DNA from: Thermomonas carbonis
Lineage (GTDB): Bacteria; Pseudomonadota; Gammaproteobacteria; Xanthomonadales; Xanthomonadaceae
Reading direction: 5' to 3'
Assembly: GCF_014396975.1 (NCBI RefSeq)
Contig: NZ_CP060719.1
Location: 1-64,000, forward strand
Length of the DNA stretch: 64,000 nt
Shown here: positions 1 to 64,000 of the stretch, one piece after another
Layout of the letters: each line of letters starts with the position of its first letter
How positions within the stretch are numbered: position 1 is the stretch's first letter
Notes under the pieces: model-generated
The model's database searches: none
Told to the model about the DNA's origin: nothing
Seen by the model: only the letters and a program-made list of their open reading frames with translations
Program-made: the position numbers and the translations under genes

Positions 1-1128
1 GGCCAGTGGCTCGCGGTGATGCAGAAGCTCGGCCTTGAACACAACTTCTGGTGGGGCCACCAGGGCTGGGAATACGCCGACATGGGCCGCTTCTGGCAGT
101 GGTTCCTGTTCATCGGCCTGCTGCTGTGGCTGACCCTGGTCGGGCGCGCGCTGTGGCCGGTGCTGCGCGGCCCGGCGACGGGCACACGCTCGATCGTCGG
201 CCTGCTCTTCCTGTCCACCGTGTGCATCGGCCTGTTCTTCGCATCCGCGCTGATGTGGGGCGAGCACACCCACATCTCGGAGGTGGAGTACTGGCGCTGG
301 TGGCTGGTCCACCTGTGGGTGGAAGGCTTCTTCGAGGTGTTCGCCACCGCGGTGATGGCACTGATCTTCACCCGCCTCGGCCTGATCAAGGAGTCGGTGG
401 CCTCGGTCGCGGTGTTGTTCGCCACCATCGTGTTCATGGCCGGCGGCGTGCTGGGCACCCTGCACCACCTGTACTTCGTGGGCACGCCGACCGCGGTGGT
501 CGCGCTTGGCGCCAGCTTCAGCGCGCTGGAAGTGGTGCCGCTCGCCTACATCGGCTTCGAGGCCTACCACACCTACAAGCTGGGCAAGGCGACGCCGTGG
601 ATGCAGGGCTATCGCTGGCCGATCATGTTCTTCATCGCGGTGTCGTTCTGGAACCTGGTCGGCGCGGGGCTGTTCGGCTTCCTGATCAACCCGCCGCTGT
701 CGCTGTACTTCATGCAGGGCCTGAACCTCACGCCGCTGCACGGGCACACCGCGCTGTTCGGCGTGTACGGGATGCTCGGCATCGCCCTGCTGCTGTTCGC
801 CCTGCGCGGCCTGCGCCGGGAGATGGTCTGGGACGTGCGCGCGCTCAAGGTGGCGTTCTGGTGCCTCAACATCGGCCTGGCCCTGATGGCCCTGCTGACC
901 CTGTTGCCGCTCGGCACCATGCAGTTGCTAGCGGCGATCGAACACGGCTACTGGTACGCGCGTTCGGCCGAGTTCATGCAGAAGCCGATCGTCGAGATGC
1001 TGGTGTGGATGCGCGTTCCGGGCGACACCATCTTCAGCGTCGGCGCGCTGGCGCTGTGCTGGTTCGTGCTGCGGCTGTGGATCGCGCCGAAGCGCGACCC
1101 GTCCTTCGCCGCCAAGCACATCGACTGA
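1..1128 (+). CDS. norB: Quinol-dependent nitric oxide reductase (qNOR), C-terminal part
   Basis: Catalytic subunit that reduces 2 NO to N2O in the inner membrane. The reading frame is open to the first base of the window, so the true start is upstream and about 375 residues are visible. The early segment GLEHNFWWGHQGWEYADMG and the long single-chain layout are typical of qNOR (NorZ) rather than the NorC-dependent enzyme. Visible motifs include HLWVEGFFEVFATAV, LHHLYFVG (non-haem iron histidines) and LHGHTALFG (haem ligands) across about ten hydrophobic segments. It is followed by a small Cys-tailed gene and nnrS, in keeping with an NO-handling operon. Its promoter lies outside the window. The family call is secure; the qNOR subtype is likely, but the N-terminal cytochrome-like domain is not visible. 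Confidence 0.93.
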   Translation, partial: GQWLAVMQKLGLEHNFWWGHQGWEYADMGRFWQWFLFIGLLLWLTLVGRALWPVLRGPATGTRSIVGLLFLSTVCIGLFFASALMWGEHTHISEVEYWRWWLVHLWVEGFFEVFATAVMALIFTRLGLIKESVASVAVLFATIVFMAGGVLGTLHHLYFVGTPTAVVALGASFSALEVVPLAYIGFEAYHTYKLGKATPWMQGYRWPIMFFIAVSFWNLVGAGLFGFLINPPLSLYFMQGLNLTPLHGHTALFGVYGMLGIALLLFALRGLRREMVWDVRALKVAFWCLNIGLALMALLTLLPLGTMQLLAAIEHGYWYARSAEFMQKPIVEMLVWMRVPGDTIFSVGALALCWFVLRLWIAPKRDPSFAAKHID

Positions 1129-1138
1129 GCACGGCCGG

Positions 1139-1161
1139 CCGGCCCCGGCATCCGGGGCCGG
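1139..1161 (+). other. Strong intercistronic hairpin after norB
   Basis: A perfect 10-bp GC-only stem (CCGGCCCCGG paired with CCGGGGCCGG) with a 3-nt loop lies 11 bases after the norB stop. It has no U tract. It may stabilise the norB message or partly terminate it before the small downstream gene. Confidence 0.5.
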
Positions 1162-1197
1162 TCCGGCACTCGCCATCCCTCATCAGGAGACAACACC

Positions 1198-1434
1198 ATG
1201 CAATACATCCTCGAGAACGGGTCCCCGCGCGACCTTGGCGCGATCGAACGCGCACTCGCGACCCTCGATCCCTCCGCGCTGGTGGACGTCGATCCGAGCG
1301 GAGGCAGCATGCGCATCTCCACCGTAGCGACCGAGCGGGAACTGCTCGCCACGCTGAGCGACGCCGGGATCGCCGATCCCGCGCCTCACCTCGCCCGCGT
1401 GCCGTCCGACTGCTGCGGCGGTTGCGGCGGCTGA
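1198..1434 (+). CDS. Small HMA-like protein with CCGGCGG tail
   Basis: A 78-residue protein of unknown function. It starts at an ATG with a good ribosome site (AGGAG, 8-9 bases upstream). Hydrophobic spacing and segments such as DLGAIERALATLD, ALVDVDPSGGSMRIS and ELLATLSDAGI resemble the beta-alpha-beta-beta-alpha layout of heavy-metal-associated (HMA) domains, but the usual N-terminal CxxC metal loop is absent. Instead the protein ends in DCCGGCGG, three cysteines in a glycine-rich tail. It lies between norB and nnrS, with its stop only 4 bases before the nnrS start. A role in copper or iron handling, or nitrosation sensing, is inference. The coding call is supported by RBS, spacing and frame. 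Confidence 0.7.
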   Translation: MQYILENGSPRDLGAIERALATLDPSALVDVDPSGGSMRISTVATERELLATLSDAGIADPAPHLARVPSDCCGGCGG

Positions 1435-1438
1435 TCCC

Positions 1439-2650
1439 GTGAGCAAGGCGCTTTCGCCCCGCCTGCTGGCGCAGGCACCGCACCGGCTGATGTTCTTCAT
1501 CGGCGCCGGCAACCTGCTGCTGGCGATGGCGTGGTGGGCGATGTGGCTGGCGGATGCGCGCTGGCAGCTGTTCGGGCTGCGCCAGCCCACGGCGTACGCC
1601 GGATGGCTGCACGCCTTCGTGATGCAGTACCAGATGTTGCCGAGCTTCATCTTCGGCTTCCTGCTCACCGTGTTCCCGCGCTGGATGGGCCTGCCCGACC
1701 TCAAGCGCTGGCGCTACGCGCCGGTCGGCCTGGGCCTGTTCGGCGGCCAGGTGGCGACCCTGCTGGGCGCGTTCGGCTGGCAGGCGGGGATCGTGGTGGG
1801 CACGCTGATGACGACGGCGGGTTGGCTGGCCGGCGTCGTCCACCTGTTGCCGATGCTGTGGCGCGAGCGGGGCACCACCTGGCATGCGCGCTCGTGCATG
1901 GCGGCACTGCTGCTGGGCCTGCTGGGCCTGCTGCTGTGGTTCGGCTTCCTCGTCGTCGAGAATCCGCTGTTCGCGTTCGCGAGCATCAAGCTGGGGACGT
2001 TCGGCCTGCTGTTGCCGGTCTACCTCACGGTCGCCCATCGCATGTTCCCGTTCTTCGCCGGCAACGTGGTGCCCGGCTACACGCCATGGCGACCGCTGTG
2101 GCTGCTCGCGGCTGCCTGGCCGCTGCTCCTGCTGCACCTGCTGCTGGAACTGTTCCATGTGTATGCCTGGCTGTGGCTGGTCGACCTGCCGCTGTTCGCG
2201 CTCGCGTTGCTGATGAACTGGAAATGGTGGCCGCGCGACCGCATGCCGGGCTTGCTGGCCACGCTGTTCATCGGGCTTGCATGGCTGCCGCTGACGTTCG
2301 CGCTCTACGCGGGGCAAAGCCTTGCCTATGCGATGACCGGGATCTACTGGCTGGGACGCGCGCCCGCGCACGCACTGTTCGTCGGATTCTTCGGCAGCGT
2401 GCTGGTGGCCATGGTCACACGCGTGACCCAGGGCCATTCCGGGCAGGCGCTGTACATGCCGAGGGCGGCGTGGTGGGCCTTCATCGCGGTGCAGGTGCTC
2501 TCGATCGTGCGCATCGCCGCCGAAGTGGCGCCCGATCCGATGGCGTGGATGGCATTCGCCGCGGCCGGCTGGCTGCTCGCGTTCGCGCCGTGGGTGCTGC
2601 GCATCGGACGGATCTACCTGGCGCCGCGCGCCGATGGCAAACCGGGTTGA
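1439..2650 (+). CDS. nnrS: NnrS family multi-spanning haem-copper protein
   Basis: A 403-residue polytopic inner-membrane protein with about twelve hydrophobic segments. NnrS proteins contain haem and copper, are induced by NO through Nnr/Dnr regulators, and relieve nitrosative stress. The early block GWLHAFVMQYQMLPSFIFGFLLTVFPRWMG fits the family's conserved helix with a histidine and the FLLT-P-W signature. Later segments contain VAHRMFPFF and RVTQGHSG, also NnrS-like. The start is a GTG 4 bases after the previous stop; no other in-frame start fits the N-terminus better. The position after norB supports a role in NO protection. Function is inferred from family and context. Confidence 0.88.
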   Translation: MSKALSPRLLAQAPHRLMFFIGAGNLLLAMAWWAMWLADARWQLFGLRQPTAYAGWLHAFVMQYQMLPSFIFGFLLTVFPRWMGLPDLKRWRYAPVGLGLFGGQVATLLGAFGWQAGIVVGTLMTTAGWLAGVVHLLPMLWRERGTTWHARSCMAALLLGLLGLLLWFGFLVVENPLFAFASIKLGTFGLLLPVYLTVAHRMFPFFAGNVVPGYTPWRPLWLLAAAWPLLLLHLLLELFHVYAWLWLVDLPLFALALLMNWKWWPRDRMPGLLATLFIGLAWLPLTFALYAGQSLAYAMTGIYWLGRAPAHALFVGFFGSVLVAMVTRVTQGHSGQALYMPRAAWWAFIAVQVLSIVRIAAEVAPDPMAWMAFAAAGWLLAFAPWVLRIGRIYLAPRADGKPG

Positions 2651-2660
2651 GCCTGCCGCC

Positions 2661-3062
2661 ATGATCGAGTTCTATCCGCAGATCAAGCAATTCCACATCG
2701 CCCTCGCCCTGCTCAGCGGCAGCCTGTTCGCCTTGCGTGGCGGTTTCGCGCTTGGTGGGGCGCGCTGGCCGCAGGCGCTGCCGGTGAAATGGCTGAGCTA
2801 CGCGATCGACACCGCGCTGCTGACCGCGGCGCTGATGCTGCTGACGATCCTGCCGTGGGCGATGTTCGCCAATGGCTGGTTGCTTGCGAAGATCGCCCTG
2901 CTCGTGGCCTACGTCGTGCTCGGGGTGCTGGCGATGCGGCCGGGGCGCACGCAGCGGGGGCGCGCGACCTGCTATGTCGCCGCCTTGCTGGTGTTCGCCA
3001 GCGTCTACGCGATCGCCCGCGCGCACCATCCCCTGGGCGCGCTGGCACGATGGCTGGCGTGA
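2661..3062 (+). CDS. SirB2 family membrane protein
   Basis: A 133-residue protein with four hydrophobic segments, matching SirB2-type proteins (YPQIKQFHIALALLSGSLFALRG near the N-terminus, then LPWAMFANGWLLAKIALLVAYVVLG). I chose the ATG at 2661, just after the nnrS stop. An upstream ATG at 2634 would overlap nnrS and add nine polar residues not expected in this family. The biochemical role of SirB2 proteins is not established; they occur next to respiration and nitrosative-stress genes in many proteobacteria. The gene overlaps the start of the next one, so the two are probably translationally coupled. Confidence 0.8.
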   Translation: MIEFYPQIKQFHIALALLSGSLFALRGGFALGGARWPQALPVKWLSYAIDTALLTAALMLLTILPWAMFANGWLLAKIALLVAYVVLGVLAMRPGRTQRGRATCYVAALLVFASVYAIARAHHPLGALARWLA

Positions 3063-4138
3063 GCGCCGACGCCGCCGCGACGGACCATGACCGCGCGTGG
3101 ATCTCGGCCGCGATCGCGCAATTGCATCGCGAAGCGGCGCGTTCCGCCGATACCCACCTGTTGCACATGCGCTTCGACCGCTTCCCGGGCATCGACTTCT
3201 ACTTCAAGGACGAGGCCGCGCACCCCACCGGCAGCCTCAAGCACCGGTTGGCGCGCTCGCTGTTCCTGTATGCGCTGTGCAATGGACGCCTGCATGCCGG
3301 CCAGGCGGTCATCGATGCGTCGTCCGGCAGCACCGCGATCTCCGAAGCCTGGTTCGCGCGGCTGCTGGGGCTGCGGTTCACCGCGGTCATGCCCGCGTCC
3401 ACCGCGCCGGGCAAGATCGAGGCAGTGCGCGCGCTCGGCGGCCATTGCGAGCTGACCGGCGAAGGCGCCTGCACGCAGGTACGGGCCTTCGACATCGCCG
3501 CGGACGGCGCGTGCTTCCTCGACCAGTTCGGCCTGGCCGAACGCGCGACCGACTGGCGCGGCAACAACAACATCGCCGAGTCGATCCTCAGCCAGCTGGC
3601 GCGCGAGCCCCATCCCGAGCCGGCCTGGATCGTGTGCGGCGCGGGGACCGGCGGCACCTCGGCCACCATCGGCCGCTACCTGCGCTACCGCGGCCTGCGC
3701 ACCCGGCTTTGCGTGGCGGAGCCCGAGGGCGCGGCATTCGCCGAAGGCTGGCGCAGCCGCGATCGTGGGGCGCGAGCGCGTCAAGCCACCTGCATCGAGG
3801 GAATCGGGCGCGCGCGCGTGGAACCAGGTTTCCTGTTCGAGATCGTCGACGACGTGATCGAGGTGGAAGACCCGGCATCGGTCGCGGCGATGCTGCTGCT
3901 GGAAGAACGTATCGGCTTCCGCTACGGCGGTTCGTCCGGCACCAACCTGGTCGCCTGCCTGGCGCTGGCCTCGCGCATGCGCGATGCAGGTCAAACCGGA
4001 AGCATCGTCACCCTGCTCTGCGACCGCGGCGCGCGTTATCGCGAAACGTTGTACGACGCCGGTTGGCGGCAGGCGCATGCCATCGACCCGTCGCCCTGGC
4101 TACTGCAGCTGCGAACGACCCTCGACGCATCGCCCTAG
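3050..4138 (+). CDS. PLP-dependent cysteine synthase-fold enzyme, Cds1-type L-cysteine desulfhydrase
   Basis: A 362-residue fold-type II PLP enzyme. The segment KDEAAHPTGSLKHRLARSLF contains the Schiff-base lysine (about Lys64). ASSGSTAISEAWFARLLGL is the phosphate/substrate loop, and ERATDWRGNNNIAESI and CGAGTGGTSATIGRYLR follow. These blocks match the Cds1 group, which releases H2S from L-cysteine, better than CysK/CysM. The start is ATG 3050, inside the sirB2 end (a GTG at 3059 is the alternative). It closes the norB-nnrS-sirB2 run, so H2S production may be linked to NO and nitrite stress. Substrate direction (synthesis or breakdown) cannot be settled from sequence. Confidence 0.85.
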   Translation: MAGVSADAAATDHDRAWISAAIAQLHREAARSADTHLLHMRFDRFPGIDFYFKDEAAHPTGSLKHRLARSLFLYALCNGRLHAGQAVIDASSGSTAISEAWFARLLGLRFTAVMPASTAPGKIEAVRALGGHCELTGEGACTQVRAFDIAADGACFLDQFGLAERATDWRGNNNIAESILSQLAREPHPEPAWIVCGAGTGGTSATIGRYLRYRGLRTRLCVAEPEGAAFAEGWRSRDRGARARQATCIEGIGRARVEPGFLFEIVDDVIEVEDPASVAAMLLLEERIGFRYGGSSGTNLVACLALASRMRDAGQTGSIVTLLCDRGARYRETLYDAGWRQAHAIDPSPWLLQLRTTLDASP

Positions 4139-4596
4139 TGCGGCGGGAAGCCCGGGTCGTCGAATCCGCGCGCATAGGCGTCCAAGGCACGTTGCATCGA
4201 CGCGAGCGGGCGCAGGTCGGCGGGATCGGCGGCGAGTGCGCGTGCCCCGGCCAGCAGCGGCAGGAGGATGTCGTGCAGAGCCGCATCGGCCTGCGGGGCC
4301 AGCTTGCACTCGGCGAAGATGCCCTGGACGTGGCCCTCCAGTTGCGCGGCAAGAGCGCGCACCTGTGCGGCGTCGAGGTGCCCGTGGCGGCCATGCGCCA
4401 GTGCCGCAACGACGTCGTGCGCGCCGCGCATGCCCGCGCGCAGGGGTGCATCGGTGGCCCAGCGTGGCGCCGTCGTGGCATGGGCGGCGGGCAACGGCGC
4501 GGGACTGGAATGCGCATGTTGCGCATGCAGCGGCGCGGACAGCGCCATGCCGGCAAACATGATCGACAGCATGATGCGGTTGGATGCGGCCATCAT
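4135..4596 (-). CDS. DnrO-like exported small protein
   Basis: A 153-residue protein with an N-terminal signal peptide (MMAASNRIMLSIMFAGMALSAPLHAQ), followed by a His-rich stretch and a helical domain with LEGHVQGIFAECKLAPQADAALHDIL. It resembles proteins labelled DnrO beside denitrification genes in xanthomonads; that name comes from memory and describes location more than mechanism. The histidines and single Cys could bind haem or metal, which is not shown. The start codon overlaps the stop of the upstream porin as ATGA, so the two are coupled. Its stop overlaps the end of the convergent PLP enzyme gene by a few bases. Confidence 0.7.
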   Translation of the reverse strand: MMAASNRIMLSIMFAGMALSAPLHAQHAHSSPAPLPAAHATTAPRWATDAPLRAGMRGAHDVVAALAHGRHGHLDAAQVRALAAQLEGHVQGIFAECKLAPQADAALHDILLPLLAGARALAADPADLRPLASMQRALDAYARGFDDPGFPPH

Positions 4597-5801
4597 CGGC
4601 TTCCCTTGTATTCCACCTGCAGCCAGAGCTTGCGGGTGTCGCGGGCGAAGCCCGCGGCGCGATAGTCGGCGATCTTCAATAACGCACTGAGTCCTTTCGC
4701 CAAAGGCAGGCCCAGCGACGCATTCCATTCGCGGCCATAACGGGCGCCACCGCGATCCGCGCGGTAGTCGTGCCACGCGACCTGCCAGGCGGGACGGGCG
4801 CCGGCGCGTTCGCGCCCCACGTTGCCGGCAAGGCCGACATAACGGTCCTCGAGGCCGGCCGGTGGCGTCACCAGGAACTTGTCGGCCCAGCCGTTGAAGG
4901 CATGCAGGGTGGCCAGCGGCGATTGCAACGCGTGCACGCCATTACCGCCGAGGTGTTCCCAGCCTGCCCGCGCGGTGATCCCGCCGGCGGCGATGCTCGG
5001 TTCCACCAGCCAGTAAGCGTGCGAGAACCGCTGCGGGTTGTTGGCATGGTCGCGCTGGCGGGCGGCCTCCAGTGTCCAGCCCAGCGTCGCCGCGGGCAGC
5101 GCATGGGCACCCGTCCAGCGCAGGCCCCAGGTGGCACTGGACGAGCTCGCGACATCGCGATCCTCGTGCAGGTAGCCATAGCCGCCGAGCTGCTGCTTGC
5201 CGTGCTTCCACGCGGCATTGAACAGGTGGCTGGACAGCGCGCGTTCGCGGTTGCGCGGATCCAGCGCGTCGTCGCCGTTGACCCGGTGCACGCGGTCGAG
5301 GAACGCGTAACGCAAGGCCAGGTCCTTGCGCGGCGCAGCCTCCAGCGCCAGCGCATCGAAGGTCTGTTCGTTCTGCCGCCAGCCGCTGTTGCCGATCCAG
5401 CGCTGGTTGTCGAACAGCAGCCGCTGGCGCCCGAGCGTGATGCCGCCGCGCGTGCCCCTCCAGCCAAGCCAGGCCTGGTTGAGTTCGATGCCGGGTGGGT
5501 CGATCACCTGGGGCAACGTGGTGCGTCCGTTGGCGCCGCTGTTGTAAGCGCCCGACGCGGCGACACCTTCCGCTTCCAGCAGGCCGTTCCAGCCCGATGC
5601 GGGCGCGAACCGCAACCCGGCGCGCAATCGTGCGGTGCGGGCCCCCGCGGCAGGCGCGAACGCGGTATCGTCCACCTGTTCGTAGCGCAGCCTCAGGTCC
5701 CATTCGAACGCTACGGACTGCGGTTGCGCGGCGCCCACAGGGGGAGCGCCGGCAACCAGCGCAAGTACGCACCAGGCCAGCAACGGGTTGGAGTACGACA
5801 T
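4593..5801 (-). CDS. Alginate-export-type outer membrane porin
   Basis: A 402-residue beta-barrel of the alginate export family. It has a signal peptide (MSYSNPLLAWCVLALVAGAPPVGAAQ), then alternating aromatic/polar strands such as WLGWRGTRGGITLGRQRLLFDNQRW, and ends in LWLQVEYKGSR. Family members near denitrification genes are thought to pass small anions such as nitrite, but substrate is not known. I chose ATG 5801 (AGGGAG about 10 bases upstream) over the upstream ATG 5828 because it gives a clean signal peptide. It is transcribed divergently from nirK, with an FNR box at 5858-5871 on its side of the gap. The DnrO-like gene follows and is translationally coupled. Confidence 0.85.
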   Translation of the reverse strand: MSYSNPLLAWCVLALVAGAPPVGAAQPQSVAFEWDLRLRYEQVDDTAFAPAAGARTARLRAGLRFAPASGWNGLLEAEGVAASGAYNSGANGRTTLPQVIDPPGIELNQAWLGWRGTRGGITLGRQRLLFDNQRWIGNSGWRQNEQTFDALALEAAPRKDLALRYAFLDRVHRVNGDDALDPRNRERALSSHLFNAAWKHGKQQLGGYGYLHEDRDVASSSSATWGLRWTGAHALPAATLGWTLEAARQRDHANNPQRFSHAYWLVEPSIAAGGITARAGWEHLGGNGVHALQSPLATLHAFNGWADKFLVTPPAGLEDRYVGLAGNVGRERAGARPAWQVAWHDYRADRGGARYGREWNASLGLPLAKGLSALLKIADYRAAGFARDTRKLWLQVEYKGSR

Positions 5802-5857
5802 GCAATGCGGCTCCCTGACAGGTGGCAACAGCGTCGTCGGCTTCCGCGCCCGGCGCG

Positions 5858-5871
5858 TTGACCTGCATCAA
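5858..5871 (-). promoter_or_regulatory. FNR/ANR box facing the porin gene
   Basis: TTGACCTGCATCAA matches the FNR consensus TTGAT-N4-ATCAA with one change. It lies 57 bases upstream of the porin start in the divergent gap with nirK, and is probably activated by the cluster-binding regulator encoded at 8900-9679. Confidence 0.75.
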
Positions 5872-5906
5872 GGCAAGCGCGCCCCGCCGCTCCAGCACCC
5901 TCGCCA

Positions 5907-5920
5907 TTGATCCAGATCAA
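5907..5920 (+). promoter_or_regulatory. FNR/ANR box upstream of nirK
   Basis: TTGATCCAGATCAA is a perfect FNR palindrome. Its centre is 79 bases before the nirK ATG, which leaves room for a class II FNR-dependent promoter and a short leader. No good -10 hexamer is obvious at the expected place (5943-5948, CATGCT). Confidence 0.85.
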
Positions 5921-5992
5921 CGCGTGCCACGGCACGCAGGCACATGCTCGCCGGCAACCAACCAGCCACAGCTTCGGAAAGGGGAATCCAAG

Positions 5993-7507
5993 ATGAAACG
6001 CGTATTCCGGCTCCTCGCACTCAGCCTTGCCATCGCGCTGGCCTTGCCGGCCTGCCGCGGCGAGGCCCCCGTCGACTCTGCCGCCAGCGCGAAACCGGAG
6101 GAGACCGGCGGTTCCGCCAAGGGCGACTTCGGGCCGCCTCAAGGGCAACCCGTCGAGGCGATCCTGACTGCGCCGCCGCTGGTCCCGCCGGCCACCGGGC
6201 GCACCGCGCCGGCCAAGGTCATCGTCTCGCTGGACGTGGTCGAGAAGGACATGGAGATATCCGAAGGCGTCACCTACACCTTCTGGACCTTCGGTGGCAC
6301 GGTGCCCGGCAGCTTCATCCGCATCCGCCAGGGCGACACCGTGGAATTCCACCTGCGCAACATGCCGGACAGCAAGATGCCGCACAACATCGACCTGCAT
6401 GGCGTGACCGGCCCGGGCGGCGGCGCGGCCTCGAGCTTCACCGCGCCCGGCCATGTCAGCCGCTTCAGCTTCAAGGCGCTCAACGCCGGCCTCTACGTCT
6501 ACCACTGCGCCACCGCGCCGGTCGGCATGCACGTGGCGAACGGCATGTACGGCCTGATCCTGGTCGAGCCGCCCGAGGGCTTGCCCAAGGTCGACAAGGA
6601 GTACTACGTGATGCAGGGCGACTTCTACACGACCGGCAAGTACCGCGAGAAGGGCCACCAGCCCTTCAACATGGAGAAGGCGATCGACGAGAACCCGACC
6701 TACGTCCTCTTCAACGGCATGGAAGGCTCGCTGACCGGCGACAAGGCGCTGAAGACCAACGTCGGCGAAACCGTGCGCCTCTACGTGGGCAACGGCGGGC
6801 CCAACCTGGTCTCCAGCTTCCACGTGATCGGCGAGATCTTCGACAAGGTCTGGTACGAAGGCGGCACCAGGTTCCAGGAGAACGTGCAGACCACGCTGAT
6901 CCCCGCCGGCGGCGCGGCGATGATGGAATTCCACATGGAAGTGCCGGGCAGCTACGTGCTGGTCGACCACAGCCTGTTCCGCGCCTTCAACAAGGGCGCG
7001 CTCGGCATCCTCAAGGCCGATGGCGCGGAGAACAAGGCGATCTACTCGGGCAAGGAAGTCGACGCCGTGTACATCGGCGACCGCGCCCAGCCCAACATGC
7101 AGGCCGTGTCCGCCGCCGCCAGCAGCGCCAAGGCTGGCGCCCTCAGCGTCGAGGAGCAGATCCAGGCCGGCAAGGCGCTGTTCACCGGCACCTGCTCCAC
7201 CTGCCACCAGGCCGATGGCACCGGCATGGCGGGCGTGTTCCCGCCGCTGGCCGCGTCGGACTACATCAAGGCGGATCCGAAGGCGGTGCCGCGGGTCATC
7301 CTGCATGGGCTGGTCGGCCCGGTGAAGGTCAACGGCAAGGACTACAACTCCAACATGCCGCCGATGAGCCAGCTGACCGACGACGAGGTGGCGAACATCA
7401 GCACCTACGTGCTCAACAGCTGGGGCAATCCCGGTGGCCGGGTGACCAAGGCCGATGCCGCCGCCGCGCGCGCCGCCAAGCCCGCCAACGCGTCGGAAGG
7501 CCACTGA
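5993..7507 (+). CDS. nirK: Copper nitrite reductase with C-terminal cytochrome c domain, lipoprotein
   Basis: Reduces nitrite to NO. The 504-residue precursor has a lipobox (LALPAC, lipidated Cys21), so the enzyme is probably membrane-anchored like AniA. Two cupredoxin domains follow, with copper-site motifs [26 protein letters not shown] and, in domain 2, SSFHVIGE and YVLVDHSLF. After residue 390 there is a class I cytochrome c module: CSTCH at 401-405 and axial-ligand candidate MPPMSQL. This NirK-cytochrome fusion can accept electrons directly from c-type cytochromes or the bc1 complex. The start is preceded by GGAAAGGGG. nirV follows after 3 bases. Confidence 0.95.
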
Positions 7508-7510
7508 GCC

Positions 7511-8293
7511 ATGCGCCGGACGCTGGCCGTCGCGCTGCTCGCGATCCCGCTCGCCGGCGTTGCCGCCGGCGCGCTGGGCTCGCGCTACGCGGGCTTGCCC
7601 GGCGGGATGTTCAAGTCGGTGCTGCGCTACGAGGACGCGAAGGACGGCGTGCGCATCGCGCCCTTCGCGTTGATGCGACGGCCGGTCACCAACGCCGATT
7701 TCCTCGCGTTCGTGCGCGAGCATCCGCAATGGCAGCGCGGCCGCGTGGCCCCGGTGTTCGCGGAGGCGCGCTACCTGTCGCACTGGACCGGGCCGACCAC
7801 GCTGGGGACCAACGCGCCTCCCGACCGGCCGGTGGTCTGGGTCAGCTGGTTCGCCGCGGACGCCTACTGCGGCTCGCTCGGTGCGCGCCTGCCGACCTGG
7901 AACGAGTGGGAATACGCCGCGGCCGCCGACGAGACCCGACGCGACGCGCGCCAGGATCCCGCATGGCGCGAGCGCATCCTCGGCTGGTACTCGCGCCCCT
8001 CCAACATCGCGCTGCCGCGGGTCGGCCTGCAGGCGCCGAACGCGTGGGGGGTCCAGGACCTGCACGGGCTGGTCTGGGAATGGACCGATGACGCATCGTC
8101 GTTGTTGGTGGACAGCGACAGCCGCAACCAGGGCGACCCCGACAACGCCCGGTTCTGCGGCGCCGGCGCGCTGTCGATGGACGATCGCGAGAACTACGCG
8201 GTGATGATGCGCGTGGCGATGCTGTCCTCGCTCGAGGGCGACGACGCCACCGCCAACATGGGGTTCCGCTGCGCCTGGAGTGCACCGCGATGA
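7511..8293 (+). CDS. nirV: NirV, formylglycine-generating-enzyme-like protein
   Basis: A 260-residue protein with an N-terminal hydrophobic leader, then the SUMF1/FGE fold: ALMRRPVTNADFLAFV, RPVVWVSWFAADAYCGSLGARLPTWNEWEYAAA, DLHGLVWEWTDD and a C-terminal NMGFRCAW. FGE-fold proteins named NirV sit directly downstream of nirK in several denitrifiers and are co-transcribed with it; their exact job is unknown, with copper-site assembly or maturation often suggested. It begins 3 bases after nirK, and its end overlaps the SCO gene as ATGA. The family is clear; the function is not. Confidence 0.88.
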   Translation: MRRTLAVALLAIPLAGVAAGALGSRYAGLPGGMFKSVLRYEDAKDGVRIAPFALMRRPVTNADFLAFVREHPQWQRGRVAPVFAEARYLSHWTGPTTLGTNAPPDRPVVWVSWFAADAYCGSLGARLPTWNEWEYAAAADETRRDARQDPAWRERILGWYSRPSNIALPRVGLQAPNAWGVQDLHGLVWEWTDDASSLLVDSDSRNQGDPDNARFCGAGALSMDDRENYAVMMRVAMLSSLEGDDATANMGFRCAWSAPR

Positions 8294-8886
8294 TTGCCCG
8301 CTTCCTGTCCGGGCTGGGGCGTGTATTCGCCGCAGCCGCCATCGCCGCCGCCGCGTCGACGGCGTTCGCGGCCGCCGGCAAGCCGCTGCCGCCCGATTCC
8401 GTCTACCAGCTCGCGCTGCCGCTGACCGACCAGGCCGGGCGCACCGCGGACTGGCGCGGGTTGCGCGGCAAGCCACGGGTCGTATCGATGTTCTACACAT
8501 CGTGCCAGTACATCTGCCCGCTGATCGTGGACTCGGGCAAGGCGATCGAACACCAGTTGACCGCAGCGGAGCGCGGTCGCATCGGCATCGTGCTAATCAG
8601 CATGGATCCCGCGCGCGACACCCCGGCGGCCCTGCGCAAGGTATTCGACAAGCGCGGGCTGGATGCGAACCGCTGGTCGCTGGCATCGCCGCCGCCTGCG
8701 GACGTGCGCAGCGTCGCCGCGTTGCTGGGCATCCGCTACAGGCGCCTGGCCGATGGCGAGTTCAACCACACCAGCGCGCTGGTCCTGCTCGATGCCGAAG
8801 GCCGCATCGTGGCGCGCACCGAGCAGGTCGGCAGCAAGCCGGACCCGGCTTTCGTGGCCGCGGTGCGCAAGGCCGCGGCGCGCTGA
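8290..8886 (+). CDS. SCO1/SenC family copper-binding thioredoxin-like protein
   Basis: A 198-residue protein exported by an N-terminal signal peptide or anchor. The thioredoxin-fold copper site CQYIC (Cys72 and Cys76) and the later histidine in [11 protein letters not shown] give the Cys-Cys-His copper set of SCO proteins. SCO proteins deliver copper to haem-copper oxidases. Here it may serve NirK, cbb3 oxidase, or both, since it is the last gene of the nirK operon and lies just before the cco cluster. The start overlaps the nirV stop (ATGA). The small 13-base gap to the convergent fnr stop leaves no clear terminator. Confidence 0.9.
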
Positions 8887-8899
8887 CGCGAATCGCGGG

Positions 8900-9679
8900 T
8901 CAGGCCCGCGTGCGGCGTGCGCCGCCGCGCGGAACCTCGGCCTCGCAACCGCTGGCCGCCGCCTGCAGCGCAGGCGCGTCGAGGATGCGGATGCGGCGGC
9001 CGCGGACATCGATCACCCCGTCCTCGTGCAGGCGGGAAAAACCGCGACTCACCGTTTCCAGCGCAAGCCCCAGGTAGCGCGCGATCTCGTCGCGACTCAT
9101 CGGCAGCTGGAAGTCGTCGCCCGGCTGGTCGATGCGCTGGTAGCGCTCGCCCAGCCCCTGCAGGAACAGGGCAACGCGCTCGCTGGCCTGGCGTCGCGAC
9201 AGCACGTCGACGTGGTCATGGTCGCGATCGGCGCTCTGCCCCATCACCCGGAGCAATTGGCGTTGCAGGCTCGGCAATTCGGTCGCGACCGCCGACAGGC
9301 TGGCGAACGGCAACTCGCACACCGTGGCCTCGCCCAGCGCGACCGCCTGGCAACGGTGCCTGCCGCTGCCGATCGCGTCCAGGCCGAACAGTTCGCCGGG
9401 CAGGTGGAAGCCGAGCACGTGTTCCTCGCCGGCTTCGTTCACGACCACTGTCTTGAACGCCCCGTTGGTCGCCACGTAGACGGCGTGCAGGGGGTCTCCC
9501 GTCCGGAACAGGCTGTCGCCGCGCCCCAGCGACCGGCGACGCTGCACCATGGTGTCGAGGCGGCCCATGTCGTCGCGATCCACGCCCGCGGGCAGGCACA
9601 GTTCCCTGAGCGAGCAGTCCGCGCAACTGCGGCGGAGGCGGACCAGGTCGAGGGGTATGGGGCTGCGCATGTCTCGCAT
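8900..9679 (-). CDS. fnr: FNR/ANR-type oxygen-sensing transcription regulator
   Basis: A 259-residue CRP/FNR family protein. Cysteines 19, 22 and 28 ([10 protein letters not shown]) plus Cys121 (ATVCELPF) match the four [4Fe-4S] ligands of E. coli FNR (20, 23, 29, 122), so this is an oxygen sensor rather than a cysteine-less Dnr. A cyclic-nucleotide-type beta barrel and dimer helix follow. The C-terminal helix-turn-helix [23 protein letters not shown] carries the E-SR recognition residues for TTGAT half sites. Three matching boxes lie nearby (5858, 5907, 9762). It is divergent from ccoN, whose box could also set its own level. Confidence 0.93.
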
Positions 9680-9761
9680 CGCCGCGGCAGGTGCGCGGCC
9701 GTGCGGGCATTATCGTCGATACGGCCCCGGATTGTCTCGCCACGCGCGCGGCGGGGGTGTA

Positions 9762-9775
9762 TTGACCTGGATCAA
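9762..9775 (+). promoter_or_regulatory. FNR/ANR box of the cco operon
   Basis: TTGACCTGGATCAA lies in the fnr-ccoN gap. A -10-like TACCAT at 9798-9803 is centred 32 bases after the box centre. This is the spacing of a class II FNR promoter (site at -41.5), predicting a start near 9810, just before the ccoN ribosome site. Confidence 0.82.
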
Positions 9776-9826
9776 GTGGGGCCCTGGCGCGTTTCCGTAC
9801 CATGCGCGCCAAGCAACGGAGGCCCC

Positions 9827-11265
9827 ATGCAGGCGACCAGCGGGACATACAACGACAAGGTGGTGCGCCAGTTCGCGGTGATGACCGTGGTCTGGGGCAT
9901 CGTGGGCATGCTGGTGGGCGTCATCATCGCCGCCCAGCTTTACTGGCCCACCCTCGGCGAAGGGATTCCATGGCTCGGCTACGGCCGCCTGCGGCCGTTG
10001 CACACCAACGCGGTGATCTTCGCGTTCGGCGGCTGCGCGCTGTTCGCGACCAGCCTCCACGTGGTCCAGCGCACGTGCCACGTCCGGGTGATCTCCGACA
10101 AGCTCGCTGCGTTCGTGTTCTGGGGCTGGCAGGCGGTGATCGTCGCGGCCGCGGTCAGCCTGCCGCTGGGCTTCACCCAGGGCAAGGAGTACGCCGAGCT
10201 GGAATGGCCGATCGACATCCTCATCGCGGTGGTGTGGGTGGCCTACGCGGTGCTCTTCTTCGGCACCATCGCCAAGCGCAAGGTCAGGCACATCTACGTG
10301 GCGAACTGGTTCTTCGGCGCGTACATCCTCACCATCGCGCTGCTGCACATCGTCAACAACATCGCGATGCCGGCCGGCGGGATGAAGTCGTACTCCGCCT
10401 ACAGCGGCGCCGTGGACGCGATGGTGCAGTGGTGGTACGGCCACAACGCGGTGGGCTTCTTCCTGACCGCCGGCTTCCTCGGGATGATGTACTACTACGT
10501 GCCGAAGCAGGCCGGACGCCCGATCTACTCCTACCGGCTTTCGATCGTGCACTTCTGGGCGCTGATCGCGGTCTACATGTGGGCCGGGCCGCACCACCTG
10601 CAGTACACCGCCCTGCCCGACTGGGCTCAGTCGGTGGGCATGGTGTTCTCGCTGATCCTGCTCGCCCCCAGTTGGGGCGGTGCGATCAACGGCATCCTCA
10701 CCTTGTCCGGCGTCTGGCACAAGTTGCGCACCGACCCGATCCTCAAGTTCCTGATCGTCGCGCTGAGCTTCTACATGATCGCGACCTTCGAGGGACCGAT
10801 GATGTCGATCAAGACGGTCAACTCGCTGTCGCACTACACCGACTGGACCGTGGGCCACGTGCATGCCGGCGCGCTGGGCTGGGTAGCGATGATCTCGATC
10901 GGCTCGATCTACGCGCTGCTGCCGAAGCTGCTGGGCCGCGAGACGATGCATTCGGTCAAGCTGATCGACACCCACTTCTGGGTGCATACGCTGGGCGTGG
11001 TGTTCTACATCGCCGCGATGTGGATCGCCGGGATCATGCAGGGCCTGATGTGGCGCGCGACCAACGCCGACGGCACCCTGACCTACACCTTCGTCGAGTC
11101 GCTCAACGCCACGTATCCCTATTACCTGGGCCGCCTGTTCGGGGGCTGCTGGTGCTCAGCGGGATGCTGCTGATGGCGTGGAATGTCTACCAGACCTATC
11201 GCCATGCGGGTACGCCGGCCGACCAGCCGCTGCTGCCGCCCGATGCCGCCGACGCGCGCGCCTGA
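9827..11265 (+). pseudogene. ccoN: cbb3 oxidase catalytic subunit CcoN, frameshifted near the 3' end
   Basis: Catalytic haem-copper subunit of the high-affinity cbb3 oxidase. It starts at ATG 9827 after GGAGG. Histidine ligands are visible in [26 protein letters not shown] and [13 protein letters not shown]. The frame is intact to about 11145, then runs into a stop at 11171-11173 after a wrong tail (448 residues). The expected final helix, [20 protein letters not shown], continues in the neighbouring frame to 11265. One missing G in the G5 run at 11141-11145 explains it; restored, the protein is 479 residues. The rest of the operon is intact, so an assembly or read error is more likely than gene loss, but a real mutation cannot be excluded. 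Confidence 0.9.
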
Positions 11266-11277
11266 GGAACCGACGCC

Positions 11278-11910
11278 ATGAGCCAGGATCAGAAGACCCC
11301 GAACGCGCACGAGAAGATCGAGAAGAACGTCGGCCTGCTGGCGGTGTTCATCGCCGTGGCGGTGTCCTTTGGCGGCCTCGCCGAGATCGTTCCGCTGATG
11401 TACCAGGCCGAGGCCGTGCAACCGCTGCCCGGCGTCAAGCCCTACCCCGCGCTGGAGCTGGCCGGCCGCGATATCTATGTCCGCGAAGGTTGCTACAACT
11501 GCCACTCGCAGATGGTCCGCACCCTGCGCTTCGAGACCGAGCGCTACGGCCACTATTCGCTGGCCGGCGAATCCGTCTACGACCGCCCGTTCCAGTGGGG
11601 CAGCAAGCGCACCGGGCCGGACCTGGCCCGCGTGGGTGGCCGCTATTCGGACGCGTGGCATCGCGTGCACTTGAACGACCCGCGCGACGTGGTGCCGGAA
11701 TCGAACATGCCGAGTTTTCCGTGGCTGTCGAAGAACGCGGTGGATGGCGACACCGTGCAATCGCACATGCGCGCGCTCAAGCGACTGGGTGATCCGTACA
11801 CCGACGCCGAGATCGCCGCCGCACCGGCGGCCGTCGACGGCAAGACCGAAATGGACGCGGTGGTCGCCTACCTGCAAGGCCTGGGCCGCCACGCGCCGAG
11901 GGGAGAGTAA
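11278..11910 (+). CDS. ccoO: cbb3 oxidase mono-haem subunit CcoO
   Basis: A 210-residue membrane-anchored cytochrome c subunit. It has one N-terminal transmembrane segment (about 17-40), then the haem site CYNCH at 72-76, followed by [18 protein letters not shown], a hallmark of CcoO. A later methionine in [13 protein letters not shown] is the expected axial ligand. It passes electrons from CcoP to CcoN. It starts 12 bases after the restored ccoN end, and ccoQ follows after 2 bases, so it lies inside one operon. Confidence 0.96.
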
Positions 11911-11912
11911 GC

Positions 11913-12059
11913 ATGCTGTCCGGCATCATCACCACGATCCTGCTGTTGCTGTTCCTGGCCGGCTGGGCCTGGGCCTGGAGCCCGCGGCGCACGCGTGATT
12001 TCGATGAAGCGGCGCGGTTGCCGCTGGAGTCCGATGTCCACCAGGAGAACGCGCCATGA
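11913..12059 (+). CDS. ccoQ: cbb3 oxidase small subunit CcoQ
   Basis: A 48-residue single-span protein (MLSGIITTILLLLFLAGWAWAWSPRR, then an acidic tail). Size, one helix, the W-W-SP turn and the place between ccoO and ccoP identify CcoQ, which stabilises the assembled oxidase. Its stop overlaps the ccoP start as ATGA. Confidence 0.88.
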   Translation: MLSGIITTILLLLFLAGWAWAWSPRRTRDFDEAARLPLESDVHQENAP

Positions 12060-12985
12060 CCGCGGGATGGTCGTGGTACGTGATCGCGCTGGTCACCTTG
12101 AACATCGTCGGTTGCGTGTGGCTGCTGTGGTGGACCGCGCGCCGCCGTCCCGGCGATCCCAAGCCGGAAGACACCAGCCATGTCTGGGATGGCGACCTCA
12201 CCGAGTACAACAAGCCGCTGCCGCGCTGGTGGATCAACATGTTCTACCTGACCATCGTGTTCGCGATCGGCTACCTGGTCTGGTACCCGGGCTTCGGAAA
12301 TTTCGCCGGTGTCGGCAAGTGGACCTCGCAGGTCGAGCATGATCGCGATGCGGCCAGGGCCACCGCCACGCTGGAGAAGACCTTCGCCCCGTACCAGGGC
12401 CAGCCGATCGATGTGCTCGCGCGCAACCCGCAGGCGGTCAAGCTGGGGAGTTCGATCTTCGGCAACACCTGCGCCACCTGCCACGGCTCGTCCGGCAAGG
12501 GCGCGATCGGTTATCCCGACCTCACCGACGATGTCTGGCACTGGGGCGGCAGCCCGGAGCAGGTGCTGCAGTCCGTGCTGGACGGCCGCGAGGGTGTGAT
12601 GCCGCCGTGGGGCAAGATCCTGGGAGGCATGGCCGGTGCGGACGCGACCGATTACGTGATTGCCCATGTGCGCGCACTCGGCGACGCCAGTGGCAATGCA
12701 CGCGGCGACTTCGCGGCGGCGCGCGGCAAGACCCTGTACGAAGGCGTTTGCGTGGCCTGCCACGGCGTGGATGGCAAGGGCAACCAGGCCCTGGGCGCAC
12801 CCGACCTGACCGACGATTACTGGATGTACGGCGACAGCCGCGAGGCACTGCGTGAGGGCATCGCCAACGGTCACCACGGGATCATGCCGGCGCACCGCGC
12901 GTTGCTCGGCGAAACCCGCGCGCGCCTGGCCGCGGCTTATGTCTGGTCGCTGTCGCACAGCGCCAGCGGCGGCAAGGCCGAATGA
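12056..12985 (+). CDS. ccoP: cbb3 oxidase di-haem subunit CcoP
   Basis: A 309-residue entry point for electrons into the cbb3 oxidase. Two N-terminal hydrophobic segments flank the conserved DGDLTEYNKPLPRWW stretch, which is typical of CcoP. Two cytochrome c modules follow, with haem sites CATCH (139-143) and CVACH (232-236) and matching PDLTDD repeats after each. The start overlaps the ccoQ stop (ATGA). A small membrane gene and the assembly genes follow in the same direction. Confidence 0.96.
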   Translation: MTAGWSWYVIALVTLNIVGCVWLLWWTARRRPGDPKPEDTSHVWDGDLTEYNKPLPRWWINMFYLTIVFAIGYLVWYPGFGNFAGVGKWTSQVEHDRDAARATATLEKTFAPYQGQPIDVLARNPQAVKLGSSIFGNTCATCHGSSGKGAIGYPDLTDDVWHWGGSPEQVLQSVLDGREGVMPPWGKILGGMAGADATDYVIAHVRALGDASGNARGDFAAARGKTLYEGVCVACHGVDGKGNQALGAPDLTDDYWMYGDSREALREGIANGHHGIMPAHRALLGETRARLAAAYVWSLSHSASGGKAE

Positions 12986-12998
12986 GCCGGATCTGATC

Positions 12999-13295
12999 AT
13001 GACTGACTTCACCAGCCCGCGCTTCGACCACCCGCCGCGGCCGATGGCGCAGCGGGTCGGTGCGATCCTGTGGCCGAGCTTCTTCGCCGCCGGTGTGGCG
13101 ACGATGGTGTTCTTCGCCTTCGTCGACCCGCTGACCCTGCGCGACATGACCTTCCCCGACATCCCGATCAGCCGCGGCCTGGGCTACTCGATCGGCTTCT
13201 TCATGTTCTGGCTGGCCACCGCGTCGTCCAGCCTGTTCACCTGGATCCTGCTGCGCCCGGCCAGCCGCTTCAACCGGCCGCTGCCGCCGCAGTAA
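12999..13295 (+). CDS. Small two-helix membrane protein between ccoP and ccoG
   Basis: A 98-residue protein of unknown function with two hydrophobic segments (about 24-47 and 61-85) separated by DPLTLRDMTFPDIPISRGLGYS. The start ATG 12999 follows the ccoP stop by 13 bases; longer versions of this frame would lie inside ccoP. The location between the oxidase structural genes and ccoG implies a role in cbb3 biogenesis or stability, which is inference. I recall similar unnamed proteins at this spot in other xanthomonads. Confidence 0.75.
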   Translation: MTDFTSPRFDHPPRPMAQRVGAILWPSFFAAGVATMVFFAFVDPLTLRDMTFPDIPISRGLGYSIGFFMFWLATASSSLFTWILLRPASRFNRPLPPQ

Positions 13296-13299
13296 CACC

Positions 13300-14847
13300 A
13301 TGGGAAACAGGCAAATCCCCATTGAGGTCCTCGACGCGGGCGGCTCCGCCTACGTCAGCGAACGCAAGGTCTACCCGCGTGATGTCTCCGGCCCGCTGAA
13401 CCGCCTGCGCGTGGCCGCGGTGTTCTGGCTGCTGGGCATGTTCTACCTGTTCCCGTGGATGTCCTGGGATGGCCGGCAGGCGGTGCTGTTCGATCTGCCG
13501 GCGCGCAAGTTCCACGTGTTCGCGATCACCTTCTGGCCGCAGGATTTCGTGTTCCTGGCGATGCTGCTGATGATCGCCGCGCTGGTGCTGTTCTTCTTCA
13601 CTGCCCTTGCCGGCCGCCTGTGGTGCGGGTATGCCTGCCCGCAGACGGTCTGGACGGAGGTGTTCCTGTGGATGGAAAGCGCCATCGAGGGCGACCGCCA
13701 CAAGCGGATGAAACTCGATGCCGGCCCATGGAACCGCAACAAGATCCTGCGCAAGGGTGGCAAGCACCTGGTCTGGCTGCTGTTCGCACTGTGGACCGGC
13801 TTTACCTTCGTCGGCTTCTTCACTCCGATCCGCGACCTCGGCGCGCGCCTCTCGCCGTTCGAATGGGGCGGCTGGGAAACGTTCTGGGTGTTGTTCTATG
13901 CGCTGGCGACGTGGGGCAATGCCGGCTTCCTGCGCGAACAGGTGTGCAAGTACATGTGCCCGTATGCGCGCTTCCAGAGCGCGATGTTCGACCGCAACAC
14001 CCTGATCATCGCCTACGACCCGATGCGTGGCGAGCCGCGCGGTCCGCGCAAGCGCGGCCTGGCCAGCGTGCTGGAACGCGCACGCGGCCTGCTCGACGTG
14101 GCCACCGCCAACGACTACGTGTTCCGCGCCAACCGCCATCCAAGTGCCGCCAGCCTGCAGGCGCATGCGGCGTCCACCATCACCTTCGATGGCGGCATCG
14201 AGGCCGCGCCGCTGCCCAAGTTCGCGCCCGACGAGCTCGGCGACTGCATCGACTGCACCTTGTGCGTGCAGGTCTGCCCGACCGGCATCGACATCCGCAA
14301 CGGCCTGCAATACGAATGCATCGCCTGCGGTGCCTGCATCGACGCCTGCGACGAAGTGATGCTCAAGGTCGGCTACCCCAAGGGCCTGATCCGCTATTCG
14401 ACGCAGAACGCGATCGACGGCAAGCCGACCCGCGTGCTGCGCCCGCGCATCCTCGTGTACGGAACGATCCTGCTGGCACTGATGATCGGCTGGGGCGTCG
14501 GCGTGGCCAATCGCAGCCCGCTGATCGCTGAGGTACTGCGCGATCGCAACGCGCTGTATCGCGAGACCGGGGACGGCATCGAGAACGGCTATACCCTCAA
14601 GCTGGTGAACAAGACCGACCAGCTGCAGCGCTACATCATCGACATCGCCGCCACCGACCTGCCGACGCTGCAGCTGCGCGAGGCAAACGAGGTCGACGTC
14701 GCCGCCGGCGCGGTGGCCTCGTTGCCGCTGACCCTGGTCGCCCCGCGCGGCACCACCGGACGCCATGACCTGCGCATCAGCGTGCGCACGCAGGACCGCG
14801 CGACCACCCGCAGCGTCGACAGCAGTTTCTTCGGACCGATGGAATGA
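13300..14847 (+). CDS. ccoG: CcoG, cbb3 oxidase assembly ferredoxin-like protein
   Basis: A 515-residue polytopic iron-sulfur protein (FixG/RdxA family). It has several transmembrane helices with cysteine pairs WCGYACPQTVWTE and CKYMCPYARFQ, then a cytosolic double-cluster segment CIDCTLCVQVCPTG and CIACGACIDACD, and a C-terminal Ig-like periplasmic domain. CcoG acts as a cupric reductase supplying Cu(I) for the CcoN centre. The start ATG is 4 bases after the preceding stop. The end overlaps fixH by 4 bases. Confidence 0.95.
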   Translation: MGNRQIPIEVLDAGGSAYVSERKVYPRDVSGPLNRLRVAAVFWLLGMFYLFPWMSWDGRQAVLFDLPARKFHVFAITFWPQDFVFLAMLLMIAALVLFFFTALAGRLWCGYACPQTVWTEVFLWMESAIEGDRHKRMKLDAGPWNRNKILRKGGKHLVWLLFALWTGFTFVGFFTPIRDLGARLSPFEWGGWETFWVLFYALATWGNAGFLREQVCKYMCPYARFQSAMFDRNTLIIAYDPMRGEPRGPRKRGLASVLERARGLLDVATANDYVFRANRHPSAASLQAHAASTITFDGGIEAAPLPKFAPDELGDCIDCTLCVQVCPTGIDIRNGLQYECIACGACIDACDEVMLKVGYPKGLIRYSTQNAIDGKPTRVLRPRILVYGTILLALMIGWGVGVANRSPLIAEVLRDRNALYRETGDGIENGYTLKLVNKTDQLQRYIIDIAATDLPTLQLREANEVDVAAGAVASLPLTLVAPRGTTGRHDLRISVRTQDRATTRSVDSSFFGPME

Positions 14848-15347
14848 ACGACACGAACATGCCGCGACCCGCCTGGCGCGAACCCCTGGTGTGGCTGGTG
14901 TTCGGCATTCCCGCGGTCGCGGTGGTGGCGCTGGTGTGGATGCTGTTCATCGCCGCCGGCCCGGGCAGCACCGACAGCGTGGATCCCGCGGTGAAGCGCA
15001 CCGCACAGATCCAGGTGGCGGATCTCGGTCCGGACGAGGCCGCGTCACGCCTGCGACTGGCTGCCTTGCTGCGGATCGATGGCAAGGCACTGGAAGTGCT
15101 GCCGCTGCATGCCGGCTTCGACACCGCCACGCCGCTCAAGCTCGCCCTGCGTCACCCGACCCGCGCCGACCTCGATCAAGAAGTCACGATGCAGCCAACG
15201 GCAAGCGGCTGGCGCGCACCGCTCGAACTCGACCTGGCGCATGACTGGAAGCTGGAGCTGGCACCGCAGGATGGCCACTGGCGGCTGCAGGGACGGTTGC
15301 CACGCGGCCAGTTGAGTGCGCGCCTGCAGCCGGTCGCGCCGGGATGA
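14844..15347 (+). CDS. fixH: FixH/CcoH family assembly protein
   Basis: A 167-residue protein with one N-terminal membrane helix (VWLVFGIPAVAVVALVWMLFIAA) and a periplasmic beta domain. Position between ccoG and the copper ATPase, length and layout identify FixH, which is needed for stable cbb3 assembly. Sequence conservation in this family is low, so context carries much of the call. It overlaps both neighbours by 4 bases. Confidence 0.85.
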   Translation: MNDTNMPRPAWREPLVWLVFGIPAVAVVALVWMLFIAAGPGSTDSVDPAVKRTAQIQVADLGPDEAASRLRLAALLRIDGKALEVLPLHAGFDTATPLKLALRHPTRADLDQEVTMQPTASGWRAPLELDLAHDWKLELAPQDGHWRLQGRLPRGQLSARLQPVAPG

Positions 15348-17761
15348 ATGCCATCGTGGCGGCGATGTCCGGCGGCGCGCGCGCGGGCGTGGCCGACACC
15401 ACGTGCTTCCATTGCGGTGAAGGGCTTCCCGCTTCGCCATCGATGCGCCTGCTCGAAGGCACGCAGCGCCGGTTCTGCTGCGATGGCTGCGCTGCGGCCG
15501 CGCAATGGATCGAGGACGCCGACCTCGAGGCCTATTACCGTTTGCGCGAACGTCCCGGCACCCGCATCGATGAGGACGACAGCGCGCTGGCGTTGTGGGA
15601 TCGCGAGGAAGTGCAGGCCGAACACGCGCGCGCCATCGACGATGGCGGCCGCGAGATCACTCTGCTTACCGATGGCATGCGCTGCGCCGCCTGCGCCTGG
15701 CTGATCGACCGCGCGTTGTCGCGCGAGCCCGGTGTCACCGAGGTCAGCGCCAATGCGGTGACCGGTCGCATCCGCATCGCCTGGGATCCGGCGTTGACGC
15801 CGTTGTCGCGACCGCTGCGGCGCTTGCAGTCGCTGGGCTATCGGCCGTTCCTGGCGGCCGGCGCCGTGCAGGAACGCGCGCGCCGGCGCGATCGCAACCG
15901 CTGGCTGCTGCGGATCGGCATCGCCGCGCTGGGCAGCATGCAGGCGATGATGTTCGCCGAAGCGCTGTACCTCGATACCGCGCAACAGATGTCGCTGCCG
16001 ATGCGCGATTTCCTGCGCTGGATCGCCTTCCTGGTCTCCACGCCGGTGGTGTTCTACGCGGGCTGGCCGTTCATCGACGGGGCCGCGCGCGAGTTGCGCC
16101 ACCGCGCGCCGGGCATGGACACGTTGATCGCCGGCTCCACCCTGCTGGCCTGGGCCGGCAGCGTGGCCGAAACCGTGCGTGGCGGTCCGCAGGTCTGGTA
16201 CGACGCCGCGGTGATGTTCGTGTTCCTGCTGCTGGTCGCGCGCCTGCTGGAACAACGCGTGCGCGCCACCGCCAGCGCGCAGGTCGATGCGCTCGCACGC
16301 GCGCGTCCCGCCTTCGCCAGCCGCGAGACCGCCGATGGCCAGCGCGAGGCGGTCGCGGTCGGCGCGCTGCGCGCCGGCGACATCGTCCGCGTTGCCCCCG
16401 GCGAACCGGTGCCCGCCGATGCGTTGCTGCTCGATGCCGATGCCAGCTTCGCCGAGGCCTTGCTGACCGGCGAGGCGCGTCCGGTGCCCAAGCAGCCAGG
16501 CGATGCGGTCTTCGCCGGCTCACTGTGCGGCGCGCAGGCCGCCCGCCTGCGCCTCGTCGCGGTCGGCACGCAGACGCGGCTGTCGCAGCTGGCGGCGCTG
16601 ATCGAACAGGCGCAAGCGCACCGGCCACCGTTGGCGCAGGCTGCGGACCGGATTGCGCGTTGGTTCGTGCTGGCATTGGCGCTGGCTACCATCGCGGTGT
16701 ACATCGCCTGGCGGCTGCATGATCCAGCGCGTGCGTTCGAAGTCGCGCTGGCGTTGCTGGTGGTGTGCTGCCCGTGCGCACTCTCGCTTGCCGTGCCGGC
16801 GGCCCTGGCCGCTTCCAATGGCGCGCTGGCCGGATTGGGCGTGTTGCCGCTGCGCACGGATGCGCTGGCACGGCTGGCGCGCATCGACACAGTGGTGTTC
16901 GACAAGACCGGCACACTCAGTCTTCCCGGCGGCCAGCTCCGCGTCGAATCCTTCGGCGAAATGGACGATACCGAAGCGTTGCGCATCGCCGCCGCGCTGG
17001 AACGCGACAGTGCGCATCCGCTGGCCGCCGCTTTCCATGCCGCATTGACGGTGGCCGACGCGACGGCCACCGGCGTGATCGAGCATCCGGGTGCCGGCAT
17101 CGAAGGCGTGGTCGATGGCCGCCGCTGGCGGATCGGTCGCGCCGGCTTCGCCGCCGCCCAGGCCGACGACGGTTCGATCTGGCTCGGCGATGGCGACATT
17201 GCCAGCGCGCGCTTTTCGTTCGACGAATCCGCGCGCACCGATGCCGTCCCCACGCTCGACGCCCTGCGCAGGCTCGGCATCGCCAGCGAACTCGCCAGCG
17301 GCGATGGCGACGCCGCGGTGATGCGTTTTGCAAGCGCCGTCGGCATCGCGAGCGCGCAGGCGCGGATGTCGCCTGAAGAAAAACTTGCCCGTGTGCGCGA
17401 CCTCCAGGCGCAGGGCCGCGCGGTGGCCATGGTCGGCGACGGCATCAACGACGGCCCGGTGCTGGCGGGTGCGGATGTCTCGTTCGCGCTGGGCGATGGC
17501 AATGCGCTGGCCGCACGCGCTGCCGACCTGGTGCTGGCCGCACCCGATCTGTTGCGTGTCCCGCAGGCGATCGTGCTGGCCCGCCGCACCCGCGCGGTGA
17601 TCCGCCAGAACCTGGCGTGGGCGCTGGCCTACAACCTGCTGGCGTTGCCGGCGGCGGCGCTGGGCATGGTCTCGCCCTGGCAGGCCGCGTTGGGGATGGC
17701 ACTGTCCTCGCTGCTGGTGACTGCCAATGCATTGCGGCTGGCGCGGGTGCCGGCGCCGTGA
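15344..17761 (+). CDS. ccoI: Copper-exporting P1B ATPase CcoI/FixI for cbb3 oxidase
   Basis: An 805-residue P-type ATPase that loads copper into the cbb3 catalytic site. The N-terminus carries a Cys-rich zinc-ribbon-like patch (CFHCGEG, FCCDGC) and one HMA domain with MRCAACAW. Membrane motif CPCALS, phosphorylation site DKTGTLS, the TGE loop LLTGEARPVPK and hinge GDGINDGPVL are all present. The N-terminal Cys pairs are typical of the FixI/CcoI branch rather than CopA. It is coupled to fixH upstream and overlaps ccoS downstream (GTGA). Confidence 0.95.
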   Translation: MNAIVAAMSGGARAGVADTTCFHCGEGLPASPSMRLLEGTQRRFCCDGCAAAAQWIEDADLEAYYRLRERPGTRIDEDDSALALWDREEVQAEHARAIDDGGREITLLTDGMRCAACAWLIDRALSREPGVTEVSANAVTGRIRIAWDPALTPLSRPLRRLQSLGYRPFLAAGAVQERARRRDRNRWLLRIGIAALGSMQAMMFAEALYLDTAQQMSLPMRDFLRWIAFLVSTPVVFYAGWPFIDGAARELRHRAPGMDTLIAGSTLLAWAGSVAETVRGGPQVWYDAAVMFVFLLLVARLLEQRVRATASAQVDALARARPAFASRETADGQREAVAVGALRAGDIVRVAPGEPVPADALLLDADASFAEALLTGEARPVPKQPGDAVFAGSLCGAQAARLRLVAVGTQTRLSQLAALIEQAQAHRPPLAQAADRIARWFVLALALATIAVYIAWRLHDPARAFEVALALLVVCCPCALSLAVPAALAASNGALAGLGVLPLRTDALARLARIDTVVFDKTGTLSLPGGQLRVESFGEMDDTEALRIAAALERDSAHPLAAAFHAALTVADATATGVIEHPGAGIEGVVDGRRWRIGRAGFAAAQADDGSIWLGDGDIASARFSFDESARTDAVPTLDALRRLGIASELASGDGDAAVMRFASAVGIASAQARMSPEEKLARVRDLQAQGRAVAMVGDGINDGPVLAGADVSFALGDGNALAARAADLVLAAPDLLRVPQAIVLARRTRAVIRQNLAWALAYNLLALPAAALGMVSPWQAALGMALSSLLVTANALRLARVPAP

Positions 17762-17940
17762 ACGCGCTGCTGATCCTGATCCCGCTCAGCCTGGTGCTGC
17801 TGGTCGCTGCGTTGTGGGCCTTCGCATGGGCGGTGAAGCGCGGCCAGTTCGATGACCTCGACACGCCCGCCATCGACATCCTGCAGGACGACCCGACACC
17901 TCCCCGCGCGCCCGCGAACGAAGACGACGATGCCGGTTGA
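17758..17940 (+). CDS. ccoS: CcoS, cbb3 oxidase assembly small protein
   Basis: A 60-residue single-helix protein (LLILIPLSLVLLVAALWAFAWAVKRGQFDDLD). The WAVKRGQFDDLD motif directly after the helix is the CcoS signature. CcoS is required for cofactor insertion into CcoN. It starts at a GTG overlapping the ccoI stop, and its own stop overlaps the following gene. Confidence 0.92.
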   Translation: MNALLILIPLSLVLLVAALWAFAWAVKRGQFDDLDTPAIDILQDDPTPPRAPANEDDDAG

Positions 17941-18652
17941 CCTGATGGTCCTGGGTGCGGCGCTGCTGACCGGATTGCTCGGCGGTGCGCATTGCGCGGC
18001 GATGTGCGGCGGCATCGCCACCGGCTTGTCGGTGGGCTCGCGCGGCTGGTGGGCCGCACTGCAGCCGAACCTCGGCCGCGTCACGGGTTATGTGCTGGCC
18101 GGCGCGATCGTCGGAGGCATCGGTGGCGGCCTGCTCGGCATCGCCCGGGTGCCGACGCTCGGCCTCGCGATGCGTGCGGCGGTCGGAATCGTGCTGGTGC
18201 TGGCCGGCCTGCGCCTGCTCGACCAGCGTGGTCGCCTGCCGCGCTTCGCCGGTGGTCCCGGCGCGCGCCTGTGGTCGTGCCTGCGGCCGCTGCAGCGGCG
18301 CCTGCTGCCCGCCGACACCGCCGGCAAGCGGGTGCTGGCGGGCATGCTCTGGGGCTGGATGCCGTGCGGGCTCAGCACCACGTTGCTGGCCGCGGCATGG
18401 CTGCAGGCCAGCGCCACGCACGGTGCGTTGACCATGGCCGCGTTCGGGCTGGGCACGCTGCCGGTGATGGTGCCGTTGACCTGGGCCGGCGCGCGCTTCG
18501 GCCAGCGCCTGCAACGCGGGCCGTGGCGCACCGGCGCCGGCCTGCTGGTGATCGCGTCGGGCCTGCTGACGATCGCCGCGCCGTGGCTGATGCAGTTGCC
18601 GGTGATGCATGGGGTGCTGGAGGCGCTTGGCTGTCGCAGCCTGTCGACATGA
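17930..18652 (+). CDS. TauE/SafE-like membrane protein of the cco cluster
   Basis: A 240-residue membrane protein with about six helices. Two Cys motifs, GGAHCAAMCGG at the N-terminus and LWGWMPCGLSTT in the middle, are typical of the COG2836 branch of sulfite-exporter/DsbD-like transporters found next to ccoS. A role in copper or thiol transport for oxidase assembly is likely but not shown. It overlaps ccoS by 11 bases and is the last gene of the cco run. Confidence 0.85.
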   Translation: MPVDLMVLGAALLTGLLGGAHCAAMCGGIATGLSVGSRGWWAALQPNLGRVTGYVLAGAIVGGIGGGLLGIARVPTLGLAMRAAVGIVLVLAGLRLLDQRGRLPRFAGGPGARLWSCLRPLQRRLLPADTAGKRVLAGMLWGWMPCGLSTTLLAAAWLQASATHGALTMAAFGLGTLPVMVPLTWAGARFGQRLQRGPWRTGAGLLVIASGLLTIAAPWLMQLPVMHGVLEALGCRSLST

Positions 18653-18765
18653 CACGGCTTAAACTCCGGGGCAACGCCACGGAGATTTCCCATCGCCATG
18701 ACCGCCCTGCATGCCATGCCCGGCCGCGCCGGCGTTGACGTCGTCGCCTGCAGGCGCGTTGCCGC
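18653..18765 (+). promoter_or_regulatory. Gap before the kinase gene with a 23-codon coupled ORF
   Basis: The gap contains a possible short ORF from ATG 18698, 23 codons, whose TGA at 18767-18769 overlaps the kinase ATG. The kinase has only a weak ribosome site of its own, so coupling through this ORF is plausible. No terminator for the cco operon or clear promoter is visible. Low certainty. Confidence 0.3.
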
Positions 18766-19494
18766 ATGAGTGGCTGGCGTCGCCTGCTCGGCCGCGAAGC
18801 GCCGACCACGGAATCCGCCTCGGGCGGACCCGCGCTTGCGGAACTGCAGAAAGAGCTGGCGATCGCGCATGCGATCGACGCGGAACGCCGGCGCATCTAC
18901 GACGACCTGCACGACGACATCGGCAGCCGCCTGCTGACCTTGCTGCACCGCGTGCACGAGCCCGCGCAGCAGCAACTGGTCCGCGAGATCCTGCAGGACC
19001 TGCGCGCGATCCTGGCCCGCGACCGCGGCATCGAGGGCACCCTGCTGGAAGTGCTGGCGCAGCTGCGCGAGGAAACCGAACAGCGCCTGCTCAGTCGCGA
19101 CATCGAACTCGACTGGCGGCAGGCCGACGACCTGCCGGATCCGCCGCTGCATCGCGCGCAGGGCATGCACCTGTTCCGCATCGGCCGCGAATCGGTCACC
19201 AACGCGATGCGCCACGCACCGGTCGCGCGCATGCGCGTGGTGGTGGGCCGGGTCGGCAACGACCTGTTCTTCGAGGTCACCGACGACGGCCATTTCGACC
19301 CCGCCCGCATCGGCGAAGGCCGTGGCACCCGCAGCATGCAATCCCGCGCCGGCGAACTGCAGGGCAATATCAGCTGGCAGGCCGGCACGCTGGGCGGGAC
19401 CAAGGTTTTGCTGCGCTTCCCGCTGCCGCATGTGGACGCCCCCGCAGCTGCGGGATCCACGCCAGGCGATGGTCAAGGCAGCATGCATCGATGA
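18766..19494 (+). CDS. Soluble histidine kinase, NarX/LiaS-like catalytic core
   Basis: A 242-residue kinase with no membrane segment and no recognisable sensor domain. A coiled-coil-like start (LAELQKELAIAHAIDAERRRI) leads into the HisKA_3 phosphoacceptor box ERRRIYDDLHDDIGSRLL. A GHKL ATPase core follows with N-box ESVTNAMRHAPVARM and DDGHFD; the usual G-box is weak (EGRGTRSMQSRAGEL). It overlaps the response regulator (ATGA), so the two form a pair. The signal may be redox or membrane stress sensed through a partner, which cannot be told here. The place right after the cbb3 cluster suggests respiratory control. Confidence 0.85.
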   Translation: MSGWRRLLGREAPTTESASGGPALAELQKELAIAHAIDAERRRIYDDLHDDIGSRLLTLLHRVHEPAQQQLVREILQDLRAILARDRGIEGTLLEVLAQLREETEQRLLSRDIELDWRQADDLPDPPLHRAQGMHLFRIGRESVTNAMRHAPVARMRVVVGRVGNDLFFEVTDDGHFDPARIGEGRGTRSMQSRAGELQGNISWQAGTLGGTKVLLRFPLPHVDAPAAAGSTPGDGQGSMHR

Positions 19495-20153
19495 CTGCCA
19501 TGCCTGCGCGCGCGTTGTTGCTTGAAGATCTGCCCGATGTCGCCGCGTGGCTGGCTACGCTGCTGCGCGAGCGATTCCCGGGCGTGGACGTTGCGCATGC
19601 GGCGACATTGGGCGAGGGACTGCGCCTGCTGGATACCGGCTTCGTCGCCGACCTCGCCCTGGTCGACCTCGGCCTGCCCGACGGCAACGGCACCACGCTC
19701 ATCCAGGCGCTGGCGCAACGCCAGCCCGGTTGCACCATCGTGGTCACCACCCTGTTCGGCGACGACGGCCACGTGTTCCCCGCCCTGCGCGCGGGTGCCC
19801 ACGGTTACCTGCTGAAGGACCAGCCCGAGGAAAAACTTGCCGCGGCGCTGGACGGCATCCTGCGTGGTGAACCGCCGCTGTCGCCGTCGATCGCGCAGCG
19901 CCTCTTGCGGGTATTCAATGCGCCCCCCGAGCCGATGCATGCCGATGCCGAACAGCTGACCGCGCGCGAGCGTGAGGTCTTGGTGTTGGTCAGCAAGGGC
20001 TGCCGCCTGCCCGAGCTGGCCGAACGGCTGCAGATCAGCCGGCACACGGTGTCCGATCACCTGAAACACATTTACCGCAAGCTCAAGGTCAACAGCCGCG
20101 CAGAGGCCACCCTGGAAGCCGCACGCATGGGCCTGGTCTCGCCGGGCCGCTAG
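19491..20153 (+). CDS. NarL/LuxR-type response regulator
   Basis: A 220-residue regulator. The receiver domain has an acidic pair near the start (LLEDLPD), the phosphoacceptor in LVDLGLPDG and lysine in YLLKDQP. A LuxR-type helix-turn-helix follows: LTAREREVLVLVSKGCRLPELAERLQISRHTVSDHLKHIYRKLKVNSR. It is encoded in overlap with its kinase. Target genes are unknown. A strong terminator follows 30 bases after the stop. Confidence 0.9.
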   Translation: MTAMPARALLLEDLPDVAAWLATLLRERFPGVDVAHAATLGEGLRLLDTGFVADLALVDLGLPDGNGTTLIQALAQRQPGCTIVVTTLFGDDGHVFPALRAGAHGYLLKDQPEEKLAAALDGILRGEPPLSPSIAQRLLRVFNAPPEPMHADAEQLTAREREVLVLVSKGCRLPELAERLQISRHTVSDHLKHIYRKLKVNSRAEATLEAARMGLVSPGR

Positions 20154-20185
20154 TCCACGCGGTCTATCCCGTTCGTCCCAAGCGA

Positions 20186-20222
20186 AAGGCCATCCCCCAT
20201 TTGCGGGATGGCCTTCCCTTTA
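20186..20222 (+). terminator. Intrinsic terminator of the kinase/regulator operon
   Basis: Perfect 11-bp stem AAGGCCATCCC / GGGATGGCCTT around an 8-base loop, followed by a pyrimidine-rich CCCTTT tract. It lies just after the response regulator stop. Confidence 0.8.
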
Positions 20223-20229
20223 ACGAAGC

Positions 20230-20330
20230 CGTAACGTGTCAGGCAGCGGGAGTAGGTACCAGGTTCCGCTGTAGAACTCGCTAAGTAACAGCACGTCTTT
20301 GCAGCACATGGGCCACGGATGGCCCTTTTT
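20230..20330 (+). ncRNA. Candidate small RNA ending in an orphan terminator
   Basis: Between the regulator's terminator and the convergent gene there is a second, independent plus-strand terminator: GGGCCA-CGGA-TGGCCC followed by TTTTT (20310-20330). No ORF precedes it. Upstream lies an 8-bp hairpin, CAGCGGGA (20244-20251) with TTCCGCTG (20264-20271), one G-U pair, 12-base loop. Hairpin, unpaired linker, then a terminator with U tract is the usual layout of an Hfq-type small RNA of about 100 bases. No convincing promoter was recognised. Confidence 0.35.
20310..20330 (+). terminator. Orphan intrinsic terminator
   Basis: 6-bp perfect GC stem with tetraloop CGGA and five T residues on the plus strand. 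On the minus strand there is no U tract. It cannot serve the convergent gene, so it belongs to a plus-strand transcript (read-through or a small RNA). Confidence 0.75.
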
Positions 20331-20353
20331 GCCGGACATCCGGCATGTCCGGC
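20331..20353. repeat. Short palindrome GCCGGACAT / ATGTCCGGC
   Basis: 9-bp perfect inverted repeat with a 5-base spacer (CCGGC). The spacer repeats the core, so CCGGCAT or CCGGACAT occurs three times in 30 bases. It lies at the 3' side of the minus-strand gene and could fold in that message. Confidence 0.5.
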
Positions 20354-20389
20354 ATCCAGCGGTTCAAGGTGTTCGCCACCGCCACCGGC

Positions 20390-21229
20390 TCATTGACGCG
20401 GAACGGTCACGTATCCCTTGCCCGCGTAGTAATCCTGCTCCAGCGACGACAGCGCACGCGCGCCGGGACCACTGCCCTGCAGGAACACGCCTCCCGACGA
20501 CGAGGATGACCGCGCGGCGGTCCGCTTCTCCCGCTGCGCGGGTGGACAGCCACCGTTCCGCCGGGCGCAGTAGTCGGTGCGGGCTTCCCACGTGATCTGC
20601 TGGTGGATCGAGGCATTGATCGCCGGATCCGTTGCAGCGTCGATCATTTCCGCGCGGCCGATTTTCCCCCTGGGCCCGCGGGCGTAGAACATCTCGAAGG
20701 CGAAGTGGCTTTCCTCGAGATACAGGATTTCGATGATGTTCCCGGTCAGCCGCTGCAGTTGGGTGCGCCGATGTCCCGGGCGATCGGGGTGGACTTCCCG
20801 CAGGTAGGTCACGCGGAACGGGTTGCCGAATGCGAGCGGACCGCTGGTGAGCCGCTCCATGACGTGTTCGACATCGCCGAACACCGGGCCGGGCTGGCTG
20901 AACGTGACCGGGTCGCTGCCCTGCGGGCGCGGGCGCATTACCGTCATCCGGCAGGAGTATCCCTGCTCGCCTTTTTGGTCGACCTGGATCGGAAACGCAC
21001 GGAAGAACGTCCAGCGATCGCCGATGCGCCGCGAGTAGGTATGCAGGTAGGCCTGATACGCCTGGGCCGTGGCGAGCCGGTGGAGATCGCCACCCGCCGC
21101 AGATGCCAGACAGATGTTCATGCTGCGGATCGCAAGCGATTCCGTGTTTTCGGCGGGCTGCGCCGATGTCGTGTCGGTCATTGCCAGCGTCATCAGCGCG
21201 AGCAGGCATCGCCCACCACCGGCACCCAT
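20390..21229 (-). CDS. Secreted protein of unknown function
   Basis: A 279-residue protein. From ATG 21229 it has a signal-like start (MGAGGGRCLLALMTLAMTDTTSAQ) and then a domain I do not recognise, with many Arg/Gln, a CPPAQREKR basic patch and a serine run near the C-terminus (AARSSSSSGG). Cys residues in MNICLAS, YSCRM, DYCARRNGGC suggest disulfides. The start overlaps the stop of the upstream gene (ATGA), so both are one operon. No enzyme motif is visible. Confidence 0.65.
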   Translation of the reverse strand: MGAGGGRCLLALMTLAMTDTTSAQPAENTESLAIRSMNICLASAAGGDLHRLATAQAYQAYLHTYSRRIGDRWTFFRAFPIQVDQKGEQGYSCRMTVMRPRPQGSDPVTFSQPGPVFGDVEHVMERLTSGPLAFGNPFRVTYLREVHPDRPGHRRTQLQRLTGNIIEILYLEESHFAFEMFYARGPRGKIGRAEMIDAATDPAINASIHQQITWEARTDYCARRNGGCPPAQREKRTAARSSSSSGGVFLQGSGPGARALSSLEQDYYAGKGYVTVPRQ

Positions 21230-21951
21230 CAGTCCTGCTCCCGCGCCAGTCCGGTCAGACGCAGCGCCTGCGGCACATGCTTCTCCACCCAACTTTTCTG
21301 GCCCGGATGCGCCGTGCAGAAGACATGCAACAGGTCGTCTCCATCGCTCACCAGGAGGTGGCGTGCCACGACGTCGCGCTCGACCCCCAGCGCTTCCAGC
21401 AGCTTGCCCCGCTGGTCGAACATGATCGCCTGCACCGGCGTGCCGGCCATGCCTGCCGGACCCGGCAACTCGACCATGCGGACATTGGCCAGCGGAGCCG
21501 ATGGCTCGCGCACCTTCTGGACCAACGCATCCCGGCGCTCGCCGAGAACCCGCGGTGCCAGCACCGGCGCACCCTCGCCCAGATCGTCGAAGACCCTGCC
21601 GATCACGCTGCTACCGCAACTGATGTGCGGCTGCCCCGGATAGCGATACATCCTGGTCCGGCCATCGCCATAAGGCTCCGTCATGGTGGACGGATAGACG
21701 ATCTGCCAACGCCCCTTCGGATCGGTGAAAACCGCGTCTTTCCAGACATTGCTGCCCTTCTGGGTGATCACCTGCCCCCACTGCGCCTGCGGCGGCACCG
21801 GCCACAACGCCTCGCCCGTGCGCTTGGCGCCACTCAGTTCGCGCTTGGCCGGCCCGCTCTCGTCGATCTGGTCCTGCCCAGCGACCGTCGCGCTGAAGCT
21901 CAGCAGCAACCCGGCGAGCGCCATGCGCCCGACCCATTCGATCATCGCCAT
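21229..21951 (-). CDS. Exported protein of unknown function
   Basis: A 240-residue protein with a clear signal peptide (MAMIEWVGRMALAGLLLSFSATVAGQ). The rest is soluble, with AQWGQVITQKGSNVWKDAVF, PHISCGSSVIGRVFDD and a C-terminal LLHVFCTAHPGQKSWVEKHVP. The two Cys could pair. I do not recognise the family. The start at 21951 gives the signal peptide; longer in-frame starts run into the divergent gene. First gene of a two-gene unit with the downstream secreted protein. Confidence 0.65.
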   Translation of the reverse strand: MAMIEWVGRMALAGLLLSFSATVAGQDQIDESGPAKRELSGAKRTGEALWPVPPQAQWGQVITQKGSNVWKDAVFTDPKGRWQIVYPSTMTEPYGDGRTRMYRYPGQPHISCGSSVIGRVFDDLGEGAPVLAPRVLGERRDALVQKVREPSAPLANVRMVELPGPAGMAGTPVQAIMFDQRGKLLEALGVERDVVARHLLVSDGDDLLHVFCTAHPGQKSWVEKHVPQALRLTGLAREQD

Positions 21952-22081
21952 CGCAAGCCCCTCCGAATCCGATCGCCCGATGCTGATCGGGCATCGCCGG
22001 CACTTCCATCCCGTGGATGAGGGATGGCGGGCGAGCGGTCTCATGCTCGACGCTGCGCATGGCCCTTGCCAGGAAACATCG

Positions 22082-22585
22082 ATGCGCCAGTTCGCCCTGC
22101 CTGCGATCTTGCTGCTGGTACTCGCCAGCCCGGCACTGCTGGCCGCAAGCAAAGCCGGGAAAGCAAGGCCCGACGGCAGTCGCGACGTCGGTGTCCGCGA
22201 TGGCGTGGCGCTGGTGGCGGCCGCGGGCGATGCGCCTCGGCAAATGCCCTGGCAGGAGGCCATCGCATGGTGCGACGAAGCGACCCTGCACGGCCGCGAC
22301 GACTGGCGCCTGCCGGATGCCAGCGAGCTTGCATTGCTTCATCGACATCGCGCGGCAATCGGCGGATTCGCCGATCCCGACAAGGACGCCGCCGACCCCA
22401 TGGGCTACCTGAGCATCGTGCAATCGGGCGGCAAGATCCGCTATCGGTACTGGTCATCGACGCGGACCGACGACGATGCGACCGGCATCGATTTCGAGAC
22501 CGGAACGCCCGTGCAAGTCGTCGTTGCAGAGCGGGCCCCGGTTGCCTTCGGCATGCGCATCCGCTGCGTACGCGCTTCCGAATGA
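22082..22585 (+). CDS. DUF1566/Lcl-type exported protein
   Basis: A 167-residue protein with signal peptide MRQFALPAILLLVLASPALLAAS. The later pattern MPWQEAIAWCDEATLHGRDDWRLPDASELALL, RYWSSTRTDD and MRIRCVR is the DUF1566 (Lcl C-terminal) fold, related to FGE/C-type-lectin-like modules in surface proteins. Its role is unknown. It is divergent from the two minus-strand secreted genes, and its stop overlaps the next gene's start (ATGA). Confidence 0.78.
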   Translation: MRQFALPAILLLVLASPALLAASKAGKARPDGSRDVGVRDGVALVAAAGDAPRQMPWQEAIAWCDEATLHGRDDWRLPDASELALLHRHRAAIGGFADPDKDAADPMGYLSIVQSGGKIRYRYWSSTRTDDDATGIDFETGTPVQVVVAERAPVAFGMRIRCVRASE

Positions 22586-23220
22586 CCCCGATCGGCCCAT
22601 TCGCAGGCTTGTCGATGCTGGCCGTGACGATTCCGATGTGGCTCATCGGCATCGGACTGGTGGCGATGCTGTTGCCCCAGGCCATCATCCGGCGCATGGC
22701 CGGTAGCCGTGATCCTGTTGCGATGGGCATGCTGCCGTTTGCAACGGGGCTCACCTTGCTGGGCGTGTTGCTGGCGTGGGTGCATGCGTTCGACGGCGCG
22801 CGTGCGCTGCAGGCGCGCGATTGGCAGCGGTTGCCTGCAAAGATCGTCCGCAGCGACCTGCGTGAAGTGATGCAACCGCGTTCCACCAAGCCGGCCTGGC
22901 GTCCGGATCTGGCATACGAGTATCGCTTCAGCGGACATCTGCATCGCGGTCATCGCATCGCCTTCCGTTCCCTGTCCAGCAGCGACCGGGAAGGCTCCCG
23001 GGCATGGCTGCAAACGCAGTACCCGCTGGGCAGCGAACACGACATCCACGTGAATCCGGCGTCGCCGCAGGAGTCCGTCATCGAACGCGGTGGTTCACCG
23101 TGGACCTGGATGACGTTCGCCGCCGGGCTGGCATTGGCCGCAGCCGGCCTTCATCTGTTCCGCGTTGCGGCGCGCGATCTGCGCAAATCCACGACAGCAC
23201 GCAGGCAATCCAGGCCATGA
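22582..23220 (+). CDS. DUF3592-like membrane protein
   Basis: A 212-residue protein with two N-terminal hydrophobic segments (15-37, 50-66), an extracytoplasmic domain with WQRLPAKIVRSDLREV, LAYEYRFSGHLHRGHRIAF, YPLGSEHDIHVNPASPQESVI, and one C-terminal helix. This layout matches DUF3592 proteins. Function unknown. Coupled by ATGA overlaps to both neighbours. Confidence 0.75.
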   Translation: MTPIGPFAGLSMLAVTIPMWLIGIGLVAMLLPQAIIRRMAGSRDPVAMGMLPFATGLTLLGVLLAWVHAFDGARALQARDWQRLPAKIVRSDLREVMQPRSTKPAWRPDLAYEYRFSGHLHRGHRIAFRSLSSSDREGSRAWLQTQYPLGSEHDIHVNPASPQESVIERGGSPWTWMTFAAGLALAAAGLHLFRVAARDLRKSTTARRQSRP

Positions 23221-23726
23221 AGCGCCCGCTGTGCTGGTTGCTGGCCGCATCCGCCGCGCTGCCCGGAGCGGTACGCGCCGACGATTCGGGCGTGATCTCA
23301 GAGCGATGCCGCGCCGCGGGCGCACGCTACGCGCTGCAGTCCGACCCCGCTTTCCGGATCGACCTGGAGGTCGCCACGCGACCGGATACCGCATCGGACC
23401 TGCAATTGCGCCTGCATACGCCGCGCGCACAACATCTCTTCGCGTTCACCGTATCCAACGGCTACGCCACCACCCGCCTGTTGCCGTTCGCGGGCGATGC
23501 CGCTACCGGCATGGACACGCCACTGCCCGCCTTCCATGCGTTCGCCAGCGACATGACCATGCAGGTGGATCCGCCACAGGCGCACACCCAGGCACCCGTA
23601 TGGTTGTTCGTTCCGGAACTCGGCAGCATGCTCTGGTACGGGCTGCCGGAACATGCGGACACCGCGCTGCCGGAACGCGAAGCGATGCCGACCGGCCTGT
23701 TCAAACGCGTAGCCTGCACACCCTGA
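23217..23726 (+). CDS. Exported protein of unknown function
   Basis: A 169-residue protein with signal peptide MKRPLCWLLAASAALPGAVRA and two Cys at the ends of the mature part (SERCRAAGARY and KRVACTP), possibly one disulfide. Central segments LRLHTPRAQHLFAFTVSNGYATTRLLPF and WLFVPELGSMLWYGLPEH suggest a beta-rich fold. No family recognised. Last of three coupled genes, and convergent with asnB 21 bases later. Confidence 0.65.
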   Translation: MKRPLCWLLAASAALPGAVRADDSGVISERCRAAGARYALQSDPAFRIDLEVATRPDTASDLQLRLHTPRAQHLFAFTVSNGYATTRLLPFAGDAATGMDTPLPAFHAFASDMTMQVDPPQAHTQAPVWLFVPELGSMLWYGLPEHADTALPEREAMPTGLFKRVACTP

Positions 23727-23747
23727 AGGCATGCAAGCCCGAGCCGA

Positions 23748-25445
23748 TCAGATGGCCGCCACCGCCTGCTCATGCACGCCCGCCACCGCGCGACCGGACG
23801 GATCCGCCATCGTGGCGAAGCTCGCATCCCAGGCGATCGCCGCCGGCGATGAACACGCGATCGACTTTCCGCCCGGCACGGTTTCCGCCGCCGCCGGCGT
23901 CGGATAGAAACGCTCGAACACGCTGCGGTAGAAATAGGCTTCCTTGGTCTGCGGCGGGTTGAACGGGAAGCGCTTGTCTGCGGCGGCGAGTTCGCGGTCG
24001 CTGACCTGCGCCTCGGCATGCGCCTTCAGCCCGTCGATCCAGCCATAGCCGACGCCGTCGCTGAATTGCTCCTTCTGCCGCCACAGGATCGATTCGGGCA
24101 GCTGGCCGTCGAAAGCCTGGCGCAGGATGCCCTTCTCCATCCGCTGCGCGTCGCTGCGAGTCTTGTCCACCATCTTCCACTTGGCGTCGATGCGCATCGC
24201 CACGTCCAGGAATTCGCGGTCCAGGAACGGCACGCGCGGCTCCACGCCCCAGGCCATCATCGACTTGTTGGCGCGCAGGCAGTCGTAGTTATGGAGGGCG
24301 TCGAGCTTGCGGATCAGTTCCTCGTGGAACTCGCGTGCGTTCGGCGCCTTGTGGAAGTACAGGTAGCCGCCGAAGATCTCGTCGCTGCCCTCGCCGGACA
24401 GCACCATCTTTACCCCCATCGCCTTGATCCGCCGCGCAAGCAGGAACATCGGCGTGGACGCGCGGATGGTGGTGACGTCGTAGGTTTCGACGTGGCGGAT
24501 TACTTCCGGCAGCGCGTCCAGGCCTTCCTCGAAGGTGTACTCGAACCCGTGGTGCACGGTGCCCAGTGCCGCTGCCGCGATCTCCGCTGCGGCGAGATCC
24601 GGCGAACCCTTCAGGCCGATCGCGAAACTGTGCAGGCGCGGCCACCAGGCCTCGGTCTTGTCGCCGTCCTCGATGCGATGGCGCGCATAGCGCGCGGCGA
24701 CGGCCGCGACCAGCGACGAATCCAAGCCACCGGAGAGCAGCACGCCATACGGGACGTCGGTCATCAGCTGGCGATGCACCGCGGCCTCGAAGGCTTCGCG
24801 CAATTCCTGCAGCGACACATTAACGCCATCCACCGCGTCGTAGTCGCGCCACGGGCGCTCGTAATACTTCGTCAGTTCGCCGGTCGCGGTGTCGTACCAG
24901 TGGCCGGGCGGGAACTGCGCGACATCGGCGCACTCATCCACCAGCGATTTCATTTCCGAGGCCACCCGCAGGCGACCTTCCTTGTCGTGCCCCCAGTACA
25001 GCGGGCACACGCCCAACGGGTCGCGGGCAATGAGCGCGCGCCCCTTCGCCGCATCCCACAACGCGAAGGCGAAGATGCCATTGAGCCGATTGAGGAAGCT
25101 GGCCGGTTCGTCCTCCAGGTACAGCGCGTTGATCACCTCGCAGTCCGACTCGGTCTGGAAGGCATAGTCGCGGGTCAGTTCACCCTTGAGCTGGGTGTGG
25201 TTGTAGATCTCGCCGTTGACCGCCAACGCCAACTGCTTGTCCGCGGACAGCAACGGCTGCGAACCGCCGGCCGGATCGACGATGGCCAGGCGCTCGTGCA
25301 CCAGGATCGCGCCCTCGCCCAGGTACACGCCGCTCCAGTCCGGGCCGCGATGGCGCTGCCGCTGCGAGCAATCCAGCGACTGTCGTCGCAGGGCCTGGAT
25401 GTCGTCGCCGGGCTGGAGCCCGAAGATGCCGAAGATCGAGCACAT
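23748..25445 (-). CDS. asnB: Asparagine synthase (glutamine-hydrolysing) AsnB
   Basis: Makes Asn from Asp, glutamine and ATP. 565 residues, close to E. coli AsnB. Cys2 of MCSIFGIFG is the glutaminase nucleophile, followed by HRGPDWSGVYL and GEIYNHTQLK. The synthase half has the PP-loop VLLSGGLDSSLVAA and GEGSDEIFGGYLYF. The start is fixed by the required Cys2 and by GAGGA six bases upstream. The 5' leader holds a 20-codon Asn-rich peptide and a terminator, so transcription attenuation by Asn-tRNA supply is likely. The gene follows dapE in many xanthomonads; here a penicillin acylase gene lies between. Confidence 0.97.
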   Translation of the reverse strand: MCSIFGIFGLQPGDDIQALRRQSLDCSQRQRHRGPDWSGVYLGEGAILVHERLAIVDPAGGSQPLLSADKQLALAVNGEIYNHTQLKGELTRDYAFQTESDCEVINALYLEDEPASFLNRLNGIFAFALWDAAKGRALIARDPLGVCPLYWGHDKEGRLRVASEMKSLVDECADVAQFPPGHWYDTATGELTKYYERPWRDYDAVDGVNVSLQELREAFEAAVHRQLMTDVPYGVLLSGGLDSSLVAAVAARYARHRIEDGDKTEAWWPRLHSFAIGLKGSPDLAAAEIAAAALGTVHHGFEYTFEEGLDALPEVIRHVETYDVTTIRASTPMFLLARRIKAMGVKMVLSGEGSDEIFGGYLYFHKAPNAREFHEELIRKLDALHNYDCLRANKSMMAWGVEPRVPFLDREFLDVAMRIDAKWKMVDKTRSDAQRMEKGILRQAFDGQLPESILWRQKEQFSDGVGYGWIDGLKAHAEAQVSDRELAAADKRFPFNPPQTKEAYFYRSVFERFYPTPAAAETVPGGKSIACSSPAAIAWDASFATMADPSGRAVAGVHEQAVAAI

Positions 25446-25472
25446 GGGTGGTTCCTCAGGATTCTCGAAAAC

Positions 25473-25500
25473 AAAAAAAACCCGCACTTCGCAGTACGGG
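25473..25500 (-). terminator. Attenuator terminator in the asnB leader
   Basis: On the asnB transcript: 8-bp stem CCCGTACT / AGTGCGGG (one G-U pair), GCGA tetraloop, then eight U residues. It sits 28 bases before the asnB start codon and inside its leader, so it must be regulated or bypassed for asnB to be expressed. Confidence 0.88.
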
Positions 25501-25527
25501 CTCAGGGGGTTGTGCGTGTGTCGCGCG

Positions 25528-25590
25528 CTAGCCGCCGGCCCGTCCGGGTCGATTATTCAGGCGATTGTCGTTGGCGCGCAGCGAGGTCAT
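25528..25590 (-). CDS. Asn-rich leader peptide of asnB
   Basis: A 20-codon ORF, MTSLRANDNRLNNRPGRAGG then TAG, with AGGA 7 bases before its ATG. Four of twenty residues are Asn, and three of the four codons are AAT, which should be uncommon in DNA this GC-rich. It ends 27 bases before the attenuator stem. ACGGGC within its last codons (plus 25538-25543) is complementary to GCCCGT at the 5' edge of the terminator (plus 25496-25501), a candidate antiterminator. Ribosome stalling at Asn codons would couple asnB to charged tRNA-Asn, by analogy with his, thr and leu leaders. Function is inferred. Confidence 0.72.
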   Translation of the reverse strand: MTSLRANDNRLNNRPGRAGG

Positions 25591-25685
25591 GGGCCGATCC
25601 TGCACCACCGCCCGGCCGCTGACAAGCGACGTTTTCGCCTGTAACGAATACGATCCGCGATCAGACCACCACCGCGGGGAACCCG

Positions 25686-28049
25686 ATGTCCAGATGGCTC
25701 AGGCGTGGCGCACTCGCCCTGTTGGTGTTGCTCGCGACGCTCGCCCTGCTCGCCACCTGGCTGCTGCGCGGCAGCCTGCCCACGCTCGAAGGCACGCTTG
25801 CCTTGCCGGGATTGTCGGCGCCGGTATCGGTAACGCGCGACGCCAACGGCACCGTCACCATCGATGCCGCCAACGAACACGACGCCCTGCGCGCGCTCGG
25901 CTACGTGCACGCGCAGGAGCGCTACTTCGAGATGGACCTGCTGCGCCGCAACGCTGCCGGCGAGCTGGCCGCACTGTTCGGCGAGATCGCGGTGGAGAAC
26001 GACAAGCGCCATCGCCTGCATCGCATGCGCGCGCGGGTCAGCCGCGACATGGATGCCATCGCCGGACCGAAACGCAGTCAGTTGCAGGCCTACACCGATG
26101 GCGTCAACGCCGGTCTGGCCGCGCTGCGCGTGCGGCCGTGGGCCTATCTGCTGCTGCGAAAACAGCCGGCTCCTTGGCGCGTCGAGGACTCGCCGCTGGT
26201 CGGCCATGCGATGTACTTCGACCTGCAGGGCGGCGACAACGCGCGCGAACTGGCACTGTGGCGGATGCGTCCGCACTTGCCACCGGCCCTCTTCGACTTG
26301 CTGGCGCACGACGGCAGCCGCTGGGATGCGCCACTGCAAGGCGAGACGCGCGGCAATGCGGTGTTGCCCGCGCCGGACGTGCTCGACCTGCGCACATTGC
26401 CGGCAAGCGCTGCATCGCCCGCAGTTCCCGAATCACCCGGCACGCCGGGCAGCAACAATTTCGCGGTGTCCGGCGCACTGACTGCGGACGGCCGTGCGAT
26501 CCTGGCCGACGACATGCATCTGGGCCTGCGCGCGCCGAACATCTGGTTCCGTGCGCGCTTGCGCTACCCGGACGCCGCCGCAGCGGGCGGACGTGTCGAT
26601 GTGCAGGGCGTCACCCTGCCCGGACTGCCGGCGGTGGTGGTCGGCAGCAACGGCCACATCGCGTGGGGATTCACCAACAGCTACGGCGACTACCAGGACT
26701 GGAAACTCCAGACCCCTTGCGCTGCGCAGGCATCGGCAACGGGTTGCGCACGCATCACTCGCCGCGCCGAGCGCATCGACGTCGCCGGCGGCGCGCCGGT
26801 CATCCTCGACGTGGAGGAAACCGCATGGGGTCCGGTCGCGCATCGCGAAGCCGATGGCAGCGTGTTGTCGCTGCGCTGGACCGCGCACCTGCCCGGCGCG
26901 GTGAATCTGGGACTCGGAGAATTCGCCATCGCCGGCGATCTCGACCAGGCCCTGGCGATTGCGCGGCGCACCGCGACGCCAACCCAGAACCTGTTGCTCG
27001 CCGATGCGAATGGCCAGATCGCCTGGCAATTGCTGGGACCGCTGCCGCAACGCGGCGAGGCCTGCACGCTGGCGTCGACAGTGGATGCGAGTGGCCCGGC
27101 CTGCGCCGCATGGTCGACCTCGACCGCAGCCAGCCCGACGTTGAGGTCGCCCACCGTCGACCGTCTGTGGACCGCCAACAGCCGCGTCCTCGATGGCCAG
27201 GACCTGCGCCGCGTCGGCGATGGCGGCTATGCGCTGGGTGCGCGCGCGCTGCAGATCCGCGATGGCCTGCAGGCGAAGGCACGGGTCGGCGAACGCGACC
27301 TGCTCGCGATACAGCTGGATGATCGCGCGTTGTTGTTGCAACCATGGCATGCGCTGTTGCTGGAGCGTGCGAACGCGGCGCGCACACCGGCCTTGCGCGA
27401 TCTCGCAGCGGCCGCCGCGCGCTGGGAAGGGCGCGCGTCCATCGATTCGGTGAGCTTCCGCATCGTCCGCGGCTGGCGACTGGCAGTGCACAAACGCATC
27501 GCCGAAGGACTGACCTCGCCGGCACGAGACGCTTTGGGCCCGGACTTCGTCATGCCCGATTTCCCGCAACTGGAAGGCGTCGCCTGGCCGCTGGCGAGCC
27601 AGCGTCCGGCACACCTGTTGCCGCCGCCCCATGCGAGCTGGGACGCACTGTTCGAGGACGCCGCCGTGCAGGTGCGCGATGACCTCCTCGAACACGGACC
27701 ACTGGCCCAACGCACCTGGGGCGAGCGCAACACCGCGGCGATCTGCCATCCGCTCGCTGCGGCGATCCCCTTGGTTGGAAGGCGCTGGCTGTGCATGCCG
27801 GCCGATCAATTGCCGGGCGACGGCGCGATGCCGCGCGTGCAGGGCCCGGCGTTCGGTGCCTCGCAACGCATGGTGGTGTCGCCCGGTCACGAAGCCGACG
27901 GCATCCTGCACATGCCCGGTGGGCAGAGCGGGCATCCGCTGTCGCCGTTCTGGGGCGCGGGCCACGCCGCATGGGTGCGCGGCGAGCCGTCGCCATTCCT
28001 GCCGGGACCTGCGCGCCACACGCTGCGCATGCAGCCCGCAGCGGATTGA
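25686..28049 (+). CDS. Penicillin acylase family Ntn hydrolase
   Basis: A 787-residue precursor with an N-terminal membrane anchor or signal (ALALLVLLATLALLATWLLRG). The alpha chain includes ALRALGYVHAQERYFEMDLLRRNAAGELAALFG. The mature beta chain begins at Ser256 in PGSNNFAVSG, the autoprocessing nucleophile; Asn in SNGHIAWGFTNSYGD and an Arg further on complete the active site. Family members hydrolyse acyl-homoserine lactones, penicillins or other amides. The substrate is not predictable here. It is divergent from asnB and convergent with dapE, with only 1 base between stops. Confidence 0.92.
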   Translation: MSRWLRRGALALLVLLATLALLATWLLRGSLPTLEGTLALPGLSAPVSVTRDANGTVTIDAANEHDALRALGYVHAQERYFEMDLLRRNAAGELAALFGEIAVENDKRHRLHRMRARVSRDMDAIAGPKRSQLQAYTDGVNAGLAALRVRPWAYLLLRKQPAPWRVEDSPLVGHAMYFDLQGGDNARELALWRMRPHLPPALFDLLAHDGSRWDAPLQGETRGNAVLPAPDVLDLRTLPASAASPAVPESPGTPGSNNFAVSGALTADGRAILADDMHLGLRAPNIWFRARLRYPDAAAAGGRVDVQGVTLPGLPAVVVGSNGHIAWGFTNSYGDYQDWKLQTPCAAQASATGCARITRRAERIDVAGGAPVILDVEETAWGPVAHREADGSVLSLRWTAHLPGAVNLGLGEFAIAGDLDQALAIARRTATPTQNLLLADANGQIAWQLLGPLPQRGEACTLASTVDASGPACAAWSTSTAASPTLRSPTVDRLWTANSRVLDGQDLRRVGDGGYALGARALQIRDGLQAKARVGERDLLAIQLDDRALLLQPWHALLLERANAARTPALRDLAAAAARWEGRASIDSVSFRIVRGWRLAVHKRIAEGLTSPARDALGPDFVMPDFPQLEGVAWPLASQRPAHLLPPPHASWDALFEDAAVQVRDDLLEHGPLAQRTWGERNTAAICHPLAAAIPLVGRRWLCMPADQLPGDGAMPRVQGPAFGASQRMVVSPGHEADGILHMPGGQSGHPLSPFWGAGHAAWVRGEPSPFLPGPARHTLRMQPAAD

Positions 28050-28050
28050 C

Positions 28051-29187
28051 TTACTCGACCAGCAGACGCTCCATCAGTCGCAGGTAGAGATCGGGCAAGC
28101 GTTCGAGGTCGGCGACGCGCACGTGTTCGTCGACCTTGTGGATGCTGGCGTTGACCGGACCCACCTCGATGCACTGCGCGCCCAGCGGCGCGATGAAGCG
28201 CGCATCCGACGTGCCACCGCCGGTGCTTTCCTCCGGGAGCGCACCACCGGCGAAGTTCGCGAGCACGTCGCGCGCGGCCATGCGCAATGCGCCTTCCGGC
28301 GTGTGGAACGGCTCGCCACCGCGATGCCAGTGCACCGAATATTCCAGGCCATGCGCGCGCAGCACCGCCTCGCATTCGGACTCCAGTTGCGCGGCGTTCC
28401 AGTGCGGGTTGTAGCGCAGGTTGAACAAGGCTTGCAGCTCGCCCGGAATGACGTTGTTCGCGCCGGTGCCGGCGTTGATGTTGCTGATCTGCAGCGAGGT
28501 CGGCGGGAAGCTTTCATGGCCCTCGTCCCATCTTTTGGCCGCGAGTTCGGCGAGTGCCGGCATCGCCTGGTGGATCGGATTGCGCGCCTTGTCAGGGTAG
28601 GCGACGTGCCCCTGGATGCCGCGCACCGTGAGCGTGGCCGACAGCGTGCCGCGCCGGCCGACCCGCAACAGGTCGCCGAGCGCATCCTTCGACGAGGGTT
28701 CGCCGGTGATGCACCAGTCGATGCGCTCGCCGCGTTCGCGGAACACGTCGGCCACGCGACGCACGCCGTCGATCGCATCGCCCTCTTCGTCCGAGGTCAA
28801 CAACAAGGCAACCTTGCCGGGATGCCGCGGATGCGCGGTCACGAAGGCTTCCAGCGCGACCACGAACGCCGCCACGCTGCCCTTCATGTCCGCCGCGCCG
28901 CGCCCGTACAGCACGCCGTCGCGGATCTCCGGCAGGAACGGATCGCTCGCCCATGCTTCGCGCGGACCGGTCGGCACCACGTCGGTATGCCCCAGCAGCA
29001 CGAGCACCGGGCCATCGCCCTCGCCGTGCGTCGCCCACAGGTTGTCGACCTCGCCGAAGCGCAGCGATTCGATGGCGAAACCGGCGCGTTGCAGGCGTTC
29101 GCCGATCAAGGCCTGGCAGCCGGCATCGACCGGCGTGACCGAGGGCCGCGCGATCAGATCGATCGTGAGTTGGAGTACGTCGCTCAT
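28051..29187 (-). CDS. dapE: Succinyl-diaminopimelate desuccinylase
   Basis: Lysine/diaminopimelate pathway: removes succinate from N-succinyl-LL-DAP. 378 residues, M20 metallopeptidase. Zinc ligands are visible in [31 protein letters not shown], the later Glu in TGEPSS and a C-terminal His in [16 protein letters not shown] 29187 ([19 protein letters not shown]) is preferred; the longer frame runs into a repeat. It belongs to the operon map-glnD-dapD-arsC-dapE, separated from the ArsC-like gene by a short repeat. Confidence 0.96.
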
Positions 29188-29190
29188 TGC

Positions 29191-29226
29191 CACCCTCACC
29201 CAAGCCCTTTCCCGGAGGGAGAGGGA
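29191..29226. repeat. Intergenic REP-like repeat between arsC-like gene and dapE
   Basis: The stretch CACCCTCACCCAAGCCCTTT followed by CCCGGAGGGAGAGGG is an imperfect palindrome (CCCTTTCCC / GGGAGAGGG) of a type widely scattered in xanthomonad and pseudomonad intergenic DNA. It may slow or partly terminate transcription into dapE. Confidence 0.55.
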
Positions 29227-29233
29227 ACCAAGA

Positions 29234-29587
29234 TCAAATACCGAACAGCTTCTTGAACCCGTTGTCACTGAAACCCTGCGACATCGTGCCATCGTCCAGC
29301 ACCACCACCGGCCGGCGCACCAGCTGCGGATATTCCTTCAGCAGCAATTTCCACTCGGCATCGCTGCCCGGCGTCTTGCGATTCGGCGCCAGCTCGCGCC
29401 AGGTCGTCGAGGACTTGTTGATCAACCCGTCCCAGCCGCCGGCGGCATCCTTCCACGCCACCAGCGTCTCCGCTGATTGCCGCTCCTCGCGGTAATCCAC
29501 GAAACGATGTTCGACGCCGAAGCGCTTCAGCCAGTTCCGTGCTTTCTTGCAGGAGTCGCAGTTCTTGAGGCCGTACAGGGTCGTCAT
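29234..29587 (-). CDS. ArsC/Spx/MgsR family protein
   Basis: A 117-residue thioredoxin-fold protein of the YffB type ([33 protein letters not shown]). The CxxC (CDSC) replaces the single catalytic Cys of classical arsenate reductase. The conserved Arg in [11 protein letters not shown] is present. Members next to dapD/dapE have an unclear role; glutathione-dependent thiol chemistry has been suggested. The gene lies 2 bases after the dapD stop, inside the dap operon. Confidence 0.88.
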
Positions 29588-29589
29588 GC

Positions 29590-30462
29590 TCAATCCGCCA
29601 ACCCGCGCAGCAACTCGTTGACGCTGGTCTTGCTGCGCGTGCGCTCGTCGACCTGCTTGACGATCACCGCGCAATACAGCGAATGCGAACCGTCCTTCGC
29701 CGGCAACTGGCCGCTGACGACCACGCTGTACGGCGGCACCGAGCCGTAGCTGACTTCGCCGGTCGCCCGGTTGTAGACGCGCGTGCTCTGGCCGAGGAAC
29801 ACGCCCATGCCGATCACGCTGTGGTGGCCGACGACGAAGCCTTCCACCACTTCCGAACGCGCGCCGATGAAACAGTGGTCCTCGACGATCGTCGGCGATG
29901 CCTGCAGCGGCTCGAGCACGCCGCCGATGCCGGCACCGCCGGACAGGTGGCAATGCGCGCCGATCTGCGCGCAGGAACCGACCGTGGCCCAGGTGTCGAC
30001 CATCGTGCCCTCGCCCACGTAGGCGCCGATGTTGACGAAGCTCGGCATCAGCACCACGTCCTTGCCGACATGGCTTCCAGCGCGCACCACCGCGCCCGGC
30101 ACCACGCGCGCACCGAGTGCGCGGAACGCGGCTTCATCGAACCCGGCGAAACGCGACGGCACCTTGTCCCAGAACGGCGACGGCGATGCATCGACCAGGC
30201 CCATGTCCTGCGTGCGGAAGTACATCAGCACCGCCTTCTTCAGCCATTCGTTGACCTGCCAGCCGCCTTGCCCGTCGGGCTCGGCGACGCGCAGCCAGCC
30301 CTGTTCCAGGCCGGCGATGGCGCGGTCCACCGCAGGTCGCGTGGTCGCGGCGATCTCGTCAGTGGTCAGCTCGGTGCGGCGCTCCCAGGCATCGTCCAGT
30401 ACGGAACGCAACGCTGCGGCATCGACCACGCCGGTCAGTGGCGTGGCATCGGATTGGGTCAT
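29590..30462 (-). CDS. dapD: Tetrahydrodipicolinate N-succinyltransferase
   Basis: Lysine/DAP pathway: succinylates tetrahydrodipicolinate. 290 residues with an N-terminal helical domain and a left-handed beta-helix of hexapeptide repeats ([40 protein letters not shown]). The C-terminal block [15 protein letters not shown] is family-typical. The start overlaps the glnD stop (ATGA), so translation is coupled. Confidence 0.96.
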
Positions 30463-33092
30463 CGTGGCTCTCCATCGAGTGCGGCCAGCAAGGCGTCACG
30501 CAGGGCGTCGCGCTGGGCGGGTTGCAGGGTGTGGTCGTGTTCGTCGCTGACCAGGAACAAGTCTTCCGCGCGTTCGCCGAAGGTGGCGATGCGCGCGTCG
30601 TGCACGCGAAGGCGATGCTCGCGCAGCACGCGAGCGATATCGGCGAGCAGGCCGGGTCGGTCGTTGCAGACCAGGCCGATGCGGGTGCCGCCGGCGATCT
30701 CGGTGAAGTCGAGCTGCGGGGCGATGCGGAAATGCCGCAGATGGCGCGGTTGGCTGCGCCGCGCCGGCTGCAGGCAGGCCAGGTCACCAGAGAGCGCCTT
30801 GGCCAGTTGTGTTTCCACCTGCGTGGACACCGGCGCGATGCGCGTGTCCATCGGCTGCACGTGGAAGGTGTCGAAGATGGTGCCGTCGGGACCATCGAGC
30901 ACGCGCGCCTGCAGCACGCCCAATCCCATGCGATCCAGCGCGATTACCAGCGCGGCGAACAAACCGTCGCGGTCGCGCATGTGCACGAACACTTCCAATC
31001 CGTCGCGGCCGGTCGGATAGCGCACGCCGACCACGGGCCGGTCGCGCGGCGCGGCGCGCATGACCCGCACCTGCCAGGCGATCTGATCCGGCCGGCTGCG
31101 CAGGAAGTTGTCGCGCGGCATGCGCGCGAACACGTCCTCCATCGAGGCATCGTCGCCGCTCGCCGACAAGAGTGCACGCGCGGCAGCGCGGTTCTCGTCG
31201 ATGCGCTGCTCGGCCGCGACCGGATGCTCCAGCCCGCGACGCAGGGCCAGGCGCGTGGCGGTATGCAGGTCGGCCAGCAGGCGATCCTTCCAGTCGTTCC
31301 ACAGCTTGGGGCTGGTGCCGGCGATGTCGGCGCAGGTCAGCAGGTACAGGTAGTCCAGGCGCTGGCGGTCGGCAACTTCGCCGGCGAAGCGGTGGATCAC
31401 CTCGGGATCGGTGATGTCCTGCTTCTGCGCGGTCACCGACATCAGCAGGTGCTTGCGCACCAGCCATTCGATCAGCGCGGTGTCGGCCTCGGACAGGGCG
31501 TGCGCCTCGCAGAACTCGCGCGCATCGACCGCACCGAGTTCGGAATGATCGCCGCCGCGGCCCTTGCCGATGTCGTGGAACAGGCCGGCCAGCAGCAGCA
31601 ATTCGGGCTTGCGCAGCGACGGCCACACCCGATGCGCGATCGAGAAGCGCGGATCGCCCTGCCCAGATGCGAACGCTGCAAGGTTCTTCAGCACCGCCAG
31701 CGTGTGCTGGTCGACGGTATAGACATGGAACAGGTCGAACTGCATGCGCCCGGAGACCTGCGCGAACGCCGGGATCCAGCGGCCCAGCACGCCAAGTCGG
31801 GCCATGCGCTCCAGCACCTTCACCGGCTGCGGTCCGCGCAGCAAGGCCATGAAGCGCGCGCGGACCGGCGATGCGACATCGATATAGGCCGGAATGCCGG
31901 GCAATGCCTGAGCGAGTTCGCGGGCGGTCTGCGAATGCAACCCATGCAACTCGCTGTCTGCAGCCCACGTCGCGAACAATGCGAAGACATTGGCGGGATC
32001 GCGCAGCAGCCAGCCCGGCGTGCGCGTGGCCAGGTAGCCGCGACGACGCTCGAAGTCGGCATCGATCTGTTCCGCCAGTGCGGTGCCGTCGAAATGTTCC
32101 TCGAAACGCTGCAGCAAACGGTCGTTGATCCGGCGCACGATCGCGGCGCTGCGATAGAAGCCCTGCATCATCTTCTCGACCGCGAGCGAGTCGCCGTCGT
32201 CGACGTAGCCAAGCCGTGTGGCCAGCAGCTTCTGGTAGTCGAAGCGCAGGCGTTCCTCGCGGCGGCCGGCGACGAGGTGCAGGCCGTAGCGCAGGCGGCA
32301 CAGCGCGCGCCGCTCGCGCTCCAGCGCGATCGCTTCATCCGGGCCGAGGTGGCCCAGGCCCACCAGCGCTTCGAGGTCGCGCACGCCGAAGCTGCGCAAC
32401 GCCAGCCAGCCAAGCATGTGCAGGTCGCGCAGCCCGCCCGGCCCGTCCTTGATGTTCGGCTCCAGGTTGTCCGAGGTATCGCCGAAGCGAGCATGGCGCT
32501 GGCGCTGCTCGACGACCTTGGCCTCCAGGAACGCGCGCGGCGACCACGCGCGATCCGGCGCGATCGCCGCGCGCAATGCCGCGGCTTCCTCTTCCCATGC
32601 GACCAGCGGGCGCGCTTCGATCAGCGCGGTCAGCACGGTCTGGTCGGCCGCGGCCTCGGTGCATTCGCCGGCGGAGCGCACCGCCGGGCTGGCCTGCAGG
32701 CCGGCATCCCAGAGCAAGGCGACGAAGCGCGCCAGAGCAGGTTGTGCGTTGCGCTGCACCTCGGGTTCGGCCAGCACCAGCAAGTCGATGTCGGACTGCG
32801 GGAACAGTTCGCCACGCCCGTAGCCGCCCACCGCGAACAGCGCCAGCGCATCGCCTTCCGGCATGCAGCGCTGCCAGGCATCGCGGACCAGGGTGTCGAC
32901 CGCGCGGGTGCGCAGCGCGACCAGCTTGTCGGCCGGCTCGCCGGCGTCGAAGCGACGGGCGAAGCGGGCGTCGGACTGCACCAACCAGGCGCGCGCCGCG
33001 GCAGCCCAGGCCGGGTCGAGATCAACCGCAGGCGGGATCGCGGCGGGATCGGGAAGCGTCGCCGCTGGCAGGTCGGCGGCGGGCGTGCTCAC
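30459..33092 (-). CDS. glnD: Bifunctional uridylyltransferase/uridylyl-removing enzyme GlnD
   Basis: Nitrogen sensor that uridylylates PII proteins when glutamine is low and reverses it when high. 877 residues. Nucleotidyltransferase motif [21 protein letters not shown], then a PII-linker, HD hydrolase motif [23 protein letters not shown], and two C-terminal ACT domains ([17 protein letters not shown] and [21 protein letters not shown]). The GTG start at 33092 overlaps the map stop; an upstream extension in this frame lies inside map and is not real. Operon with dapD downstream. Confidence 0.96.
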
Positions 33093-33865
33093 AGGTCGTT
33101 GTCGTCGCCGGGCAGGCGGGTCAGGATCTCCGCGCCATCGGCGGTGACCGCCACGGTGTGTTCCCACTGCGCGGACAACTTGCGGTCCTTGGTGACCACG
33201 GTCCAGCCGTCCGGCAGCACGCGGGTGTGGCGGCTGCCTTCGTTGATCATCGGCTCGATGGTGAAGGTCATGCCTTCCTTCAGCACCACGCCCTGCCCCG
33301 GCTGGCCGTAGTGCAGCACCTGCGGGTCGTCGTGGTAGATCTTGCCGATGCCGTGCCCGCAGTACTCGCGGACCACGCTGAAGCGCTGGCTTTCGGCGTA
33401 TTGCTGGATGGCGAAGCCGACATCGCCCAGGGTCGCGCCCGGCTTGACCGCGCGGATGCCGCGGAACATCGCCTCGCGGGTCACGTCGACCAGCCGCTGC
33501 GCCATCACCGACGGGGTGCCGACGATGTACATGCGGCTGGTGTCGCCGTGCCAGCCGTCCTTGATCACGGTCACGTCGATGTTGACGATGTCGCCGTCCT
33601 TGAGCACCTTGGCTTGGCTGGGGATGCCGTGACAGATCACGTTGTTGACGGACGTGCACACGGTCTTCGGGAAGCCGCGATAGCCGACGTTGGCCGGGAT
33701 CGCCTTCTGCACGTTGACGATGTGGTCGTGGCAGATCCGGTCGAGTTCCTCGGTGGTCACGCCCGGCTTCACGAACGGCGCGACCAAATGCAGCACTTCG
33801 GCGGCGAGGCGGCCGGCCTCGCGCATCTTCTCGAGGTCGGCGGCGGTTTTCAGTTGGATGCTCAT
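33089..33865 (-). CDS. map: Methionine aminopeptidase, type I
   Basis: Removes the initiator Met from new proteins. 258 residues. The metal-binding set is visible in [57 protein letters not shown] and QWEHTVAVT. The start at 33865 ([21 protein letters not shown]) matches the family; a start six codons upstream is possible but less likely. Divergent from rpsB, first gene of the glnD-dap operon. Confidence 0.97.
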
Positions 33866-33918
33866 GGGCGGATTATCGCGCATCCGGGGCGGGTTTCGGC
33901 CACGAATGGGCCTGAGGT

Positions 33919-33947
33919 TTGCCTTGCCCGGGTTATCAGGCCATAAT
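33919..33947 (+). promoter_or_regulatory. Likely sigma-70 promoter of rpsB
   Basis: -35 TTGCCT (33919-33924), 17-base spacer, -10 CATAAT (33942-33947). Transcription from about 33954 would give a leader of about 220 bases before rpsB. The whole gap 33866-34172 has no gene. Confidence 0.55.
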
Positions 33948-34006
33948 CCCGCTGCTTATCGCCGCCACGACGGGCGTACCGTCGAATCGCGCTTCAAAAA
34001 TCCACA

Positions 34007-34076
34007 CCTGTCGACAACCCCTGCGCCGGGGTGTCTTTCGCCGCAATGCGAAGGATTCGGACGCAGTGACGACAGG
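34007..34076 (+). promoter_or_regulatory. Structured leader RNA of rpsB
   Basis: Three nested helices: CCTGTCG/CGACAGG (34007-34013 with 34070-34076), CTGCG/CGCAG (34021-34025 with 34062-34066) and CTTTCGC/GCGAAGG (34035-34041 with 34048-34054, one G-U). A competing hairpin ACCCC/GGGGT (34017-34032) would break the second helix. Ribosomal protein S2 is known to repress rpsB-tsf through its leader in gammaproteobacteria, so this may be the S2 site. No match to a named RNA family was checked. Confidence 0.55.
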
Positions 34077-34172
34077 GAGGCCAAACCCCGGGATCCCGCG
34101 CACCATGCCGTCGGCATGCGGCGCAGCGCCTTCATCCAACCGGCGCGGATTCCCATCATCGGAGTTTCTGCA

Positions 34173-34955
<783 letters not shown>

Positions 34956-34963
34956 GCCCCACC

Positions 34964-35010
34964 GACGCCGGTCATGCCGGCGTCACCTGGCCGCGCCACG
35001 CTGCGCGGCC
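34964..35010 (+). other. Two hairpins between rpsB and tsf
   Basis: GACGCCGG/CCGGCGTC (34964-34984, loop TCATG) and GGCCGCGC/GCGCGGCC (34989-35010, 6-base loop). Both stems are perfect 8-bp and neither has a U tract. They could attenuate or process the message to set the S2:EF-Ts ratio. Confidence 0.5.
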
Positions 35011-35048
35011 ACCGCTCTGCTCGTCATCCCACATTCAGAGGTAACCCC

Positions 35049-35927
35049 ATGGCTGATATTTCCGCTTCCCTGGTCAAGGAACTGCGCGAGCGCACCGGCG
35101 CCGGCATGATGGAGTGCAAGAAGGCACTCACCGAAAACAACGGCGACATCGACGCTTCCGCCGAGTGGCTGCGCAAGTCCGGCCTGGCCAAGGCCGACAA
35201 GAAGGCCAGCCGGGTCGCCGCCGAAGGCCGCATCGCGGTGGCCCAGGCCAACGGCAAGGCCGTGCTGGTCGAGATCAACTCCGAGACCGACTTCGTCGCC
35301 AAGGACGTGAACTTCGTCGCCTTCACCGATGCCGTCGCGCAGGCGGCGCTGGACTCCGGCGCCACCGATGTTGAAGCACTGAAGAACGCCAAGCTCGCGT
35401 CCGGCGAGACCGTCGAGGAAGCCCGCGCCGCCGCCATCGCCAAGCTCGGCGAGAACATCCTGGTCCGTCGCATCGCCTCGATCACCACCGGCAACAACGT
35501 CGCCGCGTATTCGCACGGCGGCAAGATCGGCGTGCTGGTCGAAGTGGCCGGCGGCGACGTCGAGTTCGCGCGCGGCATCGCCATGCACGTGGCCGCGATG
35601 AACCCGCCGTACAACAAGGCGGCCGATGTGCCGGCCGACTTCGTGGCGAAGGAAAAGGAAATCGAACTGGCCAAGATGTCCGACAAGGACAAGCAGAAGC
35701 CGGCCGAAATCCTCGAGAAGATCATCGGCGGCAAGATCGCCAAGATCGTCAACGAAGTCAGCCTGTACGGCCAGCCGTACGTGCTGAATACCGACCAGAG
35801 CGTCGAGCAGGCTGCGAAGGCCGCCGGTGCCGACGTGGTGTCCTTCACCCGCCTCGCCGTCGGCGAAGGCATCGAGAAGGTCGTCGAGGACTACGCCGCG
35901 GAAGTGGCGAAGGCCATGCAGGTCTGA
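35049..35927 (+). CDS. tsf: Elongation factor Ts
   Basis: 292 residues; nucleotide exchange factor for EF-Tu. It begins [29 protein letters not shown], with the conserved TGAGMMDCK-type motif, and contains [24 protein letters not shown] lies before the ATG. A strong terminator follows 60 bases after the stop. Confidence 0.98.
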
Positions 35928-35941
35928 TCGACTGTATTCGC

Positions 35942-35969
35942 CGTCATCCCGGCGAAAGCCTGGATCCAG
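35942..35969. repeat. Dispersed intergenic repeat (GTCATCCCGGCGAAAGC type)
   Basis: CGTCATCCCGGCGAAAGCC followed by TGGATCCAG resembles the short palindromic sequence scattered through many proteobacterial genomes (GTCATTCCCGCGAAAGCGGGAATCCA type). It lies between the tsf stop and terminator. Confidence 0.5.
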
Positions 35970-35988
35970 CTCTTGGCTTCATGCAGAA

Positions 35989-36014
35989 AACCCGCCGTCG
36001 CCGGCGGGTTTTTT
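35989..36014 (+). terminator. Intrinsic terminator of rpsB-tsf
   Basis: AACCCGCCG/CGGCGGGTT perfect 9-bp stem, loop TCGC, followed by a run of T residues to 36014. Upstream A residues could also make it work for the convergent catalase gene. Confidence 0.9.
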
Positions 36015-36032
36015 GTTGGGCGGGAAAACGAC

Positions 36033-38134
36033 TCAGGGCATCGTGCGCACGTTCGGCTCGCGTGCCCACTGGCGGGTCTTCGCCAGCCTGATGAAGCGAT
36101 CCACTTCGCCCGAATCGACGACGCCCGGGTCCGGCTCGATGCCGGCGGCCGGCAGGATGTGCGCGCGGGTTCCGCCGCAGGCCGCGATCGCCTTGAGATG
36201 GCCGAATGCATCGCGGAACCAGTCGAGCGCGGCCGCTTCCGTGGCGAGCATTTTCGCCGCGTCCGGTGTCAGCACGCAGGCAACCGCATCGAACAAGACC
36301 GACGGCGTGCCCGCCAGTTGCCCGTCGACCTTGCGCGGCTTGCCGCCCTTCAAGGCGACATGGCGCTTCGGCGCAACCAGCTTGACCGTGGCACCAGCAG
36401 CCTCTGCCGCCTCGCGAAGTGCGGCAACGGCCTTAGCGTCGCTGCCGTCGGCCACCAGGATGCCGACGCAGCGGCCTTCCAGGGTCGACTTCATCTTCGG
36501 GATCAGAGTGATCGCCTTCGACGTGGCCAGGTCGAGCGTCGGTGCTGCAGCCGGCGCTGCAGCCGGCATGGTGGTCATGCCCAAGCCATCGGCGACGCGC
36601 TTGGCGAGATCTTCATCGATGTTGCGCAATTGCGACACGCTGCGATCACGCACCGGATCATCTTCGACCTTGGACAGCTCGAACACGATCGCGGACGCGA
36701 TGTGCGCCTGCTCGACCGGGTCTGGCTGCGCCAGAACATGCGCGGCTGGCTGTAGTGGTCGGCGAACGAGGCGGCGCGGGTGCGTCCCTTGCGGCCATCG
36801 TCCGGTGCCTGCTCGGCGAAACTGCGGAAACCGCTGGCGATCTCGCGGCCATTCGGCGTGGAACCGTCCTTGTCCAGCGATGCCGGTTCGTAAGCCACGC
36901 GCCCCTTCGGCACCTGCATCTGCATGTGCGCGTCGCGCTGGTGATGGCCGAACGGACACTTCGGCGCGTTGATCGGGATCTGGGTGAAGTTCGGACCGCC
37001 GAGGCGCGACAACTGGGTGTCCAGATACGAGAACAGACGCCCCTGCAGCAGCGGATCGTTGCTGAAGTCGATGCCGGGCACCATGTTGGCCGGGCAGAAC
37101 GCGACTTGCTCGTTCTCGGCGAAATGGTTGTCCGGATTGCGGTTCAGAACCATGCGCCCAACCACCTGCAGCGGCACCAGCTCTTCCGGCACAAGCTTGG
37201 TCGGATCGAGGTGGTCGAACGGGAATTTCTCGGCCTCTTCCTCGGTGAACAACTGCACCGCGAATTCCCATTCCGGGAAGCCGCCGGACTCGATGGCCTC
37301 GTACAGATCGCGACGATGGAAGTCGTTGTCGGCGCCTTGCAGCTTCACGGCTTCGTCCCACAGCGTGGACTGCAAGCCCAGCTTCGGCCGCCAATGGAAC
37401 TTGACGAAGGTGGACTCGCCCTTCGCATTGATCAATCGGAAGCTGTGGATGCCGAAGCCTTCGATCATCCGCAACGAGCGCGGGATGCCGCGGTCGCTCA
37501 TCGCCCACAGCACCATGTGCAGCGTTTCCGGCGACAGCGAGACGAAATCCCAGAAGGTGTCGTGCGCACTGCCCGCCTGCGGGAAGCCGCGGTCGGGTTC
37601 CATCTTCACCGCGTGGATGAAATCTGGGAATTTCATCGCATCCTGGATGGCGAATACCGGCAGGTTGTTGCCGACCAGGTCGAAATTGCCTTCCTGCGTG
37701 TAGAACTTCACTGCGAAGCCGCGCACGTCGCGGGGCGTATCCACGCTGCCCGCGCCACCGGCCACGGTGGAGAACCGGCAGAACACCGGGACGCGGCCTT
37801 TCTCGGTCAGGAATTTCGCGGTGGTGAACTTCGTGAGCGGCTTGGTCAGCTCGAAATATCCATGCGCCGCCGAGCCGCGCGCATGCACGATCCGTTCCGG
37901 AATGCGCTCGTGGTCGAAGTGGGTGATTTTCTCGCGGAGGATGAAGTCCTCCAGCAAGGTCGGCCCGCGCGAATAAGCGCGCAGCGAGTTCTGGTTGTCG
38001 GCAACCGGAATGCCCTGTGCAGTGGTCAGTACTCCGCTCTTCGTGGTGGCCTGCTGGCGGGTTTCGCCGCCGTTGCCGGTGGTCTTGCTCGGCGGCGCGG
38101 ACTTGCCGGCGGCGGGCTTTTTCTTCGTGGCCAT
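36033..38134 (-). pseudogene. katE: Large clade-2 catalase (HPII type), frameshifted before the C-terminal domain
   Basis: Degrades H2O2. The restored protein is 700 residues. The catalase core is intact: distal His in [13 protein letters not shown], Asn in [13 protein letters not shown], haem Tyr in [18 protein letters not shown]. At plus 36718-36720 a run of three G (three C on the gene strand) is one short; the frame then fails after [14 protein letters not shown] and stops at 36575. The continuation [25 protein letters not shown] and the DJ-1/PfpI-like C-terminal domain lie in another frame to 36033. Unrepaired, the product keeps the whole core (about 471 residues) plus a 48-residue foreign tail. 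Confidence 0.9.
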
Positions 38135-38246
38135 GGGGGACTCCTGTCTGGGCTCGATCCATTCGACCGTAGCCCCCGCGTCGTGAAGGATGCATCACGC
38201 AGGCCCCGCCAGAATCCACGCCTCGCAAGACTCCTGGACACCCCAC

Positions 38247-39458
38247 ATGGACCTCAAGAGCGGCTATCCGTTCTGGGCGATCAAGAACGGCCTGATGCAC
38301 GCGTTCCCCCCTTTGCAGCAGGACATCCGCTGCGACGTGGCGATCATCGGCGGCGGCATCACCGGGGCCTTGATCGCGGATGAACTCGCATCGCACGGAC
38401 ACGATGTGGCGGTGCTGGATCAGCGCGATATCGGCTGGGGCAGCACGGCGGCGAGCACCGCCCTGCTGCAGTACGAAATCGACACGCACATGGTCGACTT
38501 GGCGAAGCAGTACGGCGAGGACAACGCGGTCCTGGCCTACCAGGCCTGCGCCGAGGCCATCGACCTGATCGCGGCCAAGGCTGCGGACATCAAGGACGTG
38601 GATTTCGGCCGGATGAGCAGCCTGTACTACGCCAGCAAGCGTCGCAATCGCGGCGACCTCGAAGATGAATTCGCGCTGCGCAAGCGTCACGGCTTCGACA
38701 TGCGATGGCTGGACGCGGACCAGGTCCAGTCCGATTACGGCTTCAAGGCACCGTGCGCGATCCTCAGCGCGAAGGCCGCGCGGGTCGATCCGTATCGCAT
38801 GGCCTACCGGCTACTGATGCGGCTGCACGAGCGCGGCGCGGCGGTGCACGACCGCACCACGATTGCCCGCATCGAAGTCGATGATCGCAGTGCCACCCTG
38901 ACCACCACCGACGGCGCGACGATCAAGGCGAAATATCTGGTGATGGCCGCCGGATATGCCAGCCAGCAGTTCCTGCGCAAGCGGGTGGCGAAGAACCGTA
39001 GCAGCTACGCCTTCATCACCGAACCCATCGATCCGGATGTCCTCGGCGCGCTCAAGGACACGATGGTGTGGGAGTCCGCGCGGCCCTACCTGTACATCCG
39101 CAGCACTGGCGACGGCCGCCTGCTGGTCGGCGGCGATGACGACAGCATCGACATCCCCGCCAAGCGCGACGCGCTGGTCGATCGCAAGGCGCGAAAGCTG
39201 GCGGACAAGGTGGCGAAGTTGTTTCCGGACGTTCCGGTAGAGCCTGCATTCGCCTGGGCCGGCACCTTCGCCGAGACTGACGATGGCCTGCCGTGGATCG
39301 GCGCCTCGCCGGAACACAGTCGACGCCTGCTGTTCGCGATGGCCTACGGCGGCAACGGCATCACTTATTCGATGCTGGGCGCGGGGCTGATCCGTGCCCT
39401 GGTCGAGCGGCGCAAGCATCCGTTGCAGCAGCTCTTCGGCTTCCAGCGGAAGGGCTGA
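38247..39458 (+). CDS. FAD-dependent oxidoreductase, DadA/glycine-oxidase type
   Basis: A 403-residue DAO-family flavoprotein. The N-terminal dinucleotide fold is VAIIGGGITGALIADEL, followed by DQRDIGWGSTAASTALLQYEID. The C-terminal FAD motif WAGTFAETDDGLPWIG and MAYGGNGITYSMLGA complete the fold. There is no Rieske domain. The substrate is unknown, probably an amine or amino acid. Members often yield H2O2, which fits the divergent catalase gene 112 bases away; that link is inference. The start ATG 38247 is chosen from the typical N-terminus. Confidence 0.88.
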   Translation: MDLKSGYPFWAIKNGLMHAFPPLQQDIRCDVAIIGGGITGALIADELASHGHDVAVLDQRDIGWGSTAASTALLQYEIDTHMVDLAKQYGEDNAVLAYQACAEAIDLIAAKAADIKDVDFGRMSSLYYASKRRNRGDLEDEFALRKRHGFDMRWLDADQVQSDYGFKAPCAILSAKAARVDPYRMAYRLLMRLHERGAAVHDRTTIARIEVDDRSATLTTTDGATIKAKYLVMAAGYASQQFLRKRVAKNRSSYAFITEPIDPDVLGALKDTMVWESARPYLYIRSTGDGRLLVGGDDDSIDIPAKRDALVDRKARKLADKVAKLFPDVPVEPAFAWAGTFAETDDGLPWIGASPEHSRRLLFAMAYGGNGITYSMLGAGLIRALVERRKHPLQQLFGFQRKG

Positions 39459-39566
39459 TCGAGGGACTCGGCCCAGGACGGAGGCGCATCGCGCACCCAG
39501 CCTGGTACCGGCAATGGGCTAGAATTCCGCGGCTTTGCCAGTTTCGCCGCCGCCCAGGAGCCTCAC

Positions 39567-40283
39567 ATGTCGCAACTTGCCTATCGCCGCGTCCTGCTGA
39601 AGCTCTCCGGCGAAGCCCTGATGGGCGACGAGGATTACGGCATCGACCCGAAAATCCTCAACCGCCTCGCCCGCGAGGTGATCGAGGTCCGCGATGCCGG
39701 GGTGGAGATCGCACTGGTGGTCGGCGGCGGCAATATCTTCCGCGGCGCTGGCCTGGCTGCCGGCGGGATGGATCGCGTGACCGGCGACCAGATGGGCATG
39801 CTGGCCACCGTGATCAATGCGCTGGCGATGCAGGACGCGCTGGAGAAGCTCGGCGCCAAGTGCCGGGTCATGAGCGCGCTGAAGATCAACGACGTGTGCG
39901 AGGACTACATCCGCCGCCGCGCCATGCGTCACCTCGAAAAGGGCCGGATCGCGATCTTCGCGGCCGGCACCGGCAACCCTTTCTTCACCACCGATTCCGG
40001 TGCCGCGCTGCGCGCGATCGAGATCGGCGCGGACCTGCTGCTCAAGGCGACCAAGGTCGATGGCGTGTACGACAAGGATCCGAACAAGCATGCCGATGCG
40101 GTGAAACTCGACGACCTGCGCTACGACGAAGTCATCGCCCGCAACCTGCAGGTGATGGACACCGCCGCGTTCGCGCTGTGCCGCGACGCCGCGCTGCCGC
40201 TGCGGATCTTCGACATGGCCCAGCCGGGCGTGCTGTTGCGGATCCTGCGCGGCGAACGGATCGGGACCCTCGTCCACGCCTGA
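39567..40283 (+). CDS. pyrH: UMP kinase
   Basis: 238 residues; phosphorylates UMP to UDP for pyrimidine supply. Amino-acid-kinase fold with [15 protein letters not shown] at the start, [37 protein letters not shown] and [24 protein letters not shown] possible -10 TAGAAT lies at 39520-39525. Followed by frr, the usual order. Confidence 0.98.
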
Positions 40284-40308
40284 GTGACCCCGCGCCGGGT
40301 CGCTCGCA

Positions 40309-40314
40309 TATAAT
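40309..40314 (+). promoter_or_regulatory. Consensus -10 TATAAT before frr
   Basis: A perfect TATAAT with a weak -35 candidate TGACCC 18 bases upstream. It suggests that frr can be transcribed separately from pyrH. Confidence 0.5.
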
Positions 40315-40346
40315 CCGCGGTCGCCACACGACCACGGAGCACCGCG

Positions 40347-40904
40347 ATGCTGAACGAGATCAAGAAAGACGCCCAGGCCCGCATGGGCAAGAGCATCGAC
40401 GCGTTGCGCCATGCGCTGGTCAAGGTCCGCACCGGCCGCGCCAACGCCGGCCTGGTGGACAGCATCAAGGTCAACTATTACGGGTCCGAGATGCCCCTGT
40501 CGCAGGTCGCCAGCGTGGCGGTCACCGACGCGCGCTCGATCACCATCACCCCGTGGGAAAAGCAGATGGTGGGACCGGTCGAGAAAGCGATCCTGGGCTC
40601 CGACCTGGGCCTGACCCCGACCACTGCCGGCACCGTGATCCGCCTGAACATCCCGGCACTGACCGAAGAACGCCGCAAGGACCTGGCCAAGGTCGTGCAT
40701 GGCGAGGGCGAAGATGCCAAGGTCGCGATCCGCAACATCCGCCGCGACGCCAACACCCAGGTCAAGGGACTGCTGAAGGAAAAGCAGATCACCGAGGACG
40801 AGGCCAGCGGCGCCGAAGCCGACATCCAGAAGATCACCGACGGCGCGATCAAGGACGTCGATGAGGTGATCAAGGGCAAGGAAGTGGAACTGATGTCCGT
40901 CTGA
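40347..40904 (+). CDS. frr: Ribosome recycling factor
   Basis: 185 residues; splits post-termination ribosomes with EF-G. Typical three-helix-bundle sequence with [59 protein letters not shown] and [16 protein letters not shown] long hairpin follows 40 bases after the stop. Confidence 0.98.
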
Positions 40905-40946
40905 TCGGCCTGCTGCGCTTGGCCATGCGGCGTCATCGCGGTTCCC

Positions 40947-40983
40947 GGCGGCAGTCACGTACTGTCTGTACGCTCCTGCCGCC
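40947..40983. repeat. 37-base two-step palindrome between frr and uppS
   Basis: GGCGGCAG/CTGCCGCC outer stem, a symmetric 3/3 internal loop, CGTAC/GTACG inner stem and a 5-base loop TGTCT. The design is like a REP element; without a U tract it is a poor terminator. Confidence 0.6.
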
Positions 40984-41031
40984 TGCCACCGCTCTTCCTT
41001 GCCTGGCCTGCGCTCGCGACGGCCGATCCAC

Positions 41032-41790
41032 ATGAGCGTGCCAAGCGTTACAACTTCGGTTCCCCGCCACCTAGCCATCATCATGGATGGCAATGGCCGC
41101 TGGGCGCAGCAGCGCCACCGGCCGCGGATCATCGGCCATCGCGCCGGCGCGCGCGCGGTCAAGCGCAGCGTGGAGTTCTGCATGGAACACGGGATCGGCG
41201 CGCTGACCCTGTTCGCGTTCTCCAGCGAGAACTGGAACCGGCCCACCGAGGAAGTCGGCGGCTTGATGAAGCTGTTCCTCGGAGCACTGGAGCGCGAAGT
41301 CGACGAGCTGCATCGGCTCGGTGCGCGCTTGCGCTTCATCGGCGAACGCAGCCGCTTCGACGGCCCGATCCTGGCGCGCATGCAGGCCGCGGAAGCGCTG
41401 ACCGCCTGCAACGCCCGCCTGCAACTCAACATCGCCGCCAGCTACGGCGGCCGCCAGGACATCGCCCAGGCCGCGCGATCGCTGGCCGAAGATGTCGCTG
41501 CCGGCCGCCTGCGCCCCGACCAGATCGACGAGGACGCCCTGTCCGCGCGGATGGCGCTGGCCGACCTGCCCGCTCCGGACCTGTTCATCCGCACCGGCGG
41601 CGAACTGCGGATCAGCAACTTCCTGCTGTGGCAGTTGGCCTACACCGAGCTCTGGTTCACCGATACGTTGTGGCCCGACGTGGATGCCGCCACACTGCAG
41701 CGCGCGCTGGACCACTACGGCGGACGCGAACGCCGCTTCGGCCTGACCAGTGCCCAGGTCGCCGGCCACGCCATCGAGGGAATCGAGTGA
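41032..41790 (+). CDS. uppS: Undecaprenyl diphosphate synthase
   Basis: 252 residues; makes the C55 lipid carrier for cell wall synthesis. PRHLAIIMDGNGRWAQQRH holds the catalytic Asp; AFSSENWNRP and DLFIRTGGELRISNFLLWQLAYTELWF are the cis-prenyltransferase motifs. ATG 41032 is chosen; an upstream in-frame start adds 11 unlikely residues. Overlaps cdsA (GTGA). Confidence 0.97.
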   Translation: MSVPSVTTSVPRHLAIIMDGNGRWAQQRHRPRIIGHRAGARAVKRSVEFCMEHGIGALTLFAFSSENWNRPTEEVGGLMKLFLGALEREVDELHRLGARLRFIGERSRFDGPILARMQAAEALTACNARLQLNIAASYGGRQDIAQAARSLAEDVAAGRLRPDQIDEDALSARMALADLPAPDLFIRTGGELRISNFLLWQLAYTELWFTDTLWPDVDAATLQRALDHYGGRERRFGLTSAQVAGHAIEGIE

Positions 41791-42638
41791 CCAAGACGCG
41801 CGTGCTAGCCGCACTGATCATGGCCCCGCTGGCGATCGGCGGCGTGCTGTTCCTGCCCACGCCTTGGTTGGTCGTGTTCGCCGCGGTGCTGTTCCTGCTC
41901 GCCTTGTGGGAATGGCTGCGCCTGGCCGATGTCGAGGACACCCTGGCCCGGACCATCCTGCTGGCCTGCAATCTCGCCCTGATGGTCGCACTGGTGTGGG
42001 GTTCGCGTTCCGCCCATGGCGGCTCGTTCGCGTTGTTCCAGCTGGTGATCGTGATCGGCGTTGGCTGGTGGGTGCTGGCCCTGCTGTGGCTGAAGCACTA
42101 CCACTTCGCCTCCGACCACGATTCGCATGCGCGGGCGTTCAAGTTGCTCGCCGGCACGCTGGCGGTGGTCCCGGCCTGGTGCGCGCTCGCGGTGATCCAC
42201 GCCAGCGAACCGGATGGTCATTACTGGCTGCTGCTGGCCTTGATGCTGGTCTGGGCCGCCGACACCGGCGCCTACTTCACCGGCCGCACCTTCGGCGGCA
42301 AGTGGTTCGGCGGCCGCAAGCTGGCACCGCGGATCAGCCCGAACAAGACCATCGAGGGGCTGCTGGGCGGCATCGTGCTGGCGATGCTGGTCGCACTGGC
42401 GGGTGCATCGCTGATCGGCGTCGATACAGCACACCTACCGGCAGTGGCCGGGGTGGCAGCGGTCACGGTGGCGTTTTCGGTGATCGGCGACCTCTATGAG
42501 AGCCTGCTCAAGCGGCACGTCGACATCAAGGATTCCGGGCATCTCATTCCGGGCCACGGCGGCGTGCTGGATCGGGTCGACAGCGTGCTGGCTGCCTTGC
42601 CGGTGTTTGCCCTCGGCAAGGTCTGGTTCGGCTTCTGA
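41787..42638 (+). CDS. cdsA: Phosphatidate cytidylyltransferase
   Basis: 283 residues, about eight membrane helices; makes CDP-diacylglycerol. The C-terminal signature [28 protein letters not shown] is present, and upstream [14 protein letters not shown]. The GTG start overlaps the uppS stop. Followed by dxr in the same operon. Confidence 0.97.
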
Positions 42639-42654
42639 GGCGCGCGGGTTGAAC

Positions 42655-43824
42655 ATGCAACGGGTTGCCATCCTCGGGGCCACCGGATCGATCGGCGCGT
42701 CCGCGCTGGACGTGATCGCGCGCCATCCGCATCGCATGCGCGCCAGTGTGTTGGCCGCCGGTACGCGCGTGGACGAGTTGCTGGCGCTGTGCCGCACGCA
42801 TCGCCCGGAGCACGCGGTGATTGCCGATGCGGCCGCCTATCGCGCATTGCGCGACGGCCTGCGCGATGCCGGGCTGGATACCGAAGCGCATGCCGGCGCA
42901 GACGCACTCGATGCTCTGGTCGCCGGCGATGCCTGCGACAGCGTGGTCGCGGCGATCGTGGGCGCAGCCGGGCTGTCATCGACCCTGTCCGCTGCCCGCG
43001 CGGGCAAACGCCTGCTGCTAGCCAACAAGGAATCGTTGGTGCTGGCCGGTGAATTGCTGATGCAGGCCGCGCAGGCACACGGCGCGACCATCGTGCCGAT
43101 CGACAGCGAGCACAACGCGATCTTCCAGTGCCTGGCCGGCAATCCCGGCGAAACGCCGGCACGGATCACCCTGACCGCCTCCGGCGGTCCGTTCCGCGGC
43201 TGGAGCCGCGATGCGCTGGCCGCGGTCACGCCGGCACAGGCCGTCGCCCATCCGAAGTGGTCGATGGGTCCGAAGATCTCGGTCGATTCGGCGTCGCTGA
43301 TGAACAAGGGCCTGGAGGTCATCGAGGCCCACCACCTGTTCGGCATACCCGGCGAGCGCATCCGCGTGCTGGTGCATCCGCAATCGTTGGTGCATTCGTT
43401 CGTGGATTTCGCCGATGGCAGCACCCTCGCCCAGCTCGGCCTGCCGGACATGCGCACCGCGCTGGCGGTGGGCCTGGGCTGGCCGCAGCGGATCGCCTCC
43501 GGCGTACCTGCGCTGGACCTGCTGGCGGAGGGTGGCCGGCTGGATTTCGCCGAACCCGACCTCGACGCGTTTCCCTGCCTCGCGCTCGCATTCCGCGCAT
43601 TGCAGGCGGGTGGCGCCGCGCCTGCGGTGTTGAACGCCGCCAACGAAGAGGCTGTTTCAGCGTTTCTTCAGGGGCGGATCGGTTTCCTGTCCATCCCCGA
43701 CGTCGTTGCCCACGCCCTGGACGCCATGCCCGCGACGCCAGCCGATTCGATTGATGCGTTGCTGGCCGCCGACGCCTGGGCGCGTTCGCAGGCATGCGCC
43801 CGCATCGCCCGCAAAGCCGCGTGA
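42655..43824 (+). CDS. dxr: 1-deoxy-D-xylulose 5-phosphate reductoisomerase
   Basis: 389 residues; second step of the MEP isoprenoid pathway, which feeds uppS and ispA nearby. NADPH site [18 protein letters not shown], then [35 protein letters not shown] and [27 protein letters not shown]. Downstream of cdsA by 16 bases. Confidence 0.98.
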
Positions 43825-43848
43825 GCACGTGCGGATGAGCATCGGCCA

Positions 43849-45207
43849 ATGAGCACGTTTCTCGGATCCCTGTGGTGGATGCTGGTCGCGCTGGGCGTGC
43901 TGGTGACCTTCCACGAGTTCGGCCATTTCTGGGTCGCGCGCCGCTGCGGGGTCAAGGTGCTGCGCTTCTCGATCGGCTTCGGCCGGCCGCTGTGGACGCG
44001 CCACGGCAAGGACGGCACCGAATACGTGGTTGCCGCGCTGCCCTTGGGCGGCTACGTGCGCATGCTCGACGAACGCGAGGATCACGTCCCCGCCCATCAG
44101 CTCGACCAGGCGTTCAACCGCAAGCCGGTGCTGCAGCGGATGGCCATCGTCGCCGCAGGGCCGGCCGCCAACCTGCTGCTCGCCTTCGGCCTGCTGTGGG
44201 CGATGCTGGTGATCGGCCGCCCGGACTACGCACCGGTCGTCGGCAAGGCAACCGGCATCGCCGCGCAGGCCGGCCTGCGCAGCGGCGACCGCATCCTCGC
44301 CGTCGGCGAGCGCCAGACCCCGACCTGGAGCGAGGCCGGCATGGCGCTGATCGTGGCCGTGCTCGACCGCCAGCCGATCGCGTTGCGGTTGCAACATTCC
44401 GATGGCGGGGAATCGACCCGCACGCTGGCGCTCGACCGCGTGCCGGCCAAAATCGACGAGCTGCGTGCCATCGAAGCCACCGGGCTGGTCGCCAGGCACC
44501 AGGTGCTGCCCGCGATCGTGGGCAGTGTCCGCGAGGGCACCCCGGCCTGGGGCGTGCTGGCGGAAGGCGACCGGATCACCGCGATTGACGCCACCCCGGT
44601 CGCCGGTTTCAACGACATCGCGCCTGCAGTGGCGGCACTGGCCGTACGCGGCGGCCCCGGCATGGTCGAGATCGAGCGCGATGGCGAGCGGCTTGCGCTC
44701 GAATTGACCCCGGTTCGACTTGCCGTCGGCGATGGCCCGGCCAATTGGGTGCTTGGCATCGCGCCCGCCCAGTCGCGCCCCGCATCGACCGATGCCGTGT
44801 TGCGCGTCGGCCCGATCGCAGCGATACCGGCCGCCGTGCGCGAAACCGGCTTCCAGATCCGCCAGTTGGTCGAAATGGTGGGACGCGCCTTCACCGGCAA
44901 GGTGTCCGTACAGAACACGGTGGCCGGCCCGCTGACCATCGCCCAAGCCGCCAACGACTTCGCCAGCCGCGGCACGGCCTGGTTTCTGAACTTCCTGGCC
45001 CTGTTGTCGGTCAGCCTTGCGCTGATCAACCTGCTGCCGATCCCCGTCTTGGACGGTGGTCACTTGCTGTATTACCTTATCGAGTTGGTCACCGGCCGCC
45101 CCTTGGGCGAGCGCGCCATGGCCGCCGGCCAGTACCTCGGACTCGCGCTGATCGCGGGCCTGATGGGACTGGCGTTCTACAATGACATCCTGCACCTGGT
45201 GTCGTGA
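43849..45207 (+). CDS. rseP: Site-2 protease RseP
   Basis: 452-residue inner-membrane zinc protease that cuts anti-sigma factors and signal-peptide remnants. HEFGH in LVTFHEFGHFWVARRCG and the third ligand in NLLPIPVLDGGHLL form the metal site. Two PDZ regions lie between them (about 110-200 and 210-290). Directly before bamA, linking it to envelope stress control. Confidence 0.97.
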   Translation: MSTFLGSLWWMLVALGVLVTFHEFGHFWVARRCGVKVLRFSIGFGRPLWTRHGKDGTEYVVAALPLGGYVRMLDEREDHVPAHQLDQAFNRKPVLQRMAIVAAGPAANLLLAFGLLWAMLVIGRPDYAPVVGKATGIAAQAGLRSGDRILAVGERQTPTWSEAGMALIVAVLDRQPIALRLQHSDGGESTRTLALDRVPAKIDELRAIEATGLVARHQVLPAIVGSVREGTPAWGVLAEGDRITAIDATPVAGFNDIAPAVAALAVRGGPGMVEIERDGERLALELTPVRLAVGDGPANWVLGIAPAQSRPASTDAVLRVGPIAAIPAAVRETGFQIRQLVEMVGRAFTGKVSVQNTVAGPLTIAQAANDFASRGTAWFLNFLALLSVSLALINLLPIPVLDGGHLLYYLIELVTGRPLGERAMAAGQYLGLALIAGLMGLAFYNDILHLVS

Positions 45208-45274
45208 CGCCCCGTTTCCACATACTTGCCCGCGCCATCGGCGCGCTGCAGCCCCCCGCAACCGGATCCTCCGA

Positions 45275-47740
45275 ATGACCCGACCCACGCCCCGCCGCCT
45301 GCTTGCCCTTGCCCTCGCCACGGCGCTCTCGATGCCGGCCTGGGCACAGACGGCGTTCGCACCGTTCACGGTCAGCGACATCCGCATCGACGGCCTGCAG
45401 CGCATCGGCGCAGGTACTGTCTTCACTTACCTTCCTGTCGAGCGCGGCGACACCCTCGACCAGGCGAAGTCGGCCGAGGCCCTGCGCGCGCTCTACAAGA
45501 CCGGCTTCTTCGAGGACGTCCGCCTTGACCACCAGGGCGGCATCCTGGTCATCACCGTGGTCGAGCGCCCGGCGATCAACAAGCTCACCCTGGTCGGCAA
45601 CAAGGACCTGAAAACCGAAGACCTGCTGAAAGGCCTGAAAGACATCGGCCTGGCCGAAGGCGAGACCTTCAACCAGCTCAACCTGGACCGCGTGACCCAG
45701 GAACTGAATCGCCAGTACAACAACCGCGGCAAGTACAGCGTCACGATCACGCCAAACGTGGAGCGGCTGGATCGCAACCGGGTCAACCTGACCTTGAACG
45801 TCAAGGAAGGCAAGGCCGCGAAGATCCGCCACATCAACCTGATCGGCAACGAAGCCTTCGCCGAAGAGGACATCACCAAGAACTGGGAATCGCGCACCAG
45901 CAACTGGCTGTCCTGGTACAAGCGCGACGACCAGTATTCGCGCGAGAAGTTGTCCGGCGACATCGAGAAGCTCAACGCCTGGTATCTCGATCGCGGCTAC
46001 GTCGATTTCAGCCTGGATTCGACCCAGGTGGCGATCAGCGGCGACCGCAAGGACATGTACCTGACTGCCGGCATGACCGAAGGCGAGGTGTACAGCATCT
46101 CCGCCGTCACCGTGTCCGGCGAAACCGTGCTGCCGAAGGAAGAGATCGAGACCATCGTTTCCTTCATCCGCCCCGGCACCACGTTCTCCCGCGGGCTTCT
46201 GGAACTGGCGACGGATGCAATCTCCGCGCGCCTGTCCAACATCGGTTATGCCTTTGCCAAGATCAACCCGGTTCCGGAGATCGACCGCGACAAGCGCACC
46301 GTCGGCATCGACTTCCAGGTGCAGCCCGGCCCGCGCGTCAACGTGCGCCGGATCGTGTTCAAGGGCAACACCCGCACTGCCGACACCGTCCTGCGCCGCG
46401 AGATGCGCCAGTTCGAGGGCAGCTGGTATTCGCAGGCGGCGATCGACCGCGGCAAGATCCGCCTCGACCGCCTCGGCTATTTCGAGGAAGTCAGCGTCGA
46501 GAACGAGCCGGTCGCAGGCTCCGATGACCTGGTCGACGTGGTCTACACGGTGAAGGAAACCACCTCCGGCAGCATCGCCGCAGGCGTCGGCTATTCGCAG
46601 TTGTCCGGCATCAACTTGTCGCTGCAACTGTCGGAGAACAACTTCCTCGGCACCGGCAACCGGGTTTCGATGTCGGTCTCGCGCAGCGCCTACCAAAAGC
46701 GCTACGACTTCTCCTTCATGAATCCGTACTTCACCGACGAAGGCCTGTCGCTGGGTTACAACCTGTGGTGGCGCGAGTTCGATTACTCCAGCTTCAACGT
46801 GGCTTCGTATTCCACCAACAGCGGTGCGGCGCAGGTGTTCCTTGGCCTGCCGCTGAGCGAGAGCGACTCGGTCTCGCTGATGTTCGGCATCGATTCCAAC
46901 GAGATCCTGGCATTCCCGGGCTCCACCCCGCCACCGCTGGTCGACTACATCAGTGCGGTCGGCAACCAGACCTTCCATTCCTGGCGCGCGCAGGTCGGCT
47001 GGGGCCGCGACACCCGCAACAACTACTTCACCCCGGTGGTCGGCACCATCCAGAACCTGTCGGCGGAAATCGCCTTGCCGGGCTCGACCGTGGAGTACTT
47101 CAAGATCTCCTACGACTTCGCCAAGTATTGGCCGTTGAGCCAGGCCCTGGTACTCAAGACCGGAATGAACCTGGGCTACGGCGACTCCTACGGCAAGGAC
47201 TTCACCCGCAATCTCTGCTACACCGCGCCCACCATCATCGACAGCAACAACGACGGCGTTCTGGACACGGTGGTGCCCGGACCTGCGCCGACCGACCCCT
47301 GCCTGCCGACCTCGCCCGACTACGACAAGACGGTCACCGCCAGCGGCCTGCCGTTCTTCGAGAACTTCTATGCAGGCGGCATTTCGTCCAGCGGCAAGGT
47401 GCGCGGCTTCGTCGACAATACGCTTGGCCCGTCCTATGGCACGGTGACGGGCTTCCGCCAGCCGTTGGGTGGCTCGTTGCTCGTCGCGGGCACGGTGGAG
47501 GCGATCTTCCCGAAGCTGTTCGACAGCCCGTCAGCGCGAGTCTCGGCGTTCCTCGACTTCGGCAATGTCTACAACGGGTTCGACAATTTCGATGCCGGCG
47601 AGTTGCGGGTGTCCACCGGCGTCTCCCTGCTCTGGCGTTCGCCGATGGGGCCGTTGTCGATCAGCTACGCCTTCCCGTTGCGCAAGCAGGACGGCGACCA
47701 GATCGAACGCTTGCAGTTCAACTTCGGCGGCCAGCTCTGA
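45275..47740 (+). CDS. bamA: Outer membrane protein assembly factor BamA
   Basis: 821-residue Omp85 protein, the core of the BAM complex. Signal peptide MTRPTPRRLLALALATALSMPAWAQ, five POTRA domains to about residue 425, then the 16-strand barrel with VRGF-type loop motif (GKVRGFVDNTLGP) and a C-terminal aromatic strand (LQFNFGGQL). ATG 45275 gives the signal peptide; a longer frame overlaps rseP. Barrel loop near 655-680 is Pro/Asp-rich. Confidence 0.97.
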   Translation: MTRPTPRRLLALALATALSMPAWAQTAFAPFTVSDIRIDGLQRIGAGTVFTYLPVERGDTLDQAKSAEALRALYKTGFFEDVRLDHQGGILVITVVERPAINKLTLVGNKDLKTEDLLKGLKDIGLAEGETFNQLNLDRVTQELNRQYNNRGKYSVTITPNVERLDRNRVNLTLNVKEGKAAKIRHINLIGNEAFAEEDITKNWESRTSNWLSWYKRDDQYSREKLSGDIEKLNAWYLDRGYVDFSLDSTQVAISGDRKDMYLTAGMTEGEVYSISAVTVSGETVLPKEEIETIVSFIRPGTTFSRGLLELATDAISARLSNIGYAFAKINPVPEIDRDKRTVGIDFQVQPGPRVNVRRIVFKGNTRTADTVLRREMRQFEGSWYSQAAIDRGKIRLDRLGYFEEVSVENEPVAGSDDLVDVVYTVKETTSGSIAAGVGYSQLSGINLSLQLSENNFLGTGNRVSMSVSRSAYQKRYDFSFMNPYFTDEGLSLGYNLWWREFDYSSFNVASYSTNSGAAQVFLGLPLSESDSVSLMFGIDSNEILAFPGSTPPPLVDYISAVGNQTFHSWRAQVGWGRDTRNNYFTPVVGTIQNLSAEIALPGSTVEYFKISYDFAKYWPLSQALVLKTGMNLGYGDSYGKDFTRNLCYTAPTIIDSNNDGVLDTVVPGPAPTDPCLPTSPDYDKTVTASGLPFFENFYAGGISSSGKVRGFVDNTLGPSYGTVTGFRQPLGGSLLVAGTVEAIFPKLFDSPSARVSAFLDFGNVYNGFDNFDAGELRVSTGVSLLWRSPMGPLSISYAFPLRKQDGDQIERLQFNFGGQL

Positions 47741-47752
47741 CGGGGCATCCCG

Positions 47753-48781
47753 ATGATCGCGCCAGTCTTCGCTGCTTCCGAACTGGCGCACCGGTTCGGG
47801 CTTGTCCTGCGCGGCCCGGATCGTGACATCACCGGTGTCGGCACCCTTGCCGACGCCACGCCGACGCAACTCGGCTTCCTCGCCAACCCGCGTTACCGCG
47901 CGCAACTCGCGGAGACGCAGGCCGGCGCGGTCGTGCTGCGCGAGGACGACGCCATCGCGTTCGTCGGCACCGCGCTGGTGGCGCGTGATCCCTACGCCGC
48001 CTTCGCACGGATCTCCGCGTTGTTCGAGCGCCTGCCCGCGCGCGAACCCGGCATCCATCCAAGCGCCGCGATCGATCCGTCTGCCGAGGTCTCGGCGGAC
48101 GCGCATATCGGCCCGTTCACCAGCATCGGCGCGCGCACGACCATCGGCGCGGGTGCAGTAGTCGGCCCTGGTTGTGTCATCGGCGACGACTGCGAACTCG
48201 GCGAAGCCTGCGAGCTGCAGGCGCGGGTGACGCTGGTGGCGCGCGTGCGGCTGGGCAAGCGGGTGCGGATCCTGCCCGGTGCGGTGCTGGGGGCAGCCGG
48301 GTTCGGCCTGGCGATGGAACACGGCCGCTGGCTCAACATCCCGCAACTGGGTGGCGTGGTGGTCGGCGACGACTGCGAGATCGGCGCCAACACCACCATC
48401 GACCGCGGCGCACTGGGCGATACCGTGCTCGAGGAAGACGTGCGCCTGGACAACCAGATCCAGGTCGGCCACAACGTGCGAATCGGCGCGCACACCGCGA
48501 TGGCCGGCTGTTCGGCGATCGCCGGCAGCGCGCGCGTGGGGCGCTACTGCCTGATCGGCGGCGGCGCCGGCATCCTCGGCCACCTCGATGTCTGCGACCG
48601 CGTGGTGATCACCGCGATGTCGCTGGTGACGCATTCGATCCGCGAGCCCGGCGAGTATTCGTCCGGCACGCCATTGATGGACAATCGCAGCTGGCGCAAG
48701 AGCGCAGCGCGCTTCAAGCAACTCGACCGCATGGCCCGCGCGAACCCACGCGCCGGCGCAAGCGACAAGGACCAGGAATGA
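47753..48781 (+). CDS. lpxD: UDP-3-O-acylglucosamine N-acyltransferase
   Basis: 342 residues; third acyl-transfer step of lipid A synthesis. Uridine-binding N-terminal domain, then hexapeptide beta-helix, catalytic His in QIQVGHNVRIG, and C-terminal helices. It follows bamA directly: no skp/ompH gene lies between, unlike in E. coli. Its stop overlaps fabZ (ATGA). Confidence 0.97.
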   Translation: MIAPVFAASELAHRFGLVLRGPDRDITGVGTLADATPTQLGFLANPRYRAQLAETQAGAVVLREDDAIAFVGTALVARDPYAAFARISALFERLPAREPGIHPSAAIDPSAEVSADAHIGPFTSIGARTTIGAGAVVGPGCVIGDDCELGEACELQARVTLVARVRLGKRVRILPGAVLGAAGFGLAMEHGRWLNIPQLGGVVVGDDCEIGANTTIDRGALGDTVLEEDVRLDNQIQVGHNVRIGAHTAMAGCSAIAGSARVGRYCLIGGGAGILGHLDVCDRVVITAMSLVTHSIREPGEYSSGTPLMDNRSWRKSAARFKQLDRMARANPRAGASDKDQE

Positions 48782-49245
48782 CCGAGACACCTTTCCGCGT
48801 GACCCTGCCGGTGAACACCCCGGAGATCGAACGCCTGCTGCCGCACCGCTACCCGTTCCTGCTGGTCGACCGCGTCCTTGAGTTCGAGAAGGACAAGCGC
48901 GTGCTGGCCTACAAGAACGTGACCTGCAACGAGCCATTCTTCACCGGCCATTTCCCCGGCCGCCCGGTGATGCCCGGCGTGCTTGTGGTCGAAGCGCTGG
49001 CGCAGGCCGGCGGCCTGCTGACCCAGCTCTCGCGCGACCCCAATGAAATCGGCAAGGACACGTTCTACCTGGTCAAGGTCGACAACGCGCGCTTCAATCG
49101 GATGGTGGTGCCGGGCGACCGCCTGGAGCTGGAAGTCGAATTGAAGCGCCGCATCCGCAACATGGCGCAATACGTGGGCATCGCCCGCGTCGATGGCGAA
49201 CAGGCCGCCTGCGCCGAGATTCTCTGCGCCGCCGCACGCGAATGA
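48778..49245 (+). CDS. fabZ: 3-hydroxyacyl-ACP dehydratase FabZ
   Basis: 155 residues, hot-dog fold. [14 protein letters not shown] carries the catalytic His and [23 protein letters not shown] the catalytic Glu. Fatty acid elongation step sharing substrate with LpxA. Overlaps both lpxD and lpxA by 4 bases. Confidence 0.98.
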
Positions 49246-50036
49246 GCGCCGCGTCCGTCCTGGTCCATCCCACCGCCGTCATCGATCCCGATGCGCGGCT
49301 GGGCACGGGTGTGCAGGTCGGTGCGTACGCGGTGATCGGCGCGGGCGTGGAAGTCGGCGACGGCACCCGAATCGGCCCGCATTGCACGATCGAAGGACCG
49401 ACCCGGATCGGCCGCGACAACGTGTTCCACGCGCATGCGGCGATCGGCGGCGAGCCACAGGACAAGAAATACCGCGGCGAGCGGGTCGAACTGGTGATCG
49501 GCGACGGCAACGTGGTTCGCGAGTTCGTCACCATCAACCGCGGCACCGGCGATGGTGGCGGCGTGACCCGCATCGGCGACCGCAACTGGATCCTCGCCTA
49601 CTGCCACGTCGCCCACGACTGCATCATCGGCAACGACTGCGTGTTCTCGAACAACGCGACCCTCGCCGGCCACGTCACCGTCGGCAACCACGTGATCCTC
49701 AGCGGCTTCGCCGGGGTGCACCAGTTCTGCCGGATCGGCGATCACGCGTTCATCGGCATGGGTGCGTTCGTCAACGGCGACGTACCGCCGTTCCTGATGG
49801 TGGCGCAGGAAAAATACGCGCGTCCGCGCGGCATCAATGCCGAAGGCCTGAAGCGCCGCGGCTTCGATGCCGGCCGCATCGCCAGCATCAAGCGTGCCTA
49901 TCGCGCGCTGTACATGGGCGACGCGAAACTGGACGAAGCCAAGTCCGAACTCGGCGAGATCGCGGCTAGCGGCAGCGACGATGTGCGCGCGATGCTGGAC
50001 TTCATCGAACGCGGCGAGCGGCCGCTGCTGCGGTGA
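49242..50036 (+). CDS. lpxA: UDP-GlcNAc O-acyltransferase LpxA
   Basis: 264 residues; first step of lipid A synthesis. Left-handed beta-helix with catalytic His in [12 protein letters not shown], and the family block [20 protein letters not shown]. Basic C-terminal helices ([25 protein letters not shown]). After its stop the coupled run is broken by a large inverted repeat before lpxB. Confidence 0.97.
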
Positions 50037-50050
50037 GCCACTCAGGTAGC

Positions 50051-50149
50051 GTCGTGCCGGGTGCCGGGGTGTTTTCCAACAAAGCGAGTATCGGGGAGTG
50101 CGGTCGCGCCAGCGAACGCGTTGGGAAATACCCCGGCACCCGGCACGAC
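50051..50149. repeat. Long inverted repeat between lpxA and lpxB
   Basis: Arms of 30 bases at 50051-50080 and 50120-50149. The outer 20 bases (GTCGTGCCGGGTGCCGGGGT and its complement) pair perfectly; the inner 10 pair with two mismatches. The spacer is 39 bases. It fills most of the 136-base lpxA-lpxB gap, in a run where other genes overlap. In RNA it would form a very stable hairpin. Nature unknown: a MITE-like insertion or REP element. Confidence 0.88.
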
Positions 50150-50172
50150 GCGGATCGAATCCGAGGAAAAGC

Positions 50173-51315
50173 ATGAGCCTCCGCATCGCCCTCTGCGCTG
50201 GCGAGACCTCCGGAGACCAGCTCGGCGCCGGGCTCATCGACGAATTGCGCGCACGGTTCCCGGATGCCGAATTCGCCGGCATCGGCGGCGATGCGATGCG
50301 CGCGGCCGGCATGGAGACCTGGTTCGATGCCAGCGAGCTGGCGGTGATGGGCCTGGCCGAAGTGCTCGCGCACCTGCCGCGCCTGCTCAAGCTGCGCAAG
50401 ACCTTTCGCCAGCGCGTGCTGGAGTGGCAGCCGGATGTCTTCATCGGCATCGACGCGCCCGACTTCAACCTCGGCGTGGAGCGCTGGCTGAAGCAGCGCG
50501 GCGTGCGCACCGTGCATGACGTGAGCCCGTCGGTGTGGGCGTGGCGCGAGAACCGCGCGGCCAAGATCGGTGCCAGCGCGGATCGCGTGCTCTGCCTGTT
50601 CCCGATGGAGCCGCCGATCTATGCACGGCATGGCGTGGATGCGGTGTTCATCGGCCACCCTTTGGCGGATGCCATCCCGTTGCAGCCGGATCGCGATGGC
50701 GCGCGCATGGCACTGGGGGAAGCGCTCGATGCGCCGCTGCTTGCGCTGCTGCCCGGCAGCCGCTTGGGCGAGATCACCCGCATGCTGCCGACGTTCCTGC
50801 AAGCCGCGCGATTGCTGCAGGCCGACGTCCCCGGCCTGCGCGTGCTGGTCCCCGCCGCGAATGCGCAGTGTCGTGCCGCGATCGACGCGCTCATCGGCGA
50901 TTCGCCGGCGCTGCGCGTGCTCGACGGCGAGGCGCAGGCGGCGATGATCGCCAGCGACGTGGTGTTGCTGGCCTCCGGCACTGCCGCGCTGGAAGCGATG
51001 CTCTGCAAGCGGCCGATGGTGATCGGCCATCGCATCTCCGGCCTGACCTACGCCATCGTCAAGGCGTTCGGCCTGCTCAAGTCCACGCACGTCAGCCTGC
51101 CCAACGTGCTTGCCGGCGAAACGCTGGTGCCCGAGTTGCTGCAGGACGATTGCACGCCGGCGAACTTGCACGCCGCGTTGCTGCGCTGGTTCCGTGATGC
51201 CGACGCGGTGGCGGCATTGCAACCGACGTTCCTCGCGATGCACCAGAGCCTGCGTCGCGATGCGTCGGCACGCGCTGCCGATGCGGTTGCCGGATTGCTG
51301 GCAACGCCCGCGTGA
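50173..51315 (+). CDS. lpxB: Lipid A disaccharide synthase
   Basis: 380 residues, GT-B fold; joins UDP-diacylglucosamine and lipid [16 protein letters not shown] at the start, [24 protein letters not shown] and [21 protein letters not shown] are diagnostic. ATG 50173 follows GAGGAAAAGC; the longer frame runs into the inverted repeat. Overlaps rnhB by 4 bases. Confidence 0.97.
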
Positions 51316-51926
51316 CCCCGCGCATCGCCGGGATCGACGAGGCTGGGCGTGGCCCCCTGGCGGGGCCGGTGGTGGTGGCCGCCGTGGTATTCCCGCCGGG
51401 GCGCACGCCGGTGAACGGACTCGACGACTCCAAGGCGCTGACTGCGCGCAGGCGCGAGGCGCTTTACCCGCGCATCATCGAGCGCGCGCTGGCCTGGAAG
51501 ATCGTCTTCATCGAACCCGCCGAGATCGACCGCCGCAACATCTACCACGCCACCCTGCATGGCATGCGCGAAGCGCTGCTGGGCGTCGCGCACATGGCGG
51601 ATTGCGCCCGCATCGACGGCAATCGCCTGCCGCCGGACCTGCCCTGCCCGGCCGAGGCCTGGATCGGCGGCGATGCGCGCGACCGCACGATCATGGCTGC
51701 GTCGATCCTGGCCAAGGTGGCACGAGACCGCGCCATGCACGAACTGCATGCGTTGTATCCGCACTACGGCTTCGACCAGCACAAGGGCTACCCCTGCCCG
51801 GCCCACCTGAGGGCGCTACGTGAACACGGACCGTGCCCGCAGCATCGGCGCAGTTTCGCGCCGGTGCGCAACCTGGGTGGCGCAGCCCTGCAAGGTGATT
51901 TGCTGGCCGATCCCGCATCGTGCTGA
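51312..51926 (+). CDS. rnhB: Ribonuclease HII
   Basis: 204 residues; removes ribonucleotides from [24 protein letters not shown] and [12 protein letters not shown] carry the acidic catalytic set, and [17 protein letters not shown] is the third block. GTG start overlapping the lpxB stop. dnaE follows after 83 bases. Confidence 0.97.
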
Positions 51927-52009
51927 GGTCGCGCCGGAACGCCAAACTGTCAAGCCTTGCCCCGCCCCCGGACCACGCCTACGCTGGGCATTGATCCTGC
52001 GGAAACGCA

Positions 52010-55000
52010 ATGACCGCCCGTTACGCACACCTGCACCTGCACAGCGAGTACTCGCTGGTCGATTCGACGATCCGCATCCCGGAGCTCGTCGCGGCCTGCG
52101 CGGCGCGCGGCTTGCCGGCGGTCGCGATCACCGACCAGAACAACCTGTTCGCGCTCGTCAAGTTCTACAAGGACGCGGAGAAGGCCGGGATCAAGCCGAT
52201 CGCCGGCGCCGACGTGCTGGTCGCCGAGGGCACCGCCGCGCCTTCGCGCCTGACCCTGCTGTGCCGCGACAACGACGGCTACCTCAGCCTCTCGCAACTG
52301 CTGACCCGCGCATGGATGGAAGGCCATCGCGTCGATGGCGTGGTCGCACGCCCCGCGTGGTTGTCGGACAACGCCGGCCTGTTCGCGATCGCCGGGCCGC
52401 ACTCGCAACCCGGCCAGTTGTTCGCCTCCGGCCGGCATGACCTGGCCGAACAGGCGCTGGCCGACCTGCAAGCGAAATTCGGCGAGCGCCTGCACCTGGA
52501 ACTGCTGCGCACCGGACGCGGTGGCGAAGACGCTTTCAACGCTTTCGCGCTGGACCTGTCCGCGCGCCGCGGCATCCCGGTGATCGCCAGCAACGACGTG
52601 CGTTTCCTCGATGCCGAGGGCTTCGATGCCCACGAGGCGCGCGTGTGCATCGCCAGCGGTCGCGTGCTCGACGACAGCCGTCGCCCGCGCGATTACAGCG
52701 CGGAGCAATACCTCAAGTCCGCCGACGAAATGGCCGCGTTGTTCGCCGCCGACGCACCGGACGCCCTGGACAACACCATGGCGCTGGCGGCGCGCTGCAA
52801 CCTGGAACTGCGACTGGGCACGTACTACCTGCCGGCGTTTCCGGTGCCGGGCGACGAGACCCTGGACAGCTGGATCCGCAGCCAGTCGCGCGACGGCCTC
52901 GCGAAGCGGCTCGAAAAGGCGCCGCTGGCCGAAGGCAAGACCCGCGCGGACTATGACGCGCGGCTGGAGCTGGAGCTGGACGTCATCGTCAAGATGGGCT
53001 TCCCGGGCTACTTCCTGATCGTCGCCGACTTCATCAACTGGGCCAAGCAGCACGGCATTCCGGTCGGGCCCGGTCGCGGTTCCGGTGCCGGCTCGCTGGT
53101 AGCGTGGGCACTTGGCATCACCGACCTCGATCCGCTGCCCTACGACCTGCTGTTCGAGCGCTTCCTCAACCCCGAACGCGTGTCGATGCCGGACTTCGAC
53201 ATCGACTTCTGCATGGATCGGCGCGACGAGGTGATCGACTACGTCGCCCGCAAGTACGGCCGCGATCGCGTCTCGCAGATCATCACCTACGGCACGATGA
53301 CCGCGAAGGCGGTGCTGCGCGACGCCGGCCGCGTGCTCGGCTTCCCGTACGGCTTCGTCGACGGGCTGGCCAAGCTCATCCCGCTGCAACCCACCGACCC
53401 GATGACGCTGGAAGACGCGATCGGGATCGGCAAACGCGCGCTGAAAGAACCGGATCGCGTGGTCAGCGAATTCCGCGACCGTTACCACGCCGAGGACGAC
53501 GTCCGCGACCTGGTCGATCTGGGCCTGCAACTGGAAGACCTGACCCGCAACGCCGGCAAGCACGCCGGCGGCGTGGTGATCGCGCCAACGCCGCTGCAGG
53601 ACTTCTGCCCGCTGTTCGCGGAACACGATGGTCACGGCCTGGGCCGCAACCCGGTGACCCAGTTCGACAAGGACGACGTCGAATCGATCGGCCTGGTGAA
53701 GTTCGACTTCCTCGGCCTGCGCACGCTGACCATCATCGACTGGGCGGTGAAGGCGATCAACGCACGCCGCGCGGCGGCCGGCGAGGCGATGTTCGACATC
53801 ATGTCGTTGCCGCTGAACGACAAGCCCACCTACGAGCTGTTCGCGCGCGGCGATTCCGTCGCGGTGTTCCAGTTCGAATCGCGCGGCATGCGCGAACTGC
53901 TGAAGCGGGCGAAGCCGGACACGTTCGAGGACATCATCGCGCTGGCCGCGCTGTTCCGCCCCGGTCCGCTGGGCAGCGGGATGGACAAGCAATGGTGCGA
54001 CCGCAAGCACGGGATCGAGGACGTCAGCTACCCGCATCCGGCGCTGGAGCAGGTGCTGTCGCCGACCTATGGCGTGATCGTGTACCAGGAACAGGTGATG
54101 CAGATCGCCCAGGTGCTGGCCGGGTATTCGCTGGGCGGTGCCGACCTGCTGCGCCGCGCGATGGGCAAGAAGAAGCCCGAGGAAATGGCGAAGGAGCGCA
54201 GCAAGTTCGAGGCCGGCGCCGCCGAGCGCGGCGTCGACCCGCGCACGGCGACGCAGATCTTCGACCTGATGGAGAAGTTCGCCGAGTACGGTTTCAACAA
54301 GTCGCACTCGGCCGCGTACGCACTGGTCGCCTACCAGACTGCGTGGCTGAAGGTGCATTACCCGGCCGAATTCATGGCCGCGGTGCTGTCGTCGGACATG
54401 GACAATACCGACAAGGTCGTGGGTTTCCTCGATGAAGCACGCACGCGTGGCTTGAACGTGTTGCCGCCGGACGTGAACGCGTCGGGCTACATGTTCGAGG
54501 CCGCCGATCCGGATCATTCGAATCCGGGCGCGCCGCCGAAGCGGGTGATCCGCTACGGCTTGGGTGCGGTCAAGGGCGTGGGCCGTGGCGCCTGCGAGGC
54601 GATCGTTGCCGCACGCGCAGCCGGGCCGTTCTCCGACCTGCTGGATTTCTGCAAGCGCGTGGATGCCGCCGGCCTCAACAAGCGCACGCTGGAAGCGCTG
54701 ATCCATGGCGGCGCGATGGACGCGCTGGCGAAGAACCGCGCCTCGCTGATGTTGCAGTTGCCGGACGTGTTGAAGGCCACCGACCAGATCGCGAAGAACC
54801 GCGATGCCGGCGTAGTCGACATGTTCGGCAATGCCAGCGGCGCGCCCGACATCCACATCGACCTGCCCGAATGCGGCGACTGGCCGCTCGCGCAGAAGCT
54901 GCAGGGCGAACGCGAAACGCTGGGGCACTACCTCAGCGGGCATCCGATGGATCCCTACCGCGACGAACTGCAGCGGCTGGTCGGCCATGACCTGTCGTCG

Positions 55001-55561
55001 CTGGATGCGCTGTGGGAAGCGCGTCCGCAGGAAGCACGCCGGGGCTGGCGGCAGCAGATGCAGGCGGTGGTCGCGGGGCAAGTGGTCGGCATGCGCAAAC
55101 GCGGCGATTCGCAGGCCTTCGTGCACCTGGAAGACGGGCGCGGCCGGATCGAATGCGCGTTCTTCGGCGACGAGTGGAAGGAGTACGCGCCACTACTGAC
55201 CCGCGACCGCATCCTGGTGGTCGAAGGCGACCTGCGCGAGGACGAATTCAGTGGCGGCTTCGCCTTGCGCGCAAGCCGATGCTGGGACTTCACCCAGTTG
55301 TGCGGCGAACGTGCGCAACGCGTGTCGATCCGCATCGACCTGCGCCAGCCGGACGCGCTGCAGCAGTTCGAACGCATGTTGCAGACGCATGCGGGCGCGA
55401 CGCCGGTCTTGATCGAGGCGATCACCGCCGTCGGCATCGGCCGATTGACCGTCAACGGTGGCCGCGGCCTGCGCGTGGATGCGGCATTGCCCGGACTGCT
55501 GCGCAACCTGCCGGGCGTGGACGCGGTCAGCGTGACCCTGGCCAAGCCCTGGGTGAACTGA
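52010..55561 (+). CDS. dnaE: DNA polymerase III alpha subunit
   Basis: 1183 residues; replicative polymerase. N-terminal PHP domain ([19 protein letters not shown]), palm motifs [26 protein letters not shown] with [20 protein letters not shown], fingers with [14 protein letters not shown], a helix-hairpin-helix region, and a C-terminal OB fold. Length and motifs identify the DnaE1 type rather than the ImuC form. Convergent with the STAS gene 7 bases later. Confidence 0.98.
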
Positions 55562-55568
55562 CCCGCGC

Positions 55569-55955
55569 TCAGTCGTCCTGGTTGCCGGCGACGATGCGCT
55601 TCTGGATCTTGTCGAGGTAGGCGTCGGCTTCCTGCACGCTGCGGAAGATCTCGCTCAACGGCACCGCCTTGACGATGTCGAACACCTTCTGCACCTGCGG
55701 CTGGGTATTCGCCAGCACGAGCGTGCCGCCACGCGCCGACAGCAACTTGCGCGCGCGGAAGATCGAACGCACGCCGGCCGAACTCACGTACTCCAGTTGC
55801 GCCAGGTCGAGCACCAGCGATTGCACCTTCGCCGCCAGTACCAGGGTCAGGCGGTCGTCGAGTTCGCTGTAGGTATGCGTGTCCAGACGGCCACCGATCT
55901 CGACGCGCTGGCTGCCATTCGGGTGCAGGGGATGGATGCGGACGGAAATGGCCAT
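55569..55955 (-). CDS. STAS-domain anti-anti-sigma factor-like protein
   Basis: 128 residues, a single STAS domain ([46 protein letters not shown]). The serine in YVSSAG is the usual phosphorylation site of RsbV/SpoIIAA proteins. Its likely partner is the upstream phosphatase/ATPase protein, 15 bases away in the same direction. Output could be an anti-sigma factor or a cyclase, as in Pseudomonas HsbA; no target is nearby. Confidence 0.9.
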
Positions 55956-55970
55956 GGATTCGCGTGGGCG

Positions 55971-58367
55971 TCAGGTGGGGGGAAGGGTTGCATCCAGCAC
56001 GACGCGCATGTGGTTCCAGCCGTCGTCCCGATGGTAGCGCGCATCCTGCGAGAGTTCGCGCACCAGGTGGATGCCGAGTCCGCCGATCGGCCGATCGTCG
56101 AGGTCGGCATCGAGATCGGGTGCGGGATGCGTCAATGGATCGTAGGCGGTGCCGTTGTCGCGGATGTCGAGGATGATGCGTCCATCATCGATCGTCGCGT
56201 CGAGCCGCATTGCATCCGCACCGGCAGCAGCACCATGGTCCATGACGTTGCAGAGCAACTCCTCGACGATCAGCTGCACGTCGTGGATGCGAGCCTTGTC
56301 GATGCCGTTTGCGTGCAGGTGTTCCTCGATCCCGGCCAATGCGTCCGCCAGTCGTCCGCGTTCGCCGGGAACGTGGAGCGCCATCGACCACGCAGCCTGC
56401 CCGTGCTGCGAGGTGCAATCGATGCCGAACACAGTGATGTCGTCCGACTGCGCCACACCGGACGCGAAGGCATGCACCGCGATCAACATGCCGTCGCAGG
56501 CATCGGCGGCGCCGTCCGCGGCGCACACTGCGTCATGCATGCGTTGCTCGCCGAACGCGAGGTCGTCGCCATCGAAAGCCTCGGTGACGCCATCGGTCCA
56601 GGCGAACAGCAAATCGCCCGGCTGCAGGCGGCCGCGCCAGACCGCGTAGGCATCGGCCGCATCGAAGCCGAGCGCGGGCCCGGACTCCAGCGGAATGAGT
56701 TCGATGCGGCCGTCGGCATGCCGCAGCAACGGGGCGTCGTGGCCTGCGCTGGCGATGGCGAGATCACCGGTGGCGAGGTCCAGCACGCCACACAGCACGG
56801 TGGCGAACATGCACGTCTCATTGTTTTCAGACAGGTGACGCGCGGCATCGGCCAGCACTCGATCGGGCGCATCGCTGGCAGCGGTTGCGACTTCCAGCAC
56901 GGTCACCACCCGTGCCATGAACAACGCCGCCGGCACCCCCTTGTCGGAGACATCGCCGACCACGAACCACAGCCGGTCATCGCCTTGCAGGAAATGGCCA
57001 TGGAAGTCGCCACCGACCGCTTTCGCCGGTTCCAGCCGGGCTTGCAGCCGATAGCGAATGTCGCCACTGGCGAAATCGCGGTCGCGCGGCAGCATCGACA
57101 TCTGGATGCCGCGGGCGATATCCAGTTCGCTCTGCAGTTTCTGCTGTTCGGCGGCGTAACGACCGATCTCGTCCAGTTGCTGGCGGATCGAATCGCGGGC
57201 ACGCTCCAGCGCACGCGCCATCACCCCGACCTCGTCACCACGCGTGTCATGCGGCACCGGCCAGTCGAACTCGCCGTTGGCGAAGTGACCCGCACTGGTG
57301 GTGAGCTCGGTCAACGGCACGGTGATCCGTCGCGCCAGCCGCAACACCGCCAATGCAGCAAGCAGCGCGACCAGTCCGCCGATCAGTCCGAGCATGCGCA
57401 TCGCGCTGTCCAACCCCGACAGCATCGCGCCCCGACCAAGCGAGAGCTGCAGGGTCCAGCCGCTCTCCCCGACTGGTTGCAGCACCGAGTAGCGCACCAG
57501 GCTGCTGCGCGGATCAGAATGCGTGAACTGCAGCGCGCGTTGTTGCGCCCGTGCCGCTTCCATCGGGGCGAGGTCGTTGCGGCCAGCGCTCGCGATGTAG
57601 CCCGGCAGATCGTGTGCGAAGGCGATGCCGCGCTCGGGATGCACGGCAATGGTGCCTTCGGGCGCAAACAGCGCGGTGCGCTGGCCGGCGACCATGCGCA
57701 ACGATTCCAGCGACGACGACAGCGCCTGCACCGGCACGTCCAGGCTGACCATGCCGATGCGCCTCGCGTCGCGGTCGCGCAGCGGCAGGTTGAGCGTGGT
57801 CATGTAGCGCCCGCCGGCGGTCTCGTTGAAGTACGGCTCCGACCACCATGGTGCAGTCGCCTGCAAGGTGCGCTGGTACCACTCACGGCCGGCCAGGTCG
57901 TAGCCATCGGCCAGCAGGTCGCGGTCGGGTACGCCGCGCGCAGCGATTCCGACGTACTGCGCCAGCGGCGCGCGGTCGGCCAGCACGCCCGGTTCCAGCG
58001 CGACCAGGCCGCCCACCGTGGCCGGGTTGGCGTCGAGCATCGCCTCCATCGCCTCCAGCAATTCGGCGCGGGTCAGGGTCACTCGATTGCTGAGTTCGAT
58101 CATCGCCTCGCCGGAGACCCTCACCGAGCGCATGGTCGCGTCCAGCCGATCCGCCGCCTGCCGCGCCTCGTAACGCGTACGCGCCTCGGCATCGGCGATC
58201 ACTCGCTCGCGTGCGGCGTAAAACGCGGTGGCGAACCCGGCCAGCAGCAGCAACGCCAGCAGCAGGCCCACCCAGAGCATCAGCCGCGTGCGCAGGCTGG
58301 CATGCCAGGGCACGCGCACATCCGCCGAGGAGGCGGGTGGCGCGGCCGGCATGGGCATGGGTTCCAT
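55971..58367 (-). CDS. Membrane SpoIIE-type phosphatase with cache sensor and fused HATPase
   Basis: 798 residues. Membrane helix about 28-50, a periplasmic dCache-like sensor to about 340 ([25 protein letters not shown]), a second helix, HAMP, a short coiled coil ([21 protein letters not shown]), then a PP2C/SpoIIE domain with [26 protein letters not shown] and QSDDITVFG. The C-terminal 140 residues form an RsbW-like ATPase ([34 protein letters not shown]). So phosphatase and anti-sigma-like kinase are in one chain, probably acting on the STAS protein downstream. Divergent from accA. The signal is likely a small extracellular ligand. Confidence 0.9.
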
Positions 58368-58469
58368 CGCCGCAGCGTCCGATGCCCCCTTGCCCGCGTC
58401 AAGCGTCCGGCGCGGGCCTGCGTGACCTACGGCTCGGTATGGCCGGCCCGCTGGGCTAAACTTCGGCCG

Positions 58470-59432
58470 ATGAACCCGAATTACCTCGATTTCGAACAGC
58501 CCATCGCCGACCTGGAAGCGAAGATCCAGGAACTCCGGCATGCGAGCAACGGCCCGGCGGTGAACGTCGACGCCGAAGTCCACACGCTGAAGGAAAAGCT
58601 GCGCAAGCGCACTGCGACCATCTTTCGCGACCTCACCCCGTGGCAGGTCTCGCAGCTGGCCCGGCATCCGGCGCGGCCGTACACGCTGGATTACCTGCGG
58701 GTGATCTGCGACGAATTCGAAGAGCTCGCCGGCGATCGTGCCTTCGCCGACGACAACGCGATCGTTGGCGGACTTGCGCGCATCGACGGCCGCCCGGTCA
58801 TGGTCATCGGCCATGAGAAGGGCCGCGACACCAAGGCCAAGGTCCGCCGCAACTTCGGCATGCCCAAGCCCGAGGGCTACCGCAAGGCGCTGCGGCTGAT
58901 GAAGATGGCCGAGCGCTTCGGCCTGCCGATCCTCACCTTCATCGACACCGCCGGCGCCTGGCCGGGAATCGATGCCGAAGAACGCGGCCAGTCGGAGGCC
59001 ATCGCCCGCAACCTGCTGGAAATGGCCGAACTCAAGGTGCCGATCATCTGCACGGTGATCGGCGAAGGCGGCAGCGGAGGCGCACTGGCGATCGGCGTCG
59101 GCGACCGCACCCTGATGCTCGAGTACGGCACCTACTCGGTGATCACCCCGGAAGGCTGCGCCTCGATCCTGTGGCGCGATGCCGGCAAGGCCAAGGATGC
59201 GGCCGAGCAACTGGGCCTGACTGCCAAGCGCCTGCTGGGGCTGGGCCTGATCGACAAGCTGGTGCGCGAACCGACCGGCGGCGCGCATCGCAACCCGGTG
59301 CAGATGGCCAAGCGACTGAAGGCCGTGCTGCTCAACGAACTGGATGCGCTTGAAGGCATGCCAATCGACGACTTGCTGCAACGCCGCTACGAGCGCCTGC
59401 GCGGCTACGGCGCCTACGACACCGCTTCCTGA
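58470..59432 (+). CDS. accA: Acetyl-CoA carboxylase carboxyltransferase alpha subunit
   Basis: 320 residues; transfers CO2 from biotin to acetyl-Co[21 protein letters not shown] at the start, then [49 protein letters not shown] and [21 protein letters not shown] stands only 7 bases before the ATG, with no clear ribosome site. Confidence 0.98.
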
Positions 59433-59437
59433 CGCCG

Positions 59438-60730
59438 ATGCGCGCGCCGTTGGCCGATGTGGTCCGGCGCGACGATCGTCGTGGCGTGCTGGTCGGCTTC
59501 AGCGGCGGACTGGATTCCACTGTCCTCTTGCACCTGCTCGCAGCGAATGCCGACATTCGCCGCAAGGGCCTGCGCGCGATCCATGTGCATCACGGATTGC
59601 ATCCGCATGCCGAGGCATGGGCTGCGCACTGCCAGCAAACCTGCGATGCGCTGGGCGTGCCGCAGTCGATTTTCCAAGTCGAGGTAGATCGCGCATCGGG
59701 ACTCGGGCTGGAAGGCGCGGCGCGTGACGCGCGCCATCGTGCATTCGCAGAGGCATTGGACGATGACGAAATCCTCGCCCTCGCCCACCATCGCGAGGAC
59801 CAGGCCGAGACCTTCCTGCTGCGCGCCTTGCGTGGCTCCGGCGTGGACGGTCTGGCGTCGATGCGGCCGTGGCGCGCGCATGCGAACGGCTGGCTGTGGC
59901 GGCCGTTGCTGGATGTCCCGCGCGATGCGCTCACCGCTTATGCGCACGAGAACGGGCTGCAATGGATCGAGGATGCAAGCAACGGCGATCCACGCTTCGA
60001 TCGCAACTTCCTGCGCCATGCGGTGATGCCGCTGCTGCGCCAGCGCTGGCCGCAGGCGAGCGACAGCCTGGCGCGCTGTGCGGGATTGAATGCACAGGCC
60101 GTCGAACTGCTCGACGCAGATGACGTATCCGCATTGCTGCGTACGATGCGCGATGAATACACGCTCGACATCGACGCGCTGCGTGCGATCCCGCGCGAGC
60201 GACGCGCACGCGTGCTGCGTCGCTGGATCGGCGGGCTCGGCTTGCCGCCGCTGCCGGGCAACGGCATCGCCCGCATCGAAGCCGACCTCCTCGACGCACG
60301 ACGCGATGCCGAGGCCTGCTTCACATGGTCCGCCACGCGCATCCGTCGCTGGCGCGCGCTGCTGCATGTCGACTCCATGCGCGATCCGGTGCTCGCGCAC
60401 TGGACGCAGCCATGGGACGGCGCGGTGCCACTGCGGTTGCCGACCGGCGACACACTTTCGCTGCTCGGCGCTGATCGCTTCGACCAGCCATTGCAGGTGC
60501 ATGCGCGGCAAGGTGGCGAACGCATCGTGTTGCCGGGCCGCGACCATTCGCATGCATTGAAGAACGTCCTGCGGGAGGTCGGCATCCCGCCCTGGCAGCG
60601 CGAACGCCTGCCGCTGCTGTCAGCGGCCGACGGCACGCTGCTGGCCGCCGGCGACGCCATTCTCTCGGCCCCCTTGGCCGACTGGTTGCACGCACGCCAA
60701 GCGCGGCTGCACTGGTCGGTGCTGGCGTAA
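59438..60730 (+). CDS. tilS: tRNA(Ile)-lysidine synthase
   Basis: 430 residues; converts C34 of tRNA-Ile(CAU) to lysidine. The PP-loop ATPase motif LVGFSGGLDSTVLLHLL and the HHGLHPHAEAW and LALAHHREDQAETFLLRALRGSG segments are typical; TilS C-terminal domain in GERIVLPGRDHSHALKNVLREVGIPPWQRERLPLL. Starts 5 bases after accA. Confidence 0.96.
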   Translation: MRAPLADVVRRDDRRGVLVGFSGGLDSTVLLHLLAANADIRRKGLRAIHVHHGLHPHAEAWAAHCQQTCDALGVPQSIFQVEVDRASGLGLEGAARDARHRAFAEALDDDEILALAHHREDQAETFLLRALRGSGVDGLASMRPWRAHANGWLWRPLLDVPRDALTAYAHENGLQWIEDASNGDPRFDRNFLRHAVMPLLRQRWPQASDSLARCAGLNAQAVELLDADDVSALLRTMRDEYTLDIDALRAIPRERRARVLRRWIGGLGLPPLPGNGIARIEADLLDARRDAEACFTWSATRIRRWRALLHVDSMRDPVLAHWTQPWDGAVPLRLPTGDTLSLLGADRFDQPLQVHARQGGERIVLPGRDHSHALKNVLREVGIPPWQRERLPLLSAADGTLLAAGDAILSAPLADWLHARQARLHWSVLA

Positions 60731-60739
60731 ACTTCGCGC

Positions 60740-61003
60740 ATGGCCCGCAAAACGACTCCGCCGCAAGACACCTCGCCGGTTGCCGACTTCGAGCAATCGA
60801 TGCAGTCGCTGGAAGACCTGGTCGCGCGCATGGAAAGCGGCGAGATGACCCTGGAGGAATCGCTGGCCGCCTACGAGCGCGGCGTCGGCCTGTATCGCAG
60901 TTGCCAATCCGCGCTGGAACAGGCGGAACTGCGCGTGCGCCTGCTCAGCGACCCGGCCAACCCCGACGATGCCCGCCCGTTCGACGCCAGCGAAGATGCC
61001 TGA
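60740..61003 (+). CDS. xseB: Exodeoxyribonuclease VII small subunit
   Basis: 87 residues: [53 protein letters not shown] is the full XseB helical hairpin. As in many bacteria it precedes ispA, overlapping it by 8 bases. TAAACTTCG precedes the ATG, as at accA. Confidence 0.95.
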
Positions 61004-61916
61004 CGCGGCGTTCGCGGCTTGGCGCGCGCGCGTCGAGGTCGCGCTCGACCTCGCCCTGCCCGATCCTGCGACCTCGCCCGAACGCCTGTACGCGGCGATG
61101 CGCCACGGCGTTCTCAACGGCGGCAAGCGCATGCGTCCGTTGCTGGTTTTCGCAACGGGCACGGCCTTCGATGCCGATGAAGCAGCACTCGACGATGCCG
61201 CGGTCGCGGTCGAACTGATCCACTGCTATTCGCTGGTCCACGACGACCTTCCGGCGATGGACGACGATGTTCTCCGTCGCGGCCAGCCCACGGTGCATGT
61301 CGCCTTCGACGAAGCCACCGCGATCCTCGCCGGTGATGCGTTGCAGGCACTCGCCTTCCAAGCGCTGGCCGACGCACCGCTGGCGGCGGATCGTCGTGTC
61401 GGGATGCTGGCTGAACTCGCGCGCGCGGCCGGCGTGGCCGGCATGTGCGGTGGGCAGGCGCTGGACATCGATGCGACGGGAAAGTGGGGTCAGAGTGGCC
61501 TTTCACAGGAGAAAGGCCACTCTGACCCCACTTTCCTTCTCGCCGACCTGGAACGCCTTCACGCGCTGAAAACCGGTGCTCTCCTGCGCGCATCGGTTCG
61601 TCTCGGCGTGATCGCCGCCGGGGCCGACGCCGCCAGCCGCGACGCGCTGGATCGCTACGCCGATGCCCTCGGCCTCGCCTTCCAGATCCGCGACGACTTG
61701 CTCGATGTCGAAGGTGACGCCGCCACCCTCGGCAAGACCGCGGGCAAGGATGCGGCGCAGGACAAGGCCACCTTTCCTGCATTGCTCGGCATCGACGCCA
61801 GTCGCGCGCGCCTGGCCTCGCTGGCGGATACGATGCAGCAGGCGCTGTCGACGCTCGATGTCGATACCACCGCGTTGGCCGCGCTGGCCCGCCTCGTCGT
61901 CGAACGCGACCGCTGA
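60996..61916 (+). CDS. ispA: Farnesyl diphosphate synthase with a palindromic in-frame insert
   Basis: 306 residues; condenses IPP and DMAPP/GPP to FPP, feeding uppS and quinone side chains. First Asp-rich motif [22 protein letters not shown], second [20 protein letters not shown] near the N-terminus. Between [11 protein letters not shown] and [17 protein letters not shown], residues 163-180 ([18 protein letters not shown]) are extra compared with the family and are encoded by a 25-bp perfect inverted repeat. The frame is kept. ATG 60996 is preferred; 60969 would add nine residues. Confidence 0.95.
61479..61536. repeat. Palindromic repeat inserted inside ispA
   Basis: Arms 61480-61504 and 61511-61535 are perfect 25-bp complements around a 6-base spacer; one more G-C pair closes the stem. 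The core AGTGGGGTCAGAGTGGCC resembles the GGGGTCAGAGT repeat scattered in many proteobacteria and often linked to Y1 (RAYT-like) transposases. Here it lies inside an essential gene. Confidence 0.9.
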
Positions 61917-61925
61917 GCCGCCGGC

Positions 61926-63815
61926 ATGGCACGCCGCGCCTTCAAGCACCTGCAGGACCGCATCGACGCCGTCATGGCATCGGCCGCAGTGTGGTTCATG
62001 GACGCGTGGACGGTGGTCGAACGCGGCTGGCGGCGGCCGTTGTCGAAACTCGCACTGCGGCTGAAGTTCGCCTTCTATCCATTGCTCGCGGTCGCCGCGC
62101 TGGGCTGGCTGGGCTGGGACTGGACTCACGGGCGCAGCCTGGACGCGGCGGAAGACAGCCTGTTCGACAGCGTGGTGAAGCTGCGGCCGGTCGAGCCGAA
62201 ACCGTCCGGCAAGACCGTGGTGGTGGAGATCGACGAATGCTCGATCGAATGGACGCGCGCGCAGGGGCTGGGCGGCTGGCCGTGGCCGCGCTCGGTGCAT
62301 GCGGATCTGCTGGATGCGCTGGACCGCGCCGGGGTCAAGGCCGTCGGTGTGGATGTGCAATTCATCGACCGCGATCCTGACGATCCCGACGGCGATGGCA
62401 TGCTCGATGCCGTCGCTGCTGGTGGCGAAGGCCGCTTCCTGTTCGCCGCTGAGCGGCAATCAGCCGACTTCGATGAAGGTGCGCAACTGCGGGCCTCTGC
62501 AGTTCCCGGTGCATTCCCTCTGGGAACAGATCCGACGGCGCAAGCGCAAAATCCGCTGGTCGCCATCTTGCCTCCCTACGGTGAAGCGATGGCACGGCAC
62601 TCCGCGCTGGCCAATATCAGCCGGGGGCAGGATGGCGTACTGCGCGATGTCCCCCTGCACGAGGTGGCCGGCGACTGGGCGTTGCCCACTCTGCCATCGC
62701 GGGTGGCTGCGCAGGTGCAGAACAAGCCCACCTCGATCTACCCCGCGAAGCTTCGGGTGAACTGGCGCAAACACAACCGACTGCCCTACATCAGCGCGGC
62801 CGATCTACTGGCTGGCGAAGCGGTGTGCGACAAGGGCGCGAAACTGCCCAATCTGCGCGGCGCAGTGGCTTTGGTGGGTTACACCGCCGCCGGCATCAGC
62901 GACAGCAAGCCGACCCCGCTGAACCCCGCGATGCCGGGTGTGGAAATCTGGGCCGAAGCGACCGAGGCCTTGCTGCAGGACAGTGCGATCTGGATGCCGC
63001 CAACGTCATTCAAGTACCTGCTCGCGGCGCTGCTGGTCCTGCTCACCAGCTACGCGTTCTGGCGCGGCGAACCGCACGAGGATGTCGATGGCGTGTTCGT
63101 GGCCACCAACGTCAGCCTGCTGCTGATCGCCTTCCTTGGCCTGAGCTTCTTCGGCGTGTTCGTGGACATCTTCGCCAGCATCGGCTTCGTCAGCCTGTGC
63201 TTCGGCCTGTGCCGGCTGTACGCCGCGGTGCAGCGTGGCCGCGCGATCGGCAACAACGACTACCGCGACGAATACAACCCGCAGCGGCATCCCTGGCTGC
63301 TGATGGCGCGCCTGCGTTTCGTGCCGAATGGCGACATCGGCGAGTTCGCCGCGGTGCGCGGCAAGCGCGAGTACCGCCGCCTGCTGCGCCGGCAGCTGTA
63401 TGCCGGCGGCGAGGCGGTGATGATCGAGGGCATCGTCGAGCGCAAGAGCTGGCTGCACGACATCCTCGACGACCTGATGCTGCTGATCTGGACCGGCACC
63501 GAGCGCACCCAGGCGCTGCATGCGGCCAAGCGCGAACTCGACCAGCTGTATCGCGACCTGAACGAAGGCGACCTGCGGCTGGAGGATCATGGCCGGGTCA
63601 TGGTCTGCATTTCCGTTGCCGAGATCGACGACGACAACGACCTCACCAACCGCGGCGAGCGCATGCGCCTGCGCGAGTTGCTGGGACAGGACCTGAACGC
63701 GACCGACGAATGGCTGCTGGTCGCGGACAATCGCTATATTCTGCATCCGTCGCACACGCTGGAATTCAGCGAGGACGCGACGGACACCACCCACGCGGAA
63801 GGGGAAGATCGATGA
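61926..63815 (+). CDS. CHASE2-domain membrane protein without known output domain
   Basis: 629 residues. One N-terminal helix (KFAFYPLLAVAALGWLGWDW), an extracytoplasmic CHASE2 sensor (about 75-345: VVVEIDECSIEWTRAQGLGGWPWPRSVHADLLDAL ... GGVALVGYTAAG-like), three further helices (about 360-440), then a cytoplasmic part of about 190 residues with no kinase, cyclase or phosphatase motif that I can see. The C-terminal ALHAAKRELDQLYRDLNEGDLRLEDHGRVMV looks helical. It overlaps the next gene by ATGA, so it may work with that secreted protein. Confidence 0.85.
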   Translation: MARRAFKHLQDRIDAVMASAAVWFMDAWTVVERGWRRPLSKLALRLKFAFYPLLAVAALGWLGWDWTHGRSLDAAEDSLFDSVVKLRPVEPKPSGKTVVVEIDECSIEWTRAQGLGGWPWPRSVHADLLDALDRAGVKAVGVDVQFIDRDPDDPDGDGMLDAVAAGGEGRFLFAAERQSADFDEGAQLRASAVPGAFPLGTDPTAQAQNPLVAILPPYGEAMARHSALANISRGQDGVLRDVPLHEVAGDWALPTLPSRVAAQVQNKPTSIYPAKLRVNWRKHNRLPYISAADLLAGEAVCDKGAKLPNLRGAVALVGYTAAGISDSKPTPLNPAMPGVEIWAEATEALLQDSAIWMPPTSFKYLLAALLVLLTSYAFWRGEPHEDVDGVFVATNVSLLLIAFLGLSFFGVFVDIFASIGFVSLCFGLCRLYAAVQRGRAIGNNDYRDEYNPQRHPWLLMARLRFVPNGDIGEFAAVRGKREYRRLLRRQLYAGGEAVMIEGIVERKSWLHDILDDLMLLIWTGTERTQALHAAKRELDQLYRDLNEGDLRLEDHGRVMVCISVAEIDDDNDLTNRGERMRLRELLGQDLNATDEWLLVADNRYILHPSHTLEFSEDATDTTHAEGEDR

Positions 63816-64000
63816 CGCGCAACACGATGCGATGGAGTGCCGCCGCACTGGCGGTGGCGGTATCCGGCCTGCTGCTGGCCGCCGATCCGATCACCCCGGC
63901 GACCGTGGCCAAGCCCTCGATCGAGGCTCATGCCAAGCCGGATTTCGCCGCACCCACCGTGGCCACGTTCAAGAAGAACGCGCCGGTCAAGGTCAGCGGC
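63812..64000 (+). CDS. Exported protein, N-terminal fragment cut by window end
   Basis: 63 residues visible: MTRNTMRWSAAALAVAVSGLLLAA is a signal peptide, followed by an Ala/Pro/Lys-rich start of the mature part (KPSIEAHAKPDFAAPTVATF). The start overlaps the CHASE2 gene stop. No family can be assigned from this piece. Confidence 0.7.
   Translation, partial: MTRNTMRWSAAALAVAVSGLLLAADPITPATVAKPSIEAHAKPDFAAPTVATFKKNAPVKVSG

Follow-up and report, generated by a model that had tools for sequence, protein, structure and literature searches.

A conserved asparagine-codon leader peptide and a putative transcription attenuator with a predicted leaderless start precede asnB in families of the Lysobacterales

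Peptide-leader attenuators of Escherichia coli (thrL, hisL, trpL, leuL, ilvL, pheL) combine a short open reading frame (ORF) carrying codons of the pathway's amino acid, an intrinsic terminator and a second pairing partner for the terminator 5' arm, and a protector hairpin is established in all six. Asparagine genes have a described control of another kind in Firmicutes, where asn genes are under T-box control. A survey of attenuation in proteobacteria was reportedly made by Vitreschak et al. in 2004. The closest described leaderless example is trpL of Sinorhizobium meliloti, whose RNA is described as having the leader ORF's ATG at its 5' end (PMC7298713). No asnB or asparagine leader peptide appears in the titles and abstract beginnings of the matches listed from the open-licence literature, and asparagine goes unnamed in the main text of a genome-wide terminator study (PMC2965389) and of an actinobacterial leader study (PMC1262725).

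The window, the whole 64,000-nucleotide stretch of DNA that was analysed, carries asnB on the minus strand, preceded by promoter-like hexamers, an Asn-rich leader ORF and an intrinsic terminator. From upstream to downstream, the features are:

25620..25625, minus strand: TTGTCA, -35-like hexamer, 17 bp before the -10-like hexamer
25597..25602, minus strand: CAGGAT, -10-like hexamer that holds AGGA and ends 6 nt before the leader ATG, the spacing of the relatives
25590..25528, minus strand: leader peptide ORF, MTSLRANDNRLNNRPGRAGG then stop, 20 codons, ATG at 25590 and TAG at 25528
25552..25572, minus strand: regulatory Asn codons, AAC GAC AAT CGC CTG AAT AAT, read from the sequence
25534..25547, minus strand: region 2, antiterminator strand in the last leader codons, core ACGGGC at 25543-25538, from the duplex test
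25493..25503, minus strand: region 3, terminator 5' arm, shared with the antiterminator, from the terminator scan and duplex test
25478..25488, minus strand: region 4, terminator 3' arm, from the terminator scan
25480..25468, minus strand: T tract TTTTTTTTGTTTT of the intrinsic terminator, overlapping the 3' arm, read from the sequence
25453..25457, minus strand: GAGGA, ribosome binding site of asnB
23748..25445, minus strand: asnB, glutamine-hydrolysing asparagine synthase B, 565 aa, NF006949 at 873 bits (cut-off 499)

The asnB product also matches PF00733 and GATase domains. The upstream neighbour, a penicillin amidase family gene on the plus strand (start 25686), is divergent from asnB (start 25445), so no upstream gene could end at the leader terminator.

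Re-reading of the minus strand recovers the 20-codon ORF of the original prediction, with Asn at positions 7, 9, 12 and 13 encoded by AAC, AAT, AAT and AAT, three of the four being AAT as it had stated. When the 300 nt before asnB are shuffled 2000 times with dinucleotides preserved, an ORF holding four or more Asn within 13 codons appears in a fraction of 0.0015 of the shuffles, and the fraction is 0.016 for three or more. The Asn codon totals in 105 leaders are AAC 339 and AAT 316; those in the window's asnB are AAC 7 and AAT 3.

Upstream regions of relatives, whose comparison the original prediction had called for, bear it out in the leader, the terminator and an antiterminator pairing with covariation. 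The comparison covers 80 named asnB loci and 89 upstream regions from genomes of the order, and a leader was defined as a 15-50-codon ORF in which three or more Asn fall within 13 codons, thresholds of at least four and at least five also being counted. The core group comprises 110 distinct regions from families f1 (the window's own), f2 and f12 (Rhodanobacter and Dyella type) and their named loci, without L074 (no leader) and L080 (a 3-Asn leader, retained among the 105 rows used below); its separation from families f7 and f9 was drawn after the leaders had been seen. An Asn-rich leader precedes asnB in 107/110 core regions (103/110 at four or more Asn, 91/110 at five or more), and the opposite strands of those regions, taken as a control, give 3/110, 0 and 0. 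The three core misses (L123, L130 and L134) encode AsnB proteins just 64% identical. Families f7 and f9, a set that includes one locus (L155) with 96 nt upstream only, yield 2/15 at three or more Asn, 1/15 at four or more and 0/15 at five or more, so the leader is not order-wide. Records not named Lysobacterales give 3/35, 3/35 and 0/35 at the same thresholds, although one of the 35, L057, proved to be L159, an f7 record of the order. A class-wide AsnB search returned mainly paralogues; its 27 further loci (L179-L205) carry an ORF with at least three Asn in four cases and with at least four in two. Those two, L188 and L194, have 5 and 4 Asn, respectively, within 13 codons upstream of distant asparagine-synthase-like genes.

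Within the window's genus, 25 genomes were searched; 22 yielded an asnB orthologue together with its upstream DNA, and all 22 carry the leader. In G219, G440 and G449 the AsnB orthologue was not matched and only distant amidotransferase paralogues were found, reflecting either loss or assembly gaps. The asnB matches of a further genus member (G443) are two adjacent overlapping pieces (L259 and L264), pointing to either a disrupted gene or an error in sequencing. The 20-codon leader of the window is most like the leaders of genus members with 75-78% identical AsnB, and its AsnB is nearest to genus members whose leaders have 28-29 codons; the leader and its asnB may have had separate histories. 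Three records named Holophagales, Rhodococcus and Deltaproteobacteria (L016, L021 and L041) encode AsnB 73-80% identical to the window's, and the leader is absent there; transfer without the attenuator and misbinned contigs are both possible.

The promoter, terminator and pairing analyses used 105 leader rows, the loci that pass a loose promoter filter (TT plus a -10 hexamer 5-9 nt before the ATG), which one of the 107 leader-positive core loci (L132) fails. Also excluded were five rows identical to another over 250 nt (L105, L117, L127, L149 and L167), two with the leader peptide of L011 in different DNA (L169 and L170), records not named Lysobacterales, and L151, L154 and L158, removed by hand. 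In rows thus pre-filtered for TT, TTGC occupies the -35 place in 103/105. The spacer is 17-18 bp, and the -10-like hexamer ends 6 or 7 nt 5' of the leader ATG in 99/105, promoter figures that are partly chosen by the filter.

These elements bear on how the leader is translated. A conventional mRNA, with the promoter further upstream and AGGA as its Shine-Dalgarno sequence, could serve the same attenuator; we consider this unlikely. AGGA is indeed present 7 nt 5' of the window's leader ATG, where the original prediction had placed it, but its reading as a Shine-Dalgarno sequence is rejected by comparison of the loci, AGGA being the middle of the -10-like CAGGAT. Shine-Dalgarno-like 4-mers occur at the leader ATG in just 16/105 loci, as against 99/105 at the asnB ATG, and the hexamer C/TAGGAT precedes the leader ATG in 13/105. 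The fixed promoter-like spacing in the filtered rows likewise speaks against a distant promoter. Because the conserved -35 and -10 elements end 6-7 nt before the ATG and Shine-Dalgarno-like bases are rare, the leader mRNA is predicted to be leaderless: transcription would start on the A of the leader ATG or on a base beside it, and the leader is most likely translated from that leaderless end. A transcription start downstream of the terminator had been named in advance as a sign against attenuation; the promoter-like elements lie instead upstream of the leader. A simple sigma-70 scan found no promoter either at the leader or between the terminator and asnB; its stricter matching explains why the leader promoter escaped it.

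The window terminator (25503-25468) lies 24 nt after the leader stop and consists of an 11-pair stem (25503-25478), a GCGA loop and a T-rich tail. The loop is as originally described, and the stem, given there as 8 bp, is longer by the scan. Taken alone, this hairpin is weak evidence, since a scan of both strands found two terminator-like sites where 1.3 per 2000 bases are expected by chance. The minimum free energy of the whole region, a stretch that includes promoter DNA, is no better than that of shuffles (z 0.94). Among the relatives, a hairpin with a T tract follows the leader in 103/105 rows, 98 of these lying 17-35 nt past the leader stop (median 26); at two loci (L027 and L030) the hairpin lacks a T tract and the antiterminator is weak. 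At L022, from Rhodanobacter thiooxydans, three near-copies of a ~60-base unit stand between the terminator and asnB (about 1780-1990).

The last leader codons repeat the sequence of the terminator 3' arm in the leader loci examined. In the window, the leader's ACGGGC is complementary to GCCCGT of the terminator 5' arm, as had been noted from the sequence, and region 2 pairs with that arm at -16.7 kcal/mol, a value equalled or bettered by 4/100 shuffles; this antiterminator is weaker than those of most relatives and still within p<=0.05. Across the 105 loci, the region 2:3 duplex has a median of -20.1 kcal/mol compared with -12.05 kcal/mol in shuffles, reaching p<=0.05 in 76/105 and lying above that threshold in 29/105. 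The cognate 5' arm beats the mean of non-cognate arms in 96/105 and is no better in 9/105. In 68 distinct rows, pairing stands at 77.5%, against 69.2% in shuffles (maximum 71.3%), and 58 double-change cells are found, against a shuffle mean of 28 (maximum 41) that ignores kinship; alignment and duplex counts are biased towards the structure used in building them. The computed pairings suggest that the leader family possesses the antiterminator expected of a peptide-leader attenuator.

The region 2 result also bears on a very improbable alternative, in which the ORF encodes a functional small protein, the hairpin ends its own transcript and asnB is separately promoted. The leader C-termini, of RARPMRVCD type, are alike across the Xanthomonas-Stenotrophomonas group, as a functional peptide might require; the codons for this conserved C-terminus are, however, region 2 itself. 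The N-termini and lengths (20-45 codons) diverge between genera while the Asn run remains constant, and no sigma-70-like promoter was found between the terminator and asnB by the scan that also missed the leader promoter. A T-box or other ligand-binding riboswitch before asnB, suggested by the T-box targets among Firmicutes asn genes, has a negligible probability, because the transcript ahead of the terminator is mostly coding leader, Rfam at gathering scores gives no match in the whole window, and Rfam at E<=1 over 23700-26700 returns one microRNA model, far under its cut-off and inside the gene.

What the leader would sense follows from its codons and from the gene content. AsnRS was found in the genome above the curated cut-off; searches for GatB and AsnA gave no match, and a second asparagine synthetase was sought with only a 28%-identical partial match as the result. 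AsnB is thus the sole asparagine synthetase found in the genome. Indirect formation of Asn-tRNA by GatCAB, a route that would uncouple tRNA-Asn charging from free asparagine, was considered and rejected from the presence of AsnRS and the failure to find GatB. With AsnRS present and neither GatB nor AsnA found, charged tRNA-Asn should track free asparagine. The Asn codon run and this gene content together argue for asparagine specificity.

We assign a probability of roughly 90% to the reading that asnB transcription is controlled by ribosome-mediated attenuation in response to charged tRNA-Asn. The attenuation proposed in the original prediction is upheld as an interpretation by the conserved leader and terminator, the covarying antiterminator, the Asn run and the gene content. 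In the proposed mechanism, RNA polymerase would start at or beside the leader ATG, and translation would begin from the extreme 5' end. When Asn-tRNA is plentiful, the ribosome would reach the leader stop and mask region 2 in the last codons, the 3:4 terminator would form, and asnB would remain untranscribed. When Asn-tRNA is scarce, the ribosome would stall at the Asn codons and leave region 2 exposed just downstream; free region 2 would pair with region 3, no terminator would form, and polymerase would continue into asnB. Judging from sequence, asnB is probably switched on just when asparagine is scarce.

The geometry of the leaders is consistent with such switching. With the ribosome front edge taken as 12 nt from the A site, half or more of region 2 stays uncovered in 100/105 loci when the ribosome sits at the last Asn codon, and half or more of it is masked in 82/105 when the ribosome stands at the leader stop. 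With a stalled ribosome and RNA folded up to region 3, at least five 2:3 pairs form in 89/105; folds with the ribosome at the stop contain the terminator in 104/105. The minimum-energy structure of the full-length RNA with a stalled ribosome keeps the terminator in 73/105 and the antiterminator in 32, so the predicted switching must be kinetic. Other attenuators are likewise decided by the order of synthesis.

Pairing of region 2 with an upstream region 1 (a protector) exceeded shuffles in 14/105 loci in a first test and in 8/105 in a refined one. The refined test finds only 1/6 of the E. coli leaders, ilvL being given a meaningless 3-base region 2, so this negative carries no weight, and the absence of a protector hairpin was dropped as a finding after these controls failed. 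In ribosome-free nascent folds, region 2 is mostly paired with region 3 in 65/105 and with upstream sequence in 38; upstream pairing is seen in the window and in 5/6 E. coli leaders. These folds make a classical protector possible in the window's leader, and the default state without translation may differ within the leader family.

Leaders of similar layout, predicted to be leaderless, are found elsewhere in the same genome:

L225 1243-1353 and L178 251-361, own genome: ilv leader, MLQRRTPLTTSPTALAATVLVLVLITSPTGAGRSGA then stop, upstream of ilvC
L206 about 1294, own genome, reverse strand: thr leader, MSRRMTTITTITTGTTCSVRSVMPG, upstream of an aspartate kinase gene of thrA type

The ilv leader has the arrangement TTGACA-18-TCTTCT-6-ATG; its region 2 falls within the final codons, and a terminator follows the stop codon. 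In the thr leader, seen in the own genome only, TTGACA and CAGAGT stand just 5' of the first ATG. Both resemble the asnB leader in placing promoter-like elements just before the ATG, and both differ from it in their amino acids. An ilv leader with TTGACA at a like distance occurs at 10/13 ilvC loci scanned within the genus, counting the own genome, the remaining three showing no ilv leader at the threshold used, and at 1/9 ilvC loci from the order's other families (L210). A his leader was looked for upstream of hisG and not found. We tentatively propose, with the balance slightly against it, that Lysobacterales share attenuators with leaderless starts (asnB, ilv and thr), asparagine being the new effector, and that part of the asnB leader family defaults to read-through without translation. 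The last part builds on the 65 nascent folds with 2:3 pairing, a group outside which the window's copy falls; such a default would be opposite to the trp and his pattern.

If the attenuator operates as predicted, asparagine joins the amino acids to which peptide-leader attenuation responds, and the leader is a likely control of asparagine synthesis in two large families with many plant-associated and environmental members. The fixed distance between promoter and ATG would offer a natural system for probing whether a ribosome can be timed against RNA polymerase by leaderless initiation. The leader family can be annotated in genomes from the present description.

Set beside the described systems, the asnB leader shares with the six E. 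coli leaders its short ORF with the pathway's codons, its intrinsic terminator and the alternative pairing of the 5' arm, and with thrL the position of region 2 within the last leader codons. It differs from them in using asparagine, in having no conserved Shine-Dalgarno sequence (the sequences of E. coli trpL, pheL and leuL carry Shine-Dalgarno-like bases upstream) and in promoter-like elements that abut the ATG. The S. meliloti trpL is alike in being leaderless, a property predicted for asnB from promoter position only, and unlike in reading tryptophan and in belonging to an alphaproteobacterium. With the Firmicutes T-box, the asnB leader would share the reading of tRNA-Asn charging and the control of an asparagine gene by a terminator, whereas the T-box binds the tRNA directly and has no translated leader. 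Peptide-leader attenuation itself is a known mechanism; asparagine as its amino acid would be new, and the predicted leaderless start would be a variant feature.
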